Origin: Acidobacteriota bacterium
GTDB taxonomy: Bacteria > Acidobacteriota > Terriglobia > 20CM-2-55-15
DNA: 64,000 bases
Direction: 5' to 3'
Assembly: GCA_022821145.1 (NCBI GenBank)
Contig: JAJEEE010000009.1
Coordinates: 1 to 64,000, forward strand
Every line of letters starts with the position of its first letter. Position 1 is the stretch's first letter. The position numbers and the translations under genes are program-made. Shown piece after piece: positions 1-64,000 of this stretch. The notes beneath the pieces were generated by a model. That model worked only from the letters and a program-made list of their open reading frames with translations, did no database searches and was not told where the DNA came from.

Positions 1-162
1 AGGAGCCTGTGGTGAAACCCCGCGTCGCACCGAGACCGGTGAGGCGCCCGTCCGGCAAGGCGCGAGAAGGGAGCATATTCCCGATATGTGACCGACGAGC
101 AACGCAGTCCAGACGGGATGCGTCGCCGGTCGAATGCAGCAGGGGTTCCACCACAGGCTCCT
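1..162. repeat. Self-complementary repeat element with terminal inverted repeats
   Basis: The first 21 bases (1-21) match the reverse complement of 142-162 with a single mismatch. The interior is also largely self-complementary: ACCGGTGA near 34 against TCGCCGGT near 123, and CCCGTCCGG near 47 against CCAGACGGG near 111. A small CATAT/ATATG hairpin lies near 75-89. The whole unit could fold into one long imperfect hairpin with side loops. It carries no convincing ORF and ends three bases before the stop codon of the neighbouring prenyl synthase gene. It could be a MITE, a REP-like repeat or a structured RNA. The left end coincides with the window edge, so the full extent and any target duplication cannot be judged. 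Confidence 0.6.
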
Positions 163-164
163 AG

Positions 165-1073
165 CTAGAAGAACCCGTAACGCAGCACGATCCACGTCTT
201 CCGGACGCGCGGGATCCGGACGGGTTCGTCGATGCGCGTCCATCCCCGGCGCTCGAGCCGGTCGAACAACTCTCGATAGACGGCCATCATCAGGACCGCC
301 GGCCGGAGTCGCCGCCATTCGATTTCGGCCAACAGCCGCTCGGCCTCCGCGTAGTAGCCGCGCGCCATTTCGGCCAACGCCCCGCACGCCCGTGCGAAAC
401 CGGGATCCGCAAAGCCGTCGGGCAAGCCCTCCGACGCGTCGTGCAACGCGTTCGTGGCCACGCCGTTCTCGCGGAGCAGGTCCAGCGGCACGTACAGGCG
501 CTCGAGGGCCGCATCGTCTCGAAGGTCTCTCAAGATGTTGGTCAACTGGAAAGCGTTGCCCAACGTCTCGGCGATTCGAGGACCGGGATGACGCGGCATG
601 CCGAAGGCGTGGATCGACAACACGCCGACCGCGCCGGCGACCTTGCGGCAATAACTCAACAGGTCCTCGACCCGCGGCATCCGAACCGTCGGAGCGACAT
701 CGGTCTCCACGCCGTCTATGACCGCGAGGAACTCCCGCCGCGGCAAGTCGAAACGCTCGACAGGCCCGAGCAGCGCGCGCGTCGTCGGCCACCGGGGCTC
801 CCCGGCGTACAGCCGGTCGACTTCGTCCCGCCAGGCCGCCAACGCCCGTCGCTTGTCGTCCGCCGCGCCCGGTTCGTCGGCGATGTCGTCGACCTCGCGG
901 CAGAAGGCGTAGATCGCGTACATCGCGCGCCGCTGGTCGGCCGGCAGCAACTTCATGCCCCAGGTGAAGGACGATCTCGAGCGCAGGACGACCCGTTTGA
1001 CATGGGTCCACGGCTCGATGGGCTTCCCTTGCGCGCCGCCGTGCGGCGACGATGGCCGCTCTGTCGACATCAT
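165..1073 (-). CDS. hpnD: Squalene/phytoene synthase family, HpnD-like presqualene diphosphate synthase
   Basis: A 302-residue trans-isoprenyl diphosphate synthase of the head-to-head type. Both aspartate-rich motifs that bind Mg-diphosphate are present: VDDIAD at residues 61-66 and LRDLRDD at 181-187, with the conserved YCRKVAG stretch near 141. Length and motifs fit HpnD, which converts two farnesyl diphosphates to presqualene diphosphate on the way to hopanoids; a phytoene synthase cannot be excluded. It lies 25 bases downstream of the outer-membrane barrel gene on the same strand, so it is probably the last gene of the exporter operon. The start is one of two adjacent ATG codons (1073 or 1070) and no clear ribosome binding site is visible. 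No HpnC or HpnE gene is adjacent. Confidence 0.85.
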   Translation of the reverse strand: MMSTERPSSPHGGAQGKPIEPWTHVKRVVLRSRSSFTWGMKLLPADQRRAMYAIYAFCREVDDIADEPGAADDKRRALAAWRDEVDRLYAGEPRWPTTRALLGPVERFDLPRREFLAVIDGVETDVAPTVRMPRVEDLLSYCRKVAGAVGVLSIHAFGMPRHPGPRIAETLGNAFQLTNILRDLRDDAALERLYVPLDLLRENGVATNALHDASEGLPDGFADPGFARACGALAEMARGYYAEAERLLAEIEWRRLRPAVLMMAVYRELFDRLERRGWTRIDEPVRIPRVRKTWIVLRYGFF

Positions 1074-1098
1074 CTACGGTGTGCCCGCATCGGACCGC

Positions 1099-2355
1099 CT
1101 AGAAATTGTAGAACAGGCCGAACTCGAAGAAGCTGTCTCGCCGCGTCGGATACAGGATGTCGGACGCGTCGACCCCGGGAAGGGCGATCGATTCCACGCT
1201 CATCGACCACCGATCCGTGATCCGCCGGTTGAACTCGAGCGTCATGACGCGCGATGCGCGTCTGGCGTCGAACATGATGCCGGCCAGCAGTTCCGTCCCC
1301 TGTATGTCGTTCGGCGCCCAGCGCGTGGCGACGAACAGATCGTTGTCGAAGGCCGTCGTCGCGTCCCGGCCCCGGCCGTCGTAGTTCCATTCGCCCAGCA
1401 CGCTCACGTCGGCCGCGGTTCCCCAGACGGAGAAAAACGTGTATTCGAATCCGCCGACCAGCGCGCCGTAGTTCTCGTCCACGCCCCGGAGGTTGCGCGC
1501 GCCCGAACGGTGGATGGCCTCGAGCTTGAGCGCCCAGGCGTCGAGCGTGACCTGGGCGTCCACGCCCCACTGATGGATCTGTTCGTAATAGGGATGCAGC
1601 ACGGGATCGCCCGTCGCGTTCGCCCCCGGAAGGAAGAACGGCTCACGGCTGGTGCCGTTGAACACGCTGGCGCCGAAGTCGAGCGGCCCCAGACTGTGGC
1701 TGTAGCGGCCGGCGACATCGAAATGCCATTGCTTGGCCCGGCTTTCGTAGAGCGCGTTCCCCGTGTCGTAGGGCAGGGGGTAACGCAGTCGGCCCCGAGA
1801 TCCCGGCAACGTTCGCGCCCGGTGATAGGGCAGGCCGAAGACCTCGGCGACGCCCCAGTCCCCGGACCACGTGAGATGGGCCATCGGCTGGCCCAGCTTG
1901 TCCTCCTCGTCGGGGTGCTCGATCAGGTCGGTCTGGTTGACGATGTCCACGAGATGCCGCGATTCGGCCGCTCCCCAGAACACGCGGTCGATGCCCACGC
2001 GCAACTCCCACTCGCCGTCGCCCGCCTGACCGAACATGAGGAGAAAGGCTTCGCGCACGTCGAAGTGCGTGCGGTTCGCGTCCGCGCTGTCGTACCGGAA
2101 GAAAGGGGTCAGCGTGAAGCTGCGGCCCTGGGCGTTTTCGAAATAGAATTCCGGCTCCGCCGCGATCCCGCCGGCATGCCGGCGTTGCCCCGGGAACGTT
2201 CCCGCTTGGGGAAACCACCGGGTCTCGAGGCGGACGCGCCCGGAAAAGTCGAAGTCGACGCCCTGGGCCGCGGCGTCCGGATGGATCGCCGGCGCGAAGG
2301 CGGCCGTCCACAAGACGACGGCGGCGGCGCCGGATGGAACCGCGCGGCGCGGCAT
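1099..2355 (-). CDS. Outer-membrane beta-barrel protein of an RND/LolA-like export module
   Basis: A 418-residue protein with an N-terminal signal peptide (alanine-rich stretch ending near AAAQG at about residue 31). The body alternates polar and aromatic residues and ends in a terminal phenylalanine (FGLFYNF), typical of beta-barrels inserted by the BAM machinery. I recognise it only as a DUF1302-like or porin-like protein. Its ATG overlaps the stop of the LolA-like gene (ATGA at 2355), so the two are translationally coupled. The context of RND pump, periplasmic lipid carrier and barrel suggests an envelope-crossing lipid export route. The substrate is not shown by the sequence. The open frame extends upstream to 2676, but that stretch is antisense-like and lacks a signal peptide. 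Confidence 0.75.
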   Translation of the reverse strand: MPRRAVPSGAAAVVLWTAAFAPAIHPDAAAQGVDFDFSGRVRLETRWFPQAGTFPGQRRHAGGIAAEPEFYFENAQGRSFTLTPFFRYDSADANRTHFDVREAFLLMFGQAGDGEWELRVGIDRVFWGAAESRHLVDIVNQTDLIEHPDEEDKLGQPMAHLTWSGDWGVAEVFGLPYHRARTLPGSRGRLRYPLPYDTGNALYESRAKQWHFDVAGRYSHSLGPLDFGASVFNGTSREPFFLPGANATGDPVLHPYYEQIHQWGVDAQVTLDAWALKLEAIHRSGARNLRGVDENYGALVGGFEYTFFSVWGTAADVSVLGEWNYDGRGRDATTAFDNDLFVATRWAPNDIQGTELLAGIMFDARRASRVMTLEFNRRITDRWSMSVESIALPGVDASDILYPTRRDSFFEFGLFYNF

Positions 2356-3173
2356 CAACGGGCCCGTCTCAGGCCTGTCCGTGTGAAATCGTTGTCGTCC
2401 AGATCGTTTCCGAACTGCAGATCCGCCCACGTCAGCACGGTGCTCTTGCCGGTGACGTGATTGACCATGGTCATCTCGCCCGCCTGCCAGTAGCGGTCGA
2501 GGTACTGCTGGTAGTTCGACATCGTGAGCGTCTTCAGGTGGTCGCCCTTGCGGTCGTAGTAGTCCACTCTCCAGACACGCAACTCGTCCGTGTCCTGCCA
2601 GACCTCCTGCCGGCTGTAGCCCGAACGCGTGTTCGTCGGCACGCGTTCCGTGACGGTGCACGTGAGGCCGCCGCATTCATCGTCGCGCAGATAGCGATAG
2701 GTGAACTTCTCCACCTCCGGAGTGCCCATGTCCTCGTAGGCGAATTCGCTCCCCAGGAAGGAGCCCGATTGGTTCGACGAGCTGATCCGCCGGACCCGCT
2801 CCAACGCGGGCAGGTAGAGCCATTGCTCGTCGTCGTCCTCCCGGTGCGAGAAGATCAGCAGCGCCGTCCCGGCCACGTCACGCGGTTCGTCGAACACGAA
2901 CAGGCTCTTGTTTCCGTCGCCGGGGACCTCCAGGACCTGCAAGCGCAACTCGCGCCGGCTCTCCTGCCCCTCCCGGTTGCGGAGCAACATGGTCTGGCTG
3001 GCCGTGAAGTCCCCGAAACCCTCGCCGCGGGCGCGCGCGTCCTGCGCGATCTCGAGCCCGCGGGCTTCCGCGTCCTGGCCCGGCGCCGGCGGTGGAGCGG
3101 CGAGACATGCCGCGAGGACCAGGGGGAACGCCCGGAACAACGATGACGCACGTTGGGAACACGCTTGAGTCAT
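2355..3173 (-). CDS. LolA-fold outer membrane lipoprotein-sorting protein
   Basis: A 272-residue exported protein with a hydrophobic leader that contains LAAC at about residues 20-23, so it could be a lipoprotein or a cleaved periplasmic protein. The remainder resembles the outer membrane lipoprotein-sorting family (LolA_like), whose members sit beside MMPL-type RND exporters: an N-terminal LRNREGQESRRELRL strand, a central FLGSEFAYEDM motif and a WYQAGEM-like strand (here WQAGEMTMVNH). Such proteins are thought to carry lipid-like cargo across the periplasm. The start overlaps the stop of the RND gene and the stop overlaps the start of the barrel gene, both as ATGA, so all three are made from one coupled transcript. 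Confidence 0.8.
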   Translation of the reverse strand: MTQACSQRASSLFRAFPLVLAACLAAPPPAPGQDAEARGLEIAQDARARGEGFGDFTASQTMLLRNREGQESRRELRLQVLEVPGDGNKSLFVFDEPRDVAGTALLIFSHREDDDEQWLYLPALERVRRISSSNQSGSFLGSEFAYEDMGTPEVEKFTYRYLRDDECGGLTCTVTERVPTNTRSGYSRQEVWQDTDELRVWRVDYYDRKGDHLKTLTMSNYQQYLDRYWQAGEMTMVNHVTGKSTVLTWADLQFGNDLDDNDFTRTGLRRAR

Positions 3174-4237
3174 GATTTCTCTCCGTCGATGGCCATCAGC
3201 AGGGGCGGGAGCAGGAGAAAATCGGCCAGTAGCGCGAACACCAGGGTGATGGCGACCAGCAGACCCAGCACCGAGCTGACCTGGAATCCCGAGGAAGCGA
3301 ACACGAGGAAGCTCGCGGCCAGAACGGCCGTCGTCGTCCACAACGCGTGACCGACGGTCCGGAACGTGGCGCGCACGGCCTCGGACGCCGAACCGCCCCC
3401 GCGGCGTGCTTCCAGGTACTTGCTCATGAAGTGAATGGTGTCGTCCACGATGATGCCGAAGGCGACCGCGCAGACGACCGAGGCCGACAGACCGACCTGG
3501 CCGACCAGATAGCCCCACAGGCCGAAGCTCATCGCCGCGGGGATGAAATTGGGAACGAGGCTGGCGAGGCCGAACCGCACGCTCTTGAAAACCACGACCA
3601 GGATCAACGAGATCAGGGCCATGGCCGCGATCGTGCTCCGCAGCATGCTCTCGATGTTCGTCTGCGCCAGATTGGAGAAAATGACCGTGAGCCCCGACGC
3701 TTCCCCCGCCAGGCCGGGCGCGTTCTCGGCGAGCCAGGCCTGCGCGCGCCCGTCCAGCTCCCGCAATTGACGGGCCGGCGCATTGGCCACGACCGTCATC
3801 CGCGTCGCCGACTTCGCGACGTCGATCCGGTCGTTCAGGTCGCTGCCGAAAGGGAGCGACAGCTCGTAGAGCAGGAGGTTCTGGGCCGCCACTTCCGGTT
3901 CGTCCGGGATCCGGTAGAACGCGGGGTCGTCACCGTGCATGTTCCGGTTCACGCGCTTCATGACGTCCGGAAAGGCGTGGACGAAGCTCACTTCCGGCTG
4001 GTCCCGGTACCATTGGGCGAACGCGTCGGCCGTGCGCAGATACTCCGGATCGGTGATGCCGCCTTCACGGCCGGAGTCCAGCGAGTATTCCAGCGTATCC
4101 AGGCCGGTCAGGTTCTCGATGATGAAGTCCGTGTCGGTGCGGAACGTGTAGCGCTCATCGAAATAGCGCGTCCAGTTGTCGCTCAGCTCCACGCGCGGGA
4201 TGCCCGCGACGAGAACCGCCGTGACGACGGAAACCAC
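3170..4237 (-). CDS. RND/MMPL exporter, C-terminal half (separated by a frameshift)
   Basis: 355 residues in a different frame from the upstream half. They begin in a transmembrane helix (VSVVTAVLVAGIP), then the second periplasmic domain (about residues 20-190), then five membrane helices from about residue 195. These include the AFGIIVDDTIHFMSKYLEA motif typical of TM10 in MMPL/RND proteins. The GTG at 4237 is only the first start in this frame and no ribosome binding site precedes it, so this is the rear half of one gene that starts at 5390. The reading frames would join near 4253-4266. The stop overlaps the start of the LolA-like gene. The original function is export of a lipophilic substrate without an adaptor protein. 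Confidence 0.8.
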   Translation of the reverse strand: MVSVVTAVLVAGIPRVELSDNWTRYFDERYTFRTDTDFIIENLTGLDTLEYSLDSGREGGITDPEYLRTADAFAQWYRDQPEVSFVHAFPDVMKRVNRNMHGDDPAFYRIPDEPEVAAQNLLLYELSLPFGSDLNDRIDVAKSATRMTVVANAPARQLRELDGRAQAWLAENAPGLAGEASGLTVIFSNLAQTNIESMLRSTIAAMALISLILVVVFKSVRFGLASLVPNFIPAAMSFGLWGYLVGQVGLSASVVCAVAFGIIVDDTIHFMSKYLEARRGGGSASEAVRATFRTVGHALWTTTAVLAASFLVFASSGFQVSSVLGLLVAITLVFALLADFLLLPPLLMAIDGEKS

Positions 4238-5390
4238 CGCCAGCAGGGGTTTGCGGCGCGCGCAGCGGAAAGATCGAAAGCATGGCCGGAAGGCACGTCA
4301 TCGAGTAGACGAAGATGCAGAGCAGACCGAACGCCACCATGTTGCCGAGGACGTGGAACGGCGGCGAGTCCGACGCGTTCAGGCTGAGAAACCCGATCGC
4401 GGTCGTCACCGCGGCCAGGAATACCGGATAGACGTTGATCCGAAGCGATTCCCGGATCGCCTCGTCCCGGCTGCGACCGCGCCGAATTCCCGCCAGCGCG
4501 CCGGTCACGATGTGAACCGCGTGCGCGACGGCGATGGCCATGACGATGATCGGCACGCCGGCGCTGGCCGGGCTGAAGACCTGGTTCGTCCAGCCGGCGA
4601 AACCCATCGTGCTGGCAATGGTGAGCACCAGCAGGACCACGATCGCCAGCGTCGCCCAAATCGAGCGCAGCAGCAGGGCCGCGCCCACGACGATGATCGC
4701 GAACACGATCGGGACCAGTGTCTCCAGGTCGTCCGCGGTGGCGCCGGCCAGCACCTGGTTCAACACCACTTCCCCGGTCATGTAGTAGCCGATGTCCGGA
4801 TGGGCGGCGCGGGCCGCGTCGAGCTGGGCGTTGAGGTAGTCGCCGATCTCGATCACCGCCAGGTCCCGATTCTCGGGCATGACGAAATTGATCGTCAGCC
4901 CCGCGACGCGGCCGTCGACGGACACCAGCCGTCCGGCCAGATCGACGGCCCCGAGCGCGATCGACTCGACCCGGGCCACGTCGGCGCCGGTCAACGACGC
5001 GGCGTCCTCGACCAGCGGCCCCACGACCAGATCGTCCTCGCCGAACGCCTCGCTGTGGGTGTAGTTGGTGAGCGAGTCGACCCGCGTGGAGTGGGGCGTC
5101 AACCACGCGGCCTCGGTCAACTCCTCGATCGCGCCCAGGACTTCCCGGTCGAACACCGAGCCTTCCCGCGGCGCCACTGCGATCAGGACCGTATCGGACG
5201 CGGCGTACGTATTCTCCAGCGTCTGGAACGCCGCCAGTTGCGGGTTGTCGTCGCTGAACAGAATGCGATAATCGTTCGTCGTCGTGATGCGCCCGGCGGC
5301 GGACGCCAGAATCAGAGTCACGCCCGCGCCGAACACGACGACCAGCCACCGGAGGCGCAGGATCGTCGTCACGTAGCGGTCCAATAGCAT
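4155..5390 (-). CDS. RND/MMPL exporter, N-terminal half (frameshifted)
   Basis: Starts at ATG 5390 with a short cytoplasmic segment and TM1 (WLVVVFGAGVTLILASAAG). A periplasmic domain of about 170 residues follows, then a block of membrane helices around residues 215-370 including IVMAIAVAHAVHIV, the TM4 signature of MMPL proteins. After SIFPLRAP the frame runs into about 35 residues of low-complexity sequence and stops at 4155, while the true continuation (KPLLAVVSVV) appears in another frame. Restoring two bases in the GCGCGC run at 4253-4266, or removing one, rebuilds a normal exporter of about 740 residues. HpnN, the hopanoid exporter, belongs to this family, and the HpnD gene downstream fits, but substrate assignment is inference. 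Either a real pseudogene or a sequencing error. Confidence 0.8.
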   Translation of the reverse strand: MLLDRYVTTILRLRWLVVVFGAGVTLILASAAGRITTTNDYRILFSDDNPQLAAFQTLENTYAASDTVLIAVAPREGSVFDREVLGAIEELTEAAWLTPHSTRVDSLTNYTHSEAFGEDDLVVGPLVEDAASLTGADVARVESIALGAVDLAGRLVSVDGRVAGLTINFVMPENRDLAVIEIGDYLNAQLDAARAAHPDIGYYMTGEVVLNQVLAGATADDLETLVPIVFAIIVVGAALLLRSIWATLAIVVLLVLTIASTMGFAGWTNQVFSPASAGVPIIVMAIAVAHAVHIVTGALAGIRRGRSRDEAIRESLRINVYPVFLAAVTTAIGFLSLNASDSPPFHVLGNMVAFGLLCIFVYSMTCLPAMLSIFPLRAPQTPAGGGFRRHGGSRRGHPARGAERQLDALFR

Positions 5391-5530
5391 CACGGATCTC
5401 AACTCCCGGCCGCGGCGATCCACCGGCTGCCCACGGACGTTTATCGTACACCGAGACGCGACGACGCGGGGAAACGTTCCGGGGCTTTCCGCGAATCCGC
5501 CGGAAACGCCCATGGTTCGCGGAATTCGTA

Positions 5531-5536
5531 TATAAT
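5531..5536 (+). promoter_or_regulatory. Candidate -10 element (TATAAT) for the partner-switching cluster
   Basis: A perfect TATAAT lies 95 bases upstream of the phosphatase start, in the divergent gap between this gene and the RND operon. I see no good -35 hexamer at 16-18 bases. The gap also shows a GGAGG ribosome binding site just before ATG 5631. Weak evidence; a leftward promoter for the RND operon must also lie between 5390 and 5631 but I cannot place it. Confidence 0.35.
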
Positions 5537-5630
5537 CCGGGATCTTGCCCGCCATTGGGGCGTCCGTGGGGATGAGGATGACTAAGGCCACCCACGCCGG
5601 CCGTCGGCAACGCGGTCCGCGGAGGAACCG

Positions 5631-8174
5631 ATGAAGGGTCTGCTGAAGCGACTGCGCCCGAAGACCCTGCGTCTCGCCGCCCGCGTATTCATCGCGCTGG
5701 CGGGGCTTCTCTCCGTCGCGATCCTGGTGACCTCGGCCACGCTGCTCTACAACGCCGCGACGGCCCTGCGCGACGAAGCCGAACTCAATACGGTGGTCAT
5801 GGCCGAGTTGCTCGCCGACGGCTACGCCGACATCGGCGGGATCTCGCTCGCCAACATCTCGCGTGCGTTGGATTCCACGCTCGACGAACCGATGATCGCC
5901 CAGGCGCTCATGACGGCGCACCTGGTCGCCGCCGCCGAAGAGGCCGGGTACGACCCGCCCGGGATCATCGAGATGCTGGAAGCGATCGTCGAATCGACGG
6001 TGCTCGACGAGTTCTGGATCACCGACGAAACGGGTTTCTCCTATCTCACCAACGTTCGGGACGAGAACGGCGACCTGATACCCTTCCGGTTCGACCCCGA
6101 TCCCGCCGTGCAGCCGCAAGCGTCCATATTCTACACGTTGCTGTCGGCGCCCCTCGACGGCGTCGAGTTCATCACGCAGCCTGCGCAGACACGCGAAATC
6201 GACCAGCGGAACTTCAAGTACGTCGGCGTCGGCGGCGTCGACCGGCCCCGGATCGTGCAGGTCGGAGACTTCCTGGTGGAAGACGACACCGAGCTCATGA
6301 GGAACGTCTACGCCTCGCAGCGGGCGGACGTCTCGGCGTTGATCGAAGGCATCCTGGGCCTGCACATGATCGCGCAGACCACGATACTGGATCATTTCAT
6401 TGCAGTGGTCGAGGAGGCCGGGTGGACGACGGACGCCATCGAAGCGGTGCTCGAACGCATCGTCGACAACACGACGATCAGCGAGATTCGCATCCTCGAA
6501 CCGGAACGCGGAGTCGTTTACTCCAACGTACCGTCCGACGGCGGGTCCCGGCCGCTGGCGGACGTTCCCCACTTCGCGGATCTGGATTCCCTGCTCGACG
6601 GGTCGGAAACGGTTATCGAGCACGCCGCGTCGCTGGGCAACGACGGCGTCCTCTACAAGCACGTGACACGGTCGACGGGAGATGCGTCGCGCCTGACGCA
6701 GGTCGGGATTCCGGTCCAGAGCAGCTCGGGCAACCTGCTCTACTCCGTCTACCAGCAACAGGCCGACCTGCAGGTCGAGAACCGGAACGTTCAGGCGCTC
6801 TGGATCGTCAATCTCGATGGTGAGGTGGCCGCCGCGGCGCCGCGCGCGGAGACGCAGACCGGCGACGTCGTCGTCGACACCGCCGGTATCTTCGACCGCC
6901 GAGCCGAGACGATCCTGGACGACGCCATGCAGCAGGAGGGCGTGGTCAGCGCGGCGAGCCTGAGCCTGTTCTCTCCCGAAGACCGCGGCGTCGTCGTCGC
7001 CACCCCCTTCGTGAACGATGGCGGGATACCGCTGGGCGGCCTCGCCATCGCCTACAGCCTCGACGATATCGCCACGCGGGTCCGCGTCGAGGCCCGGAAC
7101 ACGGCCCTGATCGCGTTCCTGCTCCTGGGTCTCACGGCCGTGGCCGCGCTTTTCGGCTCGCGACTGCTGACCCGACCGATCGAGGCGATCGCCGACGCCG
7201 CCCGGCAGGTGGAGACAGGAGAACAACCCGATCCCGGAGCGATGGAGCCGGTCATGAACCGATCGGACGAGATCGGCAGCCTCGCCCGCGTGTTCAGCGA
7301 CATGACGGTCCAGGTCTTCAACCGCGAGGAACAACTCGAGACGCTGGTCTCGGAGAGAACGAAGGAGCTGCAACAGAGCAATCAGCAACTGCGCATCGCC
7401 CACGAAGCCATGGAGGAGGACCTGGCCACCGCGAAGGTCGTGCAGCACGCGCTGGTGCGGGAAGGCGGGGCCGACCTGGGCGCGTTTTCCGCCTACGCGC
7501 GGATGACTCCGGCCAAGCAGGTGGGCGGCGACTTCGTCGACGTCGTGGGACCATCGGGCGGGATGGTGTTCTTCGTGATCGGCGACGTCTCCGGCAAGGG
7601 TGTCGCGGCCGCGCTCTTCATGGCGGCGTCCCAATCCGCGGTCAAGTCCGCGTTCCTGGGACGCGCCGACATCGCGACGATCGCCGCCGCAATCGCCGCG
7701 ATCGCCGAGGACACCAACCGCCGGCTTTGCAGTCAGAATCCGATGGGCATGTTCGTCACCTGCATGCTCGCGTTGGTCAACCTGGAAAGCGGCGCCGTCG
7801 ACTACGTGTGCGCCGGGCACGAACCGCCGTTCGTGATCGGGGCCGACGACTCGCGCCGGGCGCTGCCGCTGACGGGCGGTCTGGCGATGGGCTTGATGGA
7901 GGACTTCGACTACTCCAGCGGCCATGCCGTCCTCCAGCCGGGAGAAACGCTGTTCCTGTACACGGACGGGCTCACCGACGCCACCAACCGCACCGGGGAG
8001 CTTTTCGGAAAGCAGCGGCTGGAAGGCACTCTGGACGGGTCGTCGCTTCAATCACCGGAGCAGATCGTGAACAACGTGTGGGACCGGATCGGTCAGTTCT
8101 CGGCGGGCACGCCCCCCGCCGACGACATGACCTGTCTCGTTCTACGGCGCCGGCAGGACTTCCCGAACGCATGA
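5631..8174 (+). CDS. Membrane sensor with HAMP and SpoIIE/PP2C phosphatase domain (RsbU-like)
   Basis: 847 residues. TM1 at about 17-40, a large extracytoplasmic sensor region to about 485, TM2 at about 490-510, then HAMP (LLTRPIEAIADAARQ onward), a coiled coil at about 565-605 and a SpoIIE-type PP2C domain to the end. The phosphatase keeps its metal-binding aspartates in VGGDFVDVV and GDVSGKGVAAALFMA and the late ADDMTCLVLR motif. Such proteins dephosphorylate a STAS anti-anti-sigma factor in response to a signal. The kinase and two STAS partners lie directly downstream on the same strand, so this is the likely input of a partner-switching cascade. A GGAGG sequence precedes the start. A second copy of the sensor region lies at 10929-11972. 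Confidence 0.92.
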   Translation: MKGLLKRLRPKTLRLAARVFIALAGLLSVAILVTSATLLYNAATALRDEAELNTVVMAELLADGYADIGGISLANISRALDSTLDEPMIAQALMTAHLVAAAEEAGYDPPGIIEMLEAIVESTVLDEFWITDETGFSYLTNVRDENGDLIPFRFDPDPAVQPQASIFYTLLSAPLDGVEFITQPAQTREIDQRNFKYVGVGGVDRPRIVQVGDFLVEDDTELMRNVYASQRADVSALIEGILGLHMIAQTTILDHFIAVVEEAGWTTDAIEAVLERIVDNTTISEIRILEPERGVVYSNVPSDGGSRPLADVPHFADLDSLLDGSETVIEHAASLGNDGVLYKHVTRSTGDASRLTQVGIPVQSSSGNLLYSVYQQQADLQVENRNVQALWIVNLDGEVAAAAPRAETQTGDVVVDTAGIFDRRAETILDDAMQQEGVVSAASLSLFSPEDRGVVVATPFVNDGGIPLGGLAIAYSLDDIATRVRVEARNTALIAFLLLGLTAVAALFGSRLLTRPIEAIADAARQVETGEQPDPGAMEPVMNRSDEIGSLARVFSDMTVQVFNREEQLETLVSERTKELQQSNQQLRIAHEAMEEDLATAKVVQHALVREGGADLGAFSAYARMTPAKQVGGDFVDVVGPSGGMVFFVIGDVSGKGVAAALFMAASQSAVKSAFLGRADIATIAAAIAAIAEDTNRRLCSQNPMGMFVTCMLALVNLESGAVDYVCAGHEPPFVIGADDSRRALPLTGGLAMGLMEDFDYSSGHAVLQPGETLFLYTDGLTDATNRTGELFGKQRLEGTLDGSSLQSPEQIVNNVWDRIGQFSAGTPPADDMTCLVLRRRQDFPNA

Positions 8175-8252
8175 TTTCATGTCTTGGCGCGATCGCGCGC
8201 AGAACGCCGCGGAATTTCTCCGGGCTCGAATCGTCAAGGAGCACCCAGCACC

Positions 8253-8678
8253 ATGTCTAACGAACTACGCATCACACTGCCCGCCCGACTGTCCGAGCTT
8301 CGAGACTTGGCGGGCATGGTGGAGGACTTCGGAGACGCGAACAAACTGCCCGCGCCGAAGGTGTTCGCGATCAACCTGGAGTTGGACGAACTGATCACGA
8401 ACACGGTGACGTACGGCACCTTCGAACCCGGGACCGATCCCAGGATTGATATCCACTTGAAGGTAGAATGCGATATCCTGACGCTGACGATGGAAGACAA
8501 TGGGAGTCCGTTCGACCCGACCGTCGACACGAACCCGAACACCTCGGGACCGCTGGAGTCCCGTTCGGTGGGTGGTTTGGGACTCCATCTGGTCAAGAAT
8601 TTCGCCAGCCGCATATCCTACGAGTTCGTGGGCGGCAAGAACCGCTTGACCCTGGAGCACGATCTCAAGCCCGCGTAG
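8253..8678 (+). CDS. RsbW-like anti-sigma serine kinase (HATPase)
   Basis: 141 residues forming a GHKL ATPase domain: N-box ELITNTVTYG, G1 box MEDNGSPFDP and G2 box GGLGLHLVKNF. Proteins of this kind bind a sigma factor or another target and phosphorylate a STAS antagonist when the target is not needed. ATG 8253 was chosen because AAGGAG lies about ten bases upstream; the frame is open back to 8184 but that part is not family-like. It lies between the phosphatase and the first STAS gene, a classic order. The sigma factor or other output partner is not encoded in the window. Confidence 0.9.
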   Translation: MSNELRITLPARLSELRDLAGMVEDFGDANKLPAPKVFAINLELDELITNTVTYGTFEPGTDPRIDIHLKVECDILTLTMEDNGSPFDPTVDTNPNTSGPLESRSVGGLGLHLVKNFASRISYEFVGGKNRLTLEHDLKPA

Positions 8679-8726
8679 CAACAATCCAGTCGGGAAGACG
8701 TCCCGATCCGAGGAAGAGGCGAATCG

Positions 8727-9065
8727 ATGAACATTGAAGTTGTTGAAGAACGAGACAACGATGTCCTCGTACTGTTGCCGGTCGACCGGCTGGACAGCAC
8801 GAACGCACGCGCATTCGAGTCCATCGTCATGGATCACATCAGCAAGGGCGAACAGCGCATGATCGTCGATTTCAGCCGTCTGAACTTCATCAGCAGTTCC
8901 GGGCTGAGGGTGCTTCTCATCGCCGCCAAGAAGCTCAGCGCGACGCAGGGGAAGCTCGTCCTGTGCGACATGCAGGAACATATCCACGAAGTCTTCATGA
9001 TCAGCGGCTTCGATCAGCTCATTCCGATCCACGAATCCCGCAAGGCGTCCATGAATGTGTTCTGA
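8727..9065 (+). CDS. STAS domain anti-anti-sigma factor (first copy)
   Basis: 112-residue single-domain STAS protein. The conserved phosphorylation loop is FISSSGLRV at residues 54-62, with serines at 56, 57 and 58, so a substrate for the RsbW-like kinase is available. It ends with GFDQLIPI, the usual last helix and strand. A GAGGAAGAGG ribosome binding site precedes the ATG. It follows the kinase gene by 48 bases. A close paralogue lies at 9904-10266, which suggests local duplication. Its partner is inferred from the operon. Confidence 0.92.
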   Translation: MNIEVVEERDNDVLVLLPVDRLDSTNARAFESIVMDHISKGEQRMIVDFSRLNFISSSGLRVLLIAAKKLSATQGKLVLCDMQEHIHEVFMISGFDQLIPIHESRKASMNVF

Positions 9066-9101
9066 TCGCGCAACCGGTCCAACCCGAGAGCCGTACGCGG
9101 G

Positions 9102-9890
9102 ATGACGCCGCGTTCCCACAGTTCCGGGTGGCGATGCGTCCTTGGCGCGTGCCTCGTGCTGGGTTTCGCGGGGGCGGCGGCGGCGCAGGCCGAGTTCCAT
9201 TACCAGTTCGGCAAGCTCACGAACCCGTTCAGCGGCGCCCGGAACCGCACCCACATACTCACGATCCAGCACGCGACGAGCTGGAGCCTGGGGGACAGCT
9301 ACCTTTTCGTCGACATCCTCGACGACGGGGGTCATGACGGCTTCAACGACAAGGACCTCTACGGCGAGTGGTACCCCACGCTGAGCTTCGGCCGACTGTC
9401 GGGCGCCGAGATCCGGCTGGGCCCGATCCGCGACATCGCGGTGATCGGCGGCATGAACTTCGACAGCGACGCGGACGTCTTCAAGTGGCTCCCCGGCATC
9501 CGGGCATCCTGGGACGTGCCCGGCTTCGCGTTCCTCAACACGGACTTGACAGCCTTCATCGACGCCAACAGCGGCACGCAGGGAGGCGGTGCTCCCAGGA
9601 CCGACGACAGCTTCATGTTCGACGTCAGTTGGGCGGCTCCCTTCCAGATCGGTACGCAGTCGTTCCTGTTCGGCGGTCACGCGGAGTACATCGGCGGGAC
9701 CCGGAGCGAGTTCGGCGATCAGGGCAAGGGGTGGATTCTCGCCCAGCCCCAGATCACCTGGGATCTGGGCGGAGCACTCGGGGCGCCCAACAAGTTGTTC
9801 GTCGGAATGGAATACCAGTACTGGCGCAACAAGCTCGGCGCGACGGAACACGACAACGTCCCGCAACTGATCGTGATCTGGCGGTTCTGA
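9102..9890 (+). CDS. Tsx-like nucleoside-specific outer-membrane channel
   Basis: 262 residues with a signal peptide ending at AAAAQA. It begins the mature part with FHYQFGKLTNPF and LTIQHATSW, then FVDILDD and DLYGEWYPTLS, the pattern of the Tsx channel family, and ends in an aromatic beta-strand (LIVIWRF). It would form a 12-stranded pore for nucleosides or similar small solutes. The gene sits 36 bases after one STAS gene and 13 bases before the other, so it is almost certainly in the same transcript. A channel between two anti-anti-sigma genes is unexpected; it may be a regulated output or simply a passenger. Confidence 0.8.
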   Translation: MTPRSHSSGWRCVLGACLVLGFAGAAAAQAEFHYQFGKLTNPFSGARNRTHILTIQHATSWSLGDSYLFVDILDDGGHDGFNDKDLYGEWYPTLSFGRLSGAEIRLGPIRDIAVIGGMNFDSDADVFKWLPGIRASWDVPGFAFLNTDLTAFIDANSGTQGGGAPRTDDSFMFDVSWAAPFQIGTQSFLFGGHAEYIGGTRSEFGDQGKGWILAQPQITWDLGGALGAPNKLFVGMEYQYWRNKLGATEHDNVPQLIVIWRF

Positions 9891-9903
9891 CCACCCCCTT
9901 TCG

Positions 9904-10266
9904 ATGAAAATCGAAGTCGCGGAAGAATGGCATGACGACGTTCTCGTGCTGCTGCCGATCGGACGCATCGACAGCAACAACGCCGGCGCGTTCGAATCGA
10001 TCGTCATGCGGCACATCAACGGCGGCGAGCGTTATCTGATCGTGGATTTCAGCCGTCTCGACTTCATCAGCAGCGCCGGCCTGCGGGTCGCCGTGCTGGC
10101 CATGCGCGCGCTGAAGGCCACTCAGGGGCGAATCGTGCTCTGCGCCATGCGGACACACATCGAGGAAGTGTTCCGAATCAGCGGGTTCGATCGGATCATC
10201 ACGATCAGGAAGTCGCGCGATTCGGCCCTTGACGCAGTGACGGGGCCGTCGCCCGCCCAGCCTTAA
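9904..10266 (+). CDS. STAS domain anti-anti-sigma factor (second copy)
   Basis: 120-residue paralogue of the STAS protein at 8727, with the same opening (MKIEVAEE against MNIEVVEE) and the same ESIVM, IVDFSRL and ISGFD blocks. The phosphorylation loop here reads FISSAGLRV, so only serines 56 and 57 remain and residue 58 is alanine. The C-terminus carries about ten extra residues. The stop codon overlaps the stop of the convergent LOG gene in a shared TTAA. The two copies may respond to different kinases or at different rates; this cannot be decided from sequence. Confidence 0.9.
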   Translation: MKIEVAEEWHDDVLVLLPIGRIDSNNAGAFESIVMRHINGGERYLIVDFSRLDFISSAGLRVAVLAMRALKATQGRIVLCAMRTHIEEVFRISGFDRIITIRKSRDSALDAVTGPSPAQP

Positions 10267-10853
10267 CGCCGATAGGATCGGAGTGTCCGGACCAGCGCGT
10301 CTTCCTTGCCGGCCCACGCCGCCTGGATGATCCGCACGGCCGATTCGGCCGTTTCCGCCTGGAGGGCCAACGCCCGGTTCTTCTCCTTGAGCAACCCCTC
10401 GGCCACCGCGTGGTCCAGGAACTTGAACAGGTCGTCGTAGTATCCGTCGCTGTTGAGCAGCACGCACGGCTTCTCGTGAAGCTCGATCTGCGCCCAGGTG
10501 AGCGCTTCGAATATCTCCTCGATCGTTCCGAACCCGCCGGGCAAGGCCAGCGACGCGTCGGCCAACGTCTGCATCTTGTATTTCCGCTCATGCATCGTGT
10601 CGACGACGTACAGCCGGCTCAACCCGTCGTGGGCGACGTCCTGGTACTCCAGGTGCCGCGGAATGACGCCCGTGACGGTGCCTCCGTGCGCGAGGACAGT
10701 GTCGGCCAGGATGCCCATCAAGCCGACCCGCGCGCCGCCGTACACCAGGCCAATCGCTTCCCCCGCCATCAGGCGGCCCAGGGACTCGGCCTGCTGGCGG
10801 TGCGCCTTGCCATGCCCGACGTTCCCGGCAAGATAGACGCAGATATGTTTCAT
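10263..10853 (-). CDS. LOG family protein (TIGR00730), putative nucleotide phosphoribohydrolase
   Basis: 196 residues from ATG 10853 (the frame continues upstream in a proline/glycine-rich stretch without homology). It has the Rossmann-like fold markers of LOG proteins: VYGGARVGLMG near residue 37 and the active-site PGGFGTIEEIFEALTW near 105. LOG enzymes release nucleobase from cytokinin-type riboside 5'-monophosphates, and bacterial members often act on AMP. It is transcribed towards the STAS operon and shares its stop codon bases with it. No functional link to the partner-switching genes is obvious. Confidence 0.9.
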   Translation of the reverse strand: MKHICVYLAGNVGHGKAHRQQAESLGRLMAGEAIGLVYGGARVGLMGILADTVLAHGGTVTGVIPRHLEYQDVAHDGLSRLYVVDTMHERKYKMQTLADASLALPGGFGTIEEIFEALTWAQIELHEKPCVLLNSDGYYDDLFKFLDHAVAEGLLKEKNRALALQAETAESAVRIIQAAWAGKEDALVRTLRSYRR

Positions 10854-10928
10854 GCCATCGGGCCCGGCGGGGCCGGGGCCGTCCTTTCCGGGCAATCCGC
10901 TGTCTGGCATCGGCATCCGCGGCGCGTT

Positions 10929-11972
10929 CTACGCCGGACCTCCCGTGGCGCGGCCGGAATCCGCTCCGTCAACCGCCGGGAGCGTCCAATCGTCTCCCAG
11001 GGACACGGGCGATCCGCTTCCGACCGGGACGCCCACCTGCACCCGCCGCCGCGAGTGGACACTGGCGACCGTCACGTACTTGTACCGGGCGCCGTCCGAG
11101 GCCCGGGCGCCGGTTTCGTGCATGATCTCGGTCATCGTCTCACCGAGCGCGCCCAGGTCATCGGCGTGCGGCAGACCGGCCGGAAAGCGGTCTGCCGAAG
11201 CCGAGGGCAGGCTCGAGAATACCGCGTCGCCGTCGGGAGTCACGACGTGAATCTCGCCCATGGCGGTCGAGTCCACGATACGGCGCAATCGACGGTGAAT
11301 CTCCGGTTCGGGCCATCCGGCGGCTCCCGCATCCGCGATGAAGTAGTCCACGAGCGTGGCCTGCACGATCATCTGCTTTCCCAGGATCCCGTCCAGCACG
11401 ACTCGGATCTCGTCCAACCGGCTGGTAAACGCGTTGCTGAGCAAGTCGGGCTCGCCGAAGGCGGCCATCATGGCCGTCATCACCGGCGACGTGTACGCGT
11501 TGCTCACGACGTCCTGTTCGTCGAAGGCCGGGGCGTTGCCCACCTGCACGATGCGCGGCCGGTCGACCCCGCTGACGCCCACGTACTTGAAGATCTCGCG
11601 ATCGATCTCTCGCACCTGCGCCGGCTGCGTCACGACATCGTCGCCGTCGACCGAGGATCGGAGCAGTGGATGGAACGCCGAGGCCTGCGGTTGGATGCCG
11701 GGATCGGGATCGAACCGGAACGGCATCGGCGATCCCTCGGCGTCGCGGACGGTCGTGAGATAGGCGGCCCCAGTTTCGTCCGTGATCCAGATTTCATCGA
11801 GAACTGTACGCGCCACCACCCCGTCGAGCGTCTCGATCACGCGCGGCGCGTCCTGCCCGGCCGCTTCCGCCGCGGCCACGAGATGGGCTGCGATCCGCGC
11901 CTGGGCCGTCATCTGGTCGTCCAGCATCGCGTCCAACGCGCGTGCGATGTTGGCGAGCGAAATTCTGCCCAT
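10929..11972 (-). CDS. Orphan copy of the phosphatase sensor domain, no membrane or output domain
   Basis: 347 residues (from ATG 11972) that align along their length with the extracytoplasmic region of the SpoIIE phosphatase at 5631. Shared blocks include ISLANI, LVAAAE, RFDPDP, IQPQAS, TQPAQ, REID, FKYVG and GVDRPRIVQVG. It has neither the first membrane helix nor HAMP or PP2C domains, and no signal peptide. About 20 residues near the middle look duplicated in tandem (VSNAYTS and LLSNAFTS). The frame is open up to a GTG at 12086, but homology begins at MGRISLANIA. It may be a remnant of duplication or a soluble ligand-binding decoy. Its codon use looks intact, with no stop or frameshift. 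Confidence 0.6.
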   Translation of the reverse strand: MGRISLANIARALDAMLDDQMTAQARIAAHLVAAAEAAGQDAPRVIETLDGVVARTVLDEIWITDETGAAYLTTVRDAEGSPMPFRFDPDPGIQPQASAFHPLLRSSVDGDDVVTQPAQVREIDREIFKYVGVSGVDRPRIVQVGNAPAFDEQDVVSNAYTSPVMTAMMAAFGEPDLLSNAFTSRLDEIRVVLDGILGKQMIVQATLVDYFIADAGAAGWPEPEIHRRLRRIVDSTAMGEIHVVTPDGDAVFSSLPSASADRFPAGLPHADDLGALGETMTEIMHETGARASDGARYKYVTVASVHSRRRVQVGVPVGSGSPVSLGDDWTLPAVDGADSGRATGGPA

Positions 11973-12147
11973 CTTGATTAGTTGAACTGGCCTGTGGCTA
12001 TTGCGGATCTCCGTGGCATTATTCGGCGCACGCCGGCGGGCCGGCGCCGTGCAGTCCATCGGGGTCAAGAATAGCAGAGTTTCCACGTTCTAGCGACCTG
12101 CAACCCGGCCGCTTGCGAAACCTTTCGGCCGGTGGTAGCGTGCGGGC

Positions 12148-13719
12148 ATGGCTCGGCCTGACCGGATCGCGATTGCAGTGTCGGTCCTGGCCCTCTGCTC
12201 GACCCTGACGGCAACATCGTGCTCGCCGAGCGCACGCGTCGCCGGAACGAACTCTCGCGTCGCCGATGTCGAGGCCCTGATCAGCGACCTCGAAGTCCGC
12301 GGATTCACCGAAACGCCCGCCGAGGGCGCCTACGAACCACTGGAGTGGTGGCGCGCGTTTGGCGACCCGGTGCTGGAAAGGATCGTGGAGTCGGTACTGG
12401 ATTCCAACTTCGACGTCGCAGAGGCGATCGCGCGCGTCGACCAGGCGCACGTGCGCGCGCGGCTGGCCGAGGCGGCGGACATGCCCGTCATCCAGGTCCG
12501 AGGCGGCGCCGAGAACTTCAGCGCCCCGATCAACGCCGGACTCGGGGCCCAACTCCAGGATCTGGGCTTCGAAGACCTCCTCGCCGACCTGGACGGGGAT
12601 TTCACGTTGCCGGGCCGCCTGGGCCTCACAACGTTGTCGCTGAGCGCGGACTTCGCCTACGAGCTCGACTTCTGGGACCGTGTCCGCCCCGCGGCGCTGG
12701 CGGCCGGGGCCGACTTGCTGGCCTCCGAGTCCGACGTGCAAACGGCGCGTCTCGGGATACTGGCCGAATCGATCCGAGCGTACCTCGAGATCGCCGATCT
12801 CCGTCGACAGGCCGTCATTGCCCGCGAAATCGTCGATTTGCTCCTGGAGCGCGAAAGCGTCGCCGAAACCCGTTACGAGGGCGGACTCGGCGACTCCCTG
12901 GAGCTCTACGGCATACGCCAGGATCTGCGGAACACGCAGGCGGCATTGCCTCAACTGGACACCGGGATCGCCGCCGCCGAAGCGCGCCTCGCCACGCTCA
13001 TGGGCGGCTATCGAGAGGATGTCGCGGCCATGCTGTCCGAAGCGGCCGCGCCCGCACGGCTGGCGGATCCCGTGCCGGCGGGCATCCCGGCCGACCTGCT
13101 GATGCAGCGTCCCGACGTGCGCGCCGCGGGACTTCGGCTGGAAGCGGCCAGCTTCGCGATCGAGGCCCGCCGCGCGGACCTCATGCCCTCGCTTTCGCTC
13201 TCAGGATCCATCGGACTCCAGACCGCCGGCATCGTGGAGTTGTTCCACGTCGGCCAGTGGTTCAGCAACCTGGTCTCGAACCTGGTGACGCCCCTCTTCG
13301 ACGGCGATCGGCTGACCGCCAACGTCGAGTTCGCCGAGGCCCGGTTCGACGAGCTGGCCGCCGCCTACGGGCGCGCCGTGGTGACGGCGGTCAACGAGGT
13401 CGAGGCCGCCCTGGCGAACGTTCGGAACGAACAACGGCGGTACGAACTTCTCAGCGACAGGTTGGGCGAGGCGCGGGCGTCGGTGGAAGTCCGGTCGCAA
13501 CGGTACGCGTCGGGGATCGGAGGGTACGCCGATGTCCTGGACGCTTCGCGGACCCTGTTGAACATCGAAGCCGCGCTCGCGGGCTCGGAGCACAACCTGG
13601 CGCTCGCGCGCCTGGCGTTGCACCGAGCGCTGGGAGGCGCCTGGACATCACGGGACACGGCCGCCGGGCGGCCACTGACGCTGGCCTTCGGTCCGCCGGC
13701 CGGAATCGTGGACCCATGA
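12148..13719 (+). CDS. NodT-family outer-membrane efflux lipoprotein
   Basis: 523 residues with a lipoprotein signal peptide and lipobox at TATSC (Cys at about 25). It contains two outer membrane efflux protein repeats with long helices rich in Ala, Glu and Leu, plus the LEWWRAFGDPVLERIV opening characteristic of NodT/OprM-type factors. Trimers form the outer-membrane channel and periplasmic tunnel of tripartite pumps. The stop overlaps the start of the adaptor gene (ATGA at 13716), so the two are coupled. No inner-membrane pump follows. Confidence 0.92.
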   Translation: MARPDRIAIAVSVLALCSTLTATSCSPSARVAGTNSRVADVEALISDLEVRGFTETPAEGAYEPLEWWRAFGDPVLERIVESVLDSNFDVAEAIARVDQAHVRARLAEAADMPVIQVRGGAENFSAPINAGLGAQLQDLGFEDLLADLDGDFTLPGRLGLTTLSLSADFAYELDFWDRVRPAALAAGADLLASESDVQTARLGILAESIRAYLEIADLRRQAVIAREIVDLLLERESVAETRYEGGLGDSLELYGIRQDLRNTQAALPQLDTGIAAAEARLATLMGGYREDVAAMLSEAAAPARLADPVPAGIPADLLMQRPDVRAAGLRLEAASFAIEARRADLMPSLSLSGSIGLQTAGIVELFHVGQWFSNLVSNLVTPLFDGDRLTANVEFAEARFDELAAAYGRAVVTAVNEVEAALANVRNEQRRYELLSDRLGEARASVEVRSQRYASGIGGYADVLDASRTLLNIEAALAGSEHNLALARLALHRALGGAWTSRDTAAGRPLTLAFGPPAGIVDP

Positions 13720-14936
13720 GTCGACTGTTCGGATACATGATCGCCGTCCTCCTCCTGCTCGGATCGCTGGCCGCGGCCGGATACATGATCTCGCAGAGGC
13801 CGGAGCCGGCCCGCCGCGAGCCGCCGTCGCAGATTCCGTTTGCCGTGACGGAACCGGTCGAGGCCGGCGCGGGCGCCATCCCCGTCTACGGAGCCGGGAC
13901 GGTGCGGCCCCGGGCGCAGATCGACATCAGCGCCGAACTCAGCGGCCGCGTGGTGTGGGTGGAACCGGCGTTACAGAGCGGAGGACGCGTCCAGGCGGGA
14001 CAGGCGCTGTTTCGCCTCGACGACGCCGAGTATCTCAATCAGTTGGCGCGCGCGCGGAGCGATGTCGCGATACAAGAAGTCGAGCTTCTCAAGGTCGAGG
14101 AGGGGGCGCGCGTCGCCCGCGACGAGTACGCGCAGTTCCTGCGACGCCGCGGCGACGATGAGCCGACGGTGGAAGCGGGTCCCCTGGCCCTGTGGGAGCC
14201 GCAACTCGAGGCGGCCCGGGCGACCCTGGAGCGGTCCCGCGTCGCCGTCGCCGACGCCGAGCTGGCGTTGTCGCGCACGGAGGTGCGCGCCCCCTTCGAC
14301 GGCGTCGTGTTGACCGAGGCGCTGGAGTCGGGGCAGTTCGTGACCGCCGGCCAGAGCGTCGCCGAACTCTACGCCTCCGACGCCGTGGAAGTGGTGGTGC
14401 CGCTCTCCGATGCGGATTCCTCGCTCGTCCCCGGCTTGTGGGAGATGCGCGCCGGGGTCGCGAACCGCCAGGTGTCGGTCCGGGTCGTTGGGGACTTCGG
14501 CGCCGCGCGCTACGCCTGGGAGGGGTACGTGGACCGGGTCGAGGGCGCACTGGACGCGCAGACGCGGACGCTCGACGTCATCGTGCGCGTCCCGGATCCC
14601 TTGGGCGGCGGTTTGCTCCAGGAAGGGAACGACGCCGGGGCCGCAACGGGCGGCCGTCCCCCTCTTCTGGTCGGCAAGTTCGTGGAAGTGGAGATTCGGG
14701 GCGTGACTCCCGACGAATACTTCCGCGTGCGCCGGCCGGCGCTCCGGCCCGGCAACGAAGTGTGGGCCGTTTCGGAGGGCGCGGTCACCATCGTCCCCGT
14801 GCGCGTGTTGCAACGCTCCGACGACAACGTCTACGTGACCGGCGCCCTCGAGCCGGGACAGGCGGTCATCGTGGACGGGATCGAGATCGCCACCGAAGGC
14901 ATGCGGGTGCAGACCTCGCCCCTGGCGGCCCCCTGA
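13716..14936 (+). CDS. HlyD/AcrA-type periplasmic adaptor of an RND efflux system
   Basis: 406 residues. One N-terminal membrane helix (GYMIAVLLLLGSLAAAGYM), a split lipoyl/barrel-sandwich domain (VYGAGTVRPRAQIDIS and VRAPFDGVVLTEALESGQFV), a helical hairpin between them and a beta-barrel domain near AVEVVVPLSDAD. This is the membrane-fusion protein that links an inner-membrane pump to the NodT channel. It is translationally coupled to the preceding gene. The next gene is on the other strand and unrelated, so the AcrB-type pump must be encoded elsewhere or be shared. Confidence 0.9.
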   Translation: MSRLFGYMIAVLLLLGSLAAAGYMISQRPEPARREPPSQIPFAVTEPVEAGAGAIPVYGAGTVRPRAQIDISAELSGRVVWVEPALQSGGRVQAGQALFRLDDAEYLNQLARARSDVAIQEVELLKVEEGARVARDEYAQFLRRRGDDEPTVEAGPLALWEPQLEAARATLERSRVAVADAELALSRTEVRAPFDGVVLTEALESGQFVTAGQSVAELYASDAVEVVVPLSDADSSLVPGLWEMRAGVANRQVSVRVVGDFGAARYAWEGYVDRVEGALDAQTRTLDVIVRVPDPLGGGLLQEGNDAGAATGGRPPLLVGKFVEVEIRGVTPDEYFRVRRPALRPGNEVWAVSEGAVTIVPVRVLQRSDDNVYVTGALEPGQAVIVDGIEIATEGMRVQTSPLAAP

Positions 14937-14943
14937 GGCCGCC

Positions 14944-15990
14944 TCACGCCGCCGTGGTCCCGGGCAAACCGCGACTCGACAGCTTGAAGAGCAGCTTCAG
15001 GGCCGGGTCGAAGCGCGCCAGGATGCTCGTGACAACGGCGACGGCCCAGACGCTCCGACGGGAAACCTTGACGTCTTCGCCCCCCCGGAACCCCGGCGTC
15101 CGGTGTATCCGCCGGAGCGTGAGCACGGCAATCCCCAGCGGCCAAAGGCAGGAGCGGCGGATGGCGGTTTCGCGCGCCGGAATGATCGTGATGAACCGCA
15201 GCGCGTTCGCAAGGTGATGGTGCGTGATCGCCACGAGCCGCCGGCAGCCTTCCAGGAAACCCGGATCGGCCGTCTCCGGTGAGAGCGAGCGCAGATCGAA
15301 TCCCGCCGCGTCGAAGACGTCCCGCGGCAGCCAACACACGCCGCGGCGCCGATCCTCCCACATGTCCTTGAGAATGTTGATCATCTGCAGGCCCTGGCCG
15401 AAGGAGACCGCCAGCGGGAACAGATCGTCGCGCCGGGCCGCGATCTCGTCGGAGTAGTCACAGAACAGCGCGGTCAGAGTCTCGCCGACGACGCCGGCCA
15501 CGTGGTAGCAGTACCGGTTCATTGCGTCCACGTCCTTCAAGCCGTCGGCGCTGGCATTGCGCTGGAACTCCACCATGCCGCGCGACATGATTCCGACGCA
15601 GCGCGCCAGCGCCTCCTGTCGGGCGGGTGTCGACCGCCGCGTGATGCGGATGACGCGCGGCGTGTTGGCGACGAGGTTCCGCTCGTCGGCCGTCATCGAA
15701 GCCGACAAGCGGGCGCCGAGTTCCCGGGCGAACGGCGCGGGATCCCGTGCTCCGGCCACGACCCCGATGAAGTGCTCCGAAAACGCCTGTTTTTCCTCGA
15801 CCGCCAGCGCCGGCTCGTCCTCGATCGTGTCCGCGATCCGGCACAGGAGGTAGGCATTGCCGACCGTGTCGCGCAGGGCGTCGGGCAACTGCGCGATCGT
15901 GAGCGCGAACGTGCGGGCCACGCCTCGCAGGATCTCGTTCTGGTAGGCGATGTCGCTCGCCGCCCGCGCGGCCGTGCCGTCCGTCTTCAT
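14944..15990 (-). CDS. Squalene synthase (farnesyl-diphosphate farnesyltransferase type)
   Basis: 348 residues. It has the first aspartate motif [12 protein letters not shown] near residue 50, [16 protein letters not shown] near 165 and the second motif [14 protein letters not shown] near 212, the pattern of one-enzyme squalene synthases rather than HpnD. The product would be squalene from two farnesyl diphosphates. It is distinct from the HpnD-like protein at 165-1073. The ATG overlaps the stop of the TauD-like gene (ATGA at 15987), so it is the last gene of a leftward operon. A phytoene synthase function cannot be excluded without comparison. Confidence 0.85.
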
Positions 15991-16832
15991 CGCGGCCGGT
16001 CGCCCCGGATCGTCACCCGGCGCCCCTTCCGCTCCTCGGGCCAGTAGTCCCAGATCGCGTGGTGCATGGTGCACCGGTTGTCCCAGAACGCCACGTCGTT
16101 CAACTCCCACCGGAATCGGATCTGGAACCGGGGCTCCTCGCAATGGTCGAACAGCGATTCCAGCAACGCCCGGCTCTCCGAGGCGGAAAGCCCGTTGATC
16201 CGCGTCGTGAAGGTGCGGTTGACGTACAGGGCTTTCCGTCCGGTTTCCGGATGGGTGCGGACGACCGGATGGTCGGCCGACGGATACGCCTTGCCCCTGT
16301 CGTCGACGCCGCGGTCCGAATAGCGTTCCCGGTAGACGTGCTCGGAGGCGTGGCGCGCCGTCAGACCCGAGAGCCGGTTCTTCAATGCGTCCGGGAGAGT
16401 CTCGTAGGCGGCATACATGTTGACGAAGATCGTGTCCCCACCCGACGCCGGCAGCACGTGCAACTGGAGGATCGTTCCCATCGGCGGCTCCTCGTCGCAC
16501 GAAACGTCGGAATGCCAGAACTCTCCGTTGGCGACCCTGGAGTCCCGATGCACGTGGATCTCGAAGACCTCCGGGTATCCGGACATCCGCGGAGCCGCGG
16601 GGTGCATGTGGAGCGGGCCGAACATCCGGCCGACGGCCACCTGTGTTTCCGGCGAGATTTCGCTCTGTTCCTTGAAGAAAAGAACCTGCCGATCGAGCAG
16701 CGCCCGCCTCACTTCGGCGTACGTTTCCCGGTCCAGACCGCGCGCCAGATCCACCCCCCGAACCGCGCCGCCCAGCGCCGGGCCGTAGGGGGTGACCCGG
16801 ATGCGTCGATAGCCTCCCGTCACGGTTGGCAT
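15987..16832 (-). CDS. TauD/TfdA-family Fe(II)/2-oxoglutarate dioxygenase
   Basis: 281 residues with the double-stranded beta-helix dioxygenase core. The iron ligands are visible as HSD in [10 protein letters not shown] (near residue 108) and the distal histidine in [11 protein letters not shown] near 262, with the downstream arginine for 2-oxoglutarate binding in [10 protein letters not shown]. The family oxidises taurine, 2,4-D-like or other carboxylic substrates; the real substrate is unknown. ATG 16832 lies 13 bases inside the end of the PrpE gene, and the stop overlaps the squalene synthase start, so all three are coupled. Confidence 0.88.
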
Positions 16833-18760
16833 GCCGGCAGTCCATCGCCTGCCGCCGCCGGCCGCTCGCCCGCGTAGCCGATCCCCCGGAGCGCGGCCTC
16901 GATCTCGGGCAGGACATCCGGATCGTCGATCGTGGCGGGCGTGGAATAGGACGCGCCGTCGGCCATCCGACGCATTGTGGCCCGCAGTATCTTGCCGGAG
17001 CGTGTCTTGGGAAGACGCGGCACCACGACGGCGTTCTTGAACGCCGCTACGGGACCGATCTCGCGCCGGACACGGTGGACCACTTCGGAAACGATCGCTT
17101 CGTTCCCCCGTTCGACGCCCGACTTGAGAACGACGAAACCGAGAGGCAACTGCCCCTTGACGGCGTCGGCCACGCCGATGACCGCGCACTCGGCCACATC
17201 GGGGTGAGACGCCAGGACCTCCTCCATGGCCCCGGTCGAGAGCCGGTGTCCGGCCACGTTGATGACGTCGTCGGTGCGGGTCATCACGAACACGCAGCCG
17301 TCGTCGTCGATGTAGCCGGCGTCTCCGGTGAGGTAGTAGCCGGAGTACGCGTCCAGGTACGTTTCCCGATAGCGCTCCGGCGCGTTCCAGAGCGACGGGA
17401 GCGTCCCGGGCGGCAGGGGCAGCTTGCAGACGAGCGCGCCGATCGCGCCCGGCTCGGACGGTGCGCCGTCGGGGCGAAGCACGCGGACGTCCCATCCCGG
17501 CACCGGCTGGCCGGCCGACCCGGGTTTGGTCGGAAGCGCCTCGATTCCGATGCAGTTGGCGCTGATCGGCCACCCGGTCTCCGTCTGCCACCAGTGATCC
17601 AGCACGGGAACGCCCAACAGGTCCTGCGCCCATTCCAGCGTGTTGGGATCCAGCCGTTCGCCCGCCAGGAACAGTGACCGGAGGCTGGACAGATCGTGTT
17701 TCGAGACGAAGTCACCTCGCGGGTCGTCGCGCTTGATGGCCCGAAACGCCGTCGGCGCGGTGAACAGGCACACGACGCGATGGTCCGAGATCACACGCCA
17801 GAAAGCGCCCGCGTCCGGCGTCCCCACCGGCTTGCCCTCGTAGAGCACGGTCGTGTTTCCGTGAACGAGCGGCGCATAGACGATGTAGGAATGGCCGACC
17901 ACCCAGCCGAGATCCGAAGCGGCCCAGTACACTTCGCCGGGCTCGACGCCGTAGACGTGATCCATCGTCCAGTTGAGCGCCACGAGGTGCCCGCCGTTGT
18001 CACGGACGATGCCCTTGGGGTGTCCTGTCGTGCCCGACGTGTAGAGAACGTAGAGCGGATCGGTGGCGGCGACCGGCACGCACCCGTGCGGCGACGCGCC
18101 GGCCACGGCCTGGTCCCAGTCGACGTCGCGGCCCGGAATCAACTCGGCCGTCCGCATCGGCCGCTGGAACACGACGACCCGCTCGGGTCGGTGCGTCGAG
18201 GTCCGGAGCGCGATGTCGAGCTGGGGCTTGTAGGGAACGATGCGGCCGCCTTCGATTCCGCACGAGGCCGACAGCACGAGTTTGGGCCGGGCGTCGTCGA
18301 TGCGAGCGGCGAGCTCCGTACCCGCGAACCCGCCGAACACGACCGAGTGCACGGCCCCCAGCCGGGCCGCGGCGAGCATCGCGAACACGGTCTCGGGAAT
18401 CATCGGCATGTAGATGATCACCCGGTCGCCCCGTCCGACGCCGTGCGCGGCCAGCATGCCCGCCACCCGCTCGACCTGCGCCAGCAGTTCGCCGTAGGTG
18501 AAGGTTCGGACGGCGCCGGTGACGGGACTGTCGTAGATCAGCGCCGCCTGCTCGGCCCGGCCGGCTTCCACGTGACGGTCCACGGCGTTGTAGCAGGTGT
18601 TGACCTCTCCGCCCGCGAACCATCGGTAGAAGGGCGGACGGGAATCGTCCAGGACCCGATCCCACTCGCGGACCCAGTCGATCCCGGCGGCCGCGTCGCT
18701 CCAGAAACGCTCCGGATCCTCCAACGATTGCCGGTAGGCCGTTTCATACGCGGACGTCAT
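16820..18760 (-). CDS. prpE: Propionate-CoA ligase, PrpE type
   Basis: 646 residues of the acetyl-CoA synthetase family: an N-terminal ACAS segment ([20 protein letters not shown]), the AMP-binding motif [19 protein letters not shown] near 245, [12 protein letters not shown] near 390 and a C-terminal [10 protein letters not shown] with the acetylatable lysine. The RDNGGH sequence and overall length favour propionyl-CoA synthetase over Acs. It activates propionate or a similar short acid using ATP and CoA. It is the second gene of the leftward operon that starts with the sugar dehydrogenase (15-base gap) and ends with squalene synthase. Confidence 0.88.
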
Positions 18761-18775
18761 CCGGAAGCGCGCGCC

Positions 18776-19996
18776 CTATTCCACGGGCTCGATGCGCAGG
18801 ACGGCGCCGTCGGCCTCGTCGGTCACCACGTAGAGAAGCTCGTCCGGGCCCATACGGACGTCGCGTATCCGCTGGCGGAGATCCGCCAGCAGCACCTCGC
18901 GCCGCAGTTCCTCCATGTTCTCGTTGAACAGGATCCGCTGGAGCTGGCCCGTGCCCGGTATTTCGCCGTACCGGAGGCCGCCGACGAACACGTCGCCTGT
19001 CCAACTCGACAGCCGGTCGCCGGTATAGAAGGCCATTCCCGAAACCGCGATCGAGGGCATCCAGTACACGACAGGGCCTTCGAACCCGGTGTGGTCGGGC
19101 GTTTCGGAATGCCACGGCCCCCGGTAGGTCCGTCCGTAACTGACGACGGGCCAACCGTAGTTGAGGCCCGGCCGGATGATGTTGATCTCGTCGCCGCCGT
19201 TGGGGCCGTTCTCGTTCTGCCAGACGTCGCCCGTGGACGGGTGAATCGCCAGGCCCAGCGACCCCCGGTGGCCGAGGGAATAGATCTCGGGCAGATACCC
19301 ATCCATGCCCACGAACGGATTGTCGGCGGGAACGCTGCCGTCGTCGTTGATCCTCAGGACCTTGCCGCCGTGGGTGTCGGGGTCCTGGGAGCCCGCGCCG
19401 GACATCGTCATGAAGATTGTGCCGTCGCTTCCGAACGCGAGCTGAGACGTGCCGCCGCCCCCGAGCGCGACGAACACGTCCTCGGTTCCGACCAGCCGCT
19501 GACCGTCCCAACGACCGCGGGCCAACCCGACCGTGCGTCCGTCTTCAAGCGGTTTCGTATACGTGAAATAGACGAGCTGGTTCTGATCGAACTCGGGGTG
19601 CAGCCGAATGCCCATCAACCCGTGAACCGCGCCGGGCAGCCCCGATGTCCCCTGGTAGACCGAATCGGGAACGCCCGGCACGGGATCGGGATCGACCACG
19701 CCGTCGCGCACGATCCGCAGGTTGCCGGTCCGCTCGGTCACCAGCATGTCGAGGTTCGGAAGGAACGCCACGCTGAACGGGAAGCTCAAACCCCGCGCGG
19801 CGACCGAAACACGGACGTCCATGCCCTCGGCCGTGTCGTAGATCACGGGCGCGTCGGGAAGCGGGCGGGATTCCAGGCCCGTCGGCGCGATGGGTATGCC
19901 TCCATCGAACGGGACCTGCTGCTGCGCCCAAACGGCGGCGCTCGAGGCAAGGAGCGCGCCCAGGCACGCGAGTAACGGCGAAATCCGGCCTTTCAT
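18776..19996 (-). CDS. PQQ-dependent sugar dehydrogenase (glucose/sorbosone dehydrogenase family)
   Basis: 406 residues with a signal peptide ending at AVWAQ. The six-bladed propeller shows the GSDH hallmarks: FPFSVAFLPNLDMLVTER, the active-site MGIRLHPEF region, GHRGSLGLAIHP and NGPNGGDEINIIRPGLNYGW near residue 275. The enzyme oxidises an aldose or similar in the periplasm and passes electrons to a quinone or cytochrome. AAGGGAGG lies upstream of the ATG. It is the first gene of the operon. Confidence 0.9.
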   Translation of the reverse strand: MKGRISPLLACLGALLASSAAVWAQQQVPFDGGIPIAPTGLESRPLPDAPVIYDTAEGMDVRVSVAARGLSFPFSVAFLPNLDMLVTERTGNLRIVRDGVVDPDPVPGVPDSVYQGTSGLPGAVHGLMGIRLHPEFDQNQLVYFTYTKPLEDGRTVGLARGRWDGQRLVGTEDVFVALGGGGTSQLAFGSDGTIFMTMSGAGSQDPDTHGGKVLRINDDGSVPADNPFVGMDGYLPEIYSLGHRGSLGLAIHPSTGDVWQNENGPNGGDEINIIRPGLNYGWPVVSYGRTYRGPWHSETPDHTGFEGPVVYWMPSIAVSGMAFYTGDRLSSWTGDVFVGGLRYGEIPGTGQLQRILFNENMEELRREVLLADLRQRIRDVRMGPDELLYVVTDEADGAVLRIEPVE

Positions 19997-20025
19997 GGTC
20001 GAGGAACCTCCCTTGAAACGACTTG

Positions 20026-20031
20026 AGTATA
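20026..20031 (-). promoter_or_regulatory. Candidate -10 element (TATACT) for the sugar dehydrogenase operon
   Basis: On the minus strand TATACT lies 30 bases upstream of ATG 19996, with AAGGGAGG between them. No clear -35 is seen. A similar TATACT at 22376-22381 precedes the isocitrate dehydrogenase gene. Weak but positionally sensible. Confidence 0.35.
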
Positions 20032-20080
20032 GTGCAGTCGGCGCGTCCCAGCCTCGTTTCGAAGGGTCTGTTTTCGACCG

Positions 20081-22330
20081 CTAAGCCCCGCTGTGGGATT
20101 CCGCGAACTTCGCCAGAAGCCGGTTGAACGTCGCGCTCGGGCGCATGGCGCGCGAGGCGCGCTCCGGGTCGGGCGCGTAGTAACCGCCGATGTCGACCGG
20201 CCGGCCCTGCACCGCGTTCAACTCGTCGACGACGGCCGCCTCGTTTTCCGAGAGATCGCGCGCCAAGGGCGCGAACCGTTGACCCAACACGGCGTCCTCG
20301 CTCTGCGCCGCCATCGCCTCGGCCCAGTAAAGCGCGAGATAGAAATGACTGCCGCGATTGTCCAGCTCATGGACCTTGCGCGACGGCGACTTGCCGTTGT
20401 CGAGAAGCCGGGCTGTCGCCGCGTCGAGCGCGACCCCCAGGATCTTCGCGCTGCGGTTGTCCGAAGCTTCTCCGAGGTGTGAGAGCGAAACCGCCAGCGC
20501 CAGGAACTCGCCCAGGGAGTCCCACCGCAAGTGGTTCTCCTGGACGAACTGCTGGACGTGCTTGGGCGCCGACCCGCCCGCGCCGGTCTCGAACATGCCG
20601 CCGCCGTTCATCAAAGGAACGATCGACAGCATCTTGGCGCTCGTACCCACCTCGAGAATCGGGAACAGGTCGGTCAGGTAGTCCCGCAGGACGTTCCCGG
20701 TGACGGAAATCGTGTCCCGTCCGTCCCTCAGACGCTGAAGCGTGTAGTTCATGGCGGCCACCGGCGACAGGATGCGGATCTCCAGGCCGTCGGTGTCGTG
20801 CCCGGGAAGATACCGGCGGACTTTCCGTATCAACTCGGCGTCGTGCGGCCGGGAGTCGTCGAGCCAGAAGACAGCGGGCGCCCCCGTTCGCCGGGCACGC
20901 GCGACGGCGAGCTTCACCCAGTTCCGGATCGGCGCGTCCCGAGTCTGGCACATGCGCCAGATGTCGCCGGCCTCGACGGCGTGTTCGAGGAGCACCGCGC
21001 CCGAAGCGCTCGACACGCGGACCGTGCCGGCCGCTCCCACCTCGAAGGTCTTGTCGTGGGATCCGTATTCCTCCGCCTTCTGGGCCATCAGCCCGACGTT
21101 GGGAACGGTTCCCATCGTTGCCGGGTCGAACGCGCCGTTCCGCTTGCAGAAGTCGATGACGGCCTGGTAGATCCCGGCGTAGCTGTTGTCGGGAATGACC
21201 GCCTTCGCGTCGCGCGGATCTCCGTTCTTGTCCCACATGTGGCCCGAAGCCCGGATCATGGCCGGCATGGACGCGTCGATGATGACGTCGCTCGGGACGT
21301 GGAGGTTCGTGATGCCGCGGTCCGAGTTCACCATCGCCAGATCCGGACGTCCCGCATACGCCGCCTCGATGTCCGACTCGATGGCCGTTCGCTGGTCCTC
21401 GGGCAGCTCGCCGATCGCTTCCAGGAGGTGGCCCAGGCCGTCGTTCGCGTTGACGCCCAGCGCGTCGAGCGCGTCGGCGTGCGTGTCGAAGACGTTCCTG
21501 AAGAACACCTTCACCGCATGGCCGAAGATGATGGGGTCGGAGACCTTCATCATCGTCGCCTTCAGGTGCAGCGAGAACAAGAGGCCTTGTCGCCCCGCAT
21601 CCTTCATCTCCTGTTCCAGGAACGCGCGGAGTGCGCGGACGCTCATGCGCGTCGCGTCGACGACCTCACCCGCCTGGACCGCGATGTTCTCCCTGAGCAC
21701 CGTGACCGCGCCGTCGTCTCCGAGCAGCTCGATCCGGACGTGACCGGACTCCGGGATCGTGACCGATCGTTCGTTCGTCCGGAAGTCGCCGCCCTGCATG
21801 TGGGCGACATGAGTCCCGGAACCGCGGGACCACGCTCCCATCGAATGGGGGTTCTTGCGCGCATACTGCTTGACCGCGTTCGGCGCGCGGCGATCGGAAT
21901 TCCCCTCCCGGAGAACCGGATTGACCGCACTGCCCTTGATCTTGTCGTAGCGCGCCCGGATCGCCTTCTCCTCCTCGCTGACCGCTTCGTCCGGGTAATC
22001 GGGGAGCGCGTGGCCCCCGGACTGAAGCTCGGCGACGGCCGCCTTCAACTGCGGGATCGAGGCGCTGATATTGGGCAGCTTGATGATGTTGGCTTCCGGC
22101 CGCTGCGCCAGCTCCCCCAGCTCGGAAAGGTCGTCCGCCACGCGCTGCGCGTCATCGAGGAAATCCGGAAAGTTGGCGAGGATCCGGCCGGCCAGCGAGA
22201 TGTCCCGCGTTTCGACCGGGACGCCGCACGCCTTCGCGAAAGCCTGGATGATCGGGAGAAACGAATAGGTGGCCAGCGCGGGCGCTTCGTCCGTGTGCGT
22301 GTAGATGATGCGGAATGCGTCGTCGGTCAT
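20081..22330 (-). CDS. icd: Monomeric NADP-dependent isocitrate dehydrogenase
   Basis: 749 residues, the usual size of the monomeric (IDH-II) enzyme. Family motifs include [19 protein letters not shown] at the start, [14 protein letters not shown] near 125, [29 protein letters not shown] near 585 and [16 protein letters not shown] near 655. It converts isocitrate to 2-oxoglutarate with NADP in the TCA cycle and supplies NADPH. ATG 22330 was chosen because the protein opening matches the family; the frame continues upstream without homology. It is monocistronic, with a TATACT box at 22376-22381 on the same strand. Confidence 0.95.
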
Positions 22331-22497
22331 CGCGTCAACGGGGTCCGAACTCCGGGTCCGAAAAACAAGCTGCCAAGTATAGCGTCGATCGCGCGGTATG
22401 TGGGGAACGCCTCCCCGGCTTCGTTTGACTTGATGGGTGTTTGGGAGGATCATTCGCGGCAGTATCCGAGGCATCACCGCCTCGAGGAGACGCGCCC

Positions 22498-23316
22498 ATG
22501 GGATTCCGGACTGCGAAGCGCGCCGTGGTGGCAATGGCCGCGGCCCTCGGTCTCGCGGCCGCCCTTCCGCCCGCCGCCGGCCAGTCGCCCGATTACAGGG
22601 CGCCGCGGACGGCGGACGGAAACCCCGACCTCAACGGCGTCTGGCAAGCGCTCAACACGGCCCACTGGAACGTCGAACCGCATGCCGCCGGCCCGAGCGT
22701 CGTGCGCGAGCTGGGCGCGCTGGGCGCCGCGCCGCCCGGTCTGGGCGTGGTCGAGGGCGGCGAGATTCCATATACGCCCGAGGCTCGGGCCACGCGGGAC
22801 GAGAACCGGGCGAATCGGCTGGAGCGCGACCCCGCGATCAAGTGCTACCTCCCGGGTGTGCCCCGCGCCGTGTACATGCCGTTCCCCTTCCAGATCGTCC
22901 AGAGCCGCGACCACATCATGATGGTTCACGAGTTCGCGGGCGCGGTTCGAACCGTCTACATGACGAACCATACCCCCGCGCCGGCGCCCACCTGGATGGG
23001 GTGGTCGAACGGACGTTGGGACGGCGAGACGCTCATCGTCGACACGACGGGGTTCAACGGGCAGACGTGGTTCGATCGGGCCGGGAACTTTCACAGCGAC
23101 GCGCTGCACGTGGTCGAACGCTTTACGCCGCGAAGCGAGGACACGCTGATCTACGAGGTCACGATCGAGGATTCCAACGTGTTCACGCGTCCGTGGACCA
23201 TGCGCATGCCGCTGTACCGGCGGGTCGAACCGAATGCGGAAATCCTGGAGTTCCGATGCGTGGAGTTCGTCGAAGACCTCATCTACGGACACCTGCGCCG
23301 GCAACCGGATCCTTAG
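22498..23316 (+). CDS. Secreted protein of unknown function with PDLNGVW motif
   Basis: 272 residues with a signal peptide ending at AAGQ. The mature N-terminus reads [19 protein letters not shown] and the C-terminal half holds [17 protein letters not shown] and FTRPWTM. The next gene has the same landmarks, so the two are paralogues. Proteins like this are frequent in Acidobacteriota genomes and have no function that I know of. A lone central cysteine ([10 protein letters not shown]) is present. Upstream, 22331-22497 holds only short promoter-like sequence. Confidence 0.8.
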
Positions 23317-23342
23317 CCGTCGAGAGATGGAGGCATGCTCCG

Positions 23343-24329
23343 ATGAAGCAGGCAACAACGCTGATCCCTCTGGTCGCCGTCGTGTGGGCCCTTCCCCTGG
23401 CGGCCGCCGGCCAGACCACCGGTTACGTCGCGCCGCGCACGCCGGACGGGCAGCCGGATCTCCAGGGCTACTGGAGCAACGCGACGTATACGCCGCTGGA
23501 ACGTCCCGAAGGCGTCACCGCGGAATTCTATGGTGAAGAGGAGCTGGCCGAACGGCTGGCGCAGGCGGCCGCGCGCGAAGCCGCCCAGACCGAACCCGGG
23601 ACGATCCCCGACGTCCACTACGATTTCACGCAGTTCGCCCTGGACCGCAGCCAGGCCACGGTGCCCACGAACCTGCGCACGTCGATCATCGTCGATCCCC
23701 CGGACGGACGCATTCCACCCATGACGGAAGAAGGTCTGGAACTGGCGGCGCGCCGCGCGGAAGACGCCGCGCGCCTGGGAGGCCGCTGGGATTCGGCCGA
23801 AAGCAACCAGCTCGACGACCGTTGCATCATCATGCGGGGCGCCGGACCGCCCATGATGGACGCGGGCTACAACAGCAACTACCAGATCGTGCAGGTCCCG
23901 GGATACGTCATGATCCTGGTGGAGATGATCCACGACGTTCGCATGATTCCGCTGGACGGACGCGACGCGCCGCACGCGAACGTCCGGCAGTGGATGGGCG
24001 CGGCCCGGGGCCGATGGGAAGGCGAGACGCTGGTCGTCGAGACCGCCAACTTCAACGGCAAGAACCCGTTCAACGGCTCGAGCGAGAACATGCGGGTGAT
24101 CGAACGCTTCACGCGGACCGGCGAAGACACGATCCTGTACCAGTTCACGATCGACGATCCATCGGTCTGGACCCGGCCCTGGACCGGGGAACTTCCGATG
24201 GAGCGCACGATCGGTCCCATATTCGAGCACGCGTGCCACGAGGGAAACTACGGGCTGATGAACACGCTGGTCGGCGCGCGCCTCCAGGAACGGCTGGCCG
24301 CCGGGGAAGCCGACCCGGAATCCGATTGA
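23343..24329 (+). CDS. Secreted protein of unknown function, paralogue of the preceding gene
   Basis: 328 residues with a signal peptide ending at AAAGQ. It shares with its neighbour the opening APRTPDGQPDLQGYWSN and the C-terminal GRWEGETLVVETANFNGKN and SVWTRPWTGELP. It is longer by an insertion of about 60 residues rich in glutamate and alanine (about 50-110). It follows the preceding gene by 26 bases and precedes the DUF6152 gene by 13, so the three form one transcript. Function unknown. Confidence 0.82.
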   Translation: MKQATTLIPLVAVVWALPLAAAGQTTGYVAPRTPDGQPDLQGYWSNATYTPLERPEGVTAEFYGEEELAERLAQAAAREAAQTEPGTIPDVHYDFTQFALDRSQATVPTNLRTSIIVDPPDGRIPPMTEEGLELAARRAEDAARLGGRWDSAESNQLDDRCIIMRGAGPPMMDAGYNSNYQIVQVPGYVMILVEMIHDVRMIPLDGRDAPHANVRQWMGAARGRWEGETLVVETANFNGKNPFNGSSENMRVIERFTRTGEDTILYQFTIDDPSVWTRPWTGELPMERTIGPIFEHACHEGNYGLMNTLVGARLQERLAAGEADPESD

Positions 24330-24342
24330 ACGGGGGGATGTC

Positions 24343-24741
24343 ATGAAGTTCCTGGCAGCCATCGCCGCGGTTGTCTCGATCGGGGCCGTCGTTCCCGCCG
24401 GCGCTCACCACGCCTTCTCGGCCGAGTTCGACATCAACAGCCCACTCACCATCGAGGGGACTCTGAAGCAGTGGGAGATGATCAATCCCCATTCCTGGTT
24501 CCACATCGACGTGGAGAACGAGGACGGGGAAATCGAAACCTGGATGATCGAAGGCGGCAGCCCGAACCAACTCATCCGGCTGGGCGTGACCCAGAACACG
24601 GTTCCCGTCGGAACGGTGCTGATCATCGAGGGCTACCACGCCTACGACGGGACCAACAAGGCCGTCGGCCGCAACTTCACGCTGTCGGACGGCACCCGCC
24701 TGTTCCTGGGCGGCTCCGCTCCGGACGCCGAAGGCAACTGA
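24343..24741 (+). CDS. DUF6152 family secreted protein
   Basis: 132 residues with a signal peptide; the mature protein starts AHHAFSAEFDINSPLTIEG, the diagnostic opening of DUF6152. The rest is a small beta-rich domain (INPHSWFHIDVE, IIEGYHAYDGTN) that looks like an OB-type fold. The conserved HH pair and the later histidine could bind metal, but no role is established. It closes the operon of three secreted proteins. Confidence 0.85.
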   Translation: MKFLAAIAAVVSIGAVVPAGAHHAFSAEFDINSPLTIEGTLKQWEMINPHSWFHIDVENEDGEIETWMIEGGSPNQLIRLGVTQNTVPVGTVLIIEGYHAYDGTNKAVGRNFTLSDGTRLFLGGSAPDAEGN

Positions 24742-24824
24742 CGCCGGGCGTCTATCCTCCCGACTGCGCGATACGCCGCGTCACGCACTCGATGCAGGGG
24801 GTGCGGGTCGGTGACTCTCGGCAA

Positions 24825-24898
24825 TACGCCTGGCAGGATTCGAACCTGCGACCTTTGGTTCCGGAGACCAACGCTCTATCCATCTGAGCTACAGGCGC
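24825..24898 (-). tRNA. tRNA-Arg (anticodon CCG)
   Basis: A complete cloverleaf on the minus strand: acceptor GCGCCTG/CAGGCGT, D-arm with AGCTCAG, anticodon stem TTGGT/ACCAA around loop CTCCGGA (anticodon CCG, reads CGG), and T-arm GCAGG-TTCGAAT-CCTGC. The CCA end is not encoded. Confidence 0.95.
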
Positions 24899-25018
24899 GC
24901 GAACATGCTCAGTCTAGGCTTGCGCCCGTAACGAGGTCAAGAACACCGCGGGCGGCGTCACGCCCGGACGCTCGTTTCCGTTGGCATATCGAGCGAATTG
25001 CGCCACTGTAGGGAAGCG

Positions 25019-26182
25019 ATGATCGAACTCGATCCGCGAACGACGGTTCCGACACGCTATTGGCACGTTCTGGACGACGGCCGGGTCCAGTGCGACCTCT
25101 GCCCCCGCTTCTGCAGGCTGCACGAAGGCCAGCGGGGCTTCTGCTTCGTTCGCGCGCGTTCCGGAGACGGCGTCGTTCTGACCACCTACGGCCGCTCCAG
25201 CGGCTTCTGCGTGGATCCGATCGAGAAGAAGCCGCTGAATCATTTCCTTCCCGGATCGTCCGTCCTGTCGTTCGGCACGGCCGGGTGCAATCTCGGTTGC
25301 AGCTTCTGTCAGAACTGGGACATCTCGAAGTCCCGGGAGGTGGACACGCTCGCGGCGTCGGCCGCGCCGGACGCCATCGCACGGGCCGCCGAGACGCTCG
25401 GATGCCGCAGCGTGGCGTTCACCTACAACGATCCGGTCATCTTCATGGAATACGCCGTCGACGTGGCCGGCGCCTGCCGCGAGCGCGGCATCCGCACGGT
25501 GGCCGTCACCGCCGGCTACATCACGGCCGAACCGCGGCGCGACTTCTTCGAGCACATCGACGCCGCCAACGTGGATCTCAAGGCGTTCACCGACAGCTTC
25601 TACTCGAGGAACTGCGCCGGACACCTGCAGCCGGTCCTGGACACGCTGGTCTATCTCAAGCACGAGACCGGCGTCTGGGTCGAGATCACCGACCTGATCA
25701 TCCCGGGCGAGAATGACCATCCGCGCGAGGTGGAAGCCATGTCGCGGTGGATTCGGGCCAACCTGGGCGTCGACACGCCGCTGCACCTGACGGCCTACCA
25801 CCCCGATTTCAAGATGCGGGACCCGCGGCCCACGACCGTCGAGGATCTGCACGCGGCGCGGGAGATCGCACTGGGCGCCGGCTTGCGTTACGTCTATGCG
25901 GGCAACGTCCACGACAGCGCCGCCGGCAGCACGTATTGCCACGGTTGCGGCGAGCGCGCGATCGGCCGGGACTGGTACGAGCTCCAGGCCTGGAACCTGG
26001 ACGACGGCGGATGTTGCCGCACTTGCGGCGCGCCGTGCGCCGGGGTGTTCGACGGACCGCCCGGAGACTGGGGGCGACGGCGCCTGCCCGTAAGGATCGA
26101 GGATTTCGTCGCTCAGGGAGCGTTCCGGGCTCCGTCCGGGCCAGGCGCCCGGTTTCCGGCGCGGAAAACGACGGATTTGTAA
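25019..26182 (+). CDS. amrS: AmmeMemoRadiSam-system radical SAM enzyme (AmrS-like)
   Basis: 387 residues. The N-terminal CDLCPRFCRLHEGQRGFC segment is followed by the radical SAM cluster motif CNLGCSFC (CX3CX2C, near residues 98-105), NVDLKAF and a C-terminal zinc-ribbon-like CHGCG...CRTCG ending in AGVFDG, all typical of AmrS and of PflA-related activases. The family is defined by co-occurrence with Memo and AMMECR1 proteins; neither is encoded near here, so this copy is isolated. Substrate unknown. ATG 25019 follows AGGGAAGCG. Confidence 0.9.
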   Translation: MIELDPRTTVPTRYWHVLDDGRVQCDLCPRFCRLHEGQRGFCFVRARSGDGVVLTTYGRSSGFCVDPIEKKPLNHFLPGSSVLSFGTAGCNLGCSFCQNWDISKSREVDTLAASAAPDAIARAAETLGCRSVAFTYNDPVIFMEYAVDVAGACRERGIRTVAVTAGYITAEPRRDFFEHIDAANVDLKAFTDSFYSRNCAGHLQPVLDTLVYLKHETGVWVEITDLIIPGENDHPREVEAMSRWIRANLGVDTPLHLTAYHPDFKMRDPRPTTVEDLHAAREIALGAGLRYVYAGNVHDSAAGSTYCHGCGERAIGRDWYELQAWNLDDGGCCRTCGAPCAGVFDGPPGDWGRRRLPVRIEDFVAQGAFRAPSGPGARFPARKTTDL

Positions 26183-26302
26183 TATTCCTGGTTGGGTGGA
26201 ACTCGGGCGCTGGACGGCGGAACGATTGTCGAATCAATCGGATAGCCACGGATACGGGGCGACGCGGAGCGACGCCGCGCGCATTGGCCGTAACATTGGG
26301 GC

Positions 26303-26330
26303 TTGACACCGGCGGAAGCGTCGCCATAAT
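26303..26330 (+). promoter_or_regulatory. Sigma-70 type promoter of the porin-amt-PII operon
   Basis: A perfect -35 TTGACA (26303-26308) and a -10 CATAAT (26325-26330, one mismatch) are separated by 16 bases. This is the best promoter in the window. It places the transcript start at about 26337, some 195 bases upstream of the porin ATG, leaving a long structured leader. Confidence 0.7.
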
Positions 26331-26343
26331 AGTTTTCGGCAAA

Positions 26344-26384
26344 GATACAACGAAGTATCATTTGCGTTGACGACGAAGTCTTCG
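26344..26384 (+). promoter_or_regulatory. Putative ANTAR-type tandem hairpin antiterminator
   Basis: The first hairpin is GATAC-AACGAA-GTATC (26344-26359): five pairs closing a six-base loop with A at position 1 and G at position 4, the signature of RNA bound by ANTAR proteins. A second, weaker hairpin follows at about 26365-26384: GAC-GACGAA-GTC, extended by a CG pair across two U-U mismatches. Its loop has G at 4 but G, not A, at 1. Its 3' arm lies inside the 5' arm of the terminator that starts at 26376, so the two folds exclude each other. This is the antitermination layout known from NasR, AmiR and EutV targets. No ANTAR regulator is encoded in the window. Confidence 0.5.
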
Positions 26385-26415
26385 GGCCCTTGGGCTCCGA
26401 AGACTTTTTTGTTTT
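26376..26415 (+). terminator. Intrinsic terminator inside the operon leader
   Basis: AAGTCTTCGG (26376-26385) pairs perfectly with CCGAAGACTT (26397-26406), with a further GC-rich extension in the loop, and is followed by TTTTTTGTTTT counted from 26405. It lies after the promoter at 26303 and about 120 bases before the first gene, so transcription must read through it for the operon to be expressed. It may act as an attenuator, or as the end of a short leader RNA of about 75 bases. Confidence 0.85.
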
Positions 26416-26533
26416 CCGAGACACCGCCGTCTCCACGCGACAAAGACGTCCATTCGACGCCCCGCTTTTTCCGTCGGGCGCGATGGGCGTTTTCTTGTTC
26501 CAGTTCGAAACTTTGGGGAGGTCGATCTCGAAA

Positions 26534-27370
26534 ATGAAAACAAAGATTCTGTTGAGCACACTTGGTCTTCTGTTGTCCACCATTCCGTTCGCGGGAACGG
26601 CGGCCGCGCAGGGACCCAACTATTCCGCGGCCGGCGACGTGGCGCTCGTCAGCAAGTACATCTGGCGCGGACAACGGCTGACGAACGACTGGAGCCTGCA
26701 ACCCTCCTTGACACTGGGCGTGGGTGGATTCGCCTTCAACGCCTGGGGATCGATGGACATGACGGCCGTCAACCCCACCGACCTGAATTCCCTCGAGACG
26801 AGCAACGGACTGCAGGGGAAGTTTTCCGAAGTCGATTACACCCTGTCGTACGATCACTCGTTCGAAAACGTCTCGGTCGGCACGGGGTTGATCTTCTACA
26901 CGTTCCCGGAGCGGTTCGCCACGACGGCGGAGTGGTACACCAGCCTCAGCGTCGACAACGCCCCGTTGGCGCCGGCGTTCACCGTCTACGTGGACGTCGA
27001 CGAAACCAGCGCCGGCGGCGGCTCCGCCGGGGTGTACTTCCTGATCGAGGCCGGGCATTCGTTCGGGTTCAACCACGACGTGTTCACCGGGCTGGATCTG
27101 GGCGCCTCGCTCGCGTTCGCGAACAGCGGATTCAACAACTTCTACTACGGCCTGAACGAGGGCGGTGCGCACGACGCCAGCGTGACGCTCAACGTTCCGA
27201 TCACCATCAACGACAACTGGTCCGCCGGTGCGTGGGTGACATACAGCGGGCTGATTGGCGACGGGATTCGCGGAGCGCAATTCCAGGATCCTCGCGTACC
27301 CGAGCGTCCGACCGGCGCGAGCTACGCCGACACGGTGTGGGGCGGCTTGAGCCTGAGCCTCTCGTTCTGA
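26534..27370 (+). CDS. TorF-family putative porin
   Basis: 278 residues with a signal peptide ending at AAAQG. The opening of the mature part, GDVALVSKYIWRGQRLTNDW, is the hallmark of the TorF/CHP02001 outer-membrane family, and the chain ends in an aromatic strand (LSLSLSF). The family is often found near ammonium transport or dehydrogenase genes and is presumed to form a pore. GGGAGG lies about a dozen bases before ATG 26534. First gene of the operon with amt and the PII gene. Confidence 0.85.
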   Translation: MKTKILLSTLGLLLSTIPFAGTAAAQGPNYSAAGDVALVSKYIWRGQRLTNDWSLQPSLTLGVGGFAFNAWGSMDMTAVNPTDLNSLETSNGLQGKFSEVDYTLSYDHSFENVSVGTGLIFYTFPERFATTAEWYTSLSVDNAPLAPAFTVYVDVDETSAGGGSAGVYFLIEAGHSFGFNHDVFTGLDLGASLAFANSGFNNFYYGLNEGGAHDASVTLNVPITINDNWSAGAWVTYSGLIGDGIRGAQFQDPRVPERPTGASYADTVWGGLSLSLSF

Positions 27371-27437
27371 GGACGTTGAAACGGATGTCGAGGGATCGCG
27401 GCGCCGGGGTTGCGCCATGCGCGGAATTGACCAGTGA

Positions 27438-27536
27438 CTGCAGGCCGAGCAGGGCATTCGGCAAGACTGGCGCAACCTCGTCCGCGATTTCGGCGGGCCG
27501 GCCGACCACGGCGCATTCAACGCGCGCGTCTTCTGA
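27438..27536 (+). pseudogene. Possible gene remnant between porin and amt
   Basis: In the 214-base gap between porin and amt one frame reads as 32 protein-like residues (EQGIRQDWRNLVRDFGG then PADHGAFNARVF) with a stop at 27534 and strong GC preference at third codon positions. There is an in-frame stop just before it and no start or ribosome binding site. It looks like the tail of a lost gene, though chance cannot be excluded. I do not recognise the family. Nothing else is visible in the gap apart from the amt ribosome binding site. Confidence 0.25.
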
Positions 27537-27584
27537 GCGGCCCGGACTTCCACAGAATCAGTTTGCGAAATAAGGAGCATGTTC

Positions 27585-28904
27585 ATGTCACGTTGGACTG
27601 GTAGATTCACGGTGCTGCTGGCGCTGATCGCGTTCACGGGAGTCACCGCATACGCACAGGACGGCCCCACCGCCGAAGACGCCGTATTCGTCGCGAACAA
27701 CATCTGGATGATGGTGGCCACGTTCCTGGTGTTCATCATGCACCTCGGCTTCGCCACCCTGGAATCCGGACTCGTGCAGGCCAAGAACACGGTCAACATT
27801 CTGTTCAAGAACGTCATGATCGTCGCGATCGGCCTCCTCACCTATGCCGCCGTCGGATTCAACCTGATGTACCCGGGCGACTTCAACGGCGTCCTGGGCT
27901 TCGCCGGGGCCGGCCTCTCGTTCCCGGGCGGGGCGGACGGACTGATCGCGTACGCCGACGGCGGATACACCTACTGGACGGATTTCCTCTTCCAGGGAAT
28001 GTTCGCCGCCACGGGCGCGACCATCGTCTCGGGAGCCGTCGCGGGCCGCATCAAGCTGCCCAGCTTCCTGCTCTTCACGACGGTGTTCGTCGGGCTGATC
28101 TATCCGTGGGTCGGAAGCTGGAAGTGGGGCGGCGGCTGGCTCGATCAGATGGGCTTCTACGACTTCGCCGGCTCCACGCTGGTGCACTCCGTCGGCGGTT
28201 GGGGGGCCCTGGCCGGCGTCATCCTCCTCGGCCCGAGGCTGGGCAAGTACGTCGGCAACCAGGTGCAGGCCCTTCCGGGATCGAGCATGCCGCTGGCCAC
28301 CATCGGCGTCTTCCTGCTGTGGCTGGGCTGGTTCGGATTCAACGGCGGCTCCGTTCTCTCGGCGGATCCCGAGCTCACCTCGTTCACGTTGGTGACTACC
28401 TGCCTGGCGGCGGCCGCGGGCATCGTCGGGGCCTACGTCACGTCAAGCATCGTCCAGAAGAACCCCGATCTCTCGATGGTGCTCAACGGCGCGCTGGCCG
28501 GCCTGGTGGGCATTACGGCCGGCGCGGACACGGTGTCGGTGATGTCGGCGGTCATCATCGGTCTCGTGGCCGGCGTCCTGGTGGTGCTGTCGGTCATCAC
28601 GCTCGACAGCAAGTTGAAGCTGGACGATCCCGTGGGCGCGATATCCGTTCACCTGGTGTGCGGCATCTGGGGCACGTTGGCCGTGGGCATCTTCAGCATG
28701 AACGAAGATCACAGCTTCGTGACCCAGTTGATCGGCGTTGCGGCATACGGGGCCGTGACCTTCATCGCGGCGTTCGCCATCTTCGGCGCGATCAAGGCCA
28801 TCATGGGAATTCGCGTCTCCGAGGACGAGGAGTTGAAGGGCCTCGACATCGGCGAGCACGGAATGGAAGCCTACCCCGGTTTCCAGAACTTCATCGTCCA
28901 GTGA
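27585..28904 (+). CDS. amt: Ammonium transporter Amt
   Basis: 439 residues with a cleavable signal peptide (ending AYAQD) and eleven membrane helices. The pore histidines are in STLVHSVGGWGAL and GAISVHLVCGIWGTL, and the family motif GFNLMYPGDF and the FGFNGGS stretch are present. It conducts ammonium/ammonia into the cell and is blocked by a PII protein under nitrogen excess; the PII gene follows directly. The second ATG (27585) is preferred because AAGGAG ends seven bases before it; an ATG at 27579 is too close to that site. Confidence 0.95.
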   Translation: MSRWTGRFTVLLALIAFTGVTAYAQDGPTAEDAVFVANNIWMMVATFLVFIMHLGFATLESGLVQAKNTVNILFKNVMIVAIGLLTYAAVGFNLMYPGDFNGVLGFAGAGLSFPGGADGLIAYADGGYTYWTDFLFQGMFAATGATIVSGAVAGRIKLPSFLLFTTVFVGLIYPWVGSWKWGGGWLDQMGFYDFAGSTLVHSVGGWGALAGVILLGPRLGKYVGNQVQALPGSSMPLATIGVFLLWLGWFGFNGGSVLSADPELTSFTLVTTCLAAAAGIVGAYVTSSIVQKNPDLSMVLNGALAGLVGITAGADTVSVMSAVIIGLVAGVLVVLSVITLDSKLKLDDPVGAISVHLVCGIWGTLAVGIFSMNEDHSFVTQLIGVAAYGAVTFIAAFAIFGAIKAIMGIRVSEDEELKGLDIGEHGMEAYPGFQNFIVQ

Positions 28905-28964
28905 GCGAGTCGTGATCGAAGACACCGACACCACGATTTTCGAGCCGATTGAGGAGACTGTCCT

Positions 28965-29306
28965 ATGAAACTGATTACAGCCATGATCCAGCCCCACAAG
29001 CTGCCCGACGTCAAACAGGCTCTCTTCGATGCCGAGGTCCACAAGATGACGGTATCGACGGCGGTCGGCGCCGGCGAGCAGAAGGGCTACGAGGAGGCGT
29101 ACCGCGGTGTGATCCACACCATCAACCTCCTGAACAAAGTGGAGATCCAGATCGCCGTCAACGATGACTTCGTCGAGAAGACCGTCGAAGCCATCATCAA
29201 GGGCGCGCGGACCGGCGCCATCGGCGACGGGAAGATCTTCATCCAGGAGCTGACCGACGCCGTCCGGATCCGGACCGGCGAGCGCGGCACCGCCGCCATC
29301 GGTTAG
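28965..29306 (+). CDS. glnK: PII nitrogen-regulatory protein (GlnB/GlnK family) without Tyr51
   Basis: 113 residues aligning without gaps to GlnB until near the C-terminus. ATP/2-oxoglutarate-binding residues are kept: Gln39, the B-loop GDGKIF with Lys90, and Arg101/Arg103 in VRIRTGE. The T-loop reads [18 protein letters not shown]: Tyr46 is present, but position 51, uridylylated in proteobacterial PII proteins, is histidine. Lys85 is alanine. It would sense 2-oxoglutarate and ADP/ATP and gate the Amt channel, but presumably without GlnD uridylylation. It follows amt by 60 bases. Confidence 0.92.
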
Positions 29307-29327
29307 CTCATCGACGACACGGACCCA

Positions 29328-29370
29328 GGGGGCAGTCCCCGGCGACGCGTGCCGGGGCTGCCCCTTTTTT
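29328..29370 (+). terminator. Intrinsic terminator of the nitrogen operon
   Basis: GGGGGCAGTCCCCGGC and GCCGGGGCTGCCCC form a long GC-rich stem with one bulge and a seven-base loop, followed by six T residues (29365-29370). It ends the porin-amt-PII transcript and abuts the stop codon of the convergent VOC gene. Confidence 0.85.
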
Positions 29371-29840
29371 CAGGACGCGTCTTGCGGCGCCTTCGTCTCG
29401 TCCGAGCTCACCTCTCGGACGCGGGATGCGAAGTACCACTCGTGCCCCTCCGGATCCGCCGCGCCGTAAGACCGGTCGCCGAAGTATCCGTCCTCCAGCT
29501 CCCGCACGATCCTCGCGCCGGCCCGGCGCGCCTGTTCGAAGTGACCGTCGACGTCCTCGACGTATACGTAGAGGCCCTGGGTCGCCGGCCCCAACTCGCC
29601 CGGGTTCCTGTCGCCGGGCCCTGTGCAACCGAGCATGACGACCGAATCGCCGATCTTCACGGCCGCGTGCCGGATGAGCCCCTCGGCATCGATGTACCGC
29701 TCGCCGTGCTCTTCCAGTCCGAATGCCCGTTCGAGAAACTCCAGGGCCGCGGCGACATCCCGATACAGGACGAACGGTGTCACGCGCGGTCCGTCCGGAA
29801 TCGGCTTGACAGTCACGGAAAACCCTCCGCTCGACGGCAA
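29370..29840 (-). CDS. VOC/glyoxalase-like family protein
   Basis: Up to 156 residues with the paired beta-alpha-beta-beta-beta units of the vicinal oxygen chelate fold: TPFVLYRDVAAALEFLERAF near the start and VYVEDVDGHFEQARRAGA, SYGAADPEGHEWYF near the end, the last typical of PhnB/glyoxalase-like proteins. The metal ligands of true glyoxalase I are not complete. The start may be the GTG at 29816 (MTVKPIPDG) rather than the ATG at 29840. Function unknown; possibly resistance or detoxification. It stands alone between the nitrogen operon and a tRNA gene. Confidence 0.75.
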   Translation of the reverse strand: MPSSGGFSVTVKPIPDGPRVTPFVLYRDVAAALEFLERAFGLEEHGERYIDAEGLIRHAAVKIGDSVVMLGCTGPGDRNPGELGPATQGLYVYVEDVDGHFEQARRAGARIVRELEDGYFGDRSYGAADPEGHEWYFASRVREVSSDETKAPQDAS

Positions 29841-29939
29841 GAGTCTCGGCCGAGTCTCGACGTCACCTCGAGTGAGTTCGTCGTCGACCTGAACGAAGAA
29901 AGGCCGCCCCGTGGGACGGCCTGATTTCTTCGTCTTCCA

Positions 29940-30013
<74 letters not shown>

Positions 30014-30122
30014 GTATCAGAACGCGAAGTTCGGCGGCGACGCCGTCGATTCTGCGGACCGACAAGGGATCATACCACTCTCCACTGGTACACGCGCACG
30101 CCCGCAGCCGTTGGAGGTTGGC

Positions 30123-30263
30123 CTATTCCGGCGGGAGCTTGCCGAAACGCTTGACGTACTCGCGCCGACGGGCCTGGCGGCGCTTGTCGGGGTCCAGTCG
30201 CGTGCGAAGTTGAACGACGCATCCGTTCGGCGGGTATCGATGCGCCTTCCCCGGATCGATCAC
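30123..30263 (-). CDS. Possible small basic protein (46 residues)
   Basis: A short minus-strand frame from GTG 30263 reads MIDPGKAHRYPPNG, then VVQLRTRLDPDKRRQARRRE and YVKRFGKLPPE. The composition (charged helix with RRQARRRE, no low-complexity antisense look) and third-base GC suggest real coding, but there is no clear ribosome binding site. I do not recognise the family. The rest of the 476-base gap between the tRNA and trxB (30014-30489) holds nothing I can name. Confidence 0.35.
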   Translation of the reverse strand: MIDPGKAHRYPPNGCVVQLRTRLDPDKRRQARRREYVKRFGKLPPE

Positions 30264-30489
30264 CGCGAGCAACCGAACGCTGCTCGGTGTCGTATTCGTC
30301 CGGTTGCCGGATCATGGCGCACGAAAGGCCTGGCGGTAGGACGGGCCTCCGCGGCCACAGCGAAACCGCGCGGCCGTGTGGTTGCCGCACGTGCCGGACA
30401 GCCTCGCGGCATGCCCGTATCGAGCCGCTCGCGCGGTGTCCCATCTGCGGATGTGCTAAGTTATGAGGTTCGTCTCCAGAGGTGGTTCC

Positions 30490-31401
30490 GTGCACGACAT
30501 CATTATCATCGGGTCGGGCCCGGCGGGCCTGACCGCCGCCATCTACGCGTCCCGAGCCAATCTGAAACCGCTGATGATCCGGGGTTCCGAACCCGGCGGG
30601 CAGCTTACGCTCACCACGATGGTGGAGAACTACCCCGGCTTCCCCGACGGCGTCATGGGCCCCCAATTGATGGAGGACATGCACGCGCAGGCGGAGCGTT
30701 TCGGCACCGAGTTCCACTCGGGTCACGTGGACCGCGTGGAGTTGAGGGAGACTCCGTTCAGCGTCTTCGTGGGGACGGATGTCTTCCAGGCGAAGACCGT
30801 GATCGTCTCCACCGGATCCTCGGCCAAGCTCCTGGGCCTGGAGAACGAACGCCGGTTGATGGGACACGGCGTTTCCACCTGCGCCACGTGCGACGGTTTC
30901 TTCTTCCGCGAAAAGAAGATCGCCGTCGTCGGCGGCGGGGACTCGGCCATGGAGGAGTCGACATTCCTCACGAAGTTCGCGACGAACGTGGCGTTGATTC
31001 ACCGGCGCGACCGGTTCCGGGCCTCCCAGATCATGGCCGACCGGGCCTTGTCGAACGAGAAGATCACCGTTCATTACAATTCCGTTGTCGACGACGTTCT
31101 GGGCGACAATGAGGTGACGGGCATACGGGTCCGGAACGTCAACGACGAGACGATAACGGAGTTCGACCTGGACGGCGTGTTCATCGCGATCGGGCACAAC
31201 CCGAATACCGAGATCTTCCGCGGGCAGATCGACCTGGACGCGAAGGGATACATCCGGACGGCGGCGGGAACGACCGCGACCAACGTTCCGGGTGTCTTCG
31301 CGTGCGGGGACGTCCAGGATCCCGTTTACCGGCAGGCCGTAACGGCCGCCGGAACCGGTTGCATGGCCGCCCTCGAGGCCGAGAAGTTCCTGGAGCGCTG
31401 A
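30490..31401 (+). CDS. trxB: Thioredoxin-disulfide reductase
   Basis: 303 residues. FAD-binding GSGPAGLTAAIYASRANL near the start, the redox-active disulfide CATC at residues 131-134, NADPH-binding VGGGDSAMEE near 155 and the C-terminal GVFACGDVQDPVYRQAVTAA. It reduces thioredoxin with NADPH. The GTG at 30490 is chosen because GAGGTGG precedes it by five bases and the protein then opens as usual for TrxB; an ATG at 30463 would add nine residues. DUF2203 and folB follow closely. Confidence 0.92.
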   Translation: MHDIIIIGSGPAGLTAAIYASRANLKPLMIRGSEPGGQLTLTTMVENYPGFPDGVMGPQLMEDMHAQAERFGTEFHSGHVDRVELRETPFSVFVGTDVFQAKTVIVSTGSSAKLLGLENERRLMGHGVSTCATCDGFFFREKKIAVVGGGDSAMEESTFLTKFATNVALIHRRDRFRASQIMADRALSNEKITVHYNSVVDDVLGDNEVTGIRVRNVNDETITEFDLDGVFIAIGHNPNTEIFRGQIDLDAKGYIRTAAGTTATNVPGVFACGDVQDPVYRQAVTAAGTGCMAALEAEKFLER

Positions 31402-31408
31402 TCCTCCG

Positions 31409-31813
31409 ATGGAAGACCAGGAAGTCGAGCACATCTTCACGCGGACCGAAGCCAGCCGCGTCTTGCCGCGGCTGCGCCCCATGCTCGAAGACCTGCGCGA
31501 GGAGTGGCGGCGCATCAGGAAGCTCAACCCCGAGATCCAGAAGACCCGCGAGAAGGCGATGCTCGACGGCTTCAGCCCGTACGGGGTCGAGTACGTGGAG
31601 TCGGTGTCGCATCTCATGCTGGTGATGAGCCAGGTTCGCGAGATGGGCGTGCTGGTCAAGGACCTGGAAAAGGGATTGGTCGACTTCCCGTATCTCAAGA
31701 ACGACCGCGTCGTCTACCTGTGCTGGCACCTCGGCGAAGAATCCATCGACTACTGGCACGAGATCGAGACGGGCTTCGCCGGCCGGGAGCCTCTGAACGA
31801 CAACGACATCTAG
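31409..31813 (+). CDS. DUF2203 family protein
   Basis: 134 residues, mainly helical. The landmarks of DUF2203 are present: FTRTEASRVLPRLRPMLEDL at the N-terminus and DFPYLKNDRVVYLCWHLGE followed by YWHEIETGFAGREPL at the end. The conserved CWHLGE, WHE and aromatic residues hint at ligand or metal binding, but the function is unknown. It starts seven bases after trxB. Confidence 0.9.
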   Translation: MEDQEVEHIFTRTEASRVLPRLRPMLEDLREEWRRIRKLNPEIQKTREKAMLDGFSPYGVEYVESVSHLMLVMSQVREMGVLVKDLEKGLVDFPYLKNDRVVYLCWHLGEESIDYWHEIETGFAGREPLNDNDI

Positions 31814-31833
31814 CCGCCCCGCCGAGAGCTTCC

Positions 31834-32217
31834 ATGACCGCGCAACGCGACAAGGTCTTCGTCTCCGAAATCGAGTGCATCGCGTCGATCGGTGTGTCTC
31901 GGGAAGAACGGTCCATGCCGCAGAGGCTGTCGATCGACGTCGAGGTGAGAACCGACGCGCGCGCGGCGGCGACCCACGACGATATCGGTCGCGCCATCGA
32001 CTACGGCCGCATCGTCGCGACGGTCGTGGACCTGGCCGCCGGCCGGGAATACCACCTGCTCGAGACCTTGGCCGAATCCATCGCCGGACGGATACTCTCG
32101 GAACTGGGCGGCCAATCCGTGCGGGTGCTGGTGCGGAAGCTCACCGCGCCGATCCCCACGCCCCACGGATTCGTGGCCGTGGAGGTCGTTCGCGAAGCGG
32201 AATCGGACGCTAACTGA
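31834..32217 (+). CDS. folB: Dihydroneopterin aldolase
   Basis: 127 residues with the tunnelling fold: IECIASIGVSREERSMPQRL at the start, the DYGRIVATVVDL helix, HLLETLAESIAGRIL with the conserved glutamate near 75, and VRKLTAPIP with the catalytic lysine near 103. It converts dihydroneopterin to hydroxymethyl-dihydropterin in folate synthesis. ATG 31834 starts 20 bases after the DUF2203 stop. No other folate gene lies next to it. Confidence 0.9.
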   Translation: MTAQRDKVFVSEIECIASIGVSREERSMPQRLSIDVEVRTDARAAATHDDIGRAIDYGRIVATVVDLAAGREYHLLETLAESIAGRILSELGGQSVRVLVRKLTAPIPTPHGFVAVEVVREAESDAN

Positions 32218-32252
32218 TTCTGCGGAAAAGCACTTGAGCGCCCACATTTATG

Positions 32253-32282
32253 TTGCTGAAACCAAAATACCTGCGCTATTCT
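32253..32282 (+). promoter_or_regulatory. Candidate promoter for the Tes-like radical SAM gene
   Basis: TTGCTG (32253-32258) and TATTCT (32277-32282) are separated by 18 bases in an AT-richer stretch of the 217-base gap after folB. Each hexamer matches the sigma-70 consensus at four of six positions. It lies about 150 bases before the start codon. Confidence 0.35.
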
Positions 32283-32434
32283 ACCCCTCCATGTCGGTCC
32301 GACCGCGTACGTGCGAGCGTGCGTTCGACGGATCGAAGAAAAGTTCGTAATCAAACCGGTTCTGTTCGACCGGTCCGCGCTTCCCGAGCATTCCCACACG
32401 GCCAAGGGGAGCACACGCTTTCTGAGGAGGCACA

Positions 32435-34528
<2,094 letters not shown>

Positions 34529-34557
34529 CGGCGCCCTCCGACATTTCAGGCAAACGC

Positions 34558-34585
34558 GGGCGGTCCCGTTCGGGGCCGCCCTTTT
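34558..34585 (+). terminator. Intrinsic terminator after the radical SAM gene
   Basis: GGGCGGTCCC and GGGGCCGCCC form a near-perfect stem with a GTTC loop, followed by five T residues. It lies 30 bases after the stop codon and just before the end of the convergent MIP18-like gene. Confidence 0.85.
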
Positions 34586-34597
34586 TGCGTCCCGTGT

Positions 34598-35176
34598 TCA
34601 GCCCGCCGCCGGCTTGCCGCCCGGCTCCGGGTCCGGATGCGTCGGAATCAACTTGGCGGCAGCCTCGGCGGAATCGATTCCAAGCTTCTTGCGCCCTTCC
34701 GGAGAGATCCGATGGGCGGTCCATTGCGGCTCCCACACGATCTCCACCCTGGGGGCCGGGAATCCCGCTTCCTCGAGCTTGCCGCAGATGTCCAGCTTGA
34801 TCGTCTCGCTCGACGGGCATCCCGGCGCCGTCAGCGACATCGTGACCCGTGTCGCGTCCTTCTCGACGCCCACGTCGTAGACCAGCCCCAAGTCCACGAT
34901 GTTCAGGGGAATCTCGGGATCGTAGCACTCCTTGAGAACTTCCATGACCAGGTCGCGGCTGCTCAGGCGCGCCAGCTCGGGATCGCGCGGCTTCTCGAGC
35001 AACGCCTTCAACTCGGAAGTCCGCGGCGGCGCCGGAGGCCGGTACGTGAGGTCGAGGTTCGGCTCGGGACGCGCGTCGGTTTCCGTCGCGTGCGCCTGCT
35101 TCCGAGTCGCGTACACCAGACCGACGACGAGGAGGACGCCGACCGCAACCAACAGATAAATGACCATGCTGCCCAT
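34598..35176 (-). CDS. Membrane-anchored MIP18/SufT-like (DUF59) protein
   Basis: About 192 residues. An N-terminal membrane helix (VIYLLVAVGVLLVVGLVYA) is followed by a flexible proline-rich linker and a DUF59 domain: DLVMEVLKECYDPEIPLNIV with the conserved DPE, LGLVYDV, and TAPGCPSSETI with the conserved cysteine. The last 40 residues (WTAHRISPEGRKKLGI) match the SufT/PaaD group. Such proteins help assemble Fe-S clusters. An anchor helix is unusual for this family. The start is uncertain among GTG 35185, ATG 35176 and ATG 35167. ErpA is encoded divergently 203 bases away. Confidence 0.8.
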   Translation of the reverse strand: MGSMVIYLLVAVGVLLVVGLVYATRKQAHATETDARPEPNLDLTYRPPAPPRTSELKALLEKPRDPELARLSSRDLVMEVLKECYDPEIPLNIVDLGLVYDVGVEKDATRVTMSLTAPGCPSSETIKLDICGKLEEAGFPAPRVEIVWEPQWTAHRISPEGRKKLGIDSAEAAAKLIPTHPDPEPGGKPAAG

Positions 35177-35379
35177 TGCCAACACGAATTAGCAGCATCG
35201 CCCGCGATTGTCAATCTCGCCGGCGGCGGACGGCGCGCCGTGACGCGATCCGCGGTGGCTCCCCGCATCGCGTTGTGCTATAAAGAACAGTATCCGGCAG
35301 GGCACGGGGCGCCGTGCGTCACGACACCGGGCAACCACCCCGAAACGCACCTCGATCGAGGAACGTGAAGGAGAGACCC

Positions 35380-35709
35380 ATGGCGATCACATTGACCAAG
35401 AAGGCCGAAGACAAGGTGAAGGAGATTCTCGCGGATCAGCCCGACGATTACGCGGGCCTGAGAATCCAGGTGGTCGGCGGCGGCTGCTCCGGCTTTTCCT
35501 ACCGGATGGGATTCGACAAGGCTTACAACCAGGACACGGACCAACTCTTCGAATTCGACGGCCTCAGGGTCTTCGTCGACCGCTCCAGCCTGCTTCACAT
35601 GGACGGCGCGGAAGTGGATTACGTGGACGGCCTACAGGGCTCCGGGTTCAAGTTCAACAACCCCAATGCCGGGGGCACGTGCGGTTGCGGCCAGTCGTTC
35701 AGCACGTAG
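35380..35709 (+). CDS. erpA: A-type iron-sulfur cluster carrier/insertion protein (ErpA-like)
   Basis: 109 residues with the HesB/IscA fold: ITLTKKAEDKVKEIL at the start, GGGCSGFSYRM with the first cysteine (36), and the C-terminal GGTCGCGQSF with cysteines 101 and 103. These three bind and deliver an Fe-S cluster to client proteins. AAGGAGAG precedes the ATG. A TATAAA at 35279-35284 may be its -10 element. It ends before a strong terminator and the TPP riboswitch. Confidence 0.92.
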   Translation: MAITLTKKAEDKVKEILADQPDDYAGLRIQVVGGGCSGFSYRMGFDKAYNQDTDQLFEFDGLRVFVDRSSLLHMDGAEVDYVDGLQGSGFKFNNPNAGGTCGCGQSFST

Positions 35710-35741
35710 GCTCCGTACGTTTTCCCGCGGTTGACGGATTC

Positions 35742-35774
35742 AGGCCTTGCCGCGCCGCCGCGGCGAGGCCTTTT
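35742..35774 (+). terminator. Intrinsic terminator after erpA
   Basis: AGGCCTTGCCGCG pairs with CGCGGCGAGGCCT, with a single G-T wobble, and is followed by TTTTC. It separates the erpA transcript from the thiC leader. Confidence 0.8.
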
Positions 35775-35869
35775 CTTCGCACGAATCGATCTTGCTTTCG
35801 AATCCCGATCAAGCAATCATTGCCATCTATGTTAGTCGCTTGCGGCGCGCGGACCGTGCTCCGCGCCCG

Positions 35870-37932
<2,063 letters not shown>

Positions 37933-37978
37933 CGCGCCGCGCCGGATGCGGATTCCGGCCGGCGGCGGCCGAGCGCCG

Positions 37979-38899
37979 TTACCGCTTGTGGTCGATCACG
38001 AGCTCGGGCCGGGCGTTCATCACCTTGGTGTGCGGCGGCACCGACTTCGTGAGCCAGACGTTGCCGCCGATGACGGACCCCTGGCCGATGACGGTGTCGC
38101 CTCCCAGGATGGTGGCGCCGGCGTAGATGACCACGTCGTCCTCGATGGTCGGGTGCCGCTTACGGCCGCGGACGATCTTGCCGGCGTCATCCTTCGGAAA
38201 GCTGAGCGCGCCCAACGTGACGCCCTGGTAGAGCTTGACGTTGTCGCCGATGCGCGTCGTCTCCCCGATCACGACGCCCGTCCCGTGATCGATGAAGAAT
38301 CCCTTTCCGATGTCCGCCCCTGGATGGATGTCGACGCCGGTCCGCGAGTGCGCGTACTCGGTCATGATCCGCGGCAACAGCGGAACGCCCATCCCGCTCA
38401 ACTCGTGCGCGATCCGGAAGACGCTGATGGCGTAGATCGCCGGATAGGCGAAGATGACCTCGTCGGTGCCCTTCGCCGCGGGGTCGCCGTCGTAGCCGGC
38501 TTGCACGTCGTGGGCCAGCCGGCGCCGCAGATCCGGTATCCGCCCCAACAGATCCAGCGCGTGATCGGCCGCGATCGCCCGGCAGTGCGGCCAGTCCTTG
38601 CGCAATGACGTGCGATCGGACCGGATGCTACGGTAGATTTCTTCCGTCAGGCGCTCGTAGACCCCGTCCAACAATCCGGACAAGTGCTCGACCACGTTGT
38701 CGGGCAGCACGGACTTGGCGCCGAAGTAGCCAGGATAGATCGCCTGCAGGAGTTCATCGACGATCCGGATGACCGCGTTGCGGTCGGGAAGGGGCGCCGG
38801 CGCCAGGTGCTGGAGCTTCGGCACGAGCTTGCCGTACGTGTCCGCGATCGCGCGCGCAATGCTCCGAACCTCGTCGTGCTTCTGGAGCGGCTCCCGCAT
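37979..38899 (-). CDS. cysE: Serine O-acetyltransferase (EpsC/CysE type)
   Basis: 306 residues. A long helical N-terminal domain (about 1-170, ending LAHDVQAGYDGDPAA) is followed by the left-handed beta-helix with hexapeptide repeats: GVDIHPGADIGKGFFIDHGTG with the catalytic histidines, VVIGETTRIGDNVKLYQGVT and KRHPTIEDDVVIYAGATILG. It makes O-acetylserine for cysteine synthesis. ATG 38899 was chosen because GGGGAG lies six bases upstream; a TTG at 38950 would overlap the E2 gene. It ends the leftward 2-oxoacid dehydrogenase operon or follows it closely. Confidence 0.9.
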   Translation of the reverse strand: MREPLQKHDEVRSIARAIADTYGKLVPKLQHLAPAPLPDRNAVIRIVDELLQAIYPGYFGAKSVLPDNVVEHLSGLLDGVYERLTEEIYRSIRSDRTSLRKDWPHCRAIAADHALDLLGRIPDLRRRLAHDVQAGYDGDPAAKGTDEVIFAYPAIYAISVFRIAHELSGMGVPLLPRIMTEYAHSRTGVDIHPGADIGKGFFIDHGTGVVIGETTRIGDNVKLYQGVTLGALSFPKDDAGKIVRGRKRHPTIEDDVVIYAGATILGGDTVIGQGSVIGGNVWLTKSVPPHTKVMNARPELVIDHKR

Positions 38900-38937
38900 A
38901 CCGGGCTCCCCGGGGTGCCGGCCATCGCGGGTCCGGA

Positions 38938-40143
38938 TCAGGACTTCCAACCCTGGAGCCGGCCCTTGACTTCGGACATGAACTGATCCGCGACGGCTCC
39001 GTCGATGATCCGGTGGTCGAACGAAAGGGCGAGGTAAGCCATCGGCCGGATCGAGATCGCGTCGTCGATGACGACGGGACGCTTTTCAATTCCCCCGACG
39101 GCCAGTATAGCAACCTGCGGCTGGTTGATGATGGGGATTCCATACAGGCCGCCGAAGATGCCGGGGTTGGTGATGGTGAACGTTCCGCCCCGGACTTCTT
39201 CCGGCAAGAGCGTCCGCGTGCGGGCGCGCGCGCTCAGGTCCGCGATCGACCGCGCCAGGTCGAGCAACCCGGCGCGGTCCGCGTCCCGAATGACCGGAAC
39301 CAGCAGGCCATCGTCCAGGGCCACGGCGACGCCGATGTTGACGTGTCCCTTCTGGACGATTTCGTCCCCGTCGACCGAGGCATTGAGCATGGGAAACTTC
39401 TTCAGCGCCGCGGCGACCGCATGGACGAAGAACGGCGTGTAGGTCAACTTGGCCCCCGACCGTTCGAAGTCGGCTTTCATCGCGTCGCGGGCCGCCATGA
39501 TCCGGGAGCCGTCGACCTCGAACACGGTCGCGACGTGGGCCGATGTCCGACGGCTTTGGACCATGTGATCCGCGATCGACTTGCGCATGGCGGTCATCGG
39601 TATGCGCTCGTCGTCGTCCGGGCTGTCGGCCGCCGGGTGGATCTCCTCGCCCTGCTGCTCGATGTAGCTCATGATGTCGCGTTTCGTGATGCGGCCATCC
39701 GCCCCGGTTCCCTTGCCGTCGAGCGCGGCCAGGTCGATGCCGTGCTCCTTCGCGAGCCGGCGAACCATGGGGGAGGACGCGATCTCCGACGTCGAGGTCC
39801 CCGCTCGGCCGACGGACGGCGGACTCTCGGGCGCATCGGCGGCGGCGGCCGGATCCGACGCGTGTTCTTCCACCGGGGCGGAATCGTCCGATTCCGCGGA
39901 GTCGGACGACTCGATGTACGCGACCACGGTGTTGATCTCCACGACCGCGTCGACGTCGAAGAGCACGCGCTTGAGGACCCCCGAAGCCGGCGACGGTATT
40001 TCCGAGTCGATCTTGTCGGTCGAAATCTCGAACAGCGGCTCGTCGCGTTCGACGGGGTCGCCGACGCTCTTGAGCCATTTCGTGATGGTGCCCTCGAAGA
40101 TGCTTTCGCCCATCTGGGGCATGATCACCTTGATTTCGGACAT
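38938..40143 (-). CDS. 2-oxoacid dehydrogenase E2 component (dihydrolipoyl acyltransferase)
   Basis: 401 residues. Lipoyl domain with the modified lysine in STDKIDSE (Lys44), an acidic linker (SSDSAESDDSAPVEEH), a peripheral subunit-binding domain (SPMVRRLAKEHGIDLAALDG, about 122-160) and the catalytic domain ending SFDHRIIDGA with His377. It transfers the acyl group from lipoate to CoA. The E1 beta and alpha genes lie upstream on the same strand. Acyl specificity (pyruvate or branched-chain) cannot be told from sequence, but the linker and E1 types fit branched-chain or general complexes. No E3 gene is nearby. Confidence 0.92.
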   Translation of the reverse strand: MSEIKVIMPQMGESIFEGTITKWLKSVGDPVERDEPLFEISTDKIDSEIPSPASGVLKRVLFDVDAVVEINTVVAYIESSDSAESDDSAPVEEHASDPAAAADAPESPPSVGRAGTSTSEIASSPMVRRLAKEHGIDLAALDGKGTGADGRITKRDIMSYIEQQGEEIHPAADSPDDDERIPMTAMRKSIADHMVQSRRTSAHVATVFEVDGSRIMAARDAMKADFERSGAKLTYTPFFVHAVAAALKKFPMLNASVDGDEIVQKGHVNIGVAVALDDGLLVPVIRDADRAGLLDLARSIADLSARARTRTLLPEEVRGGTFTITNPGIFGGLYGIPIINQPQVAILAVGGIEKRPVVIDDAISIRPMAYLALSFDHRIIDGAVADQFMSEVKGRLQGWKS

Positions 40144-40186
40144 GCTGGTCGATCCTCGGCGATGATGGCGGCTGCCCGGCGGGAGG

Positions 40187-41161
40187 TCAGTAATCGTTCA
40201 GCTCGCGCGCCACGCGAACGACGTCCGACACCTGCGGCAGAAAGAACTCTTCCATCGGCGGACTGTACGGAACCGGCGTGTCGGGCGCCGTTATACGCCG
40301 GATCGGCCCGTCGAGATGCTCGAACGCCTCCTCGGCGATCACCGCCGCCAACTCGCCCGCGAAACCGCCCGTCCGCGTGGCTTCATGCAGGAGTATCACC
40401 TTGTTCGTCTTCTTGACGGACTCCAGCACCGTATGACGGTCCCACGGCAACAACGACCGCAGGTCGATGACCTCGAGGTCGATGCCTTCGCGTTCCAACT
40501 CCTTCGCGGCGTCCAGCGCCCGAAAGACCATCGCGCCGTAGGTGATCACCGAAATGTCGGAACCCGCTCGCCGGACCTCGGCTTCGCCCAGCGGAACGAC
40601 GTAGTCCGCACCGGGCAACTCCTCCTTGACGCGGCGATAGAGGAACTTGTGCTCGAAGAAGATAACCGGGTCCGGATCCCGGATCGCCGCCTTGATCAAC
40701 CCCTTCGCGTCGTAGGCCGTCGCCGGACAGACCACCTTCAGCCCCGGCGTGTGGACGAAGTACATCTCGGGATTCTGGGAATGGAACGGCCCACCGTGGA
40801 TACCGCCGCCGCTCGGCCCGCGAACGACGATGGGCACGCCCGCGCCCCAACGATAGCGGCACTTGGCGGCGAAATTGGTGATCTGATCGAACGCGCACGA
40901 AATGAAGTCGGCGAACTGCATCTCGGCCACGGGGCGCATGCCCATCATCGCCGCGCCGATGGCCGTCGCCACGATTCCCGACTCGGAGATCGGCGTGTCG
41001 ATGACGCGGTTCTCTCCGAACTCTTCGAGCATGCCCGCCGTCACCTTGAAGGCGCCGCCGTAGACGGCGACGTCCTCGCCGAGAACGAACACCCGCTCGT
41101 CGGTGGACATCTCTTCCCGGATGCCTTCTCGAATGGCTTCGACGTAGGTCGTCAGTCCCAC
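40187..41161 (-). CDS. 2-oxoacid dehydrogenase E1 beta subunit
   Basis: 324 residues. The transketolase-like pyrimidine-binding domain opens TTYVEAIREGIREEMSTDE and has FVLGEDVAVYGGAFKVT and IDTPISESGIVATAIGAAM; the C-terminal domain carries DLRSLLPWDRHTVLESVKKT. With the alpha subunit it decarboxylates a 2-oxoacid using thiamin diphosphate. The stop lies 43 bases before the E2 start and the start is 21 bases after the alpha stop. Confidence 0.93.
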   Translation of the reverse strand: MGLTTYVEAIREGIREEMSTDERVFVLGEDVAVYGGAFKVTAGMLEEFGENRVIDTPISESGIVATAIGAAMMGMRPVAEMQFADFISCAFDQITNFAAKCRYRWGAGVPIVVRGPSGGGIHGGPFHSQNPEMYFVHTPGLKVVCPATAYDAKGLIKAAIRDPDPVIFFEHKFLYRRVKEELPGADYVVPLGEAEVRRAGSDISVITYGAMVFRALDAAKELEREGIDLEVIDLRSLLPWDRHTVLESVKKTNKVILLHEATRTGGFAGELAAVIAEEAFEHLDGPIRRITAPDTPVPYSPPMEEFFLPQVSDVVRVARELNDY

Positions 41162-41182
41162 GGTGTGACCTCTGGCGCGGCG

Positions 41183-42199
41183 CTACCCTTCGAAGTAGAC
41201 GCCCGTCAGGCAGTCCTCGGGATCGGGATAGGGGTCGTTGTCGGCCAGCTCGACCGCTTCGTCAACCTCGGCCACGACGCGGCCGTTCATTTCCGCGAGC
41301 TTGTTCTCGGTGAGGTCGCCGAGGTCCCGCATCGACGTTTCCAGACGCGTGATCGGATCGCGTTTTTCCCAGTACTCGAACAGCTCCTTGGGAACGTAGC
41401 GGGCGTCGTCGTGGGCCGAATGCCCCGTCATGCGGAAGGACTTGCATTCGACCATGGACGGGCCCCCGCCGCCACGCGCGCGCTCGACCGCCCGATTGAC
41501 GGCTTGCCAGACCGCCACCACGTCGTTCCCGTCGACGATGTCCCCCGGCATGCCGTAGGCGGACGCGCGGTCGGCGACGTTCTCGACCGCCATCTGCTGC
41601 TCCAGAGGCGTCGAATAGGCGTATTGGTTGTTGTTGCACACGTACACGACCGGGCACTTCAGCACGGAGGCCATGTTCAGGCCCTCGTGCCAGTCTCCCC
41701 GGCTGCTGGCGCCGTCGCCGAAGAAACACACCGTCACCTGTTTCATGCCGCGGAGCCTGTAGGACAGCCCGACGCCGGCCGCGATCGGGATGCTGTCCCC
41801 CAGCATGCTGATGAACGCGATGAGGTTGTGATCGAGCGACCCCATGTGCATGTTGCCGTCCTTGCCGCGGGTCAGCCCCGTCTTCCGGCCCATGTACTGG
41901 GCCAGGATCTGCCGCGGCGTCACGCCCCGCATCAGAAACGCGGCCATGTCCCGGTGAGAGACGCAGATCGCGTCGTTTCCGTCCAGGTCCATGCAGGCGC
42001 CGACGGTGATCGCCTCCTGCCCGCGCCCCACATAGACGCCGCCGAGAATCTTGCCCTGACGGTACAGCTTGCGCTCGATCCGGTCTTCGAGTTCCCGGGT
42101 CAGCTTCATGTAGTAGAGCATCCGGGTGAGCTTCCCGATGTCCGGAAGATGGGAAGGACGGGACGACCCAACGGCCGACTGGGGTTCTGTGCGTTTCAC
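41183..42199 (-). CDS. 2-oxoacid dehydrogenase E1 alpha subunit
   Basis: About 338 residues. It has MLYYMKLTRELEDRIERKLY, GVYVGRGQEAITVGAC, and the thiamin diphosphate motif GDGASSRGDWHEGLNMA near residue 175, with the phosphorylation-loop equivalent SFRMTGHSAHDDARYVP near 265. It binds ThDP with the beta subunit. The start is uncertain: GTG 42199 leaves a short leader before the conserved region, ATG 42121 would start inside it, and 42274 is the longest option. First gene of the E1-E2 operon. Confidence 0.9.
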   Translation of the reverse strand: MKRTEPQSAVGSSRPSHLPDIGKLTRMLYYMKLTRELEDRIERKLYRQGKILGGVYVGRGQEAITVGACMDLDGNDAICVSHRDMAAFLMRGVTPRQILAQYMGRKTGLTRGKDGNMHMGSLDHNLIAFISMLGDSIPIAAGVGLSYRLRGMKQVTVCFFGDGASSRGDWHEGLNMASVLKCPVVYVCNNNQYAYSTPLEQQMAVENVADRASAYGMPGDIVDGNDVVAVWQAVNRAVERARGGGGPSMVECKSFRMTGHSAHDDARYVPKELFEYWEKRDPITRLETSMRDLGDLTENKLAEMNGRVVAEVDEAVELADNDPYPDPEDCLTGVYFEG

Positions 42200-42313
42200 G
42201 GCGGACCCGTTGCGCGTACACCAAACGTGGCGGTTAACAGCGGTCACAATATCCCAAAGGGGTCGGCTTTTCAAGGCGGCCGGGCAGCCGCGAAGCCGCG
42301 GTGATACGGATGA

Positions 42314-42772
42314 CTAGTGACGCGGATCCTTGCCGCCGTGGCGCTCCAGCAACTCCAGATCGAAACCGTGGTGGCGCGGGTTCGGGGGAAACCCGCGATA
42401 GATCGCGTGGCACGCGTAACAGACGGTGACCCGGCCGACCGACGCGTAGACCAACGCGTCGACGGCGGCCATGCCCGCCAGGGCCCCCAGGGCCGCAAGC
42501 GGCCGGTCGAGCGCGAAGAAGACCACGGACACGACGACGCCCGCCACGACGATGGCCAGACCCAGAGCCCGATTGAAGTCCTTTTGGACGTAGAGGTCGT
42601 CGTGGCCGCACGCGGCGCAGACATCGACCATGTCACCGTGGGCCACCATCGGCGTCAACCGCAAGCCCGCCGGATGTCCGCACCCGGGACACGCGAGGGT
42701 CGCGGCGTCTTCCGGTTCGATCTGGAGCCGGTTGCCGCAGGCGCGGCACTTGATATGTATAGTCGCGCCCAC
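42314..42772 (-). CDS. Zinc-ribbon membrane protein of unknown function
   Basis: About 152 residues from GTG 42772. Two cysteine pairs at the N-terminus (CRACGNRLQIEP and CPGCGHPAG) form a zinc ribbon; a third CAACGHDDLYVQKDFN precedes two membrane helices (LAIVVAGVVVSVVFFAL and ALGALAGMAAVDALVY), and CYACHAIYRGF follows them. The CAACGHDD...YVQKDFNR stretch occurs in membrane-bound zinc-ribbon proteins of unknown role. The frame opens further up to 42928, but a TATAAT sits at 42795-42800 on this strand, which argues for the later start. Confidence 0.65.
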   Translation of the reverse strand: MGATIHIKCRACGNRLQIEPEDAATLACPGCGHPAGLRLTPMVAHGDMVDVCAACGHDDLYVQKDFNRALGLAIVVAGVVVSVVFFALDRPLAALGALAGMAAVDALVYASVGRVTVCYACHAIYRGFPPNPRHHGFDLELLERHGGKDPRH

Positions 42773-42794
42773 GCGGGCCTCGTCCGGGATCCCG

Positions 42795-42800
42795 ATTATA
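42795..42800 (-). promoter_or_regulatory. Candidate -10 element (TATAAT) for the zinc-ribbon gene
   Basis: A perfect TATAAT on the minus strand, 22 bases before GTG 42772, would give a very short leader. No strong -35 is visible. It supports the shorter gene model. Confidence 0.4.
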
Positions 42801-43049
42801 CCGCTCCTCCGGACAGCCTCGGCCGCCGCGCAGACGGTCCGTACGGTCACGTTGCGCGACTTGGGGGCGTTGTCCCGTCTCGAAAGGGCGCGCCAGGCGG
42901 TAGCGCGTCCCCCGACGGACGCGTGCATGCCAGCGACGACCGGGCGCGTTTCGAGGCCGCGGCGGAAGCCGCTCTCGGGCTCGATCGGCTCGAGGCGGAA
43001 CTGGCGCGCGCACGGGCGGAGTCGGCGGCGCTCGAAGCGAACCCCCGAC

Positions 43050-44411
43050 TCAACGCTCTCCCTGCCCGGCCCGCTCCCGGGCCAGCCTCGCGTATTCCTC
43101 GTCTTCCAGGTATGTCACGCCGACCCAGGCGTGCGACATCTCGTCCACGCCGCGTTGCCCCCGCACCACCCAGACATCCGGATCCGGATTGATCGGGTTG
43201 TTGGACGTGTTGTCCATGAACGCGTGGAACAGCAGCATCGTGCCCTTGGGCAGCAGCGGCTGGACGTCGTCCTCGTAGTAGTAGGCCATCTGCCAGTTGT
43301 GGTTGTAGCGGTTGACGCTGCTCAGCATCTCTCGACGGCCGTCCGGATAGACCGCCTGCATCGACATGCCCGTGCCCCGCATGTGCATGTGGGGCCGGAA
43401 GCTGTGGATGAGCAGCGGACGGTCGACGACGTGGACGCTCTCGAGGATCTGGTACCCGTGAGGCGGGATCAGGATGTCGACGCCCCGGGGGTGCCCCTGC
43501 ATCTGGTCGACGACGAACCGGACTTCACCCGCGACGTCCCTCTCCGGCGCCTCTCCGGGAGGGTAGAGCCACAACCCGACTTCCACGACATCGTCGGGCA
43601 CTTCCCGATCGATGGGAAAGTAATGAAGACTCCAGGCGATCTCGGCCGGCCCGGGCTCGATCCGCATGCCGGTGTCGTCCGCGAAGATGTCGCCGCCGAT
43701 TTTCCCCACACCGTACATGTGCAGCGGGATCGACGTGGCCCGCTGTCCCGGTTTCTGGTACAGCGCGTGTCCATGATGGACGACGCGTTTGCCCGACGGG
43801 AAGGACGGCTTGAACTCGGTGGCCTCGAGCCACCGCGGCTCGTCGAATCCCGCGAACTCCACGACCGGGTTCCACCATTGATCCTGACCGTTCGCGAGGA
43901 CCGTGTACGGCGTCGACCGGACGACGACGTCCGGCGGGCGGCCCAGCGCCTCTTCCACCTGCCACGCGTCTCCGTTCGGAAACTCGATCGGGGGCGGGGT
44001 GCGGGCCGGATCGCCGGGCGGCATTCCGGCGTCGACCCAATGGACAATCGTCTCGATCTGTTCGTCGGTCAGCGAGAGATCGTTCTTGTAGGCCTGGATG
44101 CCGATCGTACGGTCGAGGTGCCAAGGCGGCATTTCGCGGTTCTCGACACGCGCGCGAACGATCGGTGCGAAGCGGCGCACCTGCTCGTACTCGACCAGCG
44201 GCATCGGACCGATTCCGTTTTCGTTGTGACAGACCTGGCACGACTGCTGGAGTATCGGCGCGACATCGCGGCTGAAGGTGGGAGCGGCCGGATCCTGTGT
44301 CGATGCCGCGCTCGCAACCCCGAACAACGACGCGGCGACCATCGTGGCGGTCTCGAGTACGGGTCGACGTTTCCGCCGCTCGTCCGGGGCCCCCGGTGGG
44401 TTCTCGATCAT
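43050..44411 (-). CDS. Secreted heme c protein with copper type II monooxygenase-like domain
   Basis: 453 residues. After an N-terminal hydrophobic segment ending AASTQ comes a cytochrome c domain with CQVCHN (heme site near residue 58) and the distal methionine region MPPWHLD. The C-terminal part resembles the copper-dependent ascorbate monooxygenase (PHM/DBH) fold: HHGHALYQKPG, SLHYFPID and HSFRPHMHMRGTGM, which hold candidate copper ligands (HH, HxH, HMHM). Redox function in the periplasm is likely; the substrate is unknown. It lies 37 bases downstream of the gene at 44449. The 277 bases after its stop hold no convincing gene. Confidence 0.75.
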   Translation of the reverse strand: MIENPPGAPDERRKRRPVLETATMVAASLFGVASAASTQDPAAPTFSRDVAPILQQSCQVCHNENGIGPMPLVEYEQVRRFAPIVRARVENREMPPWHLDRTIGIQAYKNDLSLTDEQIETIVHWVDAGMPPGDPARTPPPIEFPNGDAWQVEEALGRPPDVVVRSTPYTVLANGQDQWWNPVVEFAGFDEPRWLEATEFKPSFPSGKRVVHHGHALYQKPGQRATSIPLHMYGVGKIGGDIFADDTGMRIEPGPAEIAWSLHYFPIDREVPDDVVEVGLWLYPPGEAPERDVAGEVRFVVDQMQGHPRGVDILIPPHGYQILESVHVVDRPLLIHSFRPHMHMRGTGMSMQAVYPDGRREMLSSVNRYNHNWQMAYYYEDDVQPLLPKGTMLLFHAFMDNTSNNPINPDPDVWVVRGQRGVDEMSHAWVGVTYLEDEEYARLARERAGQGER

Positions 44412-44448
44412 GACGTTGTCTCCCGTCGGGACACGCTCGGGAGCGCGT

Positions 44449-45324
44449 CTATCTGACGACGACCTCGATATAGCCGTTCGTCCAGCAGCAGTGGCTCTCG
44501 AACCCGCCGCCGTTGTCCACGCGGACCCGAAGAACGTACTCGCCAGGATCCGTGAACGTGGCGCGGGTTGCCGCCGCGGCTCCGTCGCGTGAATCGCGCC
44601 AGACCTCGGCCGCCACCCGCAACGCCGCGGGATCGAAAGTGACCTCTCCGGGCCCCTGGTGCTTGAACCAGTTCACATCGATCGGCGTGGTTTCATCCGG
44701 AAAGACATCGCTACGGGTGGTCCAGACCGTCAGCGGCAGCGGGCGGCCGACGGCCGCCTCGAAAGGGCCCGCCCGGACACCGTCCGGGCCGTTGCCCTCC
44801 GGGCCCGTCGCAGTCAACCGAAGCAGCGGCGCCGTCGTGCGTCTCTCCGGAAAGATCCACTCGTTCAGGCGGTAGTGGATGCTCGTCGTGCGGCCCGGGA
44901 CCGACAGGCTCTGTCCGCCGTGCCGCAGCGTCCACACGACGTCCCGTTCGCCGAAGTCCGCCGGCGCCGTCACCGTGAAGACGCCGTAGTGCCGGCGGTC
45001 GCCCGGGGGCACGGGCAGAAACCGGGTCGGCTGTCCCCCGTCGAGCTCACGCGGCTCGATGAAGTTGTCCGGCCCGAGCGGGATGTCGATCACCTCCTCG
45101 GTGTTGACGTTGAAATAGCCGAACGACAACTCGTACGTCCCGTCCTCGTTCGGATACCATCCTTCGAAGATGGGGACGACGGGGCCGCCCGACGGTCGCA
45201 GCAACTCGAAGTTGAACTGCGTGCCGCCGGCGCCGGTCACGCGTTGCTGCGGGGCGGCCGGGGTCCGGCCGACCGCCCACAGCGCGACGCTCAAGATTGC
45301 GGCGATGGAACAGGATGCTCGCAT
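44449..45324 (-). CDS. Secreted protein of unknown function, partner of the cytochrome/Cu gene
   Basis: 291 residues with a signal peptide (ending TPAAPQQ). Beta-rich, probably two immunoglobulin-like domains: PVVPIFEGWYPNEDGTYELS with SFGYFNVNTEEVIDIPLGPDN, and a C-terminal domain ending DPGEYVLRVRVDNGGG. An adjacent cysteine pair (HCCWTNG) sits near the end. I recognise the arrangement from acidobacterial secreted proteins next to cytochrome genes but not a function. It shares a transcript with the following gene. Confidence 0.75.
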   Translation of the reverse strand: MRASCSIAAILSVALWAVGRTPAAPQQRVTGAGGTQFNFELLRPSGGPVVPIFEGWYPNEDGTYELSFGYFNVNTEEVIDIPLGPDNFIEPRELDGGQPTRFLPVPPGDRRHYGVFTVTAPADFGERDVVWTLRHGGQSLSVPGRTTSIHYRLNEWIFPERRTTAPLLRLTATGPEGNGPDGVRAGPFEAAVGRPLPLTVWTTRSDVFPDETTPIDVNWFKHQGPGEVTFDPAALRVAAEVWRDSRDGAAAATRATFTDPGEYVLRVRVDNGGGFESHCCWTNGYIEVVVR

Positions 45325-45411
45325 GGGTCGGACGCGGCGCCGGACCCGGCGGCGCCGGACCCGCAGGCCTCATCATAAGCACTGCACTTCAAGCGTCCAA
45401 GAAGGAAAAGG

Positions 45412-45485
45412 GGTGAGCGACGGGACTTGAACCCGCGACCACTGGAGCCACAATCCAGTGCTCTACCATCTGAGCTACGCTCACC
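45412..45485 (-). tRNA. tRNA-His (anticodon GTG)
   Basis: Cloverleaf on the minus strand with acceptor GTGAGCG/CGCTCAC, anticodon stem CTGGA/TCCAG and loop TTGTGGC (anticodon GTG, reads CAC/CAU). The extra 5' G (position -1) is encoded at 45485 and the discriminator base is C, both identity features of histidine tRNA. Confidence 0.96.
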
Positions 45486-45577
45486 GGAACAGGCTTTCGA
45501 TTGTCGAGCCCGCCCCGGCGTTTTGTCAACCGGGCGCGCCGGCCGATGCAGGCGAGGGCCGGACGCGGGCTCGCCGA

Positions 45578-46618
45578 CTACGTCAACGATTCCATGACCT
45601 CGTGGAGCACGGCGGCCCCGGGGACCACGGCCTCGGATTCCAGTTGGGCCAGAGGCGTTTCGCACAGGTCGAGCGACGCGACGAAGTCCGGCTGCCCCTC
45701 GTTGATGTAGATCAGGCCCGTCAACAGCTCCTCGTCATGGTTGGTCCGCATCAACATGGAGAGGGCGGCGGCCTTGTCCGTCGGATCGTAGTCCCGTTCG
45801 GTCTTCCGGAGCCTCAGGCGGGAACCGTCGTGCATCTCCACGTCGACCACGGCGCCTTCTTCGTAGTCCACCTCGATCTGCTCGAAGAAGGGGACGTACG
45901 AGATCTCGTGGAGCAGTTCTTCGTGTTCCTTCGCGAAAGGATAGCTCTTGGTCGATCCCTCGTGGTTGTTGAACGTGACGCACGGGCTGACCACGTCGAG
46001 GAGAACAGTGCCGCGATGGCTGATGGCGGCCTTGATCAGCGCGACGAGCTGCTTGGGATCCCCGGCGAATGAGCGCGCCACGAAGTTGCAGCCCATCTCG
46101 AGGGCCAACGCGCAGACGTCGATCGCCGGCAGGTCGTTCAGGGCGCCGCCCTTGGATTTCGACCCGTAGTCCGCCGTCGCCGAGAACTGTCCCTTGGTGA
46201 GTCCATAGACGCCGTTGTTCTCGATGATGTAGATCATCGGGACGTTCCGTCGCAGCAGGTGACAGAACTGTCCGAGCCCGATGGACGCGCTGTCGCCGTC
46301 GCCGCTGATGCCGACGGCCACCAGGTTCCGGTTGGCCAGCATGGCGCCGGTCCCGACGGCCGGCATGCGTCCGTGCACACTGTTGAAACCGTGCGACTGC
46401 CTCAGGAAATACGCGGGTGTCTTGCTCGAGCACCCGATGCCGCTGAGCTTGGCGACGCGGTGGGGTTCGACGCCGTATTCCCAGAACGCCCGGATGAGCT
46501 GGCTCGTGATGGCGTCGTGCCCGCAACCCGCGCACAGCGTCGAGTCGCCCCCCTTGTATTCCCCGATGCCCAGTCCCAGGCGGTTGGTCCTGGGAGGCGG
46601 CGCCGTCGTCGTGGACAT
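45578..46618 (-). CDS. korB: 2-oxoacid:ferredoxin oxidoreductase, beta subunit
   Basis: 346 residues. LCAGCGHDAIT and GCSSKTPAYF hold cluster-binding cysteines; the thiamin diphosphate motif GDGDSASIGLGQFCHLLRRN is near residue 105, followed by NNGVYGLTKGQ. Together with the alpha subunit it oxidises a 2-oxoacid (2-oxoglutarate or pyruvate) and reduces ferredoxin. It starts two bases after the alpha stop. A separate ferredoxin gene is not adjacent. Confidence 0.93.
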   Translation of the reverse strand: MSTTTAPPPRTNRLGLGIGEYKGGDSTLCAGCGHDAITSQLIRAFWEYGVEPHRVAKLSGIGCSSKTPAYFLRQSHGFNSVHGRMPAVGTGAMLANRNLVAVGISGDGDSASIGLGQFCHLLRRNVPMIYIIENNGVYGLTKGQFSATADYGSKSKGGALNDLPAIDVCALALEMGCNFVARSFAGDPKQLVALIKAAISHRGTVLLDVVSPCVTFNNHEGSTKSYPFAKEHEELLHEISYVPFFEQIEVDYEEGAVVDVEMHDGSRLRLRKTERDYDPTDKAAALSMLMRTNHDEELLTGLIYINEGQPDFVASLDLCETPLAQLESEAVVPGAAVLHEVMESLT

Positions 46619-46620
46619 GA

Positions 46621-48474
46621 CTAGCCGTTCTCCTTCCGTTCGGCGGCGATCAATTCGTCGGTGATGAATCGCGCGTCGATCGGCAAGCCCGAGTAGTGGA
46701 GCACGCTGCGTAGCTTGCGGATACGTTCGACGGGCAACTCCATCCTCATCAGCTTCGCCATTTGGGCGTCCCGGTTCTGCTCGATCACGTAGACCCGCTC
46801 GCAGCGATCGATGAACGCGTCCAGTTCCGCCGTGAACGGGAGCGCGCGAAGCCGGAGATAGCCGGTCCGGACGCCGTATTCCCGTTCCAACTGCTCGCGG
46901 GATTCGCCGACGGCCACGTCCGACGTCCCGAAAGCGATCAGACCGACCCGGGCGTCCGGGACATCGTCGACGATTGGCGCCGGCACCATCGTCCGGGCCG
47001 TATCGTACTTGCGGTTGAGCCGGTTCATGTTGTTGACGTAGTCATCGGCCCGTTCGCTGTACTTGGCGTCCGCGTCGTGTCCGCTGCCGCGCGTGAAGTA
47101 GGCGGCCAGCGGATGGTCCGTTCCGGGAAGCGTTCGATACGGGATCGCGTCGCCGTCCACGTCGCGGTAGCGGCCGAACTCGCCGGCCCGGGTCAGATCG
47201 TCCGCGGAGAGGACCTTGCCGCGGCGCAGCGGGCGCGCCGGCAACTCGAACGGGTCGGCCATCCAGTTGTTCATCCCCAGGTCGAGGTCGCTCATGACGA
47301 AGACCGGCGTCTGAAGCTCCTCGGAGAGGTTGAAGGCGTCGAGGGACAGCGAGAAGCATTCCTCGACCGTTCCCGGGATGATGACGACGTGCCGGGTGTC
47401 GCCGTGCGACAACAGCGCGAGCGACAGGATGTCGGACTGCTGCGTCCGAGTCGGCAGTCCCGTGCTGGGGCCGACGCGCGTGATGTCGAAGATGACGAGT
47501 GGAATCTCGGCGTAGTAGGCCAGCCCGACGAACTCGGACATCAGGGATATCCCCGGCCCCGAGGTCGCGGTCATCGCGCGCGCGCCCGCCCAGCCCGCTC
47601 CGATGGCCATGCCGACCGCCGCAAGCTCGTCCTCGGCCTGCACGATCGCGTACGTGGCCCGCCCGTCCTCGTCGTGCCGGTAGCGCTTCATGTAGCCGGT
47701 GAGGCTCTCGCACAACGACGACGACGGCGTGATGGGATACCACGTCGCGACGGTGACGCCCGCGAACATCGCGCCCAGGGCGCACGCGGAGTTGCCGTCG
47801 ATGATGATCTTGCCCGCCGTCCTGTCCATCCGCTCGCATCGGAAGGGATCGATCTTCCGGATGTGCTCCCGTGCGTATCGGATCCCGATCGCGATGGCCT
47901 GCATGTTCAGCTCGACGGCCTTCTTCTTGCCCTTGAACTGTTTCCGGATGGCGGCGTCGATCTCCCGGGTCTCGATGCCCATGAGCTCCCCGACCACGCC
48001 CACGTACAGCATGTTCGCCAGTAGCTTCCGCAGCCGGGAATCGGACGTGATCTCGGTGGCGAGCTTCGCGAACGGAACGGGGTAGAAGATCACATCGCTG
48101 CGAAGCTCGGAGAGATTCAACCGGTCCTCGTAGACGACGACCCGGCCCGGATCCAGGTTCATCACGTCTTCCCGGGCCGTCGCCGGATTCATGGCGACGA
48201 GGATGTCGAGCTCCTTGCGGCGCGCTGTCCAGCCGTCCTTGTTCGCGCGGATCGTGAACCACGTGGGGAGGCCGGCGATGTTGGAAGGGAACAGGTTCTT
48301 GCCGCTGACCGGGATGCCCATCCGGAAGATGGACCGCATCAGCACGAGGTTGGCCGATTGGCTTCCGGAACCGTTGACCGTGGCCACCTGAATACTGAAG
48401 TCGTTGATTACAGGGGCCGACCTTCCTCCACCGTCCTCGTCCAGCACCGCGGCATCGGGAGACTGCTGTGACAC
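46621..48474 (-). CDS. korA: 2-oxoacid:ferredoxin oxidoreductase, fused gamma-alpha subunit
   Basis: 617 residues. The N-terminal gamma domain (about 20-195) has VNGSGSQSANLVLMRSI and GLPTWFTIRANKDG; the alpha domain follows with WYPITPSSSLCESLTGYM, QAEDELAAVGMAIGAGWAGA and TATSGPGISLMSEFVGLA, and YVIEQNRDAQMAKLMR near the end. The gamma-alpha fusion is typical of KorA. GTG 48474 is chosen because AAGGAG lies seven bases upstream. A TATATT at 48568-48573 could be its -10. Confidence 0.92.
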   Translation of the reverse strand: MSQQSPDAAVLDEDGGGRSAPVINDFSIQVATVNGSGSQSANLVLMRSIFRMGIPVSGKNLFPSNIAGLPTWFTIRANKDGWTARRKELDILVAMNPATAREDVMNLDPGRVVVYEDRLNLSELRSDVIFYPVPFAKLATEITSDSRLRKLLANMLYVGVVGELMGIETREIDAAIRKQFKGKKKAVELNMQAIAIGIRYAREHIRKIDPFRCERMDRTAGKIIIDGNSACALGAMFAGVTVATWYPITPSSSLCESLTGYMKRYRHDEDGRATYAIVQAEDELAAVGMAIGAGWAGARAMTATSGPGISLMSEFVGLAYYAEIPLVIFDITRVGPSTGLPTRTQQSDILSLALLSHGDTRHVVIIPGTVEECFSLSLDAFNLSEELQTPVFVMSDLDLGMNNWMADPFELPARPLRRGKVLSADDLTRAGEFGRYRDVDGDAIPYRTLPGTDHPLAAYFTRGSGHDADAKYSERADDYVNNMNRLNRKYDTARTMVPAPIVDDVPDARVGLIAFGTSDVAVGESREQLEREYGVRTGYLRLRALPFTAELDAFIDRCERVYVIEQNRDAQMAKLMRMELPVERIRKLRSVLHYSGLPIDARFITDELIAAERKENG

Positions 48475-48669
48475 TTCGGGGCTCCTTGATCTTTGCGGAC
48501 GATTGGGAAACGGCGGGCTTCCCGGCCTGCGGCGCAGGCTCACGGCCCGACCTGTACCCAGCCGTTAAATATAGCATGAATGCAAGGGAGCCCCAGTGAG
48601 CGGGTACGGTCCGGGAACCGGGAATCGCGGCGTTTCCGTACTTCCCGGCGCGATGGGGAGCGTTCGGAT

Positions 48670-48743
<74 letters not shown>

Positions 48744-48865
48744 GGTAACGGGGGCGGCCCGCCGATACGGGAGGGTCCTGATCGGGGCCTGCCCGAATGG
48801 TAACATTCGGCAGGCGCAGGCGTCTAAGCCTCCGCGTCCCCGTTGGACACCGCTTGGAGGACTCC

Positions 48866-49720
48866 ATGAAGAACCATGGCATACGCTGGCCGATGATCGC
48901 CGTACTGGCCGTGTCGCTCCTGTCGTTCCCGAGCGCCGGTTTCGCGGACACCCTCGTGCTCAGGAACGGCACTGAGCTCTCGGGGTTCTACGAAGGCGGA
49001 ACCTCGCGTGTCATCCGTTTCCGGACCGACGCGGGCCTCGGCGAGTATGACCTGTTGACGGTCGAGGCCATTCGCTTCGGGGACGACGCGGCGCCGCCGG
49101 CGCCAACCGAGGACGCATCGCCGGCCCCCGGCGCGGACGCGACGCCCCGCCTGCAGACGCGCGAGGACGCCGAGCGGCCGCCCGAGGCCGACAGCGCGGC
49201 CAACACGGCATGGACGATACCGACCGGATCGGCGCTGACGGTGCGGATGATCGACGCCCTCGACAGCGAAGCCGACGCGCTGGGCCGCGTGTTCAACGCG
49301 ACACTGGCGCAGGCGCTCGAAGTCGACGGGATCGAAGTGGCGCCGCGCGGGGCCGCGATTCGTGGACGGATCGTACAGGCGGCCGGCGGCGGGCGCGTCC
49401 GCGGATCGGCCGAGCTCCGGCTCGAGTTGACGCGGATCAACGTCAACGGCGTCCCCTACGCCATCGAGACGGCCGAATACGCCGAGGTCGGCGAAGGGCG
49501 GGGCGAGGAATCGGCCCGCCGGATCGGTACGGCGGCGGGAATCGGCGCCATCATCGGCGCGATCGCCGGCGGCGGCCAAGGCGCCGCCATCGGCGCCGGC
49601 GTCGGCGCCGGGGCCGCGGGAACGGTGCAGGTCCTGACCAGCGGCGAGCAGATCTACATTCCGGCCGAGACCTTGCTGCGATTCACCCTCAGCGAGCCGC
49701 TGATCATCGCCGCGCGCTAG
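48866..49720 (+). CDS. Secreted protein with glycine-zipper segment, unknown function
   Basis: 284 residues with a signal peptide (ending AGFAD). A short N-terminal domain DTLVLRNGTELSGFYEGGTS resembles small beta domains that handle RNA-like or SH3 folds in secreted proteins. An acidic-proline linker follows, then VPTGSALTVRMIDALDSE-like strands and a glycine/alanine zipper (GTAAGIGAIIGAIAGGGQGA) that may insert in a membrane. ATG 48866 is preceded by TTGGAGGA. The stop overlaps the stop of the convergent antiporter gene in a shared CTAG. Confidence 0.75.
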   Translation: MKNHGIRWPMIAVLAVSLLSFPSAGFADTLVLRNGTELSGFYEGGTSRVIRFRTDAGLGEYDLLTVEAIRFGDDAAPPAPTEDASPAPGADATPRLQTREDAERPPEADSAANTAWTIPTGSALTVRMIDALDSEADALGRVFNATLAQALEVDGIEVAPRGAAIRGRIVQAAGGGRVRGSAELRLELTRINVNGVPYAIETAEYAEVGEGRGEESARRIGTAAGIGAIIGAIAGGGQGAAIGAGVGAGAAGTVQVLTSGEQIYIPAETLLRFTLSEPLIIAAR

Positions 49721-50871
49721 CGCCGCGCCGAAATACGCTTGTACGCGGTCGGGAACACCAGACCCGACACGATGGCGGCCAGAATGACCGTCGCGTTCTC
49801 CAGCTCCGTCAGCGCCCCGAGATCGAGGCCGATTTCCGCGATCGCCACCAACAACGTCAGAGGCGACGCCAGGAGGAGGGCCGCGCCGGCGACCTGACGG
49901 AAACCGAGTCCGATCGCGAACAAGGCCGTCGACGCAATGGCCTTGACGGCGAGCGACACCAGCACAACGCCGGCCAGCATCGGATAGATGGCCGGCGTCC
50001 CCAACGCTCCCAGGTCGAACTCGACCCCGACGTGGATGAAGAAGACGGGAACGAAGAAGCCGTGGCCGATGCCGGCCAGCTTCGTTTCCAGGATTCCCTT
50101 TTCGCGGAACACGAACGAGAACAGCGCGCCGGCCAGGAATGCGCCCAGGATGGCTTCCATTCCCAGCAACCCGGTGACGGCGACGAACGCGATCATCAGC
50201 GCCAGGCCGGCCCGGACGCCGACTTCGGAAGGGTCGTCGATGTCGATGAAACGGGAAAACTGGACAGGGAACCACCACACCAGCAGCCTTAGCGTCTTCA
50301 GGACCACGTAGGCGACGACGAAGACGCCCGCGAGCCCGACGATCTCCAGAACGAACCGCAAGCCGACGCCGACGGACGAGACGATGTCGTACACCGTCAC
50401 GATGATGATCGTCAGGAACTCGCCGATCGATCCGACCAGTATGACGGTTTGTCCGAAATCGGAACGGGCCTGGCCGGTTTCACGGAGGCTGACCAGGACC
50501 AGGCCGATCGACACGGCGCCGACGACGACCCCGAAGAACGGAGACCAGCCCATCGCATACGCGCCGGCGAAGGCCGGCCCCACGATCGCCGCGGCGGCGA
50601 TTGCCCCGAGGACGAGCACGCGTTTGCCCCGACGTTCGAGGCTCGCGAAATCGAGTTCCAGACCCGCCAGGAACATGAGGAAAGCGAATCCGAATTCGGC
50701 AAGGACGTTGAAGAACTCGCCTTCGGACACCGCCGCGAGGACATGGGGCCCGACCAGGATGCCGAACACGATTTCCCCGACGGCCGCGGGAACGCCGATC
50801 CGGCCGCTGAGAATGGGAACGATGAAGGCGCCGATCGTGATCAGCAGCAGCGTGCCCGCCTGTGCTTCCAT
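49717..50871 (-). CDS. Monovalent cation:proton antiporter (CPA2/KefB-NhaS type)
   Basis: 384 residues, about twelve membrane helices and no C-terminal TrkA domain. It has the CPA2 features GEIVFGILVGPHVL, FLMFLAGLELDFASLERRG and the cation-binding region EAILGAFLAGALFSF, FFVPVFFIHVGVEFD. It exchanges Na+ or K+ for protons. Its start codon overlaps the stop of the upstream TrkA-USP gene (TAATG at 50871), so the two are translated together and the partner probably supplies the regulatory nucleotide-binding domains. Confidence 0.92.
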   Translation of the reverse strand: MEAQAGTLLLITIGAFIVPILSGRIGVPAAVGEIVFGILVGPHVLAAVSEGEFFNVLAEFGFAFLMFLAGLELDFASLERRGKRVLVLGAIAAAAIVGPAFAGAYAMGWSPFFGVVVGAVSIGLVLVSLRETGQARSDFGQTVILVGSIGEFLTIIIVTVYDIVSSVGVGLRFVLEIVGLAGVFVVAYVVLKTLRLLVWWFPVQFSRFIDIDDPSEVGVRAGLALMIAFVAVTGLLGMEAILGAFLAGALFSFVFREKGILETKLAGIGHGFFVPVFFIHVGVEFDLGALGTPAIYPMLAGVVLVSLAVKAIASTALFAIGLGFRQVAGAALLLASPLTLLVAIAEIGLDLGALTELENATVILAAIVSGLVFPTAYKRISARR

Positions 50872-52328
50872 TACGCCGGCAACGCGATCGTGGTGACCGG
50901 TGATCGTCGGAGCAGGTGCTGGCTCACGTCCGGGTTGAAGAAGGACGGTTCCCGATCCCGGCTGTGCGAGAGCAGCAACAGGTCGTAACTGCCGGCCAGC
51001 TTCAGGATCTCGTCGATCGGGTTTCCCTCGCGCTGAACGCGCGCGACCTCGACGCGATGGAGATGCGCCAGGTGGGTGATCTGGTCGAAAACGGCCTTCT
51101 GCGCTTCGATCGCCGTCTCGCCCGCCACGAAACGAGGCGGCGTGACGTTGACGACGGTCACTCCGGACTTGTGGATCCTGGCGAGATCGAACGCGAGCCG
51201 GGCCGCCTCCATCGATACGTTGTCGTGCGTGACCGGCAAGAGGATCTTGCCGTAGGGCTGGCTGCCGCGCAGGATGGCGAAAGGTGTTTCGAGTTTCCGA
51301 AAAGCGGCCGACAGCGCGGTTCGGCGAAGCCCGATGGATTCGAGGAACCGGAACGGCCGATCCGGCACGACGAACAGGCCGCAGTCCTTCTTCATCACGT
51401 GCTTGCCGGCGACCTCCCCGTAGCTGCCGAAAACCGCCAGCGTCGAGGCCTCGACGCCGTGCGCACGACAAGCGTCGTCGAGCGCGCGCTGTATCCCGGG
51501 CTCGTGCGGCCAGAACAGGATCTCCACGCCGCGGGCGCGGCTGTGGTCCAGCAGGTAGCGCAACTCGTCGGCGATGCCCTCGAAGTCCGCGGCGCCTTCG
51601 GTGAGAACGAGCACGTTCGATCCGAAATTCAGGGGAAATTCCGGCTCGCCGATCCGGAAGAACTCCGCGATCGACGGAAGGATCTCCTTCTCGCCGATCA
51701 GGACGACGCGGTCGTCCGCCTGGATGCGCGCCGCGCCCGTCGGCACGACGAGCGCCTCGCCCCGGTAGATCGCGCCCACGCGCCATCTCCGGGACCGGAC
51801 CGACGACAACGGGCGGCCGATCATCGGAGAGGACGGCAGCACGGGCGCCTCCACGACCTCGCCGCGCGACGCCGCCTTGCCGAGCGACGCGCCCACACCC
51901 CGAAACAGACGGTTTTCGAATTCGGCGGCCGCCGCATCCGCCGGCACGATGCACTCGACGCCGGCTTCGCGATAGCGTTCCCGTGCGCCCGCGTCGCCGG
52001 TCTCGGCGAAGACGTTGGCCTTTCCGTAGTCCTGGCGCGCCAGCCGGCAGACCTCGAGGTTCACCGCGTCATCGCCGGCCGTCGCGATCACGTATTCGAC
52101 GGACGCGATCCCGGCCGCGTCCAGAACGAGGCGGCTGGTGCCGTCACCCCGTGTCTTGCGAACCCGATCGGCGTCGCCCGGACCATCGAGCCGCGCAAGC
52201 CGTTCCGGGTCGGCGTCGACGATGGAAACCCGCCAGACCTTCGAGAGTCGGCGAACCAGCTCACGGCCCGTCTCTCCCGCGCCCACTATGAGAACTCGCG
52301 GTTCGATGCTGGAGTCGGCGAGCTTCAT
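50871..52328 (-). CDS. TrkA-N/TrkA-C protein fused to a universal-stress-protein domain
   Basis: 485 residues. Rossmann domain VLIVGAGETGRELVRRLSKV with the acidic residue of VDADPERL (about 10-140), a TrkA-C domain near 150-215 (VPTGAARIQADDRVVLIGE), then two segments related to USP folds, the last (about 345-485) with LLPVTHDNVSMEAARLAFDLA and LLLLSHSRD, ending at PVTTIALPA. TrkA-N binds NAD(H); the whole is likely the cytoplasmic regulator of the antiporter encoded next (TAATG overlap). Such a combination as a separate polypeptide is uncommon. Confidence 0.85.
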   Translation of the reverse strand: MKLADSSIEPRVLIVGAGETGRELVRRLSKVWRVSIVDADPERLARLDGPGDADRVRKTRGDGTSRLVLDAAGIASVEYVIATAGDDAVNLEVCRLARQDYGKANVFAETGDAGARERYREAGVECIVPADAAAAEFENRLFRGVGASLGKAASRGEVVEAPVLPSSPMIGRPLSSVRSRRWRVGAIYRGEALVVPTGAARIQADDRVVLIGEKEILPSIAEFFRIGEPEFPLNFGSNVLVLTEGAADFEGIADELRYLLDHSRARGVEILFWPHEPGIQRALDDACRAHGVEASTLAVFGSYGEVAGKHVMKKDCGLFVVPDRPFRFLESIGLRRTALSAAFRKLETPFAILRGSQPYGKILLPVTHDNVSMEAARLAFDLARIHKSGVTVVNVTPPRFVAGETAIEAQKAVFDQITHLAHLHRVEVARVQREGNPIDEILKLAGSYDLLLLSHSRDREPSFFNPDVSQHLLRRSPVTTIALPA

Positions 52329-52364
52329 GGACGCGCGGGTTCGGCCGACGCCGCAGGAAGGCTG

Positions 52365-53150
52365 CTAGAAACCCTTGACCTTCCCGGACTTCCTATAGCA
52401 CTGGAAGACGATGTGCCAACCGATGACGATGATCACGAGCCAGGCGACCCAGTAATACTCCGAGGGGATGCCGAGATTGCCGCCGAAGAAGTACGTGGTG
52501 TGCTGGCTGATCATCGCCCAGAGAAGCGGCACCGACATGTAGGTGTTGTGCTTGGACCGCAGGCCCGCCAGCTTCACCAGGCTGGGGTCCGGGGCGTCGC
52601 CGTTCTTCACGGCGCGGATGATCTTCTGTTGTGCCGGCCAGATCCGGAACCAGACGTTGAAGGCCATTGCCGTTCCGAACATCGTGCCGGTGTGGATCAG
52701 GGTCCCGCGCGGGCTGAAGCCCCCGACATAGACGAACAGCGCAACCACGGCGGACAGGAGAATGAACGTCACGATCACCGCGGCGCGGAGGTTGCCCGCC
52801 AGCCCGGTCTTCCAGAGCGTGTCATAAACGAAGACGGCCAGGAAGGCGACCGCGACCATGGCGAACGTTCCGCCGGACCACCCCGCTGCCGGGTCGTCGA
52901 GCGTCTGCTCCCCCATGTAATAGACCAGCAGCAGCAGGAGCACGCCGGTGATCCACGTCCAGGCCGCGCCCCATCGGAACCAGAACAGCGCGCGCGGCAT
53001 GAGCTCGGGAACGACGGCTTTCTTGGTCGGGCCGTCCAGTTGCGCCGCCATGGCGCCGTTGACCCAATTGAAAAAGTAGAGGTGCCCGATCCAGATGATT
53101 CCCGCGAAGACGTGCATCCATCTGAAAATCGCCTCGAGTCCGCTGCTCAT
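52365..53150 (-). CDS. PuuD-like urate hydroxylase membrane domain protein
   Basis: 261 residues with about seven membrane helices. It matches the N-terminal membrane domain of urate hydroxylase PuuD: WMHVFAGIIWIGHLYFFNWVN, LPRALFWFRWGAAWTWITG-like helix, GGFSPRGTLIHTGTMFGT and FRIWPAQQKIIRAVK. Conserved histidines (His13, His23) could bind heme. The C-terminal cytochrome c of PuuD is absent. No purine catabolism gene is adjacent, so urate as substrate is uncertain. It lies 36 bases upstream of no partner: the TrkA gene ends in the opposite order on the same strand. Confidence 0.8.
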   Translation of the reverse strand: MSSGLEAIFRWMHVFAGIIWIGHLYFFNWVNGAMAAQLDGPTKKAVVPELMPRALFWFRWGAAWTWITGVLLLLLVYYMGEQTLDDPAAGWSGGTFAMVAVAFLAVFVYDTLWKTGLAGNLRAAVIVTFILLSAVVALFVYVGGFSPRGTLIHTGTMFGTAMAFNVWFRIWPAQQKIIRAVKNGDAPDPSLVKLAGLRSKHNTYMSVPLLWAMISQHTTYFFGGNLGIPSEYYWVAWLVIIVIGWHIVFQCYRKSGKVKGF

Positions 53151-53253
53151 CGCGCCTCCTCAGGTTCAGAAACGGAAACGAAACGCCGGGCGTGAAGACA
53201 GAACGCCGGCTACGGTCATGATTTTCGATGGCCGGACGGTACCATATCTCCCA

Positions 53254-54555
53254 TCAAATTGAAACCGAGCGGGGAACTGCATCCAACCCTCCGTATCGGC
53301 CCTTCATCCACCACAGCAGAAGCAGCGCCGGCACCGCCAGGACCACGCTCAGCAGGAAGAACGCGGGCCACCCGGCGGCCTCGGCCAGCATCCCGGCCTG
53401 GGACGCCATCACGTCGCGGTTGAGCGCCATGAACGAGGTCAGCAACGCGAACTGCGTGGCCGAGAAATCCCGGTGGCACAAGCTCATCAGGAAGGCCAGC
53501 AACGCCGCCGTTCCCAGCCCCTGGGCAAAGTACTCCAGGTTGATCGTGACCACCATCAGCGGGTAGTGGCCCCCGGATTGGGCCAGGGCGAAGTAGAAGA
53601 CGTTGGTGCCGGCCTGCAGCAAACCGAAGATCCATAGCGACCGCCAGATCCCCATCCGGCTCATCAACGCGCCGCCGGCGACGACACCGAGGACCGACGC
53701 GACCAGGCCCAACGTGCCCCGAACCAGCCCGATGTCGGTCTGCGTGAACCCCTCGCTCAGCAGGAACGGCGCCGTCATGTTCGTCACGACGTTGTCGCCG
53801 AGCTTGTACAGCGCGACGAATGCCAGCGCCAGCACGGCCCCGGAGGGGCCGACGCGACGATGGAACTCGCGAAACGGATCGACGATCGCGCTCCCGAACG
53901 ATCGGGGCGGCGCGCCCGGATTCGGCGGCTCCGGGCTGCGAAGCGAAGCGTACAGCCCCGGCGCCATACAGGCGGCCATCACCAGGTACGCCGCCGTCCA
54001 ACCCACGTAGTCGGCCGTGACCAGGGCGACGGATCCGGTCACCCATAGCGCCACGCGGTAGCCGACCGTGTAGACGGCGGCCCCGGCGCCGAACTCGCGT
54101 GGTTCGAGCAGATCGACCCGGTACGCATCGATCACGATGTCCTGCGTCGCGCTGAGGAACGCGACCACCAGCGCCGCGACCGCGATGAGCGAAAGGCCTT
54201 GATCCGGCCGCGAGAACGCCATGACCGTGAGAGCCGCCATCAGCGCGATCTGGGTCACGGCCATCCAGCTTCGCCGGCGCCCGAGAAACGGCGGCGAATA
54301 GCCGTCGACGAGGGGCGCCCAGCAGAACTTCAACGAATAGGGGACCCCGACCAGGCTGAACAGGCCGATCGCGGTGAGACCCGTCCCTTCGAAGGCCAGC
54401 CAGGTCCCCAGCGTCGTTCCCGTCAGGTACAACGGCATGCCCGAGGCGAATCCCATCAACAGGAGGAAGCCCATCCGCCGATCGTTGTAGACATGGAGCA
54501 GCGACGCGAGGCTGTCTCGAATGTAGTTGACAACTGAGATAGCGGTTCGGGTCAT
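53254..54555 (-). CDS. AmpG-family muropeptide MFS transporter
   Basis: About 433 residues from ATG 54555 with twelve membrane helices. AmpG features include RRMGFLLLMGFASGMPLYLTG, GLFSLVGVPYSLKFCWAPLVD near residue 75, QDIVIDAYRVDLL and YKLGDNVVTNMTAPFLL. It imports anhydro-muropeptides for cell-wall recycling. The frame extends to a GTG at 54594. Neither start has a clear ribosome binding site. No beta-lactamase regulator is encoded nearby. Confidence 0.88.
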   Translation of the reverse strand: MTRTAISVVNYIRDSLASLLHVYNDRRMGFLLLMGFASGMPLYLTGTTLGTWLAFEGTGLTAIGLFSLVGVPYSLKFCWAPLVDGYSPPFLGRRRSWMAVTQIALMAALTVMAFSRPDQGLSLIAVAALVVAFLSATQDIVIDAYRVDLLEPREFGAGAAVYTVGYRVALWVTGSVALVTADYVGWTAAYLVMAACMAPGLYASLRSPEPPNPGAPPRSFGSAIVDPFREFHRRVGPSGAVLALAFVALYKLGDNVVTNMTAPFLLSEGFTQTDIGLVRGTLGLVASVLGVVAGGALMSRMGIWRSLWIFGLLQAGTNVFYFALAQSGGHYPLMVVTINLEYFAQGLGTAALLAFLMSLCHRDFSATQFALLTSFMALNRDVMASQAGMLAEAAGWPAFFLLSVVLAVPALLLLWWMKGRYGGLDAVPRSVSI

Positions 54556-54735
54556 CAGGATGGAGCTTGCGACATGCTTCGCCGATGGTGTCACAGGACG
54601 CGCCGGGTTGCGACCCGGGCGTTTACAAGTTTTTACGCGCGGACGCAGCCCGCGGGCAACCGTTCGATCCTATCGATTCGTAGACTATTCGAGGGTGGGC
54701 GCGGTACCGTAATCGAGTCCCCCGCGGAGGACGAC

Positions 54736-56556
54736 ATGAAACGATTCGCGTACCTGATCATCGGGGTGGGCCTGACCTTGGCGGCCGGATCGCTGCTCCT
54801 GGCGCGTCAGGCGCCCCTGGGCCCGCCCGCCGGCGCGGCCGAAGCCGGCGGGGCTGAAGCCGCCGCGTCCATACAGGGTTACGTGGTGCGCGTCGGCGGG
54901 GAACCGCTGGGCAAGGCCCGGGTCATGCTGCGTCCGGTGGAAGGGCGCAGCCCGGTCTACGGCGCGGTAACCGAGGCGGGCGGCGCGTTTCATCTCGCCA
55001 ACATCCGTCCGGGAAGCTATCGGCTGCATATCGAACGGGACGGGTACGTCGATCGGGAATACGGCCAGATCAGCCCGTCCCGTCCGGGCACCGTGCTGGT
55101 TCTGCTCGACGGACAGGACGTCCGCGACGTCCTGGTCAACATGGTGCCGACGGGCACGATCGCCGGACGCGTGTTCGACGAGGACGGCGATCCGATCGTG
55201 GGCGCCCGCGTCCGGGCGATGCGCTACGACTACGACGACGGCGAGCGCGTCCTGAACTCGGTCCGGCAGGCCGAGACCGACGATCTGGGAGAATACCGGC
55301 TCTACTGGCTCGAGCCCGGGGAATACCGCGTATCGGCCACGTTCGAAGACCGCTTCCGCGCCGCCGCCAATCTGCGGCAGGCCGTGCTGGCCGCCGACCC
55401 CGGCGTGATCGCGCGGTTCGGGGAGCGGCTCGAGGCCATCGGCGGCCGGGGCGGCGCCCTCGCCGACGCGCTTGTCGGCGCGGTCGAGGATCCGCTGGAG
55501 GAGATCTACGTCGACACCTACTATCCGGGCACGAACGATGCCCGGGCCTCGTCCCCGATCCTGGTCACGGCCGGCAGCGAGGTGCGCGCAATCGACTTCA
55601 CGGTGCTTCCGACACGCGCCGTCGCGGTCCGGGGCGCGGTTGTCGGGCCCTACTCGCCCGACGCAGGGCTCGTCCCGACGGTCAACATCGTCCCGAGGAA
55701 TCCCGAGGTCGCGAGCGCGGGCAACGGACGCGGGCGCCGCTTCTCCAACGGCGGCCGCGGTCGCCGGGACGGCACGTTCGAGTTGACGGGCGTCGCCCCG
55801 GGGGACTACACGATCGTCGCGACCGTGCGCTCCGGGGGCAGGGGCGGCCGCGGCGGCGGAAACCAGCCGCAGTTGGCCGGGTTCACCGACGTCTACATCG
55901 GCGCCGAGGACATCGACAACCTGATCGTTCGCGTCGAGCCCGGAGTTCCGGTGGCCGGGCGTATCCACCTGGACGCCAGCGCCTCGGACATCGACCCGTC
56001 GCGTTTCCGCGTGCGGCTCCAACCCGAGTTGCCATTGCCGGTCGGCGGTCCGAACGAGCGCGTCGAGGACGACGGCACGTTCCTGTTCGACAGCGTGAGC
56101 CCGACCACCTACCGCGTCTCGCTCACCGGCCTTCCCGAAGACGCCTACGTCGCGGCGGCGCGAGTGGGCGCCGGGGACGTCCTGGCATCGGGTCTGGCCG
56201 TCACGCCCGACGCGGGATTGCTGGAGTTCTGGATCAGCGGCGCGGGAAGCCGCATCGACGGCGCCGTGACCCTGGAAGCCGAAACGGCGTTCATGGGCGC
56301 CCAGGTCGTCCTGGTCCCGTCGGATCCGGCGCGCGAGGACCTGTATCACGTGGCGAGCGCCGATCAATACGGACGGTTTTCGATGCGCGGCGTCGCGCCC
56401 GGCCGGTACCGGCTGTTCGCATGGGAGGACGCGCCGGCGGGCGCCTACAGGGACCCGGAGTTCGTCAGCCGCTATGACGACCTCGGAACGATCCTGGAAG
56501 TGGCGCAGGGCGCGCTCCTCCAAGCCCAGCCGCAACTGATACGCGCCGGGCGGTAG
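54736..56556 (+). CDS. Secreted carboxypeptidase-regulatory-like (CarboxypepD_reg) protein
   Basis: 606 residues with a signal peptide. At least three beta-sandwich repeats of the carboxypeptidase-regulatory type can be seen: IQGYVVRVGGEPLGKARVML with AGGAFHLANIRPGSYRLHI, IAGRVFDEDGDPIVGARVRA with LGEYRLYWLEPGEYRV, and GTFELTGVAPGDYTIVATV. A glycine/arginine-rich loop (GRGRRFSNGGRGRRDG) separates later domains. No protease or TonB domain is present. Such proteins are expanded in Acidobacteriota and are presumed to act at the cell surface. CGGAGGA precedes ATG 54736. Confidence 0.82.
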   Translation: MKRFAYLIIGVGLTLAAGSLLLARQAPLGPPAGAAEAGGAEAAASIQGYVVRVGGEPLGKARVMLRPVEGRSPVYGAVTEAGGAFHLANIRPGSYRLHIERDGYVDREYGQISPSRPGTVLVLLDGQDVRDVLVNMVPTGTIAGRVFDEDGDPIVGARVRAMRYDYDDGERVLNSVRQAETDDLGEYRLYWLEPGEYRVSATFEDRFRAAANLRQAVLAADPGVIARFGERLEAIGGRGGALADALVGAVEDPLEEIYVDTYYPGTNDARASSPILVTAGSEVRAIDFTVLPTRAVAVRGAVVGPYSPDAGLVPTVNIVPRNPEVASAGNGRGRRFSNGGRGRRDGTFELTGVAPGDYTIVATVRSGGRGGRGGGNQPQLAGFTDVYIGAEDIDNLIVRVEPGVPVAGRIHLDASASDIDPSRFRVRLQPELPLPVGGPNERVEDDGTFLFDSVSPTTYRVSLTGLPEDAYVAAARVGAGDVLASGLAVTPDAGLLEFWISGAGSRIDGAVTLEAETAFMGAQVVLVPSDPAREDLYHVASADQYGRFSMRGVAPGRYRLFAWEDAPAGAYRDPEFVSRYDDLGTILEVAQGALLQAQPQLIRAGR

Positions 56557-56580
56557 CCGGCGCGTGCGGCCGCACAGGGA

Positions 56581-57174
56581 ATGGAACACGTCGTTCGCCG
56601 GTACGGCCTGGAACAGGGAGCCCTCGAGGTTCAGTACATCGAGGAACACTTCTCCGAGTTCCGCCATCCCAAGACCGCCGACGCGATAGCATCCCGGCTT
56701 CGCGGCCGCGAGTGCCTGATCCTGATGTCGATGGCTCCGGCCTCCGAAGACGATGACGCCTTGATCCCCGTGGCGTTCAAGGTCGGTCACGAGTTGAAGG
56801 CAGCCGAAACGCATCCGGATCTTGCGGACCTGGTCCGGGAGTTGGACAGTTGCGTCCGGTTCGCGGAGCGGAAAGTCTTCTACAGCTGGATCGGCGGCAC
56901 GCGGACGGAATGGCGAGAGCAGGGCCACTATCGCGCGCTGACCGAGCAACAGGAACAATGGGCCCACGATCAGGGCTATCACGAGATGGTCGTCAAGACG
57001 AAAAACCGTTTCTACGCCATGCGTTCGACGCTCGCCCGCCTGCAATTCGACGTCGTCAAGCTGCAGCCGGATCCGGACGACGCGGCGGCATCGAAGCTGT
57101 ACCTGAGCAAACGCATCGGGGCCGAGTTGTTGCGCGGACACCGCACGGTTCGGACGGTCGAGGAAACTCGTTAG
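56581..57174 (+). CDS. GNAT-like acetyltransferase
   Basis: 197 residues. The C-terminal part reads YSWIGGTRTEWREQGHYRAL, ending the acetyl-CoA-binding loop R-x2-G-x-G/A region in a divergent form (RTEWREQGHYRALTEQQ), followed by the helix WAHDQGYHEMVVKTKNRFYA, as in GNAT family proteins. The N-terminal half is poorly conserved. Substrate unknown. It starts 25 bases after the preceding gene and may share its transcript. Confidence 0.7.
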   Translation: MEHVVRRYGLEQGALEVQYIEEHFSEFRHPKTADAIASRLRGRECLILMSMAPASEDDDALIPVAFKVGHELKAAETHPDLADLVRELDSCVRFAERKVFYSWIGGTRTEWREQGHYRALTEQQEQWAHDQGYHEMVVKTKNRFYAMRSTLARLQFDVVKLQPDPDDAAASKLYLSKRIGAELLRGHRTVRTVEETR

Positions 57175-57291
57175 CCGCGCGCGACGCCTTTACATCGTTT
57201 AACGCGCCGTTCCGCCCGCCGCCCTGTCCAAACGATTATGCCGTCCACAGCAATGGGGCGCCGGGCGGCGCCAGGAACAGGAGATTCGGAA

Positions 57292-57813
57292 ATGAAGAAG
57301 ACGATGTTGGGTTTGGCGGTTTTGGGATTGGCATCGACACTGACGGTCGCCGGAACGCACGTGTTCGGCCAGGAGTCCCGTGGACTGCGGGAACGGGGCG
57401 CCGGCGCGGTGGACCGGCCGGCGGGGCGATTCGTGACGGCGAGACTCGCCAGAATTCTGGACCTGACCGAGACGCAGCGCGAGAGCGCGCGGACCATCGT
57501 GGACGCCCATCTGGAGAACGTTCGACCGCTGCGGGACGCGGCCGGCGAGGCGCGCGAAGCCGTGCGGGCGCAGATCGAATCCGCCGCGGATCCGACGGCG
57601 ATCGGCAACGCCGTCCTGAACGCCAGGGAGATCGGCGCCGAGTGGCGCGCCGCGACCGCAAATCTCCGCAGCGCCCTGCGCGAAGTGTTGACGCCGGAGC
57701 AGCAGGAGCGCCTCGACGGGATGCGCGACCTGTTCGCGCCGGCCGATGACGCCGGCGACGCCCGTCGCCGCGGCGGCGGGTTCCGGGGCCGATTGGGCCG
57801 CCGCGCCCTTTGA
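57292..57813 (+). CDS. Periplasmic Spy/CpxP-like (LTXXQ) protein
   Basis: 173 residues with a signal peptide ending at HVFGQ. The rest is helical with LDLTETQRESARTIVDAHLE near residue 60 and LTPEQQERLDGMRD near 140, the paired LTxxQ signature of Spy/CpxP chaperones and periplasmic metal sensors. The tail is Arg/Gly-rich (GGGFRGRLGRR). A response regulator/histidine kinase pair lies convergent next door, a common arrangement for CpxP-type genes, but control by that pair is inference. GGAGAT precedes the ATG. Confidence 0.85.
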   Translation: MKKTMLGLAVLGLASTLTVAGTHVFGQESRGLRERGAGAVDRPAGRFVTARLARILDLTETQRESARTIVDAHLENVRPLRDAAGEAREAVRAQIESAADPTAIGNAVLNAREIGAEWRAATANLRSALREVLTPEQQERLDGMRDLFAPADDAGDARRRGGGFRGRLGRRAL

Positions 57814-57819
57814 AGTCGG

Positions 57820-57855
57820 AAACGGGCCGCGAACCGGCATTTCGCGGCCCGTTTA
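57820..57855. terminator. Bidirectional terminator between Spy-like gene and response regulator
   Basis: AAACGGGCCGCGAA (57820-57833) and TTCGCGGCCCGTTT (57842-57855) form a perfect 14-base stem with a short loop between convergent genes. The A and T runs at either end could serve as U-tract in both directions. It includes the stop codon of the response regulator gene. Confidence 0.7.
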
Positions 57856-58563
57856 CCCGGCGAACCGATAGCCGCGCCCGTGGACGGTAATGATGAATCG
57901 CGGCGACTTCGGGTCGGCCTCGATCTTCTGACGCAGCCACGCGATGTGGACGTCCACGGTGCGGGTGATCGGAACGGACTCGTATCCCCAGACTTCCCTG
58001 AGCAGCGTATCCCGCGTGATAACGGACTCGCCGCGGTGCTCCACCAGGTACTGCAACAGGCGCGATTCCTGTTCCGACAGGTCGACGGTGTCGCCGCGGC
58101 GAATCAGCTTCCGGTTCGAGAAGTCGGCGCGCATACCGCCGAAGTCGTACCGGGCAAGCTCCGGGGTCCGGCCGCGCGATACTCGGCGCAGCAGTGCTTC
58201 CATGCGAGCCAACAACTCTTCGGCCTCGAACGGCTTGGTGAGGTAGTCGTCGGCTCCCGACTTGAGTCCCAGCACCTTGTCGCTCAGCTCGTCCCGCGCC
58301 GTCAGCATGAGGATGGACGCGTGGACGCCCCGCTGCCGGAGCCCCGCCGCAACCTCGTATCCGTCCACGGAGGGCAGCATCACGTCGAGAAGGATCAGAT
58401 CGTACCCGCGCTCGTTCGCCATCCGCAGCGCCACGGCGCCGTCCCCGCACGTCTCGACCACGTAGCCGTTGCCGTCGAGCATGTCCGCGAGGGCGCGCCG
58501 AAGCGCCGGTTCATCCTCGACCAGGAGCACGCGCGGACCGACGGCGGGTTGCTCCCGAGTCAC
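57853..58563 (-). CDS. OmpR/PhoB-family response regulator
   Basis: 236 residues from GTG 58563. The receiver domain shows the acidic pair in LLVEDEPALR, the phosphoacceptor Asp60 in LILLDVMLPSVDG and the lysine in DYLTKPFEAEE; the C-terminal winged helix has LSEQESRLLQYLVEHRG and VDVHIAWLRQKIE...GRGYRFAG. It binds DNA when phosphorylated. The GTG overlaps the stop of the kinase gene by four bases (GTGA); the frame runs further upstream without homology. Confidence 0.93.
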   Translation of the reverse strand: MTREQPAVGPRVLLVEDEPALRRALADMLDGNGYVVETCGDGAVALRMANERGYDLILLDVMLPSVDGYEVAAGLRQRGVHASILMLTARDELSDKVLGLKSGADDYLTKPFEAEELLARMEALLRRVSRGRTPELARYDFGGMRADFSNRKLIRRGDTVDLSEQESRLLQYLVEHRGESVITRDTLLREVWGYESVPITRTVDVHIAWLRQKIEADPKSPRFIITVHGRGYRFAG

Positions 58564-60281
58564 TCTGTTCCGGCCCCGCCCCGCGGCGTCGCGGGCCACT
58601 GCAGCGTGAAGGCGGCCCCCTGTCCCGGCCGGCTGTCGACGGAGACGCGGCCCCCTTGCCCCTCCATCATCTTCCTGACGAGGCTCAGGCCAAGACCGCT
58701 GCCGGGAACGTGGGCGGTGTCGGCGCCCCGGTAGTAAGGCTCGAATATGCGAGCCCGGTCGGCGCCGTCGATTCCGGGCCCATGGTCGCGAACCGCGATT
58801 CGCACCACCCGGCCAACGGGATCGTGCGATGCCTCGATCTCCACCCCGGGACCGCCGCCGGACGCCGTCCCGTATTTCAGGGCATTGACCAGCAGGTTGA
58901 CCAGCGCGTGGGTGGCCGCAGTCTCGTCGGCGAGCGCCGGGGGAAGGTCCGGTTCGATCATGGTCCGGACGGCGCGGGCGGCCTCGTCGTTGCCGGAGAA
59001 CGTCGTCGCCAGGGCGTTCTCGACGATGCGGCGGGGCGGGACCGGTTCGATGGCGTATTGCCGGCGCCCCGACTCGGTCTGGGCGAACCGGATCACCTGG
59101 TCCACCATGGACGACAGGCGGCGCCCTTCCGCCTGGACCATGCCGGCATACTCCTTCACTGTCTCGGGATCATCGACGACGCCGGCGGCGATGTTGTGCG
59201 CGGCGGTCCGGATCGTCGCCAGCGGCGTCCGGAGCTCGTGCGACATGCCCGCCGCGAACTCCATTTGCATGCGGCCAAGCGAACGCGCCCGTTGCGCCCA
59301 CACGATCGTGAGCGCGCCGGCGACGCCGAGCAACGCAAGTATCCCGAAACCCACGGCGAGATTGCGCCGTCGGACCGCGGCCACCGCCGCGTCGAGCGAC
59401 CCCGGTTGGTACTTGACGCGAATCTCCCAGGCGTTCCCGTCCAACGTGAGTCGCCGTCCGCCGCGCGCGCGCCCGCGGCCATCCGGTATCGGCATGACGA
59501 CGGCGCCGCGAGCATCGGGGTCGTCCAGCGCGGCCGCATTGGCGGCGGGATCGTTGGCATACAGCAGGCGATCGGCGCGAAAGACGCCGACCCGATACTC
59601 TTCCGGGTCGAAATGGCTTCCGATGATCGAAGGCAGCACCTCGGAGCTGAGGTAATCCGCCTCGATCGACACCAGCGTCCATTGCGGCCGCACGCGCCGG
59701 ACATCCCGGCGGTCCCGGGGCGGGGACGCGGCGAACGGCTCGCCGGGCAGGAGCAGCCAGATCGTTTCGTCCGTCCCCTCGACGGCGACGCCGCCCCGCC
59801 ACAACAGATCGAACACCGGCCGCGGCGAGCGACCCAGATCCTCCACGCGCGATCGAAGCTCGTCCAGAGGCGCCGGCCAGCCGGCCGGCTCCAGAACACC
59901 GGTTCCCGGGTCGAAGCGCTGAAGCGATATCGTTCCCTGCGGCTCGACCGCGGCGGTGTATATATCGCCGACGAGGTCGGGAAACGGCGCCGTCGCTTGC
60001 CAGAAGTCGTGGTTTCGGCCCAGTCGTTCCGACGGATCCGCGTTCCCGGCCGGGGATCCGGATCCGAAGGTGAGCCCGACGCGCGCGAGCTCCCGATACA
60101 GATCCTCGCCGAGCGCGTCGGTCGCCGTCTGTAGACTTTCCTCGAGCTTGTCGCGTTCGGCAGCCCCGATCTGCCCGATCCAGCGATACTGCAGCAGGGC
60201 CAGGACACCCAGGAGGGCGATCAGAGCGCCCGTCAAGGCGATCGGCAGCGAGAGACGGAACCTCGGTGAAGACCTGTCCAT
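58560..60281 (-). CDS. Sensor histidine kinase
   Basis: 573 residues from ATG 60281 (GAGGGGG lies just upstream). TM1 at about 9-32, a periplasmic sensor region of about 270 residues, TM2 at about 304-324, then the dimerisation H-box MSHELRTPLATIRTA (His about 346) and an ATPase domain with N-box LVNLLVNALKYG, G1 RDHGPGID and G2 GSGLGLSLVRKMM. No HAMP domain is evident. Signal unknown. The gene is upstream of and overlaps its response regulator. Confidence 0.92.
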   Translation of the reverse strand: MDRSSPRFRLSLPIALTGALIALLGVLALLQYRWIGQIGAAERDKLEESLQTATDALGEDLYRELARVGLTFGSGSPAGNADPSERLGRNHDFWQATAPFPDLVGDIYTAAVEPQGTISLQRFDPGTGVLEPAGWPAPLDELRSRVEDLGRSPRPVFDLLWRGGVAVEGTDETIWLLLPGEPFAASPPRDRRDVRRVRPQWTLVSIEADYLSSEVLPSIIGSHFDPEEYRVGVFRADRLLYANDPAANAAALDDPDARGAVVMPIPDGRGRARGGRRLTLDGNAWEIRVKYQPGSLDAAVAAVRRRNLAVGFGILALLGVAGALTIVWAQRARSLGRMQMEFAAGMSHELRTPLATIRTAAHNIAAGVVDDPETVKEYAGMVQAEGRRLSSMVDQVIRFAQTESGRRQYAIEPVPPRRIVENALATTFSGNDEAARAVRTMIEPDLPPALADETAATHALVNLLVNALKYGTASGGGPGVEIEASHDPVGRVVRIAVRDHGPGIDGADRARIFEPYYRGADTAHVPGSGLGLSLVRKMMEGQGGRVSVDSRPGQGAAFTLQWPATPRGGAGTE

Positions 60282-60366
60282 CGAACCCCCTCGCATGCCG
60301 CCGGGCACCGGCATCCAGTATCCGCCGCCGCCGCCGCGTATTCAAGCCGCGCCGCCGGGCTTCCGA

Positions 60367-61092
60367 TTACCGAAGCGTCGTCAGGAAGCGGACGACGTCA
60401 TTCAGTTGTTCCGGCGTGAAGCGCTCCCGGTAGGATGGCATCGGGGAGTCGATGAACTCCAGTTCCCGGATCGCGGATCTCGAAAACGAGGTCAGGCGGC
60501 CGTCCATGCTCAAGAGCTGGACCGAGAAGCTGTCCTGATTGAGAAGCCGGCCGCGAACGCCGGTCCCGTTCGAGAGGCGCACGTCGACGAACCGGTTCTC
60601 GGTGCGGACGACCGCGTTCGGTTCCAGCAGCGAATCGCGCAGTTGGCCCGACCGACGCCGGCTGCCGATCGCGGTCAGCTCCGGGGCGATCAGCCCGCCC
60701 CGGGCGCCGATGGCGTGACAGTCCAGGCACCCGCCGTCGCCGAACACCAGGGCCCGGCCGCGCGCCGCGTCGCCGCTCGTGACGCGGTCGGACGCGACGA
60801 AACGGACGTAGGCGGCCACCGTGCCCGCCTCGAAAGCCGTCAATCCGCTCGGCGTCATCGAGGTATCCGGCACACCGTTGATGATGACCCGGACCAGATC
60901 GTCTTCCGAAAGCGCGACGCCGCGGGCCGCCATGTCCCCGGTGTCGCCATCCACGCCGTCGGGGCCGTGGCAGCCCATGCAGCGCGCCTCGTAGAGAGCG
61001 CCGCCCTCGGCCAGATCCAAGTCTCTCGCCGTGAGGCGCTCCTGCGCCGGGAACCCCGCGAACACAAGGGCCGCGAGCGCCGGAAGGGTCAT
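60367..61092 (-). CDS. Diheme cytochrome c, partner of the PQQ dehydrogenase
   Basis: 241 residues with a signal peptide. Two heme c sites: CMGCHGPDG near residue 39 and CLDCHAIG near 122. The C-terminal part (RLSNGTGVRGRLLNQDSFSVQLLS) forms a small beta domain shared with the cytochrome at 62747, and SPMPSYRERFTPEQLNDVV is a cytochrome-type end. Its start overlaps the stop of the dehydrogenase gene (ATGA), so electrons from PQQ probably pass to it. The terminal oxidase is not here. Confidence 0.87.
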   Translation of the reverse strand: MTLPALAALVFAGFPAQERLTARDLDLAEGGALYEARCMGCHGPDGVDGDTGDMAARGVALSEDDLVRVIINGVPDTSMTPSGLTAFEAGTVAAYVRFVASDRVTSGDAARGRALVFGDGGCLDCHAIGARGGLIAPELTAIGSRRRSGQLRDSLLEPNAVVRTENRFVDVRLSNGTGVRGRLLNQDSFSVQLLSMDGRLTSFSRSAIRELEFIDSPMPSYRERFTPEQLNDVVRFLTTLR

Positions 61093-62750
61093 TCGGGAAG
61101 CGCGAACACGAACAGCCCGGCGCCGGCGGCGATGGCGACGTACTGGCGGCCGTTGACCTCGTAGCTCATGGGACCGGCCGCGATCTGCCCGCCCAGGCTC
61201 TGCCGCCAGAGCATCGTCCCGTCGCGGGCGTCGAGTCCGTAGAAGTAGCCCTCGCGTCCGCCGGCGAACACCAGGTGGGTCGCCGTCGACAGGACGCCGC
61301 TGTCGGTGACGTCCGTCATCGGGAACATCCACTCGATGTCGCCGGTCTGGGGATCGACGGCCTGGATCGCGCCGTAGCCTTCCTCGGGCAGACGCACGTT
61401 GGTGGGCCGGGTTCCCAGGGCCGGCATCGCCATCGTCGGGAACGCGCCGACGAACTGCTGCCCTTCGACGTACTCGACCGGCCGCTTGGTGTAGACGGAG
61501 AACGTGTCCACCCAGGACGGAATGTAGAAGAGCCCCGTTTCCGGGCTGTAGGACGGCGAGTACCAGTTCGTGGCGCCCTGGTTGTTGGGCATGATCAGGG
61601 TGCCGCCTTCGGTCGGGGCAAGAACCTGGTTCGGGCGGCCGTTCTCGTCGAACCCGTCCATCCAGTTGACCTCGACGAACGGCGACCCGTGCAGGAACTC
61701 TCCCGTTTCACGATCCAGGACGTAGAACAGGCCGTTGCGGTTCGCCCATAACATCACGCGCCGGTCCTCGCCCCGCCAGTTCATGTCGGCCAGGACCGGG
61801 ATCTGGACGGCGTCGTAGTCCATCTCGTCGTGGGGCGTGAACTGGTAGTGCCACCGAAGCTCGCCGTCGTCCGGGTCCAGGGCGACGACGGAGTCCGTAT
61901 AGAGATTGTCGCCGGGCCGCGAATCGCCGTTCCAGTCCGGTCCGGGATTGCCGACGCCCCAATACATCAGGTCGAGCTCGGGGTCGTAGGAGCCCGTCAC
62001 CCAGATCGAGCCGCCGCCGGTTCGCCACGATTCATCGCCGCCCCAGGTTTCGTTGCCGGGCTCTCCCGGGCCGGGAACCGTATGGAATCGCCACGCCTCG
62101 TCCCCGGTTTCGACGTCATAGGCCACGATGAACCCGCGAATGCCGTACTCGCCGCCGGCGGGCCCGACCACCACCCGGTCCTTCACGACCAGCGGCGCCA
62201 GGGTCAGCGCGTATCCCAGCCGCGGATCTCCCACCTGGACGTCCCACAGGAGCCGGCCGGTCCGCGCGTCGATGGCCAGCAGGCGGGCGTCGATCGTGCC
62301 CATGAACAGGGTGTTCCCGTGGATGGCCAGGCCCCGGTTGACGCGCCCGCAGCAGACGCGCGCATCCTGGGACGGCGTGTGGGAGTAGATCCAGAAGACC
62401 CGTCCCGTCAAGGCGTCTAGCGCCACCACGTCGTTGGGGGGGGTCACGGTGTACATCACGCCGTCGACGACCAGCGGCGTCGCCTCGAACTTCTCCGCCG
62501 CCCCGGCGCGGGAACGCACCTGGTAGACCCACTCCAACTGCAGGCCCGCGACGTTCTCGGGCGTGATCTCGGACAGCGTCGTGTGCCGCAGGCTGTCGTA
62601 CCCGCCGGAATACATGAACCAGTTCTCGGGCTCCCCAGCGGCCTCGAGCAGCCGTTCCGGGGTCACCTGGGCGCGCGCCACGCCGGCCCCGGCGAATACC
62701 AGGGCAACCACCGCGGCCCTGCGCGCGAACGCAACGACTCTTCGATTCAT
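61089..62750 (-). CDS. PQQ-dependent alcohol-type dehydrogenase
   Basis: 553 residues with a signal peptide. The eight-bladed propeller shows repeated tryptophan-docking motifs: LDALTGRVFWIYSHTP, IDARTGRLLWDVQVGD, DVETGDEAWRFHTVPG and LDPDDGELRWHYQFTPHD. A vicinal disulfide ARVCCGRVNRG lies near residue 132, as in methanol/ethanol dehydrogenases, and GGGSIWVTGSYDPELDLMYWG is present. It oxidises an alcohol or similar in the periplasm. Both flanking genes overlap it by ATGA, so the three are one coupled operon. Confidence 0.93.
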   Translation of the reverse strand: MNRRVVAFARRAAVVALVFAGAGVARAQVTPERLLEAAGEPENWFMYSGGYDSLRHTTLSEITPENVAGLQLEWVYQVRSRAGAAEKFEATPLVVDGVMYTVTPPNDVVALDALTGRVFWIYSHTPSQDARVCCGRVNRGLAIHGNTLFMGTIDARLLAIDARTGRLLWDVQVGDPRLGYALTLAPLVVKDRVVVGPAGGEYGIRGFIVAYDVETGDEAWRFHTVPGPGEPGNETWGGDESWRTGGGSIWVTGSYDPELDLMYWGVGNPGPDWNGDSRPGDNLYTDSVVALDPDDGELRWHYQFTPHDEMDYDAVQIPVLADMNWRGEDRRVMLWANRNGLFYVLDRETGEFLHGSPFVEVNWMDGFDENGRPNQVLAPTEGGTLIMPNNQGATNWYSPSYSPETGLFYIPSWVDTFSVYTKRPVEYVEGQQFVGAFPTMAMPALGTRPTNVRLPEEGYGAIQAVDPQTGDIEWMFPMTDVTDSGVLSTATHLVFAGGREGYFYGLDARDGTMLWRQSLGGQIAAGPMSYEVNGRQYVAIAAGAGLFVFALPE

Positions 62751-63526
62751 TGGGCGTTCTCGCCTCCAAGCGTCAAAAGGTAGGCGACCAGGTCGGCCAC
62801 TTCGTCCTCGGACAACTCGTCGCGAAAGGACGGCATGGGCGACGGGGCGAACCCGAAAGCGCCCAGTTCGTCCTTCAGGAACGATGCGAGCCGCTCGCCC
62901 CCGCTCATCATCTGGATCGAATGCGTATCCTGATTCAGGAGCCGTCCCGTCACGGTCTCGCCGGAGGGAAGCACCACGCGATAGAAACGGTTTCCGGCCC
63001 GGACTTCCGCCGACGGATCCAGAATCGCACGTTCGATCGCGCCCGGCCCCAGCTCGACGCCGACGCGGCCAAGGTCGGGCCCGAGCAGCGCGCCCTGCCC
63101 GTCGATCGCATGACACGTCGTGCATTCGCCGCGGCCCGTGAACACGGCGCGCCCGCGGGCCGCGTCCCCGACGCGGACCTCGCCGGCGTCCGCGGCGACG
63201 ACGCCGCCCACCGGCAGCGACCGCAGGAACGCCACGACCGTGCGCGCGTCGCCGACGGACAGGAATTCATGCGGCGGCATCGACGTGCCCGGAATTCCGG
63301 CCCGGATGACGCGGATCAGGTCCTCGTCCGTGCTGCCCCGGCGAAAACGGCCCGTGCCCAGTTCCGCGCCGGCGACGGCGTCGCCCGAAGGTCCATGGCA
63401 TCCGGCGCAGTTGCCCTGGTAGAGTCCCTGCCCGGCCTGGATGTCGGCCGGCGCGTAGCTGTGTTCCTGCGCCGGCGACGCCGCGCCCGCCAGCACGACG
63501 AGTGAAAGCGCGAAGGCTACCCGCAT
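62747..63526 (-). CDS. Diheme cytochrome c, first gene of the PQQ operon
   Basis: 259 residues with a signal peptide (ending ASPAQ). Heme sites CAGCHGPSG near residue 40 and CTTCHAIDG near 137, with distal-ligand sequence GTSMPPHEF. The C-terminal GRLLNQDTHSIQMMS and SPMPSFRDELSEDEVADLV align with the cytochrome at 60367. It is therefore a paralogue on the other side of the dehydrogenase. It opens the operon; the 66 bases before it hold no clear promoter. Confidence 0.87.
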   Translation of the reverse strand: MRVAFALSLVVLAGAASPAQEHSYAPADIQAGQGLYQGNCAGCHGPSGDAVAGAELGTGRFRRGSTDEDLIRVIRAGIPGTSMPPHEFLSVGDARTVVAFLRSLPVGGVVAADAGEVRVGDAARGRAVFTGRGECTTCHAIDGQGALLGPDLGRVGVELGPGAIERAILDPSAEVRAGNRFYRVVLPSGETVTGRLLNQDTHSIQMMSGGERLASFLKDELGAFGFAPSPMPSFRDELSEDEVADLVAYLLTLGGENAQ

Positions 63527-63592
63527 TCCATGCCTCGAATCGGAGGTTTCGGCCCGTGACGGGCACCGTGTATTCGGCGCAAACCGGTCGAA

Positions 63593-64000
63593 TCAGCGGC
63601 CCTGGAGCGCCGCTTCGAGCTGTCCGCGCACGCGTTCGATGGCGTCTCGCTCCGGCGCGTCGGGGTTCTCGTCGATGAACAGGTTGGCCTGCTCCAGCGC
63701 GCGATCGTAAAGCCGCTGCCGGTTGTACACGTTGATCAACATCAATCGGGCCTGTGGGTAGCCGTCCCCGATGTCGACCGCCGCCTGGAGCTGAGCCGCG
63801 GCCTGCTCGAACTCCGCCAGGCGATAGAGCGTGGCGCCCATGTAGAATCGCCCCTCGACGGACACGGGATCGAGCTCGACGGCCCGTTCCAGCGCCGCAT
63901 GGGCCTCGAAGAAGGTTCCCATCGCCTCGACCGCGTTCTCCTCGGCCGCGTGGCGTTCCCCTTCCTGATAGTACAGAGCCCCGAGATTCACGTAGGCCAA
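63593..64000 (-). CDS. TPR-repeat protein, truncated by the window edge
   Basis: At least 135 residues; the start lies beyond 64000. Three or more tetratricopeptide repeats are visible: AYVNLGALYYQEGERHAAEE, EAHAALERAVELDPVSVEGR and YMGATLYRLAEFEQAAAQLQ, then RLMLINVYNRQRLYDRALEQ. It probably mediates protein contacts. It lies upstream of the PQQ operon on the same strand and may share its transcript. Confidence 0.75.
   Translation of the reverse strand: MAYVNLGALYYQEGERHAAEENAVEAMGTFFEAHAALERAVELDPVSVEGRFYMGATLYRLAEFEQAAAQLQAAVDIGDGYPQARLMLINVYNRQRLYDRALEQANLFIDENPDAPERDAIERVRGQLEAALQGR

Follow-up and report, generated by a model that had tools for sequence, protein, structure and literature searches.

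The leader of the porin–amt–PII operon very probably consists of two ANTAR-type transcription attenuators in series, in which termination is the default state and is relieved by a GAF-GAF-ANTAR protein. The operon was analysed within a 64 000-nucleotide stretch of DNA (the window) and its features are collected in Table 1. A sequence-only reading had described an ANTAR leader in front of these genes. That assignment is strongly supported by conservation, by covariation of P1, by a covariance model and by the single ANTAR protein of the host genome, but it was incomplete: a second attenuator at 26418–26494 had been missed. When the active regulator is absent each nascent RNA would fold into its intrinsic terminator, as folding calculations indicate. 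By homology to EutV, NasR and AmiR, the activated GAF-GAF-ANTAR protein would bind the hexaloop hairpins P1 and P2 and stabilize the weak P2 stem, depriving the terminator of its 5′ arm, and transcription of the porin, amt and PII genes would require polymerase to clear both units. The RNA binding by the ANTAR protein, its signal and the sign of the control are predicted.

Table 1. Features of the tandem leader and of the operon behind it. Loop letters stand between the stem arms; A1, G1 and G4 denote loop positions 1 and 4.
Feature	Position	Strand	Basis
Sigma-70 type promoter, TTGACA-16-CATAAT	26303..26330	+	11/12 consensus matches
Leader A hairpin P1, GATAC-AACGAA-GTATC, loop A1/G4	26344..26359	+	Sequence, G001 comparison, family covariation
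Leader A hairpin P2, GAC-GACGAA-GTC, loop G1/G4	26369..26380	+	Identical in G001; core in about 35 family leaders
Leader A intrinsic terminator, overlaps P2 3′ arm	26376..26415	+	Folding
Leader B hairpin P1′, GAGAC-ACCGCC-GTCTC, loop A1/G4	26418..26433	+	Identical in G001
Leader B hairpin P2′, GAC-AAAGAC-GTC, loop A1/G4	26439..26450	+	21.4 bits with leave-out covariance model
Leader B intrinsic terminator, 5′ arm common with P2′ 3′ arm	26446..26494	+	Folding
Outer-membrane porin-like gene (TorF/Gcw_chp, weak match)	26534..27370	+	PF09694 E 2.9e-4; TIGR02001 E 1e-4, below cut-off
amt, ammonium transporter	27579..28904	+	PF00909 E 1.6e-112; TIGR00836 above cut-off
PII nitrogen regulatory protein	28965..29306	+	PF00543 E 1.4e-26

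The promoter, the P1 hairpin with its A1/G4 loop and a P2 hairpin that has one arm in common with an intrinsic terminator were recovered by sequence and folding where they had been noted before. The promoter hexamers (−35 at 26303–26308, −10 at 26325–26330) are both retained in the same-genus genome G001, with a diverged spacer between them. In leader A the stems comprise 5 bp (P1) and only 3 bp (P2), separated by a linker of 9 nt, and the 3′ arm of P2 (26378–26380) sits within the 5′ arm of the terminator, whose stem pairs 26376–26385 with 26397–26406 and is followed by a T run at 26405–26410. The free fold of the terminator has an energy of −30.5 kcal/mol compared with −18.8 kcal/mol when P2 is forced. 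Because forcing P2 costs 11.7 kcal/mol in this calculation, termination appears to be the default and P2 to need help. The complete 113-nt piece folds at −42.9 kcal/mol (z = −4.1 against shuffles). A strict anatomy scan, which demanded a P1 with an A1/G4 loop and 5 bp or more, a P2 with G4 and an overlapping terminator, matched once in the window; 1.74 million strand-bases of comparison loci, taken almost entirely from other lineages, yielded no match.

Leader B is likewise a dual-hexaloop attenuator and starts directly after the first terminator and its T run. Its stems are of 5 bp (P1′) and 3 bp (P2′), with a 5 nt linker, and the terminator (−35.3 kcal/mol free, −25.7 kcal/mol with P2′ forced) is favoured by 9.6 kcal/mol. 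Across both leaders G4 is present in all four loops and A1 in three of them. Both units and both terminators are kept in G001, where P2, P1′ and P2′ are identical and P1 has changed at loop positions 5–6 alone; the promoter spacer and the terminator loops hold most of the differences from the window. The same tandem order, an A-like followed by a B-like unit, also precedes amt in G005, G006 and G009.

Leaders were searched for in 61 genomes with a pattern that demanded the P2 core plus a T run and left P1 free. After inspection, about 35 leaders built in this way were retained from other genomes of the family; the matches L115, L118 and L144 were excluded as not leader-like in appearance. Many precede ammonium transporter genes, and others stand before two glutamine synthetase genes (glnA) and genes for amino-acid permeases, BBP2 porins, an amidase, a circularly permuted ATP-grasp protein, GAF-glucan phosphorylases and a GAF-GAF-ANTAR protein; one precedes an operon whose second gene encodes a Peripla_BP_5 urea-type binding protein. 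A covariance model search added leaders before glnA, permease and PII genes.

The hexaloop rule was assessed at 37 sites whose selection had ignored P1. An upstream A1/G4 hexaloop hairpin of at least 4 bp was present at 22 of these, compared with 1.5 ± 1.2 in dinucleotide shuffles, and other letter pairs at positions 1 and 4 never exceeded 5. In alignments whose sequences were picked for possessing P1, which favours the inner pairs of P1, 24 double-changed cells were counted against 9.2 in shuffled data, and sliding the partner destroyed the pairing; 16 against 5.9 remained when G000 and G001 were omitted. Covariation of both stems in relatives had been proposed as a check and was obtained for P1, whereas the P2 stem is invariant across the set, partly through being a search criterion, and is uninformative. 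A P1-like match in G021 (L011:169) was dismissed as a chance 13-mer. The earlier doubt over the G at position 1 of the P2 loop is eased by the family, in which this position is free (G 18, A 15, T 6 and C 1 among 40 sites, not A in 25) while the P1 loops carry A1/G4.

No ANTAR family match was found in Rfam at gathering or relaxed thresholds, which returned noise only. With a covariance model trained without the host genus (G000, G001; the leave-out model, R2), leader A was the top match in the 4.2-Mb genome (35.6 bits, E 3.1e-5), and leader B scored 21.4 bits, which alone is not significant genome-wide. The two best remaining genome matches of the models (C21:28624 and C37:10856) were dropped, as they overlap coding genes and have no terminator. 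Near 80 related Amt genes from other lineages, over 675 kb of surrounding sequence, the leave-out model gave no match, so the leader appears to track the family and its ANTAR protein rather than the Amt gene. The two further amt genes in the host genome (L041 and L049) have no such leader. The operon of G055 encodes an Amt that is 80% identical, yet no such leader was found there, and the G055 genome (83% complete) gave no ANTAR match. The nearest named relatives of the Amt protein are from Acidobacteria AH-259-G07 and Vicinamibacteraceae; they are the sole pointer to an acidobacterial host, and the same Amt type also occurs in other phyla.

Exactly one ANTAR protein above the cut-off is encoded in the host genome (C3:13418-13570; PF03861, 72.3 bits). 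The earlier reading had proposed looking for an ANTAR response regulator; the protein is clearly an ANTAR protein, but its 427 residues form a GAF-GAF-ANTAR architecture and it is not a response regulator. One or two ANTAR proteins are carried by 11 of 11 family genomes, and every family genome with these leaders has an ANTAR gene. Compared with EutV (PDB entry 6wsh), most residues that contact the RNA are conserved: R142, K149, E160, Y164, R168, M172 and R175 are retained, while K143 and K147 are replaced by R, N173 by K and R177 by T; in EutV, Y164 stacks on G4 and M172 is the loop plug (PMC8934654). The first GAF domain resembles that of EI-Ntr (3ci6, E 3e-20), in which the GAF domain is reported as required for glutamine binding (PMC4848567), and NifA, at its GAF end, is the best match of the second. 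The target genes, together with these similarities, make cellular nitrogen status the most likely signal, which the GAF domains would sense. No nitrogen gene was seen in the vicinity of the ANTAR gene in the host genome. In several genomes of the class (G005:C61, G048:C89, G027:C203, G022:C38 and G042:C84) ANTAR genes adjoin amt genes or sit a few kilobases from them.

Three other explanations of the leader were weighed. The first hairpin and T run might merely terminate the upstream radical-SAM gene, with the amt promoter further downstream. The AmmeMemoRadiSam enzyme gene does end at 26182, about 200 bases upstream, but between this gene and the terminator there is a strong promoter, also kept in G001, P1 covaries in leaders of many different genes, which a plain terminator leaves unexplained, and in the family leaders P2 and the terminator come together (the T run being part of the search pattern); we regard this explanation as very improbable. 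Scarcely more probable is another leader mechanism, such as a metabolite riboswitch, leader-peptide attenuation or a different protein, acting through the alternative hairpins. Two alternating hairpins before a terminator would fit other attenuators too. Nevertheless, Rfam offered no match, the leaders have nothing in common beyond the short stems and the hexaloop letters recognized by ANTAR proteins, and the leaders occur together with an ANTAR gene.

ANTAR binding could also be real with one unit mattering, for example an active leader B behind a leader A that is a relic. This is unlikely, although somewhat less so than the two preceding explanations. It draws on the G1 of P2 in leader A and on the A1/G4 loops of both leader B hairpins. 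Against it, family leaders usually have a letter other than A at P2 position 1, among them leaders that form the only unit before glnA and permease genes, leader A outscores leader B by far with the leave-out model, and both terminators are retained in G001. The reading as two serial attenuators is preferred. The sequence-only reading had staked itself on conservation of the loops and on an ANTAR protein in the genome; the loops are conserved in relatives along with the terminator, and the protein is present.

ANTAR-target RNAs are known for EutV (Enterococcus faecalis eut), NasR (Klebsiella nasF) and AmiR (Pseudomonas amiE) (Ramesh et al., 2012, PMC3369931). Like these, the leaders described here have two short hexaloop hairpins with G4 in each, a short linker, a P2 arm common with an intrinsic terminator, and nitrogen-related genes behind them. 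Both linkers lie within the 5–12 nt range of eut, in which linkers of 3 or 14 nt impaired induction (PMC3369931). Unlike the known RNAs, two serial units stand in one leader and P2 of leader A has G1; the regulator is GAF-GAF-ANTAR as opposed to REC-ANTAR (EutV) or NIT-ANTAR (NasR). Mutating A1 in P2 of the EutV RNA reduced EutV binding (PMC3369931), and A1 is not contacted by EutV in the 2022 crystal structure (PMC8934654). Under the strict A1 rule of the 2012 seed both loops of leader B conform, as does P1 of leader A, and P2 of leader A does not. Judged by its letters, leader B follows every testable ANTAR sequence rule and leader A departs only at A1 in P2; leader B would be classed as an ANTAR RNA by the strict rule, and leader A by homology and the relaxed rule only. 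Actinobacterial ANTAR RNAs (PMC8164766) share the dual hexaloop motif and a relaxed A1/G4 rule, a single loop variation having been allowed in that survey; few of them overlap a terminator, whereas terminators are present here but were part of the search.

The system is of a known kind because Ramesh et al. predicted ANTAR RNAs before PII and amt genes as well as several units per operon (PMC3369931): the predicted RNAs share the kind of target gene, and the regulon of Desulfotomaculum acetoxidans, with 13 attenuation units in six transcription units, is a precedent for multiple units. Acidobacteria are not mentioned in the main text of that paper, and a search on ANTAR and Acidobacteriota found nothing relevant in the literature collection covered. 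We consider the leader a further, well-supported case of an established mechanism; its novelty is modest, and no earlier report was found for the family. It has a different sensor (GAF-GAF) and a relaxed loop rule; the porin-first operon and the recurring tandem A–B order are, as far as found, undescribed. The family thereby gains a sizeable predicted ANTAR nitrogen regulon (amt, glnA, PII, permeases and porins) and a candidate trans-factor with a paired GAF sensor, an architecture called uncharacterized in 2012. The natural variation at P2 position 1 agrees with the 2022 structure. A bolder proposal, which we put forward only tentatively and consider rather doubtful, is that throughout the family the genes for nitrogen uptake and assimilation are controlled by a GAF-GAF-ANTAR protein instead of by transcription factors. 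Such a protein would read metabolite signals directly with EI-Ntr-like and NifA-like GAF domains and drive two serial antiterminators whose P2 rule no longer requires A1.

Some further observations were made. The amt leaders L112, L124 and L128 (G008, G004 and G010) seemingly have three hexaloop hairpins before one terminator, located in the roughly 60 nt that precede the P2 core, in the order CAC-NNNGNN-GTG, a middle hairpin such as AAC-AACGAN-GTT, and GAC-NACGAA-GTC. At L142 (G003:C95) a leader of the ANTAR type stands before the GAF-GAF-ANTAR gene itself, which suggests that this gene may be autoregulated. ANTAR-type leaders at L119 and L131 precede a gene of the GAF-DUF3417-glucan phosphorylase type, a possible hint of a carbon–nitrogen link; identification of L119 as PtsP was rejected, as Pfam assigns GAF and glucan phosphorylase, and L131 looks alike. 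In the PII protein of the operon a His apparently replaces the canonical uridylylated Tyr51 (YRGVIH compared with YRGAEY in the G006 protein), and on this account the protein may lie outside uridylylation control.
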